From the NCBI GenBank assembly GCA_031288305.1, contig JAITRP010000117.1, positions 1-35,687 of the forward strand: 35,687 nt of DNA. Reading direction: 5' to 3'. The notes under the pieces were generated by a model, which was given only the letters and a program-made list of their open reading frames with translations, was not told where the DNA came from and did not search any database. This DNA comes from Zoogloeaceae bacterium. GTDB lineage: Bacteria; Pseudomonadota; Gammaproteobacteria; Burkholderiales; Rhodocyclaceae. Of the stretch, positions 1 through 35,687 are shown in pieces (positions within the stretch are counted from its first letter, which is position 1; each line of letters starts with the position of its first letter). The position numbers and the translations under genes are program-made.

Positions 1-274
1 TGGCGGCTGTCGATTCTGGATGGTCAGAGGCGGTATGCGCATGTGACGGCTTGCGAGGGGATGACGCGGGGCCGCGGAGACCGGGGATGAAGAAGATCGG
101 CGGCGAAAGTCGTAGGCGAACTCGCGCGTCCGGCGCTCCGCGCGCACGGACGGGAAAGCGAAGAAGAACGGAAGGCGCGCGGCGGCGCAGCGCCTTCGGC
201 AGCGAAGGCGTCATGGCGGGGCGGAAAGGTCTGGAAGCAGACCTGCCTCTTCAAATCGCGCCGGTACGCCGGGG
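1..274. other. No supportable gene; GC-rich degenerate stretch
   Basis: Reading frame 1 on the plus strand is open from the window edge to a stop at 88-90, giving about 29 residues that I do not recognise; it may be the end of a gene cut by the window edge. From 91 to 274 all frames are arginine/alanine-rich, as expected of random GC-rich DNA, and none has a convincing ribosome binding site. It lies immediately downstream of the broken transposase at 275-445, so decayed insertion-sequence DNA is likely. Confidence 0.4.
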
Positions 275-445
275 TCAAGCGTCTGATGCACTGCAACCTG
301 CCGGCTCCTGCTCACGCTCACCCTCCGGCGCGCGCGGACGGTGACAGCCCAGCGGATGCGCCTTGCGAGGCGGCAAGAGCGGCTCTATCCGCTCCCAGGG
401 CTTGTCGTCCAGCCGCCAGCCGTCATTCTTGGCAATCCGTCCCAT
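275..445 (-). pseudogene. IS5-family transposase, N-terminal stub (broken)
   Basis: Starting at the ATG at 445, behind a purine-rich AGGAGAGGA-type ribosome binding site, the frame reads GWRLDDKPWERIEPLLPPR and then HPLGCHRPR. This is the typical N-terminal DUF4096 helix-turn-helix segment of IS5-type DDE transposases (W-x2-IEPLLPP, HPLGCHRPR). After about 40 residues the similarity stops and the frame ends at 275, at 56 residues; the catalytic DDE domain is missing. An intact protein would be about 250-280 residues. It is a dead remnant. A second IS5-type fragment, from a different part of the protein, lies at 23083-23275. Confidence 0.75.
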
Positions 446-501
446 TTCCTCTCCTCTCCTTTCATTTCAATGCCGTACAGGGATGCTTCATCACTGAAAT
501 C

Positions 502-635
502 AGCAAGAAATTAGCGGCAGACCTTCAGGTCTGCCGGTCTAACGTCATTGGGAAGGGGTTTGCATCCCCTCCCCAATGGCTACGGTCGAAACCCCGGCCT
601 TCAGGGCGGGGTTTCAAACCAGAGTTAGTTTTACG
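502..635 (-). mobile_element. R2 element, copy 1 (134 bp, IS605-like non-autonomous)
   Basis: This is one of three copies in the window (others at 28700-28866 and 29796-29930). Read on the minus strand it begins CGTAAAACTAACTC and ends CTAATTTCTTGCT. Between are three inverted repeats: a CCCCGCCCTGAAGGCCGGGG-type hairpin, CATTGGGGAGGGG paired with CCCCTTCCCAATG, and CCGGCAGACCTGAAGGTCTG continuing to CCG. The left flank is TTTCAT. There is no open reading frame. Sharp shared ends, subterminal hairpins and a fixed left flank point to an element mobilised in trans by an IS200/IS605-type transposase; that assignment is inference. Confidence 0.7.
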
Positions 636-722
636 ATGAAATAGGCTCTGAATCCTCATTGCCCTATCGCGATCCATCGTCTAGCATTGTGCCCTTGAGC
701 TTTTGCGTTGCTGACAGACAAA

Positions 723-1106
723 ATGAACGGGGTCGAAATCCACGATATGCACCCAAGGGGTTATCTTGCCTTCGATTTGAAGGAAATTCTGGTGTGCCTG
801 AAGGAAGATGCGCTTGCGAGAGAGTGGAGTACAGCGAGCGTTGAGAGCACGGGCAGCGCTGCCGTTGCGCTTGAGTCCCTCGAAGATGGCGCTCCTGTGT
901 CAGGAGAGCGGCTACTTGATCTGTCTACGGGCGTCATTCAAATCATTTGGGGCGTTTTCTCAGGCCGTATTCCTGGCGAGGCAACGGACAGCCTGGTCAT
1001 CAAGGCGATTGACAGCACGTTTTGGGAGGTCTTCGGCAGTCCAGCGCACCTGGCAGGGATCCAAGCATGTTTCCATGATGTCAGGCCTGCGGGTTACACT
1101 ATCTGA
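723..1106 (+). CDS. Hypothetical small protein, partner of the DUF4288 gene
   Basis: I do not recognise this 127-residue protein. It begins MNGVEIHDMHPRGYLAFDL and has an acidic middle with several SG/TG turns and a hydrophobic stretch near LSTGVIQIIWGVF; there is no signal peptide or clear membrane helix. The ATG at 723 is preferred to an in-frame TTG at 708, although neither has a good ribosome binding site. It ends 18 bases before the DUF4288 gene on the same strand, so the two probably form a small two-gene unit. Codon use is less GC-biased than in the housekeeping genes and the unit sits between transposon debris and the hemB operon, which suggests acquired DNA. Confidence 0.6.
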   Translation: MNGVEIHDMHPRGYLAFDLKEILVCLKEDALAREWSTASVESTGSAAVALESLEDGAPVSGERLLDLSTGVIQIIWGVFSGRIPGEATDSLVIKAIDSTFWEVFGSPAHLAGIQACFHDVRPAGYTI

Positions 1107-1124
1107 CATGGCTGGGATACACAA

Positions 1125-1518
1125 ATGGCTGAATACGCAAAAGATGTCTCTCCCGTTGGCTGGCACATCGGCTCTTACCTGCTCCGGTTCGTAGAACTCG
1201 ACGCCCTTGGCAATGATGATCCAGACGAGGAGTTTCTCGTCTGGGAGACCACGGTCATTGTGAAAGTCGGCAGCATTGATGAGGCATATCATAAAACCGT
1301 TGCTGTGGCAGAGGCTGAAACCACTCCATACAAGGGCGGACAGGAGGGAGTTCCGGTGCAATGGGTCTTCGAGGGGGTAACCGAACTTTTGCCTATCCAT
1401 GAACCATCTTGAGGATGGCGCTGAGATCATGTGGGCGGAGCATGAGACCGTTAAGCTCAGTGATTTGAGAAAACGCGCAAGGTCGTTGAGCGCCTTCAAG
1501 GAACGCAAGCCGCGCTAA
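1125..1518 (+). pseudogene. DUF4288 family protein, frameshifted near the C-terminus
   Basis: The first frame (1125-1412, 95 residues) reads GWHIGSYLLRFVELDALG, then DEEFLVWETTVIVKV and VQWVFEGVTELLPIHEPS, then stops. This matches the pattern of small DUF4288 proteins, which typically open with a Trp-x-(A/G)-(S)-LLLRF strand and end with an acidic EDGAEIMW-type segment. The missing segment is present one base out of phase: from 1411 the sequence reads EDGAEIMWAEHETVKLSD and continues to a stop at 1516-1518. Removing one T at 1409-1410 joins the frames into about 130 residues. So this is either a recent one-base insertion or a sequencing error. The function of the family is unknown. Confidence 0.65.
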
Positions 1519-1554
1519 CTATTCATTCAAAAGCCGATGCCTTCGGCGCGGTGT

Positions 1555-2484
1555 TTAATCCAGGCGATAGACGTACAGCGCTGGTTCGCTTTTTGCGTCG
1601 GGCGGCAGGTCGGGCTCGACATCGGGAACCGGAAAGGCGTTGCTGATGAACAGGCTTTCCGGTTGCATTTCCCTCTTGGCCTTGCGCCAGAGTTCCGGCA
1701 TGGGCGCGGGCGAGAGAAAGCAATACACCGCCGAATAGGGCGCCAGGGGATGCCGCCAGAAATTGCCCCAACGCCAGACTATTTTTGTATTGCGGGTACG
1801 CAGCCAACCGATGAGCCAGGGCAACGGCGCATTTTCAACGCCAACGAGGCGCAGGTCGGGACGCAGGCGGGAAAGCGGCAAGAGCAGGCTGGCAATCCCC
1901 GCGCCAGCATCCAGCATTGCCGCTTCGCCGGGCAGCAGGGCGGCAAGGCGCCGGGCGGCAGGCTCGCCGCTCAAGAACAGGGGTACCCGCCCGCTCGCCG
2001 CGCCGCGAAACACCAAAAACAGCAACACGAAGGCCGACAGATACCAGAGCGGGGAAATGGAGCGTTGCAGCGCAACCCAAAGGAGCGGCGCGAAAAGGAA
2101 ATGCATGGGCGGTCGCCACCAGGGTTCCTCCAGAAAACAGGCGAACAAGGCGGCGGTCGCGCCGATGCCCAGACAGACGAACAGCAGCGAATCCAGCCAC
2201 GGCCATGCAAAACCAAAGAACAGGACAGTCAACAAAAGCGGGATACGCCACCAGAACCGCCGGTTTTGGCGCGGAAAACAGGCGAGCAGCACCGCGATTG
2301 TCCCGATGAACGGAGCAATCTCCAACAGCCGCCCAGCCGTCCGCGACGACCGCAGCGTCATGACGCCGAACAACTCCCCGCCAGCAACGGGAAACAACGC
2401 GCCCAAGCCCAGGACGAGGAAGGCGGCCAGGACTTGCAGGTTGAACAGCCGTACAAACTCGCGCATGGCCTGTATGTCGTTCAT
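1555..2484 (-). CDS. Membrane-anchored class I SAM-dependent methyltransferase-like protein
   Basis: This 309-residue protein has two parts. Residues about 15-165 contain five or six hydrophobic helices separated by short Arg-rich loops (for example LLLTVLFFGFAWPWLDSLLF). Residues about 180-309 look like a small Rossmann methyltransferase: AMLDAGAGIASLLLPLS is a motif I glycine loop, followed by DLRLVGVENAPL with an acidic residue at the end of strand 2, and a later AVYCFLSPAPMPELW strand. The substrate is unknown. It is the last gene of a minus-strand run engB-hemB-this gene, starting 17 bases after the hemB stop, so it is probably co-transcribed. A membrane-embedded N-terminus on such a domain suggests a lipid, quinone or membrane-protein target, but that is a guess. 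Confidence 0.75.
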   Translation of the reverse strand: MNDIQAMREFVRLFNLQVLAAFLVLGLGALFPVAGGELFGVMTLRSSRTAGRLLEIAPFIGTIAVLLACFPRQNRRFWWRIPLLLTVLFFGFAWPWLDSLLFVCLGIGATAALFACFLEEPWWRPPMHFLFAPLLWVALQRSISPLWYLSAFVLLFLVFRGAASGRVPLFLSGEPAARRLAALLPGEAAMLDAGAGIASLLLPLSRLRPDLRLVGVENAPLPWLIGWLRTRNTKIVWRWGNFWRHPLAPYSAVYCFLSPAPMPELWRKAKREMQPESLFISNAFPVPDVEPDLPPDAKSEPALYVYRLD

Positions 2485-2501
2485 TCTTCCTGGTTATCTC
2501 T

Positions 2502-3527
<1,026 letters not shown>

Positions 3528-3540
3528 TCATGAAAGGAAA

Positions 3541-4167
3541 TCAGGGTACAACGCCGTTTGAGGTTGGGGAGGCAAACCCCAACCAGCGCGCCAATACGCT
3601 TTCGCATTCGGCGACGCCGGTTTTTTTCAGACTGGAAAACAACTGCGCCGAACATTGCGCGCCCAGCGGCTTCAGGGCGGCGCGCACCTCGGTGAGCGCG
3701 GCGTTCTGCGCCTGCCGGGAAAGTTTGTCGGCCTTGGAGAGCAGGATATGCAGCGGACGCCCGGTGGGCGCAAACCAGTTCAGCATGCGGCAATCCAGTT
3801 CCGTCATCGGATGGCGGCAATCCATGATGACGAGCAGTCCCTTCAGCGGACCTCGGCCTTCCAGATAGGGCACGAGCAACTTCTTCCACTCTTTCTGGAT
3901 GGTCTCTGGCGTCCTGGCAAAGCCGTAGCCCGGCAAATCCACCAGATACTTGCCGGGAGCCACCGCGAAGTAATTGAGATGCTGGGTGCGCCCTGGCGTC
4001 TTGCTCACAAAGGCAAGCCGGGCACGTCCGACCAAGGTGTTGATGGCGGAAGACTTGCCCGCGTTGGAACGCCCGGAAAAAGCCACTTCGGCAAGGGAAT
4101 CCACTGGCAGGTCATGCAGGCGGGCAACCGTGGCGAGAAAAACGGCATTTTGCAAAAGGGGCATCAT
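3541..4167 (-). CDS. engB: Ribosome biogenesis GTPase EngB/YsxC
   Basis: EngB is an essential small GTPase for large-subunit ribosome assembly. G1 is GRSNAGKS (residues 32-39), the switch I region is KTPGRTQHLNYF, G3 is DLPGYG, G4 is LSKADK, and the late SSLKKTG segment is the usual G5 position. I start it at the tandem ATG at 4167 (208 residues). A longer frame from a TTG at 4218 adds 17 residues unlike the family, so it is rejected. It is divergent from cytochrome c4 with about 110 bases between the starts, and heads the engB-hemB-methyltransferase run. The engB/cytochrome c4 divergent pair is a common betaproteobacterial arrangement. Confidence 0.95.
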   Translation of the reverse strand: MMPLLQNAVFLATVARLHDLPVDSLAEVAFSGRSNAGKSSAINTLVGRARLAFVSKTPGRTQHLNYFAVAPGKYLVDLPGYGFARTPETIQKEWKKLLVPYLEGRGPLKGLLVIMDCRHPMTELDCRMLNWFAPTGRPLHILLSKADKLSRQAQNAALTEVRAALKPLGAQCSAQLFSSLKKTGVAECESVLARWLGFASPTSNGVVP

Positions 4168-4263
4168 CTGTGACCGGAAACAACAATTGCTATAGAATAA
4201 CAGGTTTGTAGGTATCAACGACCAGACGAATGTCTCATCGGGACCTTTCGCCTCATTTAGTAC

Positions 4264-4270
4264 AAAGGAG
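4264..4270 (+). promoter_or_regulatory. Ribosome binding site deciding the cytochrome c4 start
   Basis: AAAGGAG ends seven bases before the tandem ATG-ATG at 4278/4281. It fixes the start there and excludes the upstream in-frame codon at 4230, which would put extra residues ahead of the signal peptide. Confidence 0.8.
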
Positions 4271-4277
4271 TCTCCTC

Positions 4278-4904
4278 ATGATGCGCACAATGGCGCTGGC
4301 GCTCGTCGCTGCCGGCTTTGGTTTGAATGTCGCGGCGCAGGAAACCGCCACGCCCGCCGATCCCAATGCGGTTCCAATGCTGGTTGGAGCCGTTTGCACA
4401 CAATGCCACGGCGAAACTGGCATTAGCGCCGACCCCGCCAAATATCCGCATCTGTCCGGTCAGGTTCCCGATTACATCATCAAGCAATTGCGCGACTTCA
4501 AGGGGGGGGCGCGCAACGACCCGGAAATGACCGGCATGGCCTACACCGTTAGCACGGATGAAGACGCGCGCGCCATTGCGAACTGGTACGCCAAACAGAG
4601 CGTGACGCCTTCCGCCGCCACGCAGCCTGACCTGATCGAGCGCGGCAAGAAGCTCTGGCGCGCGGGGGACGCCGCCAAGGCTATCCCCGCGTGTTCAGGT
4701 TGTCACGGCGCGTCCGGCCAAGGCTTGCCCGCCCAGTACCCCCGTCTTTCCGGGCAACTTCCGTCTTATCTCGCCCTGCAACTGCAACGTTTCCGCAACG
4801 GCGAGCGCGCCAATGACCCGGAAGGCATGATGCGCGCCATCGCCGAACGGCTCACCGACAACGACATCAAGTCCGTTTCCGAATACGCCAGCGGCTTACG
4901 CTGA
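4278..4904 (+). CDS. Diheme cytochrome c4, periplasmic
   Basis: This 208-residue protein starts with a Sec signal peptide (MMRTMALALVAAGFGLNVAAQ, cleavage near AQ-E). Two class I cytochrome c domains follow, each with a CxxCH haem site: CTQCH in the N-terminal half and CSGCH in the C-terminal half. The repeated YPHLSGQVPDYIIKQL and YPRLSGQLPSYLALQL segments show the internal duplication typical of cytochrome c4, and the distal methionine ligands are plausibly in MTGMAYT and EGMMRAI. It carries electrons from the bc1 complex to terminal oxidases. A strong bidirectional hairpin follows the stop. The system I genes ccmA and ccmB at 21048-22337 could serve its haem attachment. Confidence 0.95.
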   Translation: MMRTMALALVAAGFGLNVAAQETATPADPNAVPMLVGAVCTQCHGETGISADPAKYPHLSGQVPDYIIKQLRDFKGGARNDPEMTGMAYTVSTDEDARAIANWYAKQSVTPSAATQPDLIERGKKLWRAGDAAKAIPACSGCHGASGQGLPAQYPRLSGQLPSYLALQLQRFRNGERANDPEGMMRAIAERLTDNDIKSVSEYASGLR

Positions 4905-4929
4905 ACGCCATCGCGGATGGGATTTGCGT

Positions 4930-4967
4930 CGAAAAAAACGCCAGGCAAAGTTTGGCGTTTTTTTTCG
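4930..4967. terminator. Bidirectional terminator between cytochrome c4 and the S49 peptidase gene
   Basis: GAAAAAAACGCCA at 4931-4943 pairs with TGGCGTTTTTTTTC at 4953-4966 around a nine-base loop. The A-run and T-run on the two sides allow it to end transcription from the convergent genes on both strands. It is followed at about 4979-5018 by a second hairpin (GTTTGAAAGC...CTTCAAAC) that matches a submodule of repeat family R1. Confidence 0.8.
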
Positions 4968-5054
4968 GGATAGGTTTGGGTTTGAAAGCAAAGTAAGCTC
5001 TTCGCCTTCAAACTGTGTACTCGACGCAAAACTAGCGCGCCTGGGTTGCGCGCC

Positions 5055-6032
5055 TTACTTCAGCGTTTTGGTCATCTGTTGCTTCAGCGATTGGCCGAAG
5101 CCGGTGGCGGCGTCCGCGCCCAAGCGTTTGGCAAAGCGTTCTGCAAGGTTTTCCTTGACCGAGAAATCGACGATTTTTTCCGCCTTGATCACCTCGCGCG
5201 CCACGCTGTCGGTCGTGCCCAGCGCATCCGTCAGCCCCAGTTCCACGCTTTTTGCGCCGCTCCAGACGAGGCCGGAAAACATTTCCGGCGTCTCTTTCAG
5301 GCGCTCGCCCCGTCCGGCGCGCACGGCCTGGATGAATTGCTGGTGAATTTCGGCCAGCAGACCTTCAATATACGCCTTGTCTTCCTCTTTCATGGGCGAG
5401 AAGGGATCCAGAAAGCCCTTGCTTTCCCCGGCGGTCATCAGGCGGCGTTCCACGCCCATTTTTTCCATCGCGCCGGTAAAGCCAAAACTATCGATCAAGA
5501 CGCCAATGGAGCCGACCAAGCTGGATTGATTGACATAAATCCCGTCCGCCGCCGCCGCGACGAAATACGCGCCGGAAGCGCAGATGTCCTCCACCACGGC
5601 ATACACGGGAATATCGGGATGCAGCGTTCTCTGGCGGCGAATCTCGTCATAAATCATTCCCGATTGCACCGGCGATCCGCCGGGGCTGTTGACCCGCAGG
5701 ATGACGCCTGCCGTATTCCGGTTTTCGAAAGCGGATTTGAGGGCGGAGTTGATGCGCTCCGCCGTCACGTCGCCCTGCGCGTCAATGACGCCTTGCAGGT
5801 TGATGAGCGCCGTATGCCGCGCATCTCCTGTCGGCTCGCTGTCCGCTTGCCATCCCGCCAGCACGGCCAGCAGGATGAAAAAATAGGCGAGCGCGGCGAG
5901 CTTGAAAAAAATCCCCCAGCGTCGTTTGGCGCGCTGTTCTTTCAGTGTGGCCAGGACCAGGTTTTCCAGAATCTTGCGCTCCCAGCCGGAATTGGGGTTG
6001 TCGGGGGTATTGGGGGTATTGGCGGTGTTCAT
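5055..6032 (-). CDS. S49-family signal peptide peptidase (SppA-like, short form)
   Basis: SppA-type proteases degrade leftover signal peptides at the inner membrane. This 325-residue form has one membrane helix (about 42-60, FFKLAALAYFFILLAVLAG) and one protease domain, as in the short SppA forms and unlike the roughly 600-residue duplicated E. coli SppA. Visible features are the NSPGGS oxyanion loop (115-120), the nucleophile S153 in CASGAYFVAAAAD and the general base K205 in AGESKGFLDPFSP. I prefer the ATG at 6032, with GGAAAA upstream, to the one at 6056, which lacks a ribosome binding site. It follows the HAD phosphatase gene on the same strand and converges on cytochrome c4. Confidence 0.92.
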   Translation of the reverse strand: MNTANTPNTPDNPNSGWERKILENLVLATLKEQRAKRRWGIFFKLAALAYFFILLAVLAGWQADSEPTGDARHTALINLQGVIDAQGDVTAERINSALKSAFENRNTAGVILRVNSPGGSPVQSGMIYDEIRRQRTLHPDIPVYAVVEDICASGAYFVAAAADGIYVNQSSLVGSIGVLIDSFGFTGAMEKMGVERRLMTAGESKGFLDPFSPMKEEDKAYIEGLLAEIHQQFIQAVRAGRGERLKETPEMFSGLVWSGAKSVELGLTDALGTTDSVAREVIKAEKIVDFSVKENLAERFAKRLGADAATGFGQSLKQQMTKTLK

Positions 6033-6133
6033 CGTATCGTTTTCCGTAGAAGACATGAAAAAGCGGTTCGGCACAGGAACCGCGCGTACAGCATACCCGC
6101 AAGTCAAATCACTGTCGATTTTGTCCGGACATT

Positions 6134-6787
6134 TCAGGCGTTTCTTTCCAGCCAGGCGTCCAATTCCGCCACGCTGCCAACGCAAGCCAGCGGCGAATCG
6201 GCGCGCAGGGCGGAGGCCGTGTGCGCGCCGTAACAAACCCCCACGGCGGCAACACCGGCATTCCTTGCCATTTCCAGGTCATGCGTGGTATCGCCAATCA
6301 TCAGGGTGCGTTCCGACGGGACACGTCGTTCCCGCATGAGTTCCAGCAACATTTGCGGATGCGGCTTGGAGCGGCATTGATCGGCGCAACGCAAGGCATG
6401 GAAACGGGCGCGCAGATTGAAATTATCCAGCGCCGCATCCAGTCCCTGGCGGCTTTTCCCGGTAGCGACCGCCAACTGGAATCCGCGTTCGGCAAGCCGC
6501 GCGAGCAGGCTTTCCACGCCCGGGAACAATGCCAGTTCGCGCTGGCAGGAAAAATAATGCCGCTGGTAACAATCCGCCATTTCCGGATAGCGTTCCGGCG
6601 GCAAATCCGGCGCGACATGGCGCAGCGCCTCGTACAGACCCAGACCGATGACATGCCGCGCCCGTTCTTCGGTTGGCGGCGTCAGTTCCAGATCGAGGCT
6701 GGCGGCGGAAATGGCATGCGCAATGGCGGCGGCGGAATCCATCAAGGTGCCGTCCCAGTCGAAAACGACGAGATCAAAGTTTCTCAT
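6134..6787 (-). CDS. HAD-superfamily phosphatase, phosphoglycolate-phosphatase-like
   Basis: This 217-residue hydrolase has the HAD motifs in order: FDWDGTLMDS (nucleophile D10, acid D12), AVATGKSRQGLD (motif II Thr, then the motif III region), and MIGDTTHDLEMARNAG (metal-binding acidic pair). The helical cap between motifs I and II is of the Gph type. Phosphoglycolate or another small phosphoester is the likely substrate, but HAD specificity cannot be read from motifs. It is 77-101 bases upstream of the S49 gene depending on the start chosen, so co-transcription is likely. In several betaproteobacteria a HAD gene sits next to an SppA-like gene and rluC, but no rluC is seen here. Confidence 0.9.
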   Translation of the reverse strand: MRNFDLVVFDWDGTLMDSAAAIAHAISAASLDLELTPPTEERARHVIGLGLYEALRHVAPDLPPERYPEMADCYQRHYFSCQRELALFPGVESLLARLAERGFQLAVATGKSRQGLDAALDNFNLRARFHALRCADQCRSKPHPQMLLELMRERRVPSERTLMIGDTTHDLEMARNAGVAAVGVCYGAHTASALRADSPLACVGSVAELDAWLERNA

Positions 6788-7024
6788 GGCAATGTCGAAT
6801 GTTGAAAAGGGAAATTACGATTTTTACGTTTGCGCATCCTTGCATTGTATTGATAACTTTGGCGAAAAACGGCAAACACGCGCATTTTAGGTCAAAAACA
6901 GATGCAATGCCGCACCCCGAAAAGGAAGGAAAACAAGGAAAATACCGTAAAACAACGACTTTTGCTTTACAAAATTTTCATGACGTTGTACCATCAACAA
7001 TCGTTTTTATGGACGACTTTTGTT

Positions 7025-8758
7025 ATGGTCGAATCTGTTACGGCATCGAGCCTGGGCGGACTGGCGCTGGCGCTGGTGCGAAGCAACCTGATCAAGGAAA
7101 GCGACGCGGCGCGCCTTTTGGCGCAATCTTCCACCAGCAAGACATCTTTTGCGGAAACACTGGTCAGCGCCCAAATCATTTCCGCTTCCGAACTGGCAAA
7201 ACTGGCTTCCGACACCTTCAGCGTTCCCCTGTTCGATCTTGACGCCTACGATGAAGCGCAGGCGCCCCAAGCCATCGACAAAAGCCTGGCGCAACAGCAT
7301 GCCATCATTCCCCTGTGCCAGCGTGGAAACCGCTTGATTGTCGCTGCCGCCGACCCCGCCGACCGGCGCGGGCTGGACGCCATCCGCTTCCAGAGCGGCA
7401 TGACGCTGGATGCCGTGGTCGTGGAAGTCGACAAGCTGGTGAATCTGGTCGACAAGCTCTCGGAAGACGCCAAGAGCATGTTGAACCGTTCGGATGCCGG
7501 CGAGATGGAAGGCGACGATCTGGATTCGGCGCTGGCGAACGAGGAACTCGAGGAACGCAGCGATATCGTTTCCCTGGATGCCGATGTCGAGGACGCGCCC
7601 ATCGTCCGTTTCCTGCAAAAAATATTGCTGGACGCCATCAGCGAAGGCGCTTCCGACATTCACTTCGAGCCTTACGAAAAATTCTACCGCATCCGTTTCC
7701 GGGTGGATGGCGCGCTGAAGGAAGTCACCAATCCGCCCCTGAACATCAAGGAAAAACTGGCGTCGCGCATAAAGGTCATTTCCCGGCTGGACATTTCGGA
7801 AAAGCGTCTGCCGCAGGACGGGCGCACCAAGCTGGCGGTCACCAAGACCCGCATCATCGATTTCCGGGTCAGCACCTTGCCCACCCTGTACGGGGAAAAA
7901 ATCGTCATGCGGATTCTCGATTCCAGCACCACGACCATGGGCATCGAAATCCTGGGCTACACCGAGGAACAGAAGAACACCCTGACGGACGCCATCCGGC
8001 GTCCCTACGGCATGGTGCTGACCACCGGTCCCACCGGCTCCGGAAAAACGGTGTCGCTGTACTCCTGCCTCAACCTTCTCAACAGCCCCGGCACCAATAT
8101 TTCCACGGTGGAAGATCCGGCGGAAATCAACCTTCCGGGCATCAATCAGGTCAATGTCGACGAAAAAACCGGGCTGACCTTCGCCAGCGCCTTGCGCTCC
8201 TTCTTGCGGCAAGATCCGGATGTCATCATGGTGGGCGAAATCCGCGATCTGGAAACCGCTGAAATCGCCGTCCGCGCCGCCCAGACCGGGCACATGGTGC
8301 TTTCCTCCCTGCACACCAACGACGCGCCGCAAACCGTGGTGCGGCTGGTGGATATGGGCATTCCTGTTTTCAATATCGCCTCCAGCATCCTGCTCATTTC
8401 GGCGCAACGCCTGGTGCGCCGTTTGTGCCCCGACTGCAGGGAGCCGGTGGACATGCCGCATGACGCGCTGTTGAGCGCGGGCTTTACGGAAAAGGACCTG
8501 GCGGAAAAATGGACGCTGTACGGCCCCAAGGGCTGCATGAAGTGCAAGGGCAAAGGGTACAAGGGGCGAATCGGCATCTACCAGGTCATGCCAATCTCGG
8601 ATAATATTCGCCATCTCATTCTAAATCACGCTACCGTCATGGACATTGCCAAGCAGGCTTCGGCGGATGGCGTTAAAACCCTGCGTGAATCCGGCATCCT
8701 GAAAATCAAGCAGGGGGTGACATCGCTGGAAGAAGTCCTGAGTTCAACCAATATCTAG
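7025..8758 (+). CDS. pilB: Type IV pilus assembly ATPase PilB
   Basis: PilB is the cytoplasmic hexameric motor that drives pilus extension. The N-terminal MshEN-type domain (about 1-150) opens ASSLGGLALALVRSNL. The ATPase core has an Asp box DIHFEPYEKFYRIRFRVDG, Walker A GPTGSGKT (about 335-342), a His/Asp region, and Walker B DPDVIMVGEIRD (about 397-408). A tetracysteine zinc site follows (CPDC about 468, CMKC about 504). I choose the ATG at 7025 (577 residues); the frame continues upstream to 6902 but that part is unlike PilB. pilC begins 19 bases after the stop and pilD overlaps pilC, so pilB-pilC-pilD is one operon. The pilin gene itself is not in the window. Confidence 0.97.
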   Translation: MVESVTASSLGGLALALVRSNLIKESDAARLLAQSSTSKTSFAETLVSAQIISASELAKLASDTFSVPLFDLDAYDEAQAPQAIDKSLAQQHAIIPLCQRGNRLIVAAADPADRRGLDAIRFQSGMTLDAVVVEVDKLVNLVDKLSEDAKSMLNRSDAGEMEGDDLDSALANEELEERSDIVSLDADVEDAPIVRFLQKILLDAISEGASDIHFEPYEKFYRIRFRVDGALKEVTNPPLNIKEKLASRIKVISRLDISEKRLPQDGRTKLAVTKTRIIDFRVSTLPTLYGEKIVMRILDSSTTTMGIEILGYTEEQKNTLTDAIRRPYGMVLTTGPTGSGKTVSLYSCLNLLNSPGTNISTVEDPAEINLPGINQVNVDEKTGLTFASALRSFLRQDPDVIMVGEIRDLETAEIAVRAAQTGHMVLSSLHTNDAPQTVVRLVDMGIPVFNIASSILLISAQRLVRRLCPDCREPVDMPHDALLSAGFTEKDLAEKWTLYGPKGCMKCKGKGYKGRIGIYQVMPISDNIRHLILNHATVMDIAKQASADGVKTLRESGILKIKQGVTSLEEVLSSTNI

Positions 8759-8777
8759 AGACCAAGGGGGAAGAAAT

Positions 8778-10019
8778 ATGGCCACGAGTGCAAGCATTCG
8801 CTCCGGCGCGAAGCGCCCGGAAAGCAGGGATCGTGTTTTTGTCTGGGAAGGCAAGAACAAGGAAGGCAAACAGATGCGCGGCGAGATGCGCGCCATGACG
8901 GAAACCGTCGTGCAAAACAACCTGCGACGTCAAGGCATCCGCGTTTCCAAGATTACCCCGCAACGCTTCAAGCGGGGAAAATCCATCAGCGAGAAAGATC
9001 TCTCGCTCTTTACCCGGCAACTGGCCACCATGATGCGCGCCGGCGTGCCGCTGCTCCATGCGTTCGACATCGTCGGGCGCAGCCACGGCAATCCTTCGGT
9101 CGGCAAATTGCTGCTGGACATCAAGGCGGACGTGGAAACCGGCAATTCGCTCTCCGGCGCTTTCGGCAAGTTTCCGCTCTACTTCGATCAGTTGTACTGC
9201 AACCTGGTCGCCGCTGGCGAACAGGCGGGCATCCTGGACAGCATCCTGGAGCGTCTGGCGAGCTACAAGGAAAAGATGCTCTCCATCAAGAGCAAGATCA
9301 AATCCGCCCTGTTCTATCCCATCGCGGTGATTGCCGTGGCGGTCATCGTCACCACCATCATCATGGTGTTCGTCATTCCGGCCTTCAAGGGCATTTTCGA
9401 GAGCTTCGGTCAGGAATTGCCGATGCCCACGCAAGTTGTCATTGCCATGTCGGACTTCATCGTCGCCAACTGGTATTTCGTCCTGGGCATTCCTATCGGG
9501 AGCCTGTGGGCGTTCTTCTATACCTGGAAGCGCTCGACCGCCATGCAGATCGTCATGGATCGCTACCTGTTGCGCCTGCCGCTTTTTGGCGAATTGATTC
9601 GCAAATCCGTGCTTGCGCGCTGGCACCGCACCCTGGCCACCATGTTTTCCGCCGGCGTGCCGCTGGTCGAGTCGCTGGAATCCGTGGGCGCGGCGTCCGG
9701 GAACTACGTCTACAAAATGGCCACGAGCAATATCCGGGGCGATGTCAGCACGGGCGTGAGCCTGACTACCGCCGTACAGAACACCAACATTTTTCCCAAC
9801 ATGGCCGTCCAGATGATGGCGATTGGCGAGGAATCCGGTTCGCTGGACACCATGCTGGGCAAGGTGGCCGACTTCTACGAGGCGGAGGTCGACGATGCCG
9901 TGGCGGCGCTCTCCAGCCTGATGGAACCTATCATCATGGTGGTATTGGGCGTACTCATCGGCGGCATGGTGGTTGCCATGTACCTGCCCATCTTCAAAAT
10001 GGGCGCCATGGTTGGCTGA
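8778..10019 (+). CDS. pilC: Type IV pilus inner-membrane platform protein PilC
   Basis: This 413-residue GspF-family protein is the inner-membrane platform that couples PilB to pilin addition. It has the duplicated T2SSF domain: FTRQLATMMRAGVPLLHAFD (about 76-95) in the first copy and LATMFSAGVPLVESLE in the second, with ALFYPIAVIAVAVIVTTIIM and IIMVVLGVLIGGMVVAMYLP as membrane segments. A conserved GEESGSL turn follows the second copy. A good purine-rich ribosome binding site (AGGGGGAAG) precedes the ATG. Its stop overlaps the pilD start, indicating translational coupling. Confidence 0.97.
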   Translation: MATSASIRSGAKRPESRDRVFVWEGKNKEGKQMRGEMRAMTETVVQNNLRRQGIRVSKITPQRFKRGKSISEKDLSLFTRQLATMMRAGVPLLHAFDIVGRSHGNPSVGKLLLDIKADVETGNSLSGAFGKFPLYFDQLYCNLVAAGEQAGILDSILERLASYKEKMLSIKSKIKSALFYPIAVIAVAVIVTTIIMVFVIPAFKGIFESFGQELPMPTQVVIAMSDFIVANWYFVLGIPIGSLWAFFYTWKRSTAMQIVMDRYLLRLPLFGELIRKSVLARWHRTLATMFSAGVPLVESLESVGAASGNYVYKMATSNIRGDVSTGVSLTTAVQNTNIFPNMAVQMMAIGEESGSLDTMLGKVADFYEAEVDDAVAALSSLMEPIIMVVLGVLIGGMVVAMYLPIFKMGAMVG

Positions 10020-10876
10020 TGACTTCCTTCTTGCTGCGCGCCGATTTCTTTGGCGGAATGCTGGGCGTACTGGGATTGATGATCGGCAGTTTTCTGAATG
10101 TCGTCATTTATCGGCTCCCCAAGATGTTGGAGACCGCCTGGCGCGCACAATATGCGGAGATGCGCGGGGAGACGGGCGAGAGCGAGGACACGGTCACGGA
10201 GACCTTCAACCTCGCCACGCCCCGTTCCCGCTGTCCGCATTGCGGACATCCGATTTCCGTGCTGGAAAACATTCCCGTCCTGAGCTATCTCTGCCTGCGC
10301 GGGAAATGCCGCGTCTGTCGCGCGCCCATTTCCCCGCGCTATCCCCTGATCGAATTAGCCGCGGCTCTTCTGGGGCTGGCCGCCGCCTGGCGTTTCGGAC
10401 CCGGCGTACAGGCAATGGCGGCGGCATTGCTGCTGTGGACGCTGCTGGCGCTGGCCATGATCGATCTCGATACCCAACTCCTGCCCGACGCCATTACCTT
10501 GCCGCTCCTTTGGGGCGGTTTGCTGTTCAATCTTTCCGGTCAGTTTGTTCCGCTCTCGCAAGCCGTCATTGGCGCGATGGCCGGCTATCTGGCGCTGTGG
10601 TCGGTATATTGGCTGTTCAAACTCATCACCGGCAAGGAAGGCATGGGCTATGGCGATTTCAAGCTGCTCGCCGCGCTGGGCGCCTGGCTGGGCTGGATCA
10701 TGTTGCCGGTCATTGTGCTGATTTCCTCGCTGGTTGGCGCGATCGTGGGGATTGCCCTCATCCTTTTTGCCCGTCATGGCCGCCATGTTCCGATTCCTTT
10801 CGGCCCCTATCTCGCCGCCGCCGGCATGATCGCCCTTTTCTGGGGCGAGGGAATCAACCGCTTGTATCTGGGCTGA
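10019..10876 (+). CDS. pilD: Prepilin leader peptidase / N-methyltransferase PilD
   Basis: PilD cleaves the leader of type IV prepilins and methylates the new N-terminal residue. The 285-residue protein has the zinc-finger-like CPHC (about 72) and CRVC (about 97) pairs in its first cytoplasmic loop, followed by the A24 aspartyl-protease membrane domain. The two catalytic aspartates are in MIDLDTQLLPD (about 149) and GYGDFKLLAALGAW (about 211), where GYGD is the GxGD-type motif. Its ATG shares a base with the pilC stop (TGATG), so it is translationally coupled. The family is normally followed by coaE in betaproteobacteria; here a hairpin and an independent promoter follow instead. Confidence 0.97.
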   Translation: MTSFLLRADFFGGMLGVLGLMIGSFLNVVIYRLPKMLETAWRAQYAEMRGETGESEDTVTETFNLATPRSRCPHCGHPISVLENIPVLSYLCLRGKCRVCRAPISPRYPLIELAAALLGLAAAWRFGPGVQAMAAALLLWTLLALAMIDLDTQLLPDAITLPLLWGGLLFNLSGQFVPLSQAVIGAMAGYLALWSVYWLFKLITGKEGMGYGDFKLLAALGAWLGWIMLPVIVLISSLVGAIVGIALILFARHGRHVPIPFGPYLAAAGMIALFWGEGINRLYLG

Positions 10877-10906
10877 AAGGCGATGCCCACAAGGAGGCGT
10901 CAAAAA

Positions 10907-10938
10907 AACAGGGGGTTATTTTTTGGCGCCCCCCTGTT
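10907..10938. terminator. Hairpin after pilD, possible terminator
   Basis: AACAGGGGG at 10907-10915 pairs perfectly with CCCCCTGTT at 10930-10938 around a T-rich loop. No long T-run follows, so it may be a weak or factor-assisted terminator, or a boundary between pilBCD and the next promoter at 10949-10979. Confidence 0.5.
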
Positions 10939-10948
10939 GTAATATCTC

Positions 10949-10979
10949 TTGACCATTGCGGACTCCATGACGGTATAAT
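10949..10979 (+). promoter_or_regulatory. Sigma70-type promoter for the small secreted protein
   Basis: TTGACC at 10949-10954 and TATAAT at 10974-10979 are near-consensus -35 and -10 boxes, with a 19-base spacer, slightly longer than ideal. Transcription would start near 10986, giving a leader of about 105 bases before the ATG at 11092. The leader holds a small hairpin (AGAGGGTTCGCCTCT). Confidence 0.65.
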
Positions 10980-11091
10980 CACCGGCGCGCGTAAAAAGCG
11001 GAAAGAGGGTTCGCCTCTTCTGGAGACGACAACGGGTTATTGATGACTCCAGCGTCAACCCAGACGCCGGATTTGCTACGGAGGAAAGAAG

Positions 11092-11436
11092 ATGATGAAT
11101 AAGTACTGGAAACCTGTGCTGTGGATTGCCTTGCTGATGATGCTCACCAGTCTGCCCTTGCGGGCGCAGGAAGCATCCAAGGGAGACAGCGGCATTTTGT
11201 ACGGCACAATCGAGCAGGTGGGGGATAACAGCATCGTCATCAACCAGAAGGCCTACGGATTCACTCCGGATGCCACTGTCCGCCTTGGCGAAAAGGATCA
11301 CGTTTATTCCAAAAGTCTCCTGTCGCCGCAATGGGTGGGCAGACAGGTGATTTACCGCTATCGCGAACAGGGCGGCAAGCCGCTGCTGATCCATCTGTTC
11401 ATTCCCACGCGCAAGGCGCCGATAAGCGGAAGTTGA
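11092..11436 (+). CDS. Small secreted protein of unknown function (PilY2-like possibility)
   Basis: This 114-residue protein has a Sec signal peptide (MMNKYWKPVLWIALLMMLTSLPLRAQ). A short beta-rich body follows (GTIEQVGDNSIVINQKAYGF, then QVIYRYREQGGKPLLIHLFI). The tandem ATG at 11092/11095 has a strong GGAGGA ribosome binding site at 11080-11085. Size, secretion and the opening 'index of modification, then I-x-x-Q-x-Y' pattern resemble small PilY2-type proteins found in some pilus clusters, and it follows pilD, but this is only a resemblance. It has its own promoter and long leader, so it is probably expressed separately from pilBCD. It converges on galE with 31 bases between. Confidence 0.7.
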   Translation: MMNKYWKPVLWIALLMMLTSLPLRAQEASKGDSGILYGTIEQVGDNSIVINQKAYGFTPDATVRLGEKDHVYSKSLLSPQWVGRQVIYRYREQGGKPLLIHLFIPTRKAPISGS

Positions 11437-11467
11437 AGCGCGCCCGGCAGGGGTTGTGTGGCCCGCG

Positions 11468-12472
11468 TCATTCCGCCGTTGCTCGTTGCTGGAAGCGCCA
11501 GGCGCTCAGGCACATGTCTTCGAGGCCGCGCGTTGCCCGCCAGTGGAATTCGCGTTCTGCCTTGTCTGGGTTGGCATAGCATACGGCGACATCGCCAGGA
11601 CGCCGCGCCGTGATGCGGTAAGGCACGGGTTGGCCGCTGGCGGCGGCAAAGGCTTTTTGCATCTCCAGGACGCTGTAGCCCCGGCCTGTTCCCAGATTGA
11701 CGGCATGCCAGCCGGGGCGCGCTGCAAGCCAGTTCAGCGCCGCGACGTGACCTTCCGCCAGATCCATGACATGAATGTAGTCGCGTACTCCTGTGCCGTC
11801 CGGCGTGGGGTAATCGTTGCCAAATACCTGGAGTTCGGCCAGCTGTCCGCTGGCGACGCGGGCGATATAGGGCATGAGATTGTTGGGAATGCCAGCCGGG
11901 TTTTCGCCAATCAGTCCGCTCATATGCGCGCCAACCGGATTGAAATAGCGCAGGCAGGCAATCTTCCACCCGGAATCGGCGGCGCTCACATCGGCAAGCA
12001 TGTGCTCGATATGTAATTTGCAACGACCATAGGGGTTGGTCGCGCGCAGGGGATGCGCCTCATCGAGCGGCAGGTACTCCGGTTCGCCATATACCGTGGC
12101 GCTGCTGCTGAACACCAGCATCTTGCATGCCGCGGCGCGCATGGCTTCCAGCAGGCTTATCGTCCCCTGTACATTGTTGGCGTAATAGGCAATGGGATTT
12201 TGGGTCGATTCGCCCACTGCCTTCAAGCCCGCGAAATGCACCACGGCATGGATGCCGCAGGTTGTCAGCGCGTTTTGCAGACGGGCTGTATCGCGGACAT
12301 CCGCCTCGATGAATACCGGCGCTATGCCGCTGATGCGCGCGATGCGCGCGCCAACATCGGCGCCGCTGTTGGCCAGGTTGTCATAGAGCGTGACCACATG
12401 ACCGGCTGCCTGCAAGACTACTGCCGTATGACTGCCGATATAGCCCATGCCGCCCGTCAGAAGAACATTCAT
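11468..12472 (-). CDS. galE: UDP-glucose 4-epimerase
   Basis: GalE interconverts UDP-glucose and UDP-galactose for exopolysaccharide and LPS synthesis. This 334-residue short-chain dehydrogenase fold protein has the NAD-binding TGGMGYIGSH motif at residues 6-15, the catalytic YGRCK (Tyr-x-x-x-Lys) with the upstream SSSATVYG serine/threonine strand, and the DGTGVRDYIHVMDLAEGH motif characteristic of GalE. Length is normal. The start is 23 bases downstream, in its own reading direction, of an R1-type hairpin at 12495-12524, so its promoter must lie within or beyond repeat DNA. Confidence 0.96.
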   Translation of the reverse strand: MNVLLTGGMGYIGSHTAVVLQAAGHVVTLYDNLANSGADVGARIARISGIAPVFIEADVRDTARLQNALTTCGIHAVVHFAGLKAVGESTQNPIAYYANNVQGTISLLEAMRAAACKMLVFSSSATVYGEPEYLPLDEAHPLRATNPYGRCKLHIEHMLADVSAADSGWKIACLRYFNPVGAHMSGLIGENPAGIPNNLMPYIARVASGQLAELQVFGNDYPTPDGTGVRDYIHVMDLAEGHVAALNWLAARPGWHAVNLGTGRGYSVLEMQKAFAAASGQPVPYRITARRPGDVAVCYANPDKAEREFHWRATRGLEDMCLSAWRFQQRATAE

Positions 12473-12963
12473 GAAATTTGCCTTTTTTGGTGAGCGGCAA
12501 AAAGTAAAAACCCACTTTTTGCCGGTTTGTCTTGGGTTTGAAACCAGGCAAATCCTGGCTTCAAACCGTATAAAAAAACCAACGTGAAACCCATCCGGCC
12601 TGGCGGCCAGTCACGTTGAATCGACGCAATTTTGGCGTGACTGCCTGCCGGAAGCCCCCTGTCCCTTCCCCTTTGTGGGAGAGGATGGCGCAAAGCGCCG
12701 GGAGGGAGCGGCTCAAAAGAGCAAAGCCGCTGAACTGTGGCTTCCCCTGACCCCTCCCCCGCAAGGAGGAAGGGGGACAAAAGCGTTTGCCCTGTCTTCA
12801 GGCATTTTGAATTTCATACGGTTCATTCAGCATGACGGACTACCAGAGTTTCGTTGCTTGCCTCACAAAACTGGATGAAGGTCGCCATGATAAGCTATCC
12901 GCGAATCTCTGCCCCTGTCCTGTCACCTGATCTATACTTTCCTCCTTCTGTCCGGAGTTTGTG
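12473..12963. repeat. Repeat-filled divergent gap galE / DUF4124 gene
   Basis: From galE outward it holds an R1 hairpin (12495-12524: GGCAAAAAGT paired with ACTTTTTGCC). Next is the R1 submodule GGGTTTGAAACC...CTTCAAACC at 12534-12570, then R3 (12611-12846). About 115 bases of apparently unique DNA follow. A TATACT sequence at 12933-12938 could be the -10 box for the DUF4124-ntrBC operon, with no convincing -35 box. No gene is seen. Confidence 0.7.
12611..12846 (+). repeat. R3 repeat, copy 1 (uninterrupted, 'empty site')
   Basis: About 236 bases beginning TCACGTTGAATCGACGC and ending CATGACGGACTACCAG. They match 28489-28699 plus 28867-28895 with only scattered changes and a few short indels. 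In this copy TTTCAT (12812-12817) is followed directly by ACGGTTCATTCA; in the other copy a 167-bp R2 element sits at exactly that junction. The repeat has no open reading frame and contains a CCCCTCCCCCGCAAGGAGG-like inverted segment. Confidence 0.8.
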
Positions 12964-13449
12964 ATGATGATGCGTTTCTCTGTTGTGACGCTGTGTGCGG
13001 GTTTTCTGCTGGCGATGCCGGCCTGGGGACAGGTTTATCGCTGCACGGACGCGGAAGGACGTGTAACCATCACCAACGTCCTGATCGACAAAACCAACTG
13101 CAAACGAATGCAGATTGAAGCCGATACCGCCGTCCCGCCGCCGATTGACAGCACAAAGCGCCGTCCCGGCGCGGCCTCCGCGCCAACGCCGCCAGGCTTT
13201 CCCTCGGTGAGCGCGAATGAACAGAACGCGCGCAACGATACCCGGCGCGCTATCCTGAACCAGGAACTTGCCGACGAACAACAAAAGCTGGAAAGCGCAA
13301 GAAACCAACTGGCGACGCAGGAAAAAGTCCCGGCGGGGATGGAAGACGCCGAAAAGCGCGAAGCGCGTCTGCGTCCTTTCCGGGAAGCCATCGCCCGGCA
13401 TGAGCGCAATATCGAGGATCTGAACCGGGAAATCGGCAATCTGCGCTGA
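12964..13449 (+). CDS. DUF4124 domain periplasmic protein
   Basis: The protein has a Sec signal peptide (MMRFSVVTLCAGFLLAMPAWG). A short DUF4124 domain follows (QVYRCTDAEGRVTITN, about 23-40, with a cysteine pair at CTD and NCKRM). After a Pro-rich linker comes a charged coiled coil (NQELADEQQKLESARNQL to the C-terminus). Several ATG codons follow a GTG at 12961; I use 12964, six bases after GGAG at 12954-12957. The function of the family is unknown. A DUF4124 gene directly ahead of ntrB is a common betaproteobacterial arrangement, so it probably shares a transcript with ntrBC (20 bases apart). Confidence 0.88.
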   Translation: MMMRFSVVTLCAGFLLAMPAWGQVYRCTDAEGRVTITNVLIDKTNCKRMQIEADTAVPPPIDSTKRRPGAASAPTPPGFPSVSANEQNARNDTRRAILNQELADEQQKLESARNQLATQEKVPAGMEDAEKREARLRPFREAIARHERNIEDLNREIGNLR

Positions 13450-13469
13450 TTCGGGCACCCCCTTGCGGC

Positions 13470-14582
13470 ATGGCGACTCCACAAAAAGCCTTTCCTCCTT
13501 CCCTGGGTGGTCTGGATTATCTGGCCTCCGCCATTCTTTTGCTCGATGCCGGGCAACGGGTCTGTTATGCCAACAGCGCCGCCGAAAATCTGCTGGAAGC
13601 CACGGGACGCGCCCTGTTGCATCGTCCGCTGCATGAGGTGATGCGCTATACGGCAGCGCTCCAGCAAGCGCTGGACAACGCGCTGATCAATAACTGGAGC
13701 TATACCGGGCAAAACGTGGAAATCCGGCGCGGCAGGCCAGAGCGAGGCGAAACGCTGCATTTGAACTGCACGGTGACGCCCATGCAGTCGCCCGACGCGC
13801 CGGAAGTTTGCATGTTGATGGAATTGCAGCCCATCGACCAGCAATTGAAGGCCAACCGGGAAGAGCGCCTGATCGAGCAACAACAGGCCAGCCGGGAACT
13901 GATCCGCAACCTGGCGCACGAAATCAAGAATCCGCTGGGCGGCATACGCGGCGCGGCGCAATTGCTGGAACGCGAACTCAACAATCCAGCCTTGCGGGAG
14001 TATACTGATGTCATCGTGCAGGAAGCGGATCGCCTGCAGGATCTGATGCAACGCCTGCTCTCCCCGCACCGAGCCACCCTGCAAGCGCAGCGGATGAGTG
14101 TGCACGAGGCGCTGGAGCGAGTGGGCAGCCTGCTCAAACTGGAATTTCCATCTACCCTCTCCATCCTGCGAGATTATGACGCTAGTCTTCCAGAACTGAC
14201 CGCTGATCGTGAGCAACTGATCCAGGTCTTTCTCAATATTGCCCGCAATGCCGCGCAGGCGATGAACGGCAAGGGGGAAATCACCTTTCGCAGCCGATCG
14301 GCAAGGCAGGTTACGCTTGCCAAGCGGCGTTTCCGTCTGGCAATCGATGTCGCCATCATCGACGACGGGCCGGGCATTGCCGACGATTTCCGCGAACGCA
14401 TGTTCTACCCGCTGGTTTCCGGCCGTCCGAACGGCACGGGACTTGGCCTGACGCTGGCGCAAAGTTTCGTGCAGCAACATCAAGGTACAATTGAATGTGA
14501 AAGCCGCCCCGGGCGTACCGTATTCCTGGTTCGCCTGCCCTTGAACGCCTTTGAACCCGCGCCTACGGAAAGTCCGCAATGA
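13470..14582 (+). CDS. ntrB: Nitrogen regulation sensor histidine kinase NtrB (GlnL)
   Basis: NtrB phosphorylates or dephosphorylates NtrC in response to PII and nitrogen state. The 370-residue cytoplasmic protein has a PAS domain (about 10-125, AILLLDAGQRVCYANSAAEN). The HisKA dimerisation helix carries the phospho-acceptor H150 in LAHEIKNPLGGIRGAAQLL. The HATPase domain shows an N box (NIARNAAQAM), G1 (DDGPGI) and G2 (GTGLGLTLAQSF). No membrane segment is present, as expected. Its TGA overlaps the ntrC ATG (ATGA), so the pair is translationally coupled. glnA, often just upstream, is not in this window. Confidence 0.96.
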   Translation: MATPQKAFPPSLGGLDYLASAILLLDAGQRVCYANSAAENLLEATGRALLHRPLHEVMRYTAALQQALDNALINNWSYTGQNVEIRRGRPERGETLHLNCTVTPMQSPDAPEVCMLMELQPIDQQLKANREERLIEQQQASRELIRNLAHEIKNPLGGIRGAAQLLERELNNPALREYTDVIVQEADRLQDLMQRLLSPHRATLQAQRMSVHEALERVGSLLKLEFPSTLSILRDYDASLPELTADREQLIQVFLNIARNAAQAMNGKGEITFRSRSARQVTLAKRRFRLAIDVAIIDDGPGIADDFRERMFYPLVSGRPNGTGLGLTLAQSFVQQHQGTIECESRPGRTVFLVRLPLNAFEPAPTESPQ

Positions 14583-15970
14583 AACCAATCTGGATTATCG
14601 ACGATGACCGCTCCATCCGCTGGGTGCTGGAAAAGACCCTGGCGCGCGAAAACATTCCCCTTACCAGTTTTTCCTGCGCCGATGACGCCATTGCGGCGCT
14701 GGAAGCCGGAGATCAGCCGCAGGCGATGATTTCCGACATTCGCATGCCCGGCGCTTCCGGCCTGGAATTGCTAAAGCGCGTCAAGGCGCGCTATCCGCAA
14801 ACGCCGGTAATCGTCATGACAGCGTATTCCGACCTCGAATCCGCCGTCGCCGCTTTCCAGGGCGGGGCGTTTGAATATCTGCCCAAACCTTTTGACGTGG
14901 ATCAGGCGCTCGAACTGATACGGCGCGCCATCAACGAGAGCACGCGCCAATCCGGCATTACCGCGAACGTAGACCTGACGCCGGAAATCCTGGGACAGGC
15001 GCCCGCCATGCAGGAAGTTTTTCGCGCCATCGGGCGTCTTTCCCAATCGAATGCCACTGTACTGATCACCGGCGAGTCCGGTTCCGGCAAGGAACTGGTC
15101 GCCCGCGCCCTGCACCGCCACAGTTCGCGCCAGAACGCGCCTTTCGTCGCCATCAATACCGCCGCCATTCCGAAAGATCTGCTCGAATCGGAACTTTTCG
15201 GTCATGAACGCGGCGCGTTTACCGGCGCGCAGAACCAGCGGCGCGGACGCTTCGAACAGGCCGATGGCGGCGCCCTTTTTCTCGATGAAATCGGTGACAT
15301 GCCGCCAGAATTGCAGACGCGCCTGCTGCGCGTCCTTTCCGACGGTCATTTTTATCGTGTCGGCGGGCACGCGCCCATAAAGGCCAATGTGCGCATCATC
15401 GCCGCGACGCATCAAAATCTGGAAGCGCGCGTCAAGGAAGGGCTGTTTCGCGAAGACCTGTTTCACCGTCTCAATGTCATTCGTATCCGCCTTCCCGCCC
15501 TGCGCGAGCGGCGCGAGGACATTCCCCTGTTGGCGCGGCATTTCCTGCAAAAGAGCGCGCAGGAATTGGGAGGCGAGGCCAAGCGGCTCTCGGAGGCCGC
15601 CCTGAAATACCTGACCGGTCTGGAATTCTGCGGCAATGTGCGGCAACTGGAAAATCTCTGTCACTGGCTCACGGTCATGGCGCCAGGTCAGCAGGTGGAA
15701 ATCAACGACCTGCCGCCGGAACTGCGCGAAGCGCCCATTGATCGGGGGGTAGCCGCCGATTGGGAAAGCGCGCTGGCAAGGGAAGTCGATCACCAACTTT
15801 CCGCCGCCACGCCGGAACTGCATGAGAAATTGCTGCGCGCTTTCGAGCGCGTCCTGATCCTGCGCGCCCTGAACCATACCGGCGGTCGCCGCATCGAGGC
15901 CGCACAGTCTCTTGGCATAGGCCGCAATACCATCACGCGCAAGATTCAGGAACTTGCGCTGGACGCATGA
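14579..15970 (+). CDS. ntrC: Nitrogen regulation response regulator NtrC (sigma54 activator)
   Basis: NtrC activates sigma54-dependent nitrogen genes when phosphorylated. The receiver domain has the acidic pocket at D8-D10, phospho-acceptor D53 (MISDIRMPG) and K103 (YLPKPFD). The AAA+ domain has Walker A GESGSGKE (165-172), the sigma54-contacting GAFTGA loop (212-217) and Walker B GGALFLDEIGDM. The C-terminus ends in a Fis-type helix-turn-helix (GRRIEAAQSLGIGRNTITRK). Length (463 residues) is normal. The stop overlaps the birA start (ATGATGA), so birA and coaX may be read from the same transcript. Confidence 0.97.
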   Translation: MKPIWIIDDDRSIRWVLEKTLARENIPLTSFSCADDAIAALEAGDQPQAMISDIRMPGASGLELLKRVKARYPQTPVIVMTAYSDLESAVAAFQGGAFEYLPKPFDVDQALELIRRAINESTRQSGITANVDLTPEILGQAPAMQEVFRAIGRLSQSNATVLITGESGSGKELVARALHRHSSRQNAPFVAINTAAIPKDLLESELFGHERGAFTGAQNQRRGRFEQADGGALFLDEIGDMPPELQTRLLRVLSDGHFYRVGGHAPIKANVRIIAATHQNLEARVKEGLFREDLFHRLNVIRIRLPALRERREDIPLLARHFLQKSAQELGGEAKRLSEAALKYLTGLEFCGNVRQLENLCHWLTVMAPGQQVEINDLPPELREAPIDRGVAADWESALAREVDHQLSAATPELHEKLLRAFERVLILRALNHTGGRRIEAAQSLGIGRNTITRKIQELALDA

Positions 15971-16704
15971 TGACGCTGGACGCCCATCGCGTGGAATGGC
16001 GGGACGAATGCGCTTCCACCAATACCTTGTTGCGCGAACAGGCGGAAGCGGGCGCGCCTTCCGGCAAGGTGCTGGTCGCAAAGCGGCAAACGGCGGGGCG
16101 TGGACGCTGCGGGCGCGTCTGGCAGTCTTCGCCGGAGGGAAGTCTTACCTTTTCCGTGCTGTATACGGGAGGAAAAGGGGTGTTGTCCGGGTTGAGCCTT
16201 GCCGTGGGACTGGCGCTCTTGCGGGCATTGGAAAAACTGGGCGGGCGCGCGTTGCGCCTCAAGTGGCCCAATGATCTGCTGTGCCGGAAAAACGGGGGGG
16301 ACGCCAAGCTCGCGGGCGTGTTGATCGAACGCGCGGGAGATATGACCATCATCGGCATTGGTCTCAATCTCAAGGCGCCCGATCTGCCGGGGCAGGCCAC
16401 GGCGGGGCTGGAAGACTGCCTGGAAATGCCGGTGGAAAAACCCGCGCTGCTGGCGGCAATCGTTGGCGAACTGGACCTTATGTGGGCGGATTTTGGCGCG
16501 CGCGGTTTTGCGCCGCTGCGCGCCGACTGGCAGGCGCGTCATGTCTGGCAGGGAAAATCCGTGCGCCTTGTGGAAGAAGGACGTGTGCTGGCGGAAGGAA
16601 TCTGTCGCGGCGTGGCGGACAATGGCGCGTTGCTGCTTGCCGCTGCCGACGGCGAACGGGCTTTCTGGGCGGGCGATCTGAGCCTGCGCGCCGGAGACGC
16701 CTGA
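15967..16704 (+). CDS. birA: Biotin--[acetyl-CoA-carboxylase] ligase, without DNA-binding domain
   Basis: BirA attaches biotin to the BCCP subunit of acetyl-CoA carboxylase. The 245-residue protein has the ligase core only: the STNTLLREQ substrate segment (about 15-23), the GRGRCGRVWQSSPEGSLTFS adenylate loop, KWPNDLLCRK, and GIGLNLKAP. The E. coli-type N-terminal helix-turn-helix is absent, so it should not repress biotin genes. The C-terminal SH3-like segment (VRLVEEGRVLAEGICRGV) is present. The ATG overlaps the ntrC stop, and its own TGA shares a base with the coaX ATG. Confidence 0.95.
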   Translation: MMTLDAHRVEWRDECASTNTLLREQAEAGAPSGKVLVAKRQTAGRGRCGRVWQSSPEGSLTFSVLYTGGKGVLSGLSLAVGLALLRALEKLGGRALRLKWPNDLLCRKNGGDAKLAGVLIERAGDMTIIGIGLNLKAPDLPGQATAGLEDCLEMPVEKPALLAAIVGELDLMWADFGARGFAPLRADWQARHVWQGKSVRLVEEGRVLAEGICRGVADNGALLLAAADGERAFWAGDLSLRAGDA

Positions 16705-17432
16705 TGCTGCTTTGCCTGGATGCGGGCAACAGCCGCCTGAAATGGGGCCTGAGCCAGGAGCGCGCGGGCGGCTGGCAGGGCCAGGGAGCCTTGTCCTGGA
16801 CGGATATCGCCCATCTGCCCCAGGCGCTTGCCGCCGCGGGCGCGGCATCGACGCCACATTCGGCGCGCCTGGCCAGTGTGGTCGGTCGCGAACGGGAAAC
16901 GCTGCTCCGGCGTGTGCTGCAGGCAGCCTATCCGCGCCTTGCGCTGGATGTTGTGCGTAGCGGCGCGGCAGCGGCGGGCGTATGTAACGGCTACAGCGCG
17001 CCGGAAACGCTGGGTGCGGATCGCTGGTGCGCCCTGATTGGCGCGCGCGCGCTGGAAGCGCGTCCCTGCCTGGTCGTCATGGCGGGCACAGCCACTACCG
17101 TGGATAGCCTGGATGCGGCGGGCAATTTCCTGGGCGGTCTGATTCTGCCGGGTTTGCAGATGATGCGAACGGCGCTCATGGAGGGCACGACGCTCTCCCC
17201 CGCGGTCCTGGGCGCGCATCTTCCTTTTCCCCGCAATACGGCGGACGCGATTGCCAGCGGTTGCCTGGAAGCTCAGGCAGGCGCCATCGAACGCGCCTTC
17301 CTGCGTTTGCCCGATGCCGCCTGTTGCCTTCTTTCCGGCGGCGCGGCGCCAACGCTGCTGCCGCTGCTCGCCGCGCTGCCCGCGCGCCATGTTCCCTGCC
17401 TAGTGCTGGAAGGTTTGCGCCGGATGGAGTAG
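16704..17432 (+). CDS. coaX: Type III pantothenate kinase
   Basis: CoaX phosphorylates pantothenate, the first step of coenzyme A synthesis, without feedback inhibition by CoA. This 242-residue ASKHA-fold protein has the phosphate-binding DAGNSRLKWG at 6-15, the conserved GADRWCALIGA, the TATTVDSLD motif (usually TAxTxD) and GGLILPGLQMMRTAL. birA-coaX adjacency is common in betaproteobacteria. The start overlaps birA. Three bases after the stop an R1 repeat begins (17435), which probably ends the transcript. Confidence 0.95.
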   Translation: MLLCLDAGNSRLKWGLSQERAGGWQGQGALSWTDIAHLPQALAAAGAASTPHSARLASVVGRERETLLRRVLQAAYPRLALDVVRSGAAAAGVCNGYSAPETLGADRWCALIGARALEARPCLVVMAGTATTVDSLDAAGNFLGGLILPGLQMMRTALMEGTTLSPAVLGAHLPFPRNTADAIASGCLEAQAGAIERAFLRLPDAACCLLSGGAAPTLLPLLAALPARHVPCLVLEGLRRME

Positions 17433-17743
17433 AAACGTCAAAACCTACTTTTTGCCCGGTTCAGTCAGCAAAAAAGGACAGGCAAAGCCTGCCTTTTCTG
17501 GGGTAAAGGCAACGCAACCCACTACCACCTGCACGGTACTGTAGGGGCGCACTGCGCGCGCCCGTCAGCCGTCACGCGGCGGATGATTTGCGGGCGCAGA
17601 GCGCTCCTATAACCACCATAAGGCCGAAAGCCGCGCAAAAAAAGCGGAGGGTTGCTTTTTGCCGCTTCTTGCGGGAGCGGATGCCGATGTTCGGGTCTGG
17701 TTTTGCTTTATCATGCCGTCTCCAGATTTTTTGGCCTTTTTTT
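17433..17743. repeat. R1 composite, degenerate copy, in the coaX / glycosyltransferase gap
   Basis: It begins ACGTCAAAACCTAC at 17435, an R1 terminus lacking eight internal bases. CTTTTTGCCCGGTTCAGTCAGC and the CAAAAAAGGACAGG...CCTGCCTTTTCTGG hairpin (17471-17502) follow, then a TAGGGGCGCACTGCGCGCGCCC palindrome near 17542-17563. The distal end (about 17620-17680) holds a GCCGCGCAAAAAAAGC...GCTTTTTGCCGC hairpin rather than a clean R1 terminus. No gene is seen. The glycosyltransferase start follows at 17744. Confidence 0.75.
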
Positions 17744-18916
17744 ATGCGCGTCCTGATGGTTTCCGATGTTTATTTCCCGCGTATCAATGGCGTGTCCACG
17801 TCCATTGAAACGTTCAGGAAAACACTGCAATCCTGCGGCATCGAAGTCGAAATCGTCGCGCCGCGCTATGGCGACGAGCCGGAGGAAAGCGGCGTTACCC
17901 GCGTGAAAAGCAGGCGGATTCCCTTTTCGCTCGACGTGGAGGACAAATGGCTTTCGTGGCGCAAGATGAAAAGCGCCGCGCTGGAGCGCGCCCGCGAATG
18001 CGACCTGATCCATATCCATACGCCGTTCGTCGCCCATTATGCGGGCATCCACGCCGCGCGCTTGCTGCGTCTTCCGGCGCTGGCGACCTATCACACGTTG
18101 TTTGTCGAATATCTGCAATATTACGTGCCCTTCCTGCCGCGTCGGCATCTGAGCCGCATCGCGCGCAGCTTTTCCCGCCGCCAGTGCAACGCCCTCGACG
18201 CCATCGTCGTGCCTTCCGCCGCCATGCTGGAGCAATTGACCGCCTATGGCGTGCAAGTGCCCATGCACATCCTGCCGACCGGCGTGCCGCTGGAAAAATT
18301 CGCGCGCGGCGACCGGGCGGCATTTCGCCGGGAACACGGCATCGACGAAGAGCGTCCGGTCGCGCTGTTCGTCGGGCGCGTCGCGCATGAAAAGAACATC
18401 GGCTTTTTGCTGCGCGTCTGGGCGCGCGCCTTGCGGCAAAATCCCGATCTCCTGCTGCTGGCGGCGGGCGACGGCCCGGCGCTGCCCGATCTCAAAAGGG
18501 AAGCGGAAACCCTGGGCATTGCCCATGCCGTTCATTTTCTTGGCTATCTCGACCGCAACGCGGCCTTGCTGGATTGCTACGCCGCCGCCGACGTGTTCGT
18601 GTTCGCTTCGCTCACCGAAACGCAGGGACTGGTGCTGCCGGAGGCGATGGCGGCGGGATTGCCCGTGATCGCGCTCTCCCGGCTGGGGACGCGCGACATT
18701 CTGGAAGCGGGCAGGGGTTGCCTCGCGCCGCCGGAAGAGGAAGACGCCTTTGCCGAAACGGTGTTGCGTTTCTTTGCCGACGCCGCGCTGCGCGCGCGTT
18801 TGGCGGCGGAAGCCCCGGAAACCGCCCGCGACTGGTCGGATGTCGCCAGTTCCCGGCGCATGGCCGAACTGTATCGCGCCCTGGCCTCCTCCACGCCCCG
18901 GCATGATGAATCCTGA
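17744..18916 (+). CDS. GT4-family glycosyltransferase
   Basis: This 390-residue GT-B fold enzyme transfers a sugar from a nucleotide donor, probably to a lipid or glycan at the inner membrane. The N-terminal domain has the acceptor loop DVYFPRINGVSTSIETF, and the C-terminal domain has LFVGRVAHEKNIGFLLRVW. The donor-binding motif is SLTETQGLVLPEAMAAGLPV, with E-x7-E, which is diagnostic for GT4. The closest family by pattern is the MgtA/PimB-like mannosyl- or glucosyltransferase group. The upstream frame from 17588 is ignored because it has no family similarity. Its end overlaps the phosphoethanolamine transferase gene by about 14 bases, so both likely act on one envelope lipid or glycan. Confidence 0.88.
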   Translation: MRVLMVSDVYFPRINGVSTSIETFRKTLQSCGIEVEIVAPRYGDEPEESGVTRVKSRRIPFSLDVEDKWLSWRKMKSAALERARECDLIHIHTPFVAHYAGIHAARLLRLPALATYHTLFVEYLQYYVPFLPRRHLSRIARSFSRRQCNALDAIVVPSAAMLEQLTAYGVQVPMHILPTGVPLEKFARGDRAAFRREHGIDEERPVALFVGRVAHEKNIGFLLRVWARALRQNPDLLLLAAGDGPALPDLKREAETLGIAHAVHFLGYLDRNAALLDCYAAADVFVFASLTETQGLVLPEAMAAGLPVIALSRLGTRDILEAGRGCLAPPEEEDAFAETVLRFFADAALRARLAAEAPETARDWSDVASSRRMAELYRALASSTPRHDES

Positions 18917-20624
18917 GCGGCGCTTCGATGGGCCTGCGTTTTTCTGGCTCTTCCTTTTCGTCTGGTATTTCTCCGGCCTGCCGCAAATCCTCTATCTGCT
19001 CTCCGGCACAGGGCGAATGGAAGATTTGCTGGCGACCCTGCCCTTGAGCTTGTTCTGGCTGGCCGTGGCGCTCTTCTTGCCGCCCGCGCGGCAACGGCTG
19101 GCGCTTGGCGTCATCGGTCTGTTGCTGTGGGCGGCTTCCCTGGTCAGCCTGGGTTATTTCGGCATCCACGGAGACCCGATGACGCAAAGCGTCGTCTTTG
19201 CCATGTTCGAGTCCAACCCGGAAGAATCGCGCGAATTTTTCAGCCAGTACCTCACCTGGCAACTGGTCGGCGGCTTGTCGCTGTACACCCTGTCCGCCTT
19301 CCTGCTCTGGAAGCGGCTGCGCCCGGCGGCGTTGCCGCGCGCGCGCGTCATACCCGTCTGCGCGCTGCTGCTGGCAATCAGCGCCTGCTACCCATTGCTT
19401 ACGCGCGACCACACCGTGGAAAAGGCGCAAAACCGCCTGCGCGCCGCGATGCCCTGGCCGATCCTCACCGGCTATTGCCAGTACAACCGGCAACTGGCGC
19501 GGCTGCGCGAGCGGCTGGCAGGCAAGACGCCGCTGCTGGCGCAACTCGAAGATGTCAGCGGCGACGCGCCGCGCGCCCTCGTGCTGGTCGTTGGCGAATC
19601 GACCACAAGCCTGCGCATGAGCCTGTACGGCTACCCACGCCCAACCTCGCCCCGGCTGGAGGCGTTGCGCGCCGATGGATTGACCGTGTTCGCGGATGTG
19701 ATCGCCCCACGCCCCTACACCATCGAAGTGCTGCAACAGGCGCTCACCTTCGCGCATCAAAAAGCGCCGCGCCGTTTCCTCGACGAGCCAAGCCTGATCG
19801 ACCTGATGCGGCAGGCGGGCTACAAGACCTTCTGGATCACCAACCAGCAGACCATGAACCGCGACAGCCTGCTGACCTTCTTTGCCCGGCAGGCGGACGA
19901 AACGCGCTACCTGAACCGCCAATTCCAGCAGGACGCCAACCAGTTCGACGAGATTGTCCTCGATCCCTTTGCCCGCGCATTGCAGGACCCGGCGCGCAAA
20001 AAATTCATCGTCGTGCATTTGCTGGGCGCGCACATCAAATATCAATACCGTTACCCGAAGAGCTTCGATCGCTTCGAGGGCAAGGAACACGCGCCGCCCG
20101 GCCTGGACGCGGCAAAACTGGCGCAATACAACGCCTACGACAACGCCATGCTGTACAACGATTTCATCGTTTCCCGCCTGATCGAAACCTTTACGCGGCA
20201 GGCGGCGAACGGGTTTTTGTTGTATTTCTCCGATCACGGCGAAGAGGTTTTCGATACCGCGCCGCATCAAACCCTGGGACGCAACGAGGACGCGCCCACG
20301 CCCGGCATGTACCGCGTGCCCTTCCTCCTGTGGACTTCTCCTTCCTGGCGGACGGCGCATCCGCGCGATTTCCAGGGCATGACCGGGAGAAAATACAGCA
20401 CGGAACACTTGATCCACACCTGGTCCGATCTGGCGGGACTGCGCTACGACCGCTACCAGCCGGAACTGAGCGTGACGAACCCGGCTTTCAGGGAATTTAC
20501 GCGCTGGATCGGCAACCCCGATGGCAAGCTTGAGGATTTCGACGGGATGTGCTGGCAATGCGGCGCGCACAAGGATTCAGGGAAACCGGAGGAAGCGCCC
20601 GCCCGCCGGAAAACGGGACGCTGA
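18903..20624 (+). CDS. Phosphoethanolamine transferase, CptA/EptC-like sulfatase-fold membrane enzyme
   Basis: Such enzymes move phosphoethanolamine from phosphatidylethanolamine to lipid A, LPS core or glycans in the periplasm, often changing resistance to cationic peptides. The N-terminal third (about 1-165) has four or five membrane helices. The periplasmic alkaline-phosphatase-like domain has the metal/nucleophile motif GESTTSLRMSLYGYPRPTSP (a Thr as nucleophile), close to the CptA pattern. Later metal ligands are in VHLLGAHIKYQYRYP and YFSDHGEEVFD. About 574 residues is usual. The start is the tandem ATG at 18903/18906, inside the end of the glycosyltransferase gene. Lipid A versus core or glycan specificity cannot be read from sequence. 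Confidence 0.9.
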   Translation: MMNPERRFDGPAFFWLFLFVWYFSGLPQILYLLSGTGRMEDLLATLPLSLFWLAVALFLPPARQRLALGVIGLLLWAASLVSLGYFGIHGDPMTQSVVFAMFESNPEESREFFSQYLTWQLVGGLSLYTLSAFLLWKRLRPAALPRARVIPVCALLLAISACYPLLTRDHTVEKAQNRLRAAMPWPILTGYCQYNRQLARLRERLAGKTPLLAQLEDVSGDAPRALVLVVGESTTSLRMSLYGYPRPTSPRLEALRADGLTVFADVIAPRPYTIEVLQQALTFAHQKAPRRFLDEPSLIDLMRQAGYKTFWITNQQTMNRDSLLTFFARQADETRYLNRQFQQDANQFDEIVLDPFARALQDPARKKFIVVHLLGAHIKYQYRYPKSFDRFEGKEHAPPGLDAAKLAQYNAYDNAMLYNDFIVSRLIETFTRQAANGFLLYFSDHGEEVFDTAPHQTLGRNEDAPTPGMYRVPFLLWTSPSWRTAHPRDFQGMTGRKYSTEHLIHTWSDLAGLRYDRYQPELSVTNPAFREFTRWIGNPDGKLEDFDGMCWQCGAHKDSGKPEEAPARRKTGR

Positions 20625-20634
20625 GCGTGAAAAT

Positions 20635-20663
20635 ACAAAACGCCGGACTCGCCGACGTTTTGT
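20635..20663. terminator. Bidirectional terminator between phosphoethanolamine transferase and tRNA-fMet
   Basis: ACAAAACGCCGG at 20635-20646 pairs with CCGACGTTTTGT at 20652-20663 (one mismatch) around a five-base loop. It lies 11 bases after the plus-strand stop and 10 bases beyond the 3' end of the minus-strand tRNA, and serves both. Confidence 0.85.
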
Positions 20664-20671
20664 AAATGGTG

Positions 20672-20749
<78 letters not shown>

Positions 20750-20768
20750 TCAGAGTCAGAGAAAGACG

Positions 20769-20797
20769 ATTATAGGGAGGATGCGAGATGGCGTCAA
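20769..20797 (-). promoter_or_regulatory. Near-consensus sigma70 promoter of tRNA-fMet
   Basis: On the minus strand TTGACG (20797-20792) and TATAAT (20774-20769) are separated by exactly 17 bases. The expected start near 20762 is about 13 bases upstream of the mature tRNA. A GC-rich CCTCCC run precedes the -10 box. The spacing and boxes indicate a strong promoter. Confidence 0.9.
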
Positions 20798-20829
20798 CGA
20801 TCAGAAGAAGGCAAGGGAAACCCATTACC

Positions 20830-21042
20830 GTCCGGTCATAGGGGCGCACTGTGCACGCCCCTATGACCGGACGGACGGGTAGTGGGTTACGTTGTCTTTA
20901 TTCCAAAAAAGGCAGGCTTTGCCTGTCTTTTTTGGAATATGAAACCGGCACAAGGCCGAAGGCTGGTCTGGCGAAGCCAAATGCGGCTTTGCTCTTGCAG
21001 GTTGCAAAGCCGCGCAAAAAGTAGGTTTTCATTTTTTGACGT
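20830..21042. repeat. R1 composite copy with a 17-bp perfect palindrome
   Basis: The left part is a perfect inverted repeat: GTCCGGTCATAGGGGCG (20830-20846) pairs with 20856-20872 around a nine-base loop. The TTCCAAAAAAGGCAGG...CCTGTCTTTTTTGGAA hairpin (about 20902-20939) follows, then GGCTGGTCTGGCGAAGCC and a CGGCTTTGC...GCAAAGCCG hairpin. The right end is an R1 terminus, GTAGGTTTTC...TTGACGT (21021-21042). That terminus lies six bases from the ccmB stop codon and probably serves as its terminator. No gene is present. Confidence 0.8.
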
Positions 21043-21047
21043 CTTTT

Positions 21048-21716
21048 CTATTCCAGCGCGATCCGCAGCGCCGCCGCCGCCGCCCAGGGCGCGAAGGTCA
21101 GTCCGCCGACCGTCAGCGCCGCCAGCAGGAAGAGATGCGCGGCGGGACTCGCGCCGCCAACACAGGCATCAACCGCGCCCGTGCCGAAAATCAGCACGGG
21201 AATATACAGAGGCAGCACCAACAAGGAAAGCAGCACGCCGCCGCCGCGCAGCCCTAGGGTGAGCGCCGCGCCAATCGCGCCGATGCTGGAAAGCGCCGGC
21301 GTGCCGATGAACACCGAGAACACCAGCGTCGCCAGCGCCTCCGGCGGCAAATCGAACTGCAACCCCAGAAGCGGCGCAATCAAGGCCAGCGGCAGGCCGG
21401 AAACCAGCCAGTGCGCCAGCGTCTTGCCCAGCACCGTCAATCCCAGCGGATAGGGCGCGAGCGCCAGTTGCTCCAGCGCGCCGTCGTGAAAATCCTCGGC
21501 AAACATCCGGGGCAGCGAAAGCATGGTCGCCAAAAGCGCGCCCACCCAGATCACGCCGGGCGCGAGACGACGCAGAATTTCCGCCTCCGGCCCCACCCCC
21601 AGTGGAAACAGGCTGGCGACGAGAATGAAAAAAAACAGCACCGAACACACGTCCGCCGGACGCCGCAAGGCCAGACGCAGATCGCGGGCGATGACATAAA
21701 AGACGATGCGCAGCAT
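21048..21716 (-). CDS. ccmB: Haem exporter membrane protein CcmB (cytochrome c maturation, system I)
   Basis: CcmB is the membrane subunit of the CcmABCD complex that releases haem-loaded CcmE for cytochrome c assembly. The 222-residue protein has six hydrophobic helices and the family signatures ARDLRLALRRPADVCSVLFF near the N-terminus and MLSLPRMFAEDFHDGALEQL in the first loop. It starts three bases after the ccmA stop. Usually ccmC, ccmD and ccmE follow; here the gene is followed immediately by an R1 repeat and then the tRNA-fMet region, so the rest of the ccm set must lie elsewhere or be absent. Confidence 0.95.
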   Translation of the reverse strand: MLRIVFYVIARDLRLALRRPADVCSVLFFFILVASLFPLGVGPEAEILRRLAPGVIWVGALLATMLSLPRMFAEDFHDGALEQLALAPYPLGLTVLGKTLAHWLVSGLPLALIAPLLGLQFDLPPEALATLVFSVFIGTPALSSIGAIGAALTLGLRGGGVLLSLLVLPLYIPVLIFGTGAVDACVGGASPAAHLFLLAALTVGGLTFAPWAAAAALRIALE

Positions 21717-21719
21717 GAT

Positions 21720-22337
21720 CTACGCGCCCAATCGCAGACGCCGCGCCGGTGCGGCGGAGATTTCCACCGCCTGATGCGTGGTCATCACCACCAGTCCGCC
21801 GCGTTGCAGATGCGCGCCTATCACCCCGGAAAGCCAGGCCATCGCCTGCGTGTCCAACGCCACGAAAGGCTCGTCGAGTATCCACAGCGGACGGCGTTCG
21901 CGCGCCAGCCGGGCAAGCGCCGCTCGCCGTTTCTGGCCTTGCGAGAGATAGCGGCAGGCTAGGTCTTCGCGTCCGGCCATCCCCACCTGTTCCAGCACCG
22001 CCAGCGCCGCGTCTTCCCCCAGCGGTTCGCCCGCCAGATGGGCACTGGCGAGGAGATTTTCCAGCGGCGTCAGGTCTTCCTTGACAGCGTTCTGATGGCC
22101 GAGGTAACAGAGTTGGGCGTGAAAATCCCCGCCCAGACGACGAATTTCCTCGCCCTGCCAACGGATTTCCCCGGCATCCGGCGGCGTCAAGCCGCACAAC
22201 ATGCGCAGCAAGGTGGTCTTACCCGCCCCGTTCTTGCCTTCCAAAAACAACAGTTCCCCCGCCACGAGCGTGAAGCCGACGCCTTGAAACAGACGCTGAT
22301 CGCCACGCAAACCCGCAAGATTCAGGATGTTCAGCAT
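21720..22337 (-). CDS. ccmA: Haem exporter ATP-binding protein CcmA
   Basis: This 205-residue ABC ATPase powers the CcmABCD complex. Walker A is GKNGAGKTTLLR; the Q-loop region is YLGHQNAVKEDLTPLENL (the YLGHxxAxKxxLT pattern typical of CcmA); the signature motif is LSQGQKRRAALARL; Walker B is LWILDEPFVALD; and the H-loop is VMTTHQAVE. I start at the ATG at 22337 (MLNILNLAGLRG), two bases after the stop of the cytochrome c' lipoprotein gene, which implies translational coupling. The longer frame adds only nine unrelated residues. Confidence 0.96.
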   Translation of the reverse strand: MLNILNLAGLRGDQRLFQGVGFTLVAGELLFLEGKNGAGKTTLLRMLCGLTPPDAGEIRWQGEEIRRLGGDFHAQLCYLGHQNAVKEDLTPLENLLASAHLAGEPLGEDAALAVLEQVGMAGREDLACRYLSQGQKRRAALARLARERRPLWILDEPFVALDTQAMAWLSGVIGAHLQRGGLVVMTTHQAVEISAAPARRLRLGA

Positions 22338-22339
22338 GG

Positions 22340-22804
22340 TTAGCGCTTGTACCTCTTGTGGCAACTGCGGCAGCTTGCCTCCACCGGCGCGTAGGCCGCC
22401 TTGAGCGTCTCCACGGCCTGCTCCGCCTCTTCTGGCGCGTTCTGCGCGGCAAATTGCAGGTCCTTTACAGCGCGAATGAACTTGTCACGCTCATCGGCAA
22501 AAATCTCTGGCTCCTGCCACAGACGGTCGGTGGACTTGCTGGGTGGATATTGCGTCTCCGCCCCGAAGTATTCCCACGGCGCGTCTTTCAATTCCGCGAG
22601 TTTTTCGGTGTGCTGCCGGAAGGTTTCCGCCTTGTACGTTTCCTCGCGCAACTGAATGCCCATCGGCTCAAAACTTTTCAGGATCGCCCGGAACGTCGCC
22701 TGTCGATGCGCCACCGGCTTTCCTGGCCGCGTATCCTCCACTTCGCCGCAGGCGACCAGCAGGAAAGCAAAAAACAACAAAGAAAAAAGAGATTTGACGG
22801 ACAT
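22340..22804 (-). CDS. Cytochrome c'/c556-type lipoprotein
   Basis: A 154-residue lipoprotein: MSVKSLFSLLFFAFLLVACG gives a signal peptide with an LVAC lipobox. The body is a predicted four-helix bundle of the cytochrome c' superfamily. It has one haem site at the extreme C-terminus, CRSCHKRYKR, the diagnostic position for this class. In the first helix, where c556-type proteins carry a distal Met, the sequence is HRQATFRAILKSFEPM; Phe in that position would favour a five-coordinate, gas-binding haem of c' type, but the alignment is by eye. It heads the ccmA-ccmB operon, an unusual but logical neighbour because the Ccm system matures it. Confidence 0.85.
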   Translation of the reverse strand: MSVKSLFSLLFFAFLLVACGEVEDTRPGKPVAHRQATFRAILKSFEPMGIQLREETYKAETFRQHTEKLAELKDAPWEYFGAETQYPPSKSTDRLWQEPEIFADERDKFIRAVKDLQFAAQNAPEEAEQAVETLKAAYAPVEASCRSCHKRYKR

Positions 22805-23461
22805 GATGCGCAACGAACGAGAAAAGGCGCACATGATAATGCAGATCGGGGGTTCGGAAGACAGAGGGCGGAGAACAGAGGACAGAGCGGTCGCTGACGC
22901 GGCCTTTGTCGTCAGGGATCGGAATCAGGAATCAGTGAGGGCGGTTCTGGATTTGTTCGCTGAGCAAAAACGCCGGGCGGCACGCGTCTTTCCTATCTGC
23001 GCGCGCCACGCGCCGCGCCAATCTCTCCACTCGTCATTACGATGGGGTTTGCCCTTGCCTTGGCGTGGCGATCATAATGCATCTGCCGATCCGTCACCTC
23101 TGTCTGCCATACTGACCGCCACCGTGTGCGGCAGCCCTTGCGTATCCACGGTGTGATGCCAGACCTTCTTGCCCGCATCATAGCCTTCGCTCTTCGCCGT
23201 GTCCGTGTTCTTGACGCTTTGCGCATCCACAATCAACAACATACTGCAAGCATTGTTGTTTCTCTCGGGCCGCACCAGCCTGATTTTTTAGAGTATTTTC
23301 TATTTAAATCATTACAGTTTCTTTGTGGAAAGTTCGACTGAACCAGGTTTCTGCGCATATAGTGTCAATACCTAAACTGAAACTGCTCTAGTCCCTGGTT
23401 CCTGACCCGATTCCTGAACCTCGGTGTTAGACTGGCAAACTTTCATTTTTTTCTTTTCCTC
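22805..23461. other. 657-bp gap with repeat R4, IS5 remnant and an AT-rich tail
   Basis: Near 22845-22900 is a purine-rich stretch (GGAAGACAGAGGGCGGAG and similar), a degenerate copy of repeat R4. 22900-23080 shows nothing recognisable. 23083-23275 is a transposase fragment on the minus strand. 23285-23461 is markedly AT-richer than the rest of the window (TTTTTTAGAGTATTTTC, CATTTTTTTCTTTTCC) and leads directly to the GTG of the PHP gene. No intact gene is seen. Confidence 0.65.
23083..23275 (-). pseudogene. IS5-family transposase, internal fragment with frameshift
   Basis: On the minus strand the frame reads RPERNNNACSMLLIVDAQSV, then KNTDTAKSEGYDAGKK and VDTQGLPHTVAVSMA. It then shifts by one base into TEVTDRQ. 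The VDAQSVKN segment carries the first catalytic Asp of IS5-type DDE transposases, and VDTQGLPHAVAVT...VTDR is the family's next strand. About ten residues between GKK and VDTQG also look damaged. Neither the N-terminal domain nor the rest of the catalytic core is present. It is a decayed remnant. Confidence 0.75.
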
Positions 23462-24319
23462 GTGTCTGCTCTGGTTTCCCCGCGTTTCGATTTGCATGTG
23501 CATTCCACGGCTTCGGATGGGCTGTTCACGCCGGAGGCGGTGGCGGCACGCGCGAAAGCGCGGGGGCTGGATGGGTTGGCATTGACCGATCACGACAGCG
23601 TGGCGGGGCTTGCCGCGGCGCGGCGGCAGGCGGCGGCGGAAGACCTGGTCTTCATCAATGGCGTGGAAATTTCCGTCGAATGGCAAGATACGCCCATACA
23701 CATCGTCGGGCTGGGCTTCGATGCGGCGCATCCGGGTCTGCTGGCGGGCTTGAAGACGACGCAGGATGGACGGCTGGAGCGGGCGCGACGCATGGACGCG
23801 GCATTGGCGGCGGCGGGCATTGCCGGTACGCTTGCCGGCGCGCTGCGGCACACGGCGCATCCGGCGCAGATTTCGCGCGCCCATTTTGCCCGCCATCTGG
23901 TGGAAATCGGCCTCTTTGCCGATACGGGCAAAGTATTCGAACAGTACCTGACGCCGGGAAAACCTGGCTACGTGCCGCATCGCTGGGCGACGCTCGCCGA
24001 GGCCGTCGGCTGGATACGCGCGGCAGGCGGCGTGGCGGTGGTGGCGCATCCGGGACGCTACGAAATCTCCAGCGGGCAGATGCGCGTGTTCCTGGGCGAG
24101 TTTCGCGATCTGGGCGGCGAGGCAATCGAAGTTTCCTCCGGCAGTCATGTGCCGGCGCATATGCGCCGTTTCGCGCGGCTGGCGCGATCATTCGGTTTTC
24201 ACGCCTCGCAGGGTTCGGACTTTCATGGCGGCGCCGGAGCGGATCTGGGCGGATTCGCGCCGCTGCCGGAAGACTTGCCGCCCGTCTGGCGCTTATTGAA
24301 TGGGGACGTCAAAAAGTGA
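23462..24319 (+). CDS. PHP-domain phosphoesterase (RNase AM / YciV-TrpH type)
   Basis: The PHP metal site is clear: LHVHSTASDG (11-20, H-x-H), LTDHDSV, NGVEISVEWQ and HIVGLGF, then VVAHPGRY and later GSDFHGG. The 285-residue length and insert (APQISRAHFARHLVE-like segment) match the YciV group. In E. coli that enzyme is RNase AM, a 5'-3' exonuclease trimming rRNA ends that also hydrolyses 3',5'-nucleoside bisphosphates. The start is GTG at 23462 with no clear ribosome binding site. The end is notable: the last codons read D-V-K-K-stop and lie inside the R1 terminal repeat that begins at 24306. It heads the order PHP-yciO-M50-trpS. Confidence 0.9.
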   Translation: MSALVSPRFDLHVHSTASDGLFTPEAVAARAKARGLDGLALTDHDSVAGLAAARRQAAAEDLVFINGVEISVEWQDTPIHIVGLGFDAAHPGLLAGLKTTQDGRLERARRMDAALAAAGIAGTLAGALRHTAHPAQISRAHFARHLVEIGLFADTGKVFEQYLTPGKPGYVPHRWATLAEAVGWIRAAGGVAVVAHPGRYEISSGQMRVFLGEFRDLGGEAIEVSSGSHVPAHMRRFARLARSFGFHASQGSDFHGGAGADLGGFAPLPEDLPPVWRLLNGDVKK

Positions 24320-24567
24320 AAGGCTACTTTTTGCCGGTTCGGCCAGCAAAAAAGGGCAAGCAAAGCTCGCCCTTTTTTGGTGTAAAGGCAAGGCAACCCA
24401 CTGCCTGTCCGCGCGATCCTGGATCCTGTAGGGACGCGCTGCGTGCGCCCCTGCGACAACCGCACCGCCCGCGCTGGTTTTTCGTTGGTTTTGCACGGTT
24501 TGAAGCCAGGCTTTGCCCGGTTTCAAACCCCGAAATAAACCGGAAGTAGGTTTTCACTTTTTGACGT
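24306..24567. mobile_element. R1 composite element, complete copy (262 bp, 22-bp terminal inverted repeats)
   Basis: The left terminus ACGTCAAAAAGTGAAAGGCT and the right terminus (24546-24567, GTAGGTTTTCACTTTTTGAC) are inverted repeats matching at 20 of 22 bases. Inside, in order, are a GCAAAAAAGGGCAAGC...GCTCGCCCTTTTTTGG hairpin (24350-24381), GTAGGGACGCGCTGCGTGCG ending in CCCCTGC near 24428-24454, and the CGGTTTGAAGCCAGGC...GGTTTCAAACC hairpin (about 24497-24530). There is no open reading frame. The left end overlaps the PHP stop; the right end lies ten bases before the yciO start. The copy at 31321-31596 has the same modules in the opposite order. Confidence 0.8.
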
Positions 24568-24577
24568 ATACAGCACC

Positions 24578-25222
24578 GTGACGCAATTCTTGAGCATCAA
24601 CGCCCAGAACCCGCAAGCGCGCCTGCTCGCGCAGGCCGGGGAGGCGCTGCGCGCGGGCGCGGTCATCGCCTTTCCCACGGATTCCTGCTATGCCCTGGGC
24701 TGCCATCTGGGCGACAAGGCGGCGCTGGATCGCCTGCGCGCCATTCGCGCCATCGACGAACGCCATCACCTGACCCTGATGTGCCGCGACCTTTCCGACA
24801 TCGCCAAATACGCGCGCGTGGATAACCGGCAATACCGGCTGTTGAAGGCGGTCACGCCGGGCAGCTATGTCTTCATCCTGGAAGGCGCAAAAGAATTGCC
24901 GCGCCGGGTGATGCACCCCAAACGCAAGACCATCGGCCTGCGCGTCCCCGATCATCCGGTGGCGCAAGCCCTGCTTTGCGAACTTGGCGAGCCGCTGCTT
25001 ACCGCTACCCTGCTCCTGCCAAACGAAGAAGATCCGCCCACCGAAGCCTGGCAGATCCAGGAGTCGCTGGAAGGGCGCATCGAACTGGTCATCGACAGCG
25101 GCGCCTGCGGCATGGAGCCGACCACGGTCATCGATCTTACTCACGCCGCGCCGGAACTGGTGCGCGCCGGACGCGGGGCGCTGGCTCCCTTCGGTTTTTC
25201 CGGAACGAACCAGAATGGATAA
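24578..25222 (+). CDS. yciO: YciO/Sua5-family protein (L-threonylcarbamoyladenylate synthase-like)
   Basis: The 214-residue protein carries the YrdC/Sua5 fold. The N-terminal LRAGAVIAFPTDSCYALGCH is the substrate-binding strand, followed by HHLTLMCRDLSDIAKYARV, SYVFILEGAKELPRRV and KRKTIGLRVPDHPVAQALL. The FPTDSCYALG sequence (instead of PTETVYGLG) and the K-R-K-T-IGLR-x-P motif mark the YciO branch, whose role in tRNA t6A synthesis is weaker or disputed compared with TsaC. The start is GTG at 24578, ten bases beyond an R1 terminus. It overlaps the next gene by eight bases. Confidence 0.9.
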   Translation: MTQFLSINAQNPQARLLAQAGEALRAGAVIAFPTDSCYALGCHLGDKAALDRLRAIRAIDERHHLTLMCRDLSDIAKYARVDNRQYRLLKAVTPGSYVFILEGAKELPRRVMHPKRKTIGLRVPDHPVAQALLCELGEPLLTATLLLPNEEDPPTEAWQIQESLEGRIELVIDSGACGMEPTTVIDLTHAAPELVRAGRGALAPFGFSGTNQNG

Positions 25223-25862
25223 CAGCCTGCTCGCCAACATGGCCATTGCCGTCTTGCCCCTGATTTTTGCCATTACCCTGCACGAAGCCGCGCACGCCTA
25301 TGTCGCGCGTTATTTTGGCGACGATACCGCCGCGCGCCAGGGACGCATCACCCTGAATCCCTTGCCGCACGTCGACCCCATCGGCACCTTGCTGTTGCCC
25401 GCCGGGTTGTTCCTGTTAAGCGGCGGCATGTTTGCCTTCGGTTACGCCAAGCCGGTGCCAGTGGATTTTTCTCGCCTGCGGCGTCCCAAGCAGGATATGT
25501 TCTGGGTTGCCGCCGCCGGGCCATTCGCCAACCTGTTGATGGCGATAGCATGGGCATTGCTGCACAAACTGATGTTCCACATTCCCGTCAATCCCTACTA
25601 TACGCAGGCGCTGGTGTCCATGTGTCTTTTTGGCGCGACCTTCAACGTGCTGTTGATGCTCCTGAATCTCCTGCCCTTGCCGCCGCTCGACGGCGGGCGC
25701 ATCGTCGTCAGCCTGCTGCCGCTGCGCCAGGCCATCGCCTTTTCGCGCATCGAACCCTATGGCATGCTGATCCTGATTTTCCTGCTCGTCACCAATCTCT
25801 TGAGCGCCTTGCTCGAGCCGATGATCCGTTTTTGTCTTCTTCTCCTGCAACCTTTTCTTTAA
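25215..25862 (+). CDS. Site-2-protease-type M50 metalloprotease, membrane
   Basis: A 215-residue polytopic protein with the zinc motif HEAAH (23-27) in the first helix and the third ligand in PLDGGRIVVSLLP. An N-P-x-P-HVDPIGTLLLP segment and AAAGPFANLLMAIAW complete the M50B/rhomboid-free S2P pattern. It resembles compact bacterial S2P homologues that lack PDZ or CBS domains; the substrate is unknown. The ATG at 25215 lies within the end of yciO (overlap of 8 bases), so the two are translationally coupled, and trpS starts 12 bases after its stop. The order yciO-M50-trpS is common in betaproteobacteria. Confidence 0.92.
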   Translation: MDNSLLANMAIAVLPLIFAITLHEAAHAYVARYFGDDTAARQGRITLNPLPHVDPIGTLLLPAGLFLLSGGMFAFGYAKPVPVDFSRLRRPKQDMFWVAAAGPFANLLMAIAWALLHKLMFHIPVNPYYTQALVSMCLFGATFNVLLMLLNLLPLPPLDGGRIVVSLLPLRQAIAFSRIEPYGMLILIFLLVTNLLSALLEPMIRFCLLLLQPFL

Positions 25863-25874
25863 GTCCTTGCCATC

Positions 25875-27068
25875 ATGTACGCAGAACGAGTCGTTTCCGG
25901 GATGCGCCCCACGGGCGCGCTGCATCTGGGGCATTATCATGGGGTGCTCGTCAACTGGATCAAACTCCAGCACGAATATCCCTGCCTCTTCTTTGTCGCC
26001 GACTGGCACGCGCTCACCACGCAATACGACGCGCCGGAAGAAATCCAGAAAAATACCCTGGAAATGGCAGTGGATTGGCTGGCCGCTGGACTGGATCCGA
26101 ACCAGGCGATCCTGTTCGTGCAGTCGCACGTGCCGGAACACGCAGAACTGCACCTGCTCCTCTCCATGATGGCGCCGCTGGGTTGGCTGGAACGGGTGCC
26201 GACCTACAAGGAACAGCAGGAAAAACTTGCCGGCAAGGATTTATCCACCTACGGTTTTCTTGGCTATCCGCTATTGATGTCGGCGGATATTCTCATCTAT
26301 CGCGCCAACCGCGTGCCGGTGGGCGAAGACCAGATTCCGCACATCGAATTCACCCGCGAAATCGCCCGCCGCTTCAATCACCTGTATGGGCGCGAACCTG
26401 GTTTCGAGGAAAAGGCAAGGGAAGCGGTAAAGAAACTGGGCGGCAAGCGGGCGCGGCTCTACGACGATCTGCGTACGCGTTTCCAGCGGAAAGGCGACAA
26501 GGAAGCGGTGGAACAGGCACACGCCCTTTTGGAAGAAATCCAGCATCTTTCCGTCGCGGATCGGGAACGATTGTTCGGCTACCTGGAAGGCACCGGCAAG
26601 ATGATCCTGGTTGAGCCGGAGGCGCTCCTGACCGAAGCGGCGCGCCTGCCGGGGCTGGACGGGCAGAAAATGAGCAAATCATATGCCAATACCATTTCAT
26701 TGCGCGAACCACCCGATTTTGTCAAGAAAAAGATTCGCGCCATGCCCACCGACCCGGCGCGCATCCGCCGCACCGATCCCGGCAATCCGCAAAAATGTCC
26801 GGTCTGGCAACTGCACCAGGTCTATTCCGGCGACGCTTGCCGCGCTTGGGCCGAAGCGGGCTGCCAGAGCGCCGGCATTGGTTGCGTCGACTGCAAGCAG
26901 CCCGTGATCGACGGCATCCTGAAAGAACAGGCGCCTATCCGCGAACGCGCCGAGTACTACCAGGACAACCCTGCCTTGGTGCGCAACATCCTCAACGAAG
27001 GCTGTGCCAAGGCGCGCGATCTGGCCAGGGAAACCATGCGCGACGTGCGCGAAGCCATAGGCATGTGA
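25875..27068 (+). CDS. trpS: Tryptophanyl-tRNA synthetase
   Basis: TrpRS charges tRNA-Trp. The 397-residue class I enzyme has the HIGH-type motif in TGALHLGHYHG (13-23) and the KMSKS loop in GQKMSKSYAN. It is longer than the roughly 335-residue E. coli form. There is extra sequence between the Rossmann core and KMSKS (an Arg/Lys-rich segment, FEEKAREAVKKLGGKRARLY) and a cysteine-bearing tail (QSAGIGCVDCKQPV), as in many betaproteobacterial long TrpRS. A hairpin repeat at 27071-27103 follows the stop by two bases and separates it from convergent queC. Confidence 0.95.
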   Translation: MYAERVVSGMRPTGALHLGHYHGVLVNWIKLQHEYPCLFFVADWHALTTQYDAPEEIQKNTLEMAVDWLAAGLDPNQAILFVQSHVPEHAELHLLLSMMAPLGWLERVPTYKEQQEKLAGKDLSTYGFLGYPLLMSADILIYRANRVPVGEDQIPHIEFTREIARRFNHLYGREPGFEEKAREAVKKLGGKRARLYDDLRTRFQRKGDKEAVEQAHALLEEIQHLSVADRERLFGYLEGTGKMILVEPEALLTEAARLPGLDGQKMSKSYANTISLREPPDFVKKKIRAMPTDPARIRRTDPGNPQKCPVWQLHQVYSGDACRAWAEAGCQSAGIGCVDCKQPVIDGILKEQAPIRERAEYYQDNPALVRNILNEGCAKARDLARETMRDVREAIGM

Positions 27069-27070
27069 AA

Positions 27071-27103
27071 GCGGCAAAAAAGCAGGTTTTTACTTTTTGA
27101 CGT
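27071..27103. terminator. Minimal R1 hairpin shared by convergent trpS and queC
   Basis: GCGGCAAAAAAGCAGGTTTT (first 20 bases) pairs with TTTACTTTTTGACGT to give two R1 termini joined without an interior. It begins two bases after the trpS stop; on the opposite strand the queC stop (27090-27092) lies inside it. Transcripts from either side would form an A/T-flanked hairpin, consistent with a bidirectional terminator. Confidence 0.7.
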
Positions 27104-27764
27104 ACAGCGTCGGATCCGGTAGTCCTGCGGCATTGAATCCTTCACGACGCAGGCGGCAGGAATCACACAGGCCGCAGGCGCGGCCTTTTTCGTCTGCCTG
27201 GTAGCAGGAAACCGTGAGGCGGTAATCCACGTCCAGGCTGTGCCCCAGGCGGATGATCCCGGCCTTGGAAAGGCGCATCAGGGGCGTGTGCAAGGTGAGT
27301 TTTTCCCCTTCCGCCCCGGCCTTGGTGCCCAGGTTGGCCATGGACTCGAAGGCGGCGATGTATTCCGGACGGCAGTCCGGGTAGCCGGAATAATCCACGG
27401 CATTGACGCCAACGAAGATGTCGCGGCTGGAGAGCGCCTCGGCCCAGGCCAGCGCCAGCGACAGCATGATGGTGTTGCGGGCGGGCACATAGGTGACGGG
27501 AATGCCCGGCCGCACGCCCGCCACGGGAATTTCCATTCGCGCGTCGGTCAGGGCGGAGCCACCGAATTGTCCCAGATCGAGTTGCAGTATCCGGTGTTCC
27601 GCCGCGCCCGTCTCCGCCGCGACGCGACGCGCGGCATCCAGTTCGGCGCGATGCCGCTGCCCGTAGTCGAGGGAAAGACAGTAGGCCGCAAACCCCTGGC
27701 GTCTCGCCACCGCCAGGCAGGTTGCGGAATCCAGTCCGCCGGAAAGGAGAATGACCGCCTTCAT
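27090..27764 (-). CDS. queC: 7-cyano-7-deazaguanine synthase (queuosine/preQ0 synthesis)
   Basis: QueC converts 7-carboxy-7-deazaguanine to preQ0 with ATP and ammonia. The N-terminal PP-loop [11 protein letters not shown] (8-18) binds ATP. The zinc cysteines are in [34 protein letters not shown] and [18 protein letters not shown] are family signatures. The 224-residue length is slightly short. The C-terminus reads PTLYVKK, and the last four codons with the stop lie within an R1 repeat, so the native C-terminus may have been replaced. The gene follows the PilZ gene (6 bases) and is separated from its pathway partner queE (29009-29653) by that gene and 833 bases of repeats. Confidence 0.95.
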
Positions 27765-27770
27765 CGGGAT

Positions 27771-28175
27771 TCACGCCTCCGCGTCCGCGGAAGTCAGGTG
27801 TTCCAGTTCGCGGGAAAGCAGGGTTTCGTCGCCCAGGTTGAGTTCGATCAGGCGGCGCAGGTGGGTGATGCTGTCGAGGTCGATTTCCACGCAGACGAGG
27901 CCAATGTCCCGCCCGCGAATATGCGCGACTTTGGCGCGCATGCAAATGCCGCTCTCCAGAGTTTCGTCACCGTCCATGTCGCTCAGGTCCAGCGCCAGCG
28001 TACAGCTCGCGCCGGGCGCGAGATCGATGGGCGCGTCGGTTTGAATGAGCGCGCCCTTCAGGGAAAAATCCAGCACCTTCGCCGGATACTCCCGCTCCGC
28101 GCCTTGGCGCCGAAACGCCAGACAGGCCGGACTATTGAAATGAATGCGCGCAAAACGCCTGCGATTGGGTTCCAT
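27771..28175 (-). CDS. PilZ-domain protein (cyclic di-GMP binding)
   Basis: PilZ proteins bind c-di-GMP and alter motility, pili or exopolysaccharide. The 134-residue protein has the RxxxR motif in NRRRFARIHFNSPA (4-10) and the D/NxSxxG motif in VLDFSLKGALIQTD, the two ligand-binding elements, followed by the beta barrel (CTLALDLSD, VAHIRGRDIGLVCVEID). It therefore should bind c-di-GMP. A C-terminal helix (LRRLIELNLGDE) follows. It is a stand-alone PilZ domain and is co-directional with queC (6 bases apart). Its start lies 24 bases from an R1 hairpin (28199-28226). Confidence 0.92.
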   Translation of the reverse strand: MEPNRRRFARIHFNSPACLAFRRQGAEREYPAKVLDFSLKGALIQTDAPIDLAPGASCTLALDLSDMDGDETLESGICMRAKVAHIRGRDIGLVCVEIDLDSITHLRRLIELNLGDETLLSRELEHLTSADAEA

Positions 28176-28198
28176 CGTTGCCTCCAGGAAGTAGTGTA

Positions 28199-28226
28199 CG
28201 GCAAAAAGTTAAACCCTGCTTTTTAT
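28199..28226. repeat. R1 hairpin upstream of the PilZ gene
   Basis: CGGCAAAAAGTTAAACCCTG then CTTTTTATCG gives a degenerate R1 hairpin 24 bases outside the PilZ start codon. The same position, about 20 bases outside a start codon, is seen at galE and queE. Confidence 0.65.
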
Positions 28227-28488
28227 CGAGTAAGTCAGGCGCAATGAAAAACAGAGAATACTGTCAATAATCTATCCCCAACGAAGCGCGCCAAACTTCC
28301 TCCCTCCCCTGCTGGAACCGAAGGCGGAAGGACAGCCGCGGGCTGGTCTGGCGAAGCCAGATGCGGCAAAGCCGCGCACAAGGGGAGGGCAGGAGAGCAG
28401 GCGTCAGCGCTCCGATGCAAGCCGCCTCGCCGCAATCCCTCTTGTCAGGTGAGAAGAAAACCGCGCGCCTTTGCGCCCTAGTAGCCCG

Positions 28489-28895
28489 TCACGTTGAATC
28501 GACGCGATTTTGGCGTGACTGCCTGCCGGAAGCGCCCTGTCCCTCTCCCCCTTGTGAGGGAGGGCTTGCACCCTGCAAGGGGAGCGGCTCAAAAGAGCAA
28601 AGCCGTTGAACCGTGGCTTCCCCTCTCCCCTGACCCCTCCCCCGCAAGGAAGGAGGGGGAAAAAGCGTTTGCTCTGTCTTCAGGCACTTTGAGTTTCATC
28701 GTAAAACTAACTCCGGTTTGAAATCCCGCCCTTCAGGGCGGTGCGAAGGTCGAAACCCCGGCCTGAAGGCCGGGGGATCAATCCGTAGCCATTGGGGAGG
28801 GGAGAGAAACCCCTTCCCAATGGAGTTAAACCGGCAGCCCTGAAGGGCTGTCGCTAATTTCTTGCTAGGGTTCATTCAACATGACGAACTACTAG
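28489..28895 (+). repeat. R3 repeat, copy 2 (interrupted, 'filled site')
   Basis: 28489-28699 and 28867-28895 together align with 12611-12846. The first part runs from TCACGTTGAATCGACGC to GAGTTTCAT. The second part begins AGGGTTCATTCAACATGACG. Between them lies the 167-bp R2 element with no duplication of flanking bases. Confidence 0.8.
28700..28866 (+). mobile_element. R2 element, copy 2 (167 bp) inserted in R3
   Basis: It begins CGTAAAACTAACTCCGG and ends CTAATTTCTTGCT, the same ends as the other copies. It carries an extra GC-rich hairpin of about 30 bases (CGAAACCCCGGCCTGAAGGC), which makes it longer. The internal pair ATTGGGGAGGGG/CCCCTTCCCAAT and the terminal GGCAGCCCTGAAGGGCTGTC hairpin are intact. 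The left flank is TTTCAT. Boundaries are set by comparison with the uninterrupted R3 copy. Confidence 0.8.
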
Positions 28896-29008
28896 GATCG
28901 TGCGGATGGGTAGTGGGTTTTCTTGCATTTACTCCAAAAAAGGGCGAGCTACGCTTGCCATTTTTTGCTGACTGAACCGGCAAAAAGCGGGTTTTTACTT
29001 TTTGCCGC

Positions 29009-29653
29009 CTACCTCCCCTGCATGTTACCCCAGAGTTGTTTGTGCAATGGTAACTGAAAGCGCGCTTCCAGACCGTCGGCGAGGATCCATTCCGCCAGTT
29101 TCACGGGGGATTGCAGGCCATGCGCCGGGGAAAAGAATACCGGACAGCGCGCCGGAAACGGGCGCTCTGCCATTTTCGCGCGTGCCCAGTCATAATCCGC
29201 GCGGTCGGCGATGATGATTTTGAGTTCATCCCTGGGCGTGAGCAAGGCGAGATTTTCCCAGCGGTTCTTGTCCGCTTCGCCAGACGATGGCGTCTTGATA
29301 TCGACGATGCGCGCCACGCGCGCGTCCACGCCGCCAATGGCGAGCGCGCCGGATGTTTCCAGGCAAACTTCATAGCCCGCGTCGCACAGCGCCGCAAGCA
29401 GGACAAGACAGCGCTTCTGCGCCAGCGGCTCGCCGCCCGTGACGCAGATGTGCCGGGCAGGCCAGCGGCGCGCGGCGGCGAGGATCTCGTCTATCGTCAT
29501 GTCCTCGCCGCCGGAAAACGCATACGTCGTATCGCACCAACGGCAACGCAGCGGACACCCGGTCAGGCGAACGAACACGCTGGGCAAGCCCGCGCGCGAA
29601 GCTTCGCCCTGCAGGGAGAAAAAAAGCTCATGTACCCGCAGAGGGGCGCGCAT
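29009..29653 (-). CDS. queE: 7-carboxy-7-deazaguanine synthase (radical SAM)
   Basis: QueE makes 7-carboxy-7-deazaguanine from 6-carboxytetrahydropterin using a [4Fe-4S] cluster and SAM. The 214-residue protein opens MRAPLRVHELFFSLQGEASR. It has the cluster motif C-x3-C-x2-C in TGCPLRCRWCDTTYAF, the glycine-rich VTGGEPLAQK and the late FFSPAHGLQSPVKLAEWIL. I start at the ATG at 29653; the longer frame to 29773 adds residues encoded by the R1 repeat. There is no clear ribosome binding site, and the R1 terminus lies 17 bases upstream. The stop touches another R1 hairpin. queC, next in the pathway, is at 27090-27764. Confidence 0.95.
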   Translation of the reverse strand: MRAPLRVHELFFSLQGEASRAGLPSVFVRLTGCPLRCRWCDTTYAFSGGEDMTIDEILAAARRWPARHICVTGGEPLAQKRCLVLLAALCDAGYEVCLETSGALAIGGVDARVARIVDIKTPSSGEADKNRWENLALLTPRDELKIIIADRADYDWARAKMAERPFPARCPVFFSPAHGLQSPVKLAEWILADGLEARFQLPLHKQLWGNMQGR

Positions 29654-29670
29654 GGATGTGTGCGATGTGT

Positions 29671-29977
29671 ACGTCAAAAAGTGAAACCCCTGCTTTTTGT
29701 GCGGCTTTTCCGCATCTGGCTTCGCCAGACCAGCCTTCGGCCTTGTGCCGGATAAATTTGGGGTTGAAGGCAAAGCAAATCTTCGCCTTCAACCCAGCAA
29801 GAAATTAGCGGCAGACCTTCAGGGCTGCCGGTCTAACGTCATTGGGGAGGAGTTTCTCTCCTCTCCCCAATGGCTACGGATTGATCCCCCGGCCTTCAGG
29901 GCGGGGTTTCAAAACGGAGTTGGTTTTACGATAAAAACCCAACGAAAAACCCATCCGGCGGGGTTTTGTTGCCTTTG
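29671..29977. repeat. R1 left half joined to R2, queE / cpoB gap
   Basis: 29671 begins with the R1 terminus ACGTCAAAAAGTGAAACCCC, then a GTGCGGCTTTTCCGC hairpin, TGGCTTCGCCAGACCAGCC, and the GGGTTGAAGGCAAAGC...CTTCGCCTTCAACCC hairpin (29760-29795). R2 copy 3 (29796-29930) replaces the expected remainder of R1. 29931-29977 ends with AACCCATCCGGCGGGGTTTTG, a possible terminator of cpoB. No gene is seen. Confidence 0.7.
29796..29930 (-). mobile_element. R2 element, copy 3 (135 bp)
   Basis: On the minus strand it reads CGTAAAACCAACTCCG...CTAATTTCTTGCT, with the same three inverted repeats as copy 1 (CCCCGCCCTGAAGGCCGGGG, ATTGGGGAGAGGAG paired with CTCCTCCCCAAT, and the CGGCAGCCCTGAAGGTCTGC hairpin). 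Changes in the middle hairpin occur on both arms (GGAGAGGAG/CTCCTCCCC versus GGAGGGG/CCCCTTCC), so pairing is largely retained. The left flank is TTTTAT, close to TTTCAT at the other copies. Confidence 0.75.
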
Positions 29978-30718
29978 CTATTTAACGCGTTGTCGCGCCT
30001 GTGCCGCCGCTTGCGAGGCGGGGTATTTTTCGATGAGATTCGTCAGCGTGCGCCGGGAAGCGGTTTGATTGCCCATGTCGCGTTGGCAGTTGGCGATGGT
30101 GAGCAGGGCGTCCGGGGCGCGCGTGGAATCCGGCCAGCGGGTTGTGACCACCAGTTGCGCGTCAATGGCTTCGCGGCATTGTTTCTGGGCGTAGTAGGCG
30201 TTCCCCAGCCAGAATTGCGCGCCGGGCGTCATCTCGCTGTCGGGATAGACGCGCACGAAATCCGCCAGCGCCCTGGCGGCGGCGGCGTATTTGCCCGCCT
30301 TGAACTGGGCGAGCGCGTTCTCGTACGCCTGGCTTTCGGCCTGGGCTTCCGGCGTGTTTTCCGGCATTCTGGCGCTGCTGCTGCTGGCGCTGACGGGCGT
30401 GGATTCCATGCGCGCAAGGCGGCCATCCAGATCCAGATACAAATCCTGCAAACGTTTCTTGGCCTGCGCGTTTTCGTAATTCAGGGTTTCGATTTCCCCG
30501 CGCAGGCGGGAGATTTCCTCGCGCAATCCCATGAGCTGGGTTGCCAGTTCCAGTTGCGCCTTGGACTGGGTTTCGAGCTTGGCCTCGAAGGCGGCCTGCA
30601 TCTCCCGGATTTGCTGGCGCGCCTCGTTGTCGTCGAAGAGTCCCGCCTGCGCGACGGAAATGCAGGACGCGGCGCAGAGAAGCCCCAGCGCATAGCGGGA
30701 AAGGAGCGCCGGACGCAT
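29978..30718 (-). CDS. cpoB: Cell division coordinator CpoB (YbgF), Tol-Pal associated
   Basis: CpoB coordinates peptidoglycan synthesis with Tol-Pal-driven outer membrane constriction in the periplasm. The 246-residue protein has a signal peptide (MRPALLSRYALGLLCAASCI, cleavage near AQA-G), an N-terminal coiled coil (about 30-110, RQQIREMQAAFEAKLETQSK onward), a Ser/Ala-rich linker, and C-terminal TPR-type repeats (AYENALAQFKAGKYAAAARA; AQFWLGNAYYAQKQCREAI; ALLTIANCQRDMGNQTASRR). It lies two bases downstream of pal in the usual order. Confidence 0.95.
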   Translation of the reverse strand: MRPALLSRYALGLLCAASCISVAQAGLFDDNEARQQIREMQAAFEAKLETQSKAQLELATQLMGLREEISRLRGEIETLNYENAQAKKRLQDLYLDLDGRLARMESTPVSASSSSARMPENTPEAQAESQAYENALAQFKAGKYAAAARALADFVRVYPDSEMTPGAQFWLGNAYYAQKQCREAIDAQLVVTTRWPDSTRAPDALLTIANCQRDMGNQTASRRTLTNLIEKYPASQAAAQARQRVK

Positions 30719-30720
30719 GC

Positions 30721-31239
30721 TCAGAACTCGCCGGAATAGAGAATGTCGGCGCGGCGGTTTTCCGCCCAGGCGGTTTCGTTATGCCCTTCGGCGCGCGGCT
30801 TTTCTTCGCCCAGACTGACAGCTTCCACCTGCGCTTCCTGTACGCCCAACAGCAACAGCATCTGCCGCACCGCTTCCGCGCGCTTCTGACCAAGCGAGAG
30901 GTTGTATTCACGGCTGCCGCGTTCGTCGGTGTTGCCCTGGATCAGCACCTTGAAATTCCGGTTTTCCACCAGGAAACGGGCGTGCGCGGCAACCAGATCG
31001 CGGTAGCCTTCCTCGATGTTGTAGCGATCGAGCGCAAAATACACGCTGCGCTTGGAAAGCGATCCCTTGGTGAGAATGTCCGGAAGATTGCCGCCAACAA
31101 CGATGTCGGTACCGACGGGCGGGATGTAGCCGTCGCGCTCCTCCACCGGCGCGGCATCGGTTTCCGGCCCGGTGGTGGTGCAGCTTGCCAACGCCAGCGC
31201 CGCAAGCGTCATGAGAATCCAGGAAACAATTTTTTTCAT
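30721..31239 (-). CDS. pal: Peptidoglycan-associated lipoprotein Pal
   Basis: Pal is an outer-membrane lipoprotein that binds meso-diaminopimelate in peptidoglycan and TolB. The 172-residue protein has a lipoprotein signal (MKKIVSWILMTLAALALASC, lipobox ALASC) and an OmpA-like domain: SVYFALDRYNIEEGYRDLV, VLIQGNTDERGSREYNLSLG (the DERG-x3-YN-x-x-LG-x-x-RA motif) and a C-terminal RRADILYSGEF. A GGAG ribosome binding site lies about nine bases before the ATG. It is directly ahead of cpoB; its normal upstream neighbour tolB is separated from it by about 357 bases, of which 276 are an R1 element. Confidence 0.97.
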   Translation of the reverse strand: MKKIVSWILMTLAALALASCTTTGPETDAAPVEERDGYIPPVGTDIVVGGNLPDILTKGSLSKRSVYFALDRYNIEEGYRDLVAAHARFLVENRNFKVLIQGNTDERGSREYNLSLGQKRAEAVRQMLLLLGVQEAQVEAVSLGEEKPRAEGHNETAWAENRRADILYSGEF

Positions 31240-31320
31240 GTCATTTCTCCTCGTTGGAACAGGTTGTCGAGAAAGGATAGCACTCTGGCGGATTTACGCT
31301 CGCTTTGCAAATTTGTTTAA

Positions 31321-31596
31321 GCGGGAAAAAGTGAAAACCCACTTTTTCCCGGGTTAATCAGGGTTTGAAGGCAAAGCAAAGTTTCGCCTTCAAACCGTGA
31401 AAAAGCAACGAAAAAACCAGCGCGATCCGCATGGTTCTCGTAGGGACGCACACGGCGCGCCCCTGCGACCGGTGTTCAGACCGGATGGGCGGCAGCAGTG
31501 GGTTTTCGTTGCCTTTCCCCCAAAAAAGGACGAGCTTTGCTTGCCCTTTTTTGCTGATCTGAACCGGCAAAAAGCAGGTTTTTGCTTTTTTGACGC
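31321..31596. mobile_element. R1 composite element, complete copy between tolB and pal (276 bp)
   Basis: The left terminus GCGGGAAAAAGTGAAAACCC forms a hairpin with ACTTTTTCCCG. Next come the GGGTTTGAAGGCAAAGC...TTCGCCTTCAAACC hairpin (about 31361-31398), GTAGGGACGCACACGGCGCG (31440-31459), CAGTGGGTTTTCGTTGCC, the CCAAAAAAGGACGAGC...GCTTGCCCTTTTTTGC hairpin (about 31520-31556), and the right terminus GGCAAAAAGCAGG...TTTTTTGACGC. The module order is the reverse of the copy at 24306-24567. The right end touches the tolB stop codon. There is no open reading frame. Confidence 0.8.
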
Positions 31597-32883
31597 CTAC
31601 CGTAAAAACGGCCCCCAGGCGGGTTCGCGCACATCGCCCACCGGAACGGAGAGGCGTTGCCGGATGCTGCCGTCCGTGGATACCGCCGACAGCACGCCGC
31701 GCCCGTTGGCTTCCGTCGCCAGCACGATCATGCGTCCATTGGGCGCGAAGCTGGGGGATTCGTCCCGTCCGAAATCCGAAAGCATCTGCACCTGGCGGCT
31801 TTGCAAATCCATGAGCGCCAGTTGGAAGCGCCCGTCCCGCCGGGTGATGAAGGCCATGTTCTTGCCGTCTGGCGAAGGGTGCGGCGAGACGTTGTAGCCG
31901 CCCTCGAAGGTGACGCGTTCGGCGGCACCGCCCGAAGCCGCCACCCGATAGATCTGCGGACTGCCGCCGCGGTCGGAAGTAAAGTAGATCTGCGCGCCAT
32001 CGGCGGAAAATTGCGGTTCGGTGTCGATGCCCGCCGATGTGGTCAGGCGCGTGGGCGCGCCGCCGTTTGCGCCGATGAGATAAATCTGCGAATTGCCGTC
32101 GCGGGTGAGCACGATGGCCAGCCGCTGACCATCCGGCGACCAGGCGGGCGCGGAATTGGAACCCTTGAAATTGGCGACGACCTGCCGCGCGCCTGTGCTC
32201 AGCGAATGCACGAAGATGATGGGTTTCTTGTTCTCGAAGGAAACATAGGCGATGCGCGCGCCATCGGGCGACCAGGCCGGGGAAATGATGGGTTCGCGCG
32301 AAACCAGCGCCGTTTGGGCGTTCTGTCCATCGGAATCGGCAATGCGCAATTCATAGCGCCCGCTCGTTTTGTGTACATAGGCGATGCGCGTGGAAAACAC
32401 CCCTTTTTCGCCCGTCAGTTTTTCGTAGATATAATCGGCGACGCGATGTCCGGCGGCGCGCAGTTGCGCCGTTGCCGCAAGATAGGCCGCGCCGCCCAGA
32501 TTATCCTGGCGGTTGACGTCATACAGACGAAAGCGCGCTTCCAGACGGCCATCGGCATTGCGCCGCAAACTGCCCGCCGCCAGCGCGTCCGCGCCCCGGA
32601 TTTTCCAGAGGCCGTAATCCACGGCGGAAGTCTCGCTCAGGGTTTCGCTCTTCGCGTCCACCAGACGAAACAGGCCGCTGCGCTCCAGATCGCTCTTCAC
32701 CACGGCGGTCAGCGATTGCCCATCCTTCGCGTCGCCGCCAAAATTCGCAATCGCCACGGGAATCTGGTTCATGCCCGCGCCGGTAATCTCAATCGCCAAC
32801 TGCGCCTCGGCGGCAAGGCTCCAACACAACAATCCGCCCAGCAACAAACGGGCGAACCTATCCAGGGAACAGGAAAATTTCAT
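31597..32883 (-). CDS. tolB: Tol-Pal system periplasmic protein TolB
   Basis: TolB links Pal to TolA and is needed for outer-membrane integrity. The 428-residue protein has a signal peptide (about 1-27, MKFSCSLDRFARLLLGGLLC), the N-terminal TolB_N domain, and a C-terminal beta-propeller with repeated PD40 motifs (ISPAWSPDGARIAYVSFENK; SAPAWSPDGQRLAIV; VSPHPSPDGKNMAFITRRDG). I start at ATG 32883; a GTG three codons upstream is possible. tolQ, tolR and tolA are not upstream: the next gene upstream on this strand is ptsI, after about 110 bases containing repeat R4. An R1 element touches its stop. Confidence 0.96.
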   Translation of the reverse strand: MKFSCSLDRFARLLLGGLLCWSLAAEAQLAIEITGAGMNQIPVAIANFGGDAKDGQSLTAVVKSDLERSGLFRLVDAKSETLSETSAVDYGLWKIRGADALAAGSLRRNADGRLEARFRLYDVNRQDNLGGAAYLAATAQLRAAGHRVADYIYEKLTGEKGVFSTRIAYVHKTSGRYELRIADSDGQNAQTALVSREPIISPAWSPDGARIAYVSFENKKPIIFVHSLSTGARQVVANFKGSNSAPAWSPDGQRLAIVLTRDGNSQIYLIGANGGAPTRLTTSAGIDTEPQFSADGAQIYFTSDRGGSPQIYRVAASGGAAERVTFEGGYNVSPHPSPDGKNMAFITRRDGRFQLALMDLQSRQVQMLSDFGRDESPSFAPNGRMIVLATEANGRGVLSAVSTDGSIRQRLSVPVGDVREPAWGPFLR

Positions 32884-32923
32884 GATCACCACGACAAAAG
32901 AAAATCAAAGTCCGTATTCTACG

Positions 32924-32990
32924 TTCAGAAGACGGAGGACAGAAGACAGAATGCTCGCTGCGCTCGCGTGTGGTCTGTCTTCCGTCCCCT
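32924..32990. repeat. R4 purine-rich repeat between tolB and ptsI
   Basis: AGAAGACGGAGGACAGAAGA begins a stretch that continues GCTCGCTGCGCTCGC and GTGGTCTGTCTTCCGT. The same 60-base string, with few changes, is found on the opposite strand at about 35530-35600, and a degenerate form lies near 22845-22900. It forms a long imperfect hairpin (GACGGAGGACAGA against TCTGTCTTCCGTC). Confidence 0.7.
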
Positions 32991-32993
32991 GAA

Positions 32994-34724
32994 CTATAGC
33001 CTCTCCACGGCTTCCATGATCTTTTCGGTTTCGTCCAGGCGCAGGATGCGGCGGGCGAGGGGCGCGAGTTCGCTGGCGTTGGCCTGGATCACGCGGCTCT
33101 TGACGCGCATGATTTGCGAAGGGTGCATGGAAAAGGTGCGCAGACCCAATCCCAGCAGAAGACGGGTAAAACGGGCGTCGCCCGCCATTTCGCCGCAGAG
33201 GGAAACCGGAATCCCCGCTTTTTCCGCCGTGGAGAGCGTATGCGCCACCAGCATCATCACGGCGGGATGCAACGGATCGTAGAGACTGGCGACCTGTTCA
33301 TCGCTGCGATCGATCGCCAGCGTGTATTGGATCAGGTCGTTGGTGCCGATGGAAAGAAAATCCAGGCGCTTCAGGAACATGTTGATGGCCAGCGCCGCGC
33401 CGGGAATTTCGATCATGCCGCCGATTTCGATGTCCTCATCGAAGGCGACGCGCTCCGCCCGCAGGCTTTCCTTGGCGGCATTCACCGCCAGGAGCGTGGC
33501 GTCAATCTGGCGGGCATGGGAAAGCATGGGAACCAGGAGCTTGACCTTGCCATGACGCGAGGCGCGCAAAATGGCGCGCAGTTGCAGGCGGAACATCCAC
33601 GGTTCGGCCAGTGACAGGCGAATGGCGCGCCGTCCCAGCGCCGGGTTGGTCGGGGTGCGCTGGGTATCCGGCGTCTTGTCGCCGCCCAGATCGAAGGTGC
33701 GTATCGTCACGGGACGGCCATCCATGTCCTTCACCACCTTCCTGTACGCCTCGAACTGCTCTTCTTCCGAAGGCATGTCGCCGCGCCCCAGGAACAGGAA
33801 TTCGGTGCGGAACAGTCCTATGCCGTCCGCGCCCGCTTCCAGCGCCGCGCGCGTGTCGGAAGGAATTTCGATGTTGGCGAAAATGCCCACGTCCACGCCA
33901 TCCAGTGTGCGCGCCTGCGTGGATTTCAGGCGTTTCAGCTTGGTGCGTTCGAGTTCCAGCTGTTCCTTGCGAATCCGGTATTCGTCCAGCACCTGCTCGT
34001 CGGGATCGACCAGCAACACGCCGCGCGTGCCATCGACGATCAGGGTTTCGCCATCGCGAATCATGGCGCGGGCGCTGGACAGGCCGACAATGGCGGGGAT
34101 CGCCATGCTGCGCGCCAAAATCGCGGTATGCGAGGTCGCGCCGCCGACATCGGTGACGAAGGCGGCGAAATGATGCTCCTTGAAGGCGATGGTATCGGCG
34201 GGCGACAGATCGTGCGCCACGATGATCAGCATTTCTTCCGTCACGTCCCTGGCCTTCTTCAGCGATACCCGTCCCGGACGACCGAGCAATTCCTTGATGA
34301 TCCGCTCGCCCACTTGCAGGACATCGTACTTGCGCTCTTTCAGATAGGGGTCATCAAACTGCTCGAACTGTTCGACCAGGTGCTCCATCTGCTGCACCAG
34401 CGCCCATTCGACATTGCACAGGCGTTCGCGCACGATGCGCCGGGTCGCGTCGATGAGTTCCGGATCGGAGAGGAACAGCACATGCAGGTCGATGAAGGCC
34501 ATCAACTCGTTGGGCGCGGTGGAAGCGCGGTCATTGTGCGCCTTCAAGGCCAGCAATTCGGCGCGCACCGCTTCCACGGCGCAATCCAGGCGCGCCAGCT
34601 CCTTGTCCGCCTGACGGGGGCTGATCGTCAGGTGCGCCACCTCCAGCGTGGCATGCGACATGAGCATGGCCTGCCCGATGGCAATGCCGCCAGAGATGCC
34701 CAGACCGTGCAGGGTATAACTCAT
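32994..34724 (-). CDS. ptsI: PTS enzyme I (phosphoenolpyruvate-protein phosphotransferase)
   Basis: Enzyme I takes phosphate from PEP and passes it to HPr. The 576-residue protein has the N-terminal HPr-binding helical domain, the active-site histidine H199 in VTDVGGATSHTAILARSMAI, and the C-terminal PEP-binding barrel with the FLSIGTNDLIQY signature and the cysteine in VSLCGEMAGD. I start at ATG 34724 (MSYTLHGLGISGG), behind a GGAG site; the ATG overlaps the ptsH stop by ATGA. No sugar permease is present, so with manX and ptsH this is the regulatory PTS common in betaproteobacteria. Confidence 0.97.
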   Translation of the reverse strand: MSYTLHGLGISGGIAIGQAMLMSHATLEVAHLTISPRQADKELARLDCAVEAVRAELLALKAHNDRASTAPNELMAFIDLHVLFLSDPELIDATRRIVRERLCNVEWALVQQMEHLVEQFEQFDDPYLKERKYDVLQVGERIIKELLGRPGRVSLKKARDVTEEMLIIVAHDLSPADTIAFKEHHFAAFVTDVGGATSHTAILARSMAIPAIVGLSSARAMIRDGETLIVDGTRGVLLVDPDEQVLDEYRIRKEQLELERTKLKRLKSTQARTLDGVDVGIFANIEIPSDTRAALEAGADGIGLFRTEFLFLGRGDMPSEEEQFEAYRKVVKDMDGRPVTIRTFDLGGDKTPDTQRTPTNPALGRRAIRLSLAEPWMFRLQLRAILRASRHGKVKLLVPMLSHARQIDATLLAVNAAKESLRAERVAFDEDIEIGGMIEIPGAALAINMFLKRLDFLSIGTNDLIQYTLAIDRSDEQVASLYDPLHPAVMMLVAHTLSTAEKAGIPVSLCGEMAGDARFTRLLLGLGLRTFSMHPSQIMRVKSRVIQANASELAPLARRILRLDETEKIMEAVERL

Positions 34725-34990
34725 TCCGCTTCTCCGAAACGGCTGGCGATCAGGGCGGACAACGCCTGTATGGCCGCTTCCTCGTCGCGTCCCGAGGCTT
34801 CCAGCGTGACCTGCTTGCCGCATCCGGCGGCCAGCATCATCACGCCCATGATGCTCTTGGCGTTGACGCGGCGGCCATTGCGCTCCATCCAGATGTCGCT
34901 TTCAAAGGCGCTTGCCAGTTGCGAAAGCTGACCGGAAGGTCGCGCGTGCAATCCCAGCTTGTTTATGATTTCGACTTCGCGCCTTTGCAT
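34721..34990 (-). CDS. ptsH: HPr phosphocarrier protein
   Basis: The 89-residue HPr has the phospho-histidine H15 in LGLHARPSGQL and a regulatory serine S46 in VNAKSIMGVMMLAAG. Family members usually read HARPA; here it is HARPS, a small change beside the active histidine. S46 with its normal context suggests control by HPr kinase, although hprK is not in the window. The ATG at 34990 overlaps the manX stop by one base and the stop overlaps ptsI, so manX-ptsH-ptsI are tightly coupled. Confidence 0.96.
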   Translation of the reverse strand: MQRREVEIINKLGLHARPSGQLSQLASAFESDIWMERNGRRVNAKSIMGVMMLAAGCGKQVTLEASGRDEEAAIQALSALIASRFGEAE

Positions 34991-35382
34991 CAGACGTCCC
35001 TTTGCATGTCGAGCGCGCCATCGCGCGCGCCGCTGATGGCCTTGGCCGCCATCGTCTCCAGCCCTTTTTCCCGATAGGTCAGGGCGCGCAGCAACATGGG
35101 CAGACTGACGCCGGAGACGCCTTCCACCTTCCCCGGCTCCAGGAGCTTCAACACCAGATTGGCCGGCGTCGCGCCAAAGATGTCCGTCATTACCAGCACG
35201 CCCGCGCCGCCATCCACCTGCCGCAGACAATGCCGCGCCAGCGGCAGGACATCCAGCGGATCGTCCTGCGCCGCAACCCCAAACTGCGCCAGCAACGGCG
35301 GACGCTTGCCGAGCACGTGACAGACGTTCTGCAACAACGCCTCGCCCAGCGTCCCGTGCGTTACCAATAAAATGCCTATCAT
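34990..35382 (-). CDS. PTS EIIA component, mannose family (EIIA-Man-like)
   Basis: The 130-residue protein is a stand-alone EIIA of the mannose family. The phospho-histidine is H9 in MIGILLVTHGTLGEAL, and VLVMTDIFGATPANLVLKLL and VSGVSLPMLLRALTYRE are family strands. There is no EIIB, EIIC or EIID, so it probably acts as a regulatory phosphorylation target rather than in sugar transport, as in related betaproteobacterial clusters. It is the first gene of the manX-ptsH-ptsI operon. Confidence 0.94.
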   Translation of the reverse strand: MIGILLVTHGTLGEALLQNVCHVLGKRPPLLAQFGVAAQDDPLDVLPLARHCLRQVDGGAGVLVMTDIFGATPANLVLKLLEPGKVEGVSGVSLPMLLRALTYREKGLETMAAKAISGARDGALDMQRDV

Positions 35383-35420
35383 GCGCGTCCCGGTGCGAAA
35401 ATGAATGAAGCAGAGATTCT

Positions 35421-35600
35421 AAGGGATCGGGGGATCAGAGGACAGAGGGCAGGGCGGCGCTTTGCGCCTTTGTAGTCTGTAGTCTGTGGGAACCTGCGGA
35501 GCACAGCATGATAAACACGCGGCCACGGACTACGGAATACAGACCACAAGGCGAGCGCAGCGAGCGTCCTGTCTTCTGTCTTCCGTCTTCCGGTCGGTGG
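35421..35600. repeat. R4 repeat, longest copy, overlapping the last gene's tail
   Basis: The stretch from GGGGGATCAGAGGACAGAGG to CTGTCTTCTGTCTTCCGTC holds purine-rich and pyrimidine-rich arms (GACAGAGG...; CTGTCTTCTGTC), GTAGTCTGTAGTCTGTGGG, and GGCGAGCGCAGCGAGCG. About 60 bases match 32930-32990 on the opposite strand. It covers the 3' part of the reading frame at 35435-35686. Confidence 0.7.
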
Positions 35601-35686
35601 ATGCGGGCGATTTTGACGCTTTTGTCCTGGGCTTGGACGACTTCCACGGTAACGCCGTGAAGTTTCAGGCTGACGCGGGTTTCGGG
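35435..35686 (-). CDS. CorC/HlyC-type transporter-associated domain protein, C-terminal end (cut by window)
   Basis: Reading inward from the window edge the frame gives PETRVSLKLHGVTVEVVQAQ then DKSVKIARIHRPED. This matches the last strands of the CorC/HlyC transporter-associated domain (G-x-x-VEV-x-x-A-x-x-x-x-V-x-x-x-R-I), which ends membrane proteins of the UPF0053/YtfL and CorC type with CBS domains. Such proteins normally end near this point. Here the frame runs on for about 50 residues encoded by the R4 repeat (RQKTGRSLRSPCGLYSVVRG onward) to a stop at 35435. The added tail is likely non-native. The assignment rests on about 30 residues. Confidence 0.55.
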   Translation of the reverse strand, partial: PETRVSLKLHGVTVEVVQAQDKSVKIARIHRPEDGRQKTGRSLRSPCGLYSVVRGRVFIMLCSAGSHRLQTTKAQSAALPSVL

Positions 35687-35687
35687 G

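Follow-up and report, generated by a model that had tools for sequence, protein, structure and literature searches.

R2, a probable transposase-free mobile element of the IS200/IS605 type with a conserved internal hairpin, in a Zoogloeaceae bacterium

R2 and the closest described elements

The autonomous insertion sequences IS608 and ISDra2 insert 3' of a short target that is retained on their left. They display subterminal hairpins, and a left guide next to the hairpin, on its 5' side, base-pairs with this target (PMC5934647, PMC8612924). In ISDra2, the structured right end gives rise to the omegaRNA or reRNA of TnpB, which carries the flanking sequence as guide, and the TAM is the insertion target (PMC8612924). 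Palindrome-associated transposable elements (PATEs), described in Haloquadratum, are free of a transposase, of inverted terminal repeats and of target duplications, and have near-terminal palindromes of the IS605 type, a short targeting sequence and core deletions mediated by repeats (PMC3119063). Finally, REP/BIME sequences and their REP-associated tyrosine transposases (RAYTs, TnpA_REP) combine hairpins, many dispersed copies and a probable HUH enzyme (PMC2817692, PMC6006769).

The repeat R2, analysed here in a window comprising the 35,687 nucleotides of contig JAITRP010000117.1 of a Zoogloeaceae bacterium, has features in common with each of these systems, yet differs from every one of them. 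Unlike IS608 and ISDra2, it carries neither tnpA nor tnpB, and its target is TTCAT (TTTAT or TTAT in other lineages). Compared to PATEs, it has two extra internal hairpins, covariation and a core that appears conserved between bacterial classes, and while PATEs resemble haloarchaeal IS605 elements (PMC3119063), no parent was found for R2. It is longer than REP/BIME sequences, its ends are fixed and distinct, its target pentamer lies outside the element, and a constant GTAG tag is lacking. In contrast to the ISDra2 omegaRNA/reRNA, no associated TnpB gene and no sequence or Rfam match was found. R2 is very probably a non-autonomous, transposase-free mobile element (MITE or PATE) of the IS200/IS605 type, which would be moved in trans.

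A covariance-model search identified exactly three R2 copies in the window, at 640-502 (-), 28695-28866 (+) and 29935-29796 (-), coordinates that include the 5-nt left target, and the weaker rows of this search are the same palindromes on the opposite strand. The segment 29796-29930 is therefore exactly one element minus its 5-nt target. The full form is 167 nt long with four hairpins, H1 to H4 (Table 1), while the other two copies are deletion forms in which ~33 nt are gone between direct repeats in H1 and H2, fusing these hairpins; such repeat-mediated core deletions are as described for PATEs. The preliminary description of this locus had reported three stem-loops in the same order in all three copies: the order is indeed kept, but the complete element has four hairpins, and three result from the H1/H2 fusion in the two shortened copies. 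A domain search placed the copy at 29796-29930 between cpoB and queE within a tolB-pal-cpoB-queE run (gene names inferred from domains). This position looks incidental, and read-through transcription is possible because the copy lies on the same strand as these genes. Further families of dispersed palindromes (GGCAAAAAGT...ACTTTTTGCC and others) occupy the regions between the genes of the window, for example at 12495-12527, 17428-17460, 24307-24339, 28978-29010 and 31322-31354, among other positions.

Table 1 Coordinates of R2 features in the window.
Feature	Position	Strand	Basis
R2 copy, 135-nt deletion form, H1/H2 fused	29796..29930	-	covariance model, 121.9 bits
Right end TTTCTTGCT of copy 29796-29930	29796-29804	-	covariance model
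Left target TTTAT (TTCAT with one change) of copy 29796-29930	29931..29935	-	
Hairpin H3 of copy 29796-29930	29840..29872	-	
Right-end hairpin H4 of copy 29796-29930, limits approximate	29810..29830	-	
Complete R2 element, 167 nt	28700..28866	+	empty site; covariance model, 194.8 bits
Left target TTCAT of complete copy	28695..28699	+	
H1 of complete copy, left-end hairpin, guide TGAA directly 5'	28726..28741	+	
H2 of complete copy	28756..28775	+	
H3 of complete copy, internal hairpin, near-invariant core and covarying outer arms	28790..28822	+	
H4 of complete copy, right-end hairpin, followed by GCTAATTTCTTGCT	28833..28852	+	
Third R2 copy, deletion form, left target TTCAT at 636-640	502..635	-	covariance model, 148.7 bits
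Paralogous site without R2 (junction 12817/12818), corresponding to the left and right flanks of copy 28700	12758..12850	+	

Boundaries, target choice and fold

The boundaries of R2 can be read from an empty site within the same window, where TTTCAT is followed directly by ACGGTTCATTCAGC at 12817/12818, compared to TTTCAT, R2 and then AGGGTTCATTCAAC at 28699/28867. Insertion thus took place immediately 3' of TTTCAT and left no duplication. A second empty and filled pair consists of locus L100, where R2 lies between tnpA and tnpB of an IS605 element, and the homologous locus L092 without R2. Among 60 extracted copies, TTCAT adjoins 49 and TTGCT is the terminus of 47, and a 4-nt target duplication was found in none of the 58 copies checked. 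The two termini, CGTAAAAC and TTTCTTGCT, do not form inverted repeats, and each end has a subterminal hairpin, H1 on the left and H4 on the right.

The tetramer next to the left hairpin follows the target. In the family of R2 itself, the guide is TGAA and the target TTCAT, while other lineages of the order have the guide TAAA, with TTTAT or TTAT in place of TTCAT. Among de-duplicated copies, TGAA occurs with TTCAT in 78, TTGAT in eight and TTTAT in two, and TAAA with TTTAT/TTAT in 18, and with TTCAT and TTGAT in one each (Fisher p = 1.4e-16 for the two main classes); 50 further rows had no parsed target, mostly since the pattern met the similar foot of H2 or a flank such as GTCAT. The association is meaningful because each insertion chooses its own target, even though guides are shared by descent. 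This covariation of guide and target between lineages follows the rule of IS608, in which the target is base-paired with the left guide (PMC5934647). On the right side, inspection by eye for canonical pairs gave no consistent complement of TTGCT 5' of H4.

Single-strand folding of the complete copy was more stable than that of shuffled sequences both as RNA (z -6.1) and as DNA (z -5.9), and the copy at 29796-29930 reached z -3.3. An alignment was made of 37 elements, drawn from 17 genomes and a plasmid. Of its pairing cells, 94.3% pair, and covariation is found in all four hairpins. Covariation analysis of this alignment showed changes on both sides in 18 of 35 pairs and a covariation score of 0.307, compared to 0.113 in shuffled alignments and at most 0.078 in slid ones, where shuffle counts are not probabilities because the aligned sequences are related, while slid controls keep that relatedness. 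The R2 structure is kept by genuine covariation across species. Both-arm changes had already been described for the middle stem, and across species this compensation is real, but between the window copies it is not clean: in register, copy 29796 differs from copy 28700 by one G.U to G-C, one G-C to G.U and one G-C to A.C change, and its stem reaches full pairing only if the register is shifted and 2 nt bulge out. Pairing of the left end with the 3' arm of H2 would give an alternative long stem with a similar score. CCGTAAGAAAGG-type versions of H1, H2 or both occur in some lineages (L130:102-266, L123:101-271 and L196 near 265), and where both are of this type, the segments are reverse complements, as if the hairpins had been swapped or inverted.

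H1 (7/12), H2 (6/9) and H4 (6/6) have similar numbers of G.U and A.C cells, while the ratio of 43/10 in H3 comes mainly from one conserved wobble position, which is G.U in 28 of the 37 elements, G-C in six and A-U in three, and from the outermost pair. As G.U is no commoner than A.C outside those two positions, there is no general RNA-type wobble signature, and the data show selection on hairpins of a single strand without singling out RNA.

Taken together, R2 displays sharp boundaries, one target kept on the left, no duplication, guide/target covariation, covarying hairpins, a high copy number and no genes. We infer an HUH/Y1 enzyme, a single-stranded intermediate and supply in trans. A Y1 (HUH) TnpA acting in trans would bind H1 and H4, the hairpins at the two ends, on a single DNA strand and excise R2 as single-stranded DNA. 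Insertion would follow immediately 3' of TTCAT, a target that the guide TGAA next to H1 would recognise through base pairing. Since the target would be chosen by a guide in the DNA itself, R2 might in principle also be moved by an IS605 TnpA that has another target, provided that this enzyme binds the R2 hairpins.

The internal hairpin and the rival readings

In the known IS200/IS605 mechanism, the terminal hairpins suffice, and H2 and H3 are not required. The interior is nonetheless conserved, and the upkeep of H3 with its covarying outer arms is not predicted by terminal-hairpin transposition alone. H3 has the form GGGAGGGG-loop-ACCCCTYCC, with the near-invariant core GGAGGGG opposite CCCCTTCC, around which five outer pairs are rewritten on both sides in the 37-element alignment. 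H3 appears to be kept in several bacterial classes, and this breadth, together with the internal hairpin, is new here. It could be speculated that R2, besides being mobile, carries a functional module, H3 being kept as an RNA or as a protein-binding single-stranded DNA hairpin. We regard this as a tentative possibility, and the same holds for the example of H3 as a stabilising or regulatory hairpin in read-through transcripts. Pointing in this direction are the pair-by-pair rewriting of the outer arms around a near-invariant core, the presence of the same core inside otherwise dissimilar elements of Betaproteobacteria, Methylococcales, Mailhella and Oligoflexales, the wobble position with G-C or A-U in the nine elements where it is not G.U, and the location of copy 29796-29930 on the coding strand of the tol-pal-cpoB-queE run. 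However, single deletion forms without H3 exist, the distant matches were found by probing with the H3 core, and a general G.U excess is absent. Somewhat more doubtful is the wider proposal that H3 might be a conserved functional module, as RNA or single-stranded DNA, spread by single-strand transposition across proteobacterial classes and beyond and bound by a host or transposon protein, with the transposase-free elements forming a lineage of their own instead of being recent wrecks of local insertion sequences.

Two other explanations concern the nature of R2 as a whole. The preliminary description had suggested that R2 may encode a structured RNA related to TnpB omegaRNA. In this reading, R2 would be a guide RNA scaffold transcribed through the right end into the flank, and would guide a TnpB to the flanking sequence with the TAM TTCAT. 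Its observation of a structured sequence ending in a fixed tail was sound, as the conserved, covarying R2 ends at a fixed right end of IS200/IS605 type; this geometry fits the ISDra2 reRNA plan, though it would fit any element of that type. A relation to TnpB itself was not supported. No TnpB domain was found in the genome of origin, a point of little weight as the MAG is 90% complete, and the search for a TnpB gene with the 3' end of R2 was negative in this genome and 16 relatives. TnpB is present in seven of the 16 relatives, with 3' ends that are unrelated to R2, being GGAATCCCC-stem-GGGGAGGATGTCAA, IS607-type or truncated. Moreover, R2 never flanks a TnpB gene in 88 loci, R2-rich genomes without TnpB exist (G003, G011, G012 and G018), the general G.U excess is lacking, and no Rfam family matched at gathering score, the sub-threshold matches in R2 looking like chance. 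A TnpB guide RNA is thus highly improbable, and selection through transposition, which had been named as the alternative, fits better. As to the omegaRNA of IscB (HEARO), HEARO was not among the Rfam results, and the RRXRR domain of IscB gave no match in 22 genomes, but it matched in none of the control genomes either, so that this negative carries no weight.

A spread of R2 as a REP/BIME-like repeat by a RAYT is likewise improbable. Its hairpin repeats are dispersed, REP sequences also have a tetranucleotide guide 5' of the hairpin (PMC6006769), Y1 proteins of RAYT size are encoded in some R2-bearing genomes, and GTAG stands just before H3 in part of the family. Yet the constant GTAG/GGAG tag 5' of a hairpin is absent from R2, as other lineages with the same architecture lack GTAG, and the ends are fixed and distinct with an external target, while Y1 genes were not found in several R2-rich genomes.

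Distribution and the search for a parent transposase

The genome of origin is a MAG of 2.7 Mb in 224 contigs, where a first look gave ~195 candidate places for R2, which are not counted copies; all 40 places scored were strong, and the copies probably number well over a hundred. Of 20 congeners, 15 contain R2 matches, as do a few more genomes from the family and the order; one congener had 306 first-look places, and a different genus of this family had 133. Polaromonas sp. JS666 carries one copy on a conjugative plasmid. When 383 genomes of the class were scanned with the model, all matches beyond the genome of origin were weak, and the family is therefore patchy. An exact scan for the H3 core identified at least 100 stretches, where identity of the core is by construction of the probe and the surrounding architecture is not. 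Among the matches listed are Zoogloeaceae/Azoarcus and Accumulibacter MAGs, Azonexus, Rhodocyclaceae and other Betaproteobacteria, as well as Methylococcales, Methylobacter, Mailhella and Oligoflexales. One match (L203) looks like chance, while nearly all other loci hold the same kind of element with different ends; those in Mailhella, for instance, read TTCATC...CATTATTGCT, and those in Oligoflexales TTGAC...ATATTGCAT. At ~1500-1650 of L324, L331 and L326 (G674, G684) lie distant elements whose left end resembles that of R2 (a TTCATC...GGTTGAAACCTC hairpin) and whose right side ends in CRISPR-repeat-like GTGGATTGAAAC or TATGGATTGAAAC.

A Y1 transposase gene with the ends of R2 was found neither in the genome of origin nor in 16 relatives and up to 28 further genomes over five search rounds, and no autonomous relative sharing these ends was found in about 40 genomes. 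In a covariance search of 88 TnpA/TnpB loci (244 kb), R2 occurred only as whole non-coding copies of ~165 nt or as end fragments, and never split around a gene or as the ends of a gene-bearing element. The right-end 17-mer gave 23 stretches in viral contigs, none with the hairpin. This missing parent, together with several R2-rich congeners in which no Y1 domain was found, counts against the IS200/IS605-type reading. Local absence is weak evidence, since genes present in several copies drop out of short-read MAGs; the mismatch of ends, which was found repeatedly, carries more weight. In the genome of origin, an IS605-type tnpA is cut by a contig end (L032), and about 15 of the 40 copies listed for this genome lie at contig ends (e.g., G000:C73, C85, C15, C121, C193 and C190), so R2 interrupts the assembly, and the MAG may lack genes that occur in several copies.

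The IS605 elements of congeners (e.g., G015:C173, L092) have a left hairpin, CCCGCCCTTCAGGGCGG, near identical to H1 of R2, and the hairpin apices CCTTCAGG/CCTGAAGG recur in both. However, they carry tnpA and tnpB, their left flank is TTGAC with CAAG before the hairpin, and their right end is a GGAATCCCC stem followed by AGGATGTCAA. R2 as an end of these elements was dropped for their different targets and right ends. The right-end motif of R2 next to TnpB in L086 and L092 was likewise rejected, as it is part of a 48-bp palindrome that lies beyond the IS605 element, and this element itself ends in AGGATGTCAA. In L092 (17-64; G015:C173), this perfect palindrome consists of two inverted R2 right ends (AGCAAGAAATTAGCGACAGCCC...GGGCTGTCGCTAATTTCTTGCT) ~130 nt past the end of the IS605 tnpB, and is perhaps a collapsed pair of inverted copies. 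At L088:1460-1750 (G005:C20), the R2 left end is joined directly to a C-terminal fragment of an IS607-type TnpB; with R2 truncated at the junction, this is probably a deletion junction and was discarded as an R2-ended TnpB element. R2 was also seen beside or inside tnpA of IS200/IS605 elements in three genomes (L313:1352-1629, L033:1501-1780 and L100:1915-2085), which may be chance, as the copy number is high and the loci were fetched by tnpA.

As a probable mobile element, R2 represents a family absent from the literature searched, which fills the genomes of presumably termite-gut and related Rhodocyclales, with many contigs ending in it, and which is met again, with the conserved internal hairpin, in distant Proteobacteria. 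Through R2, the guide/target pairing rule of IS608 becomes visible in naturally occurring sequences. If H3 is functional, elements of the R2 type would spread a structured module through genomes.
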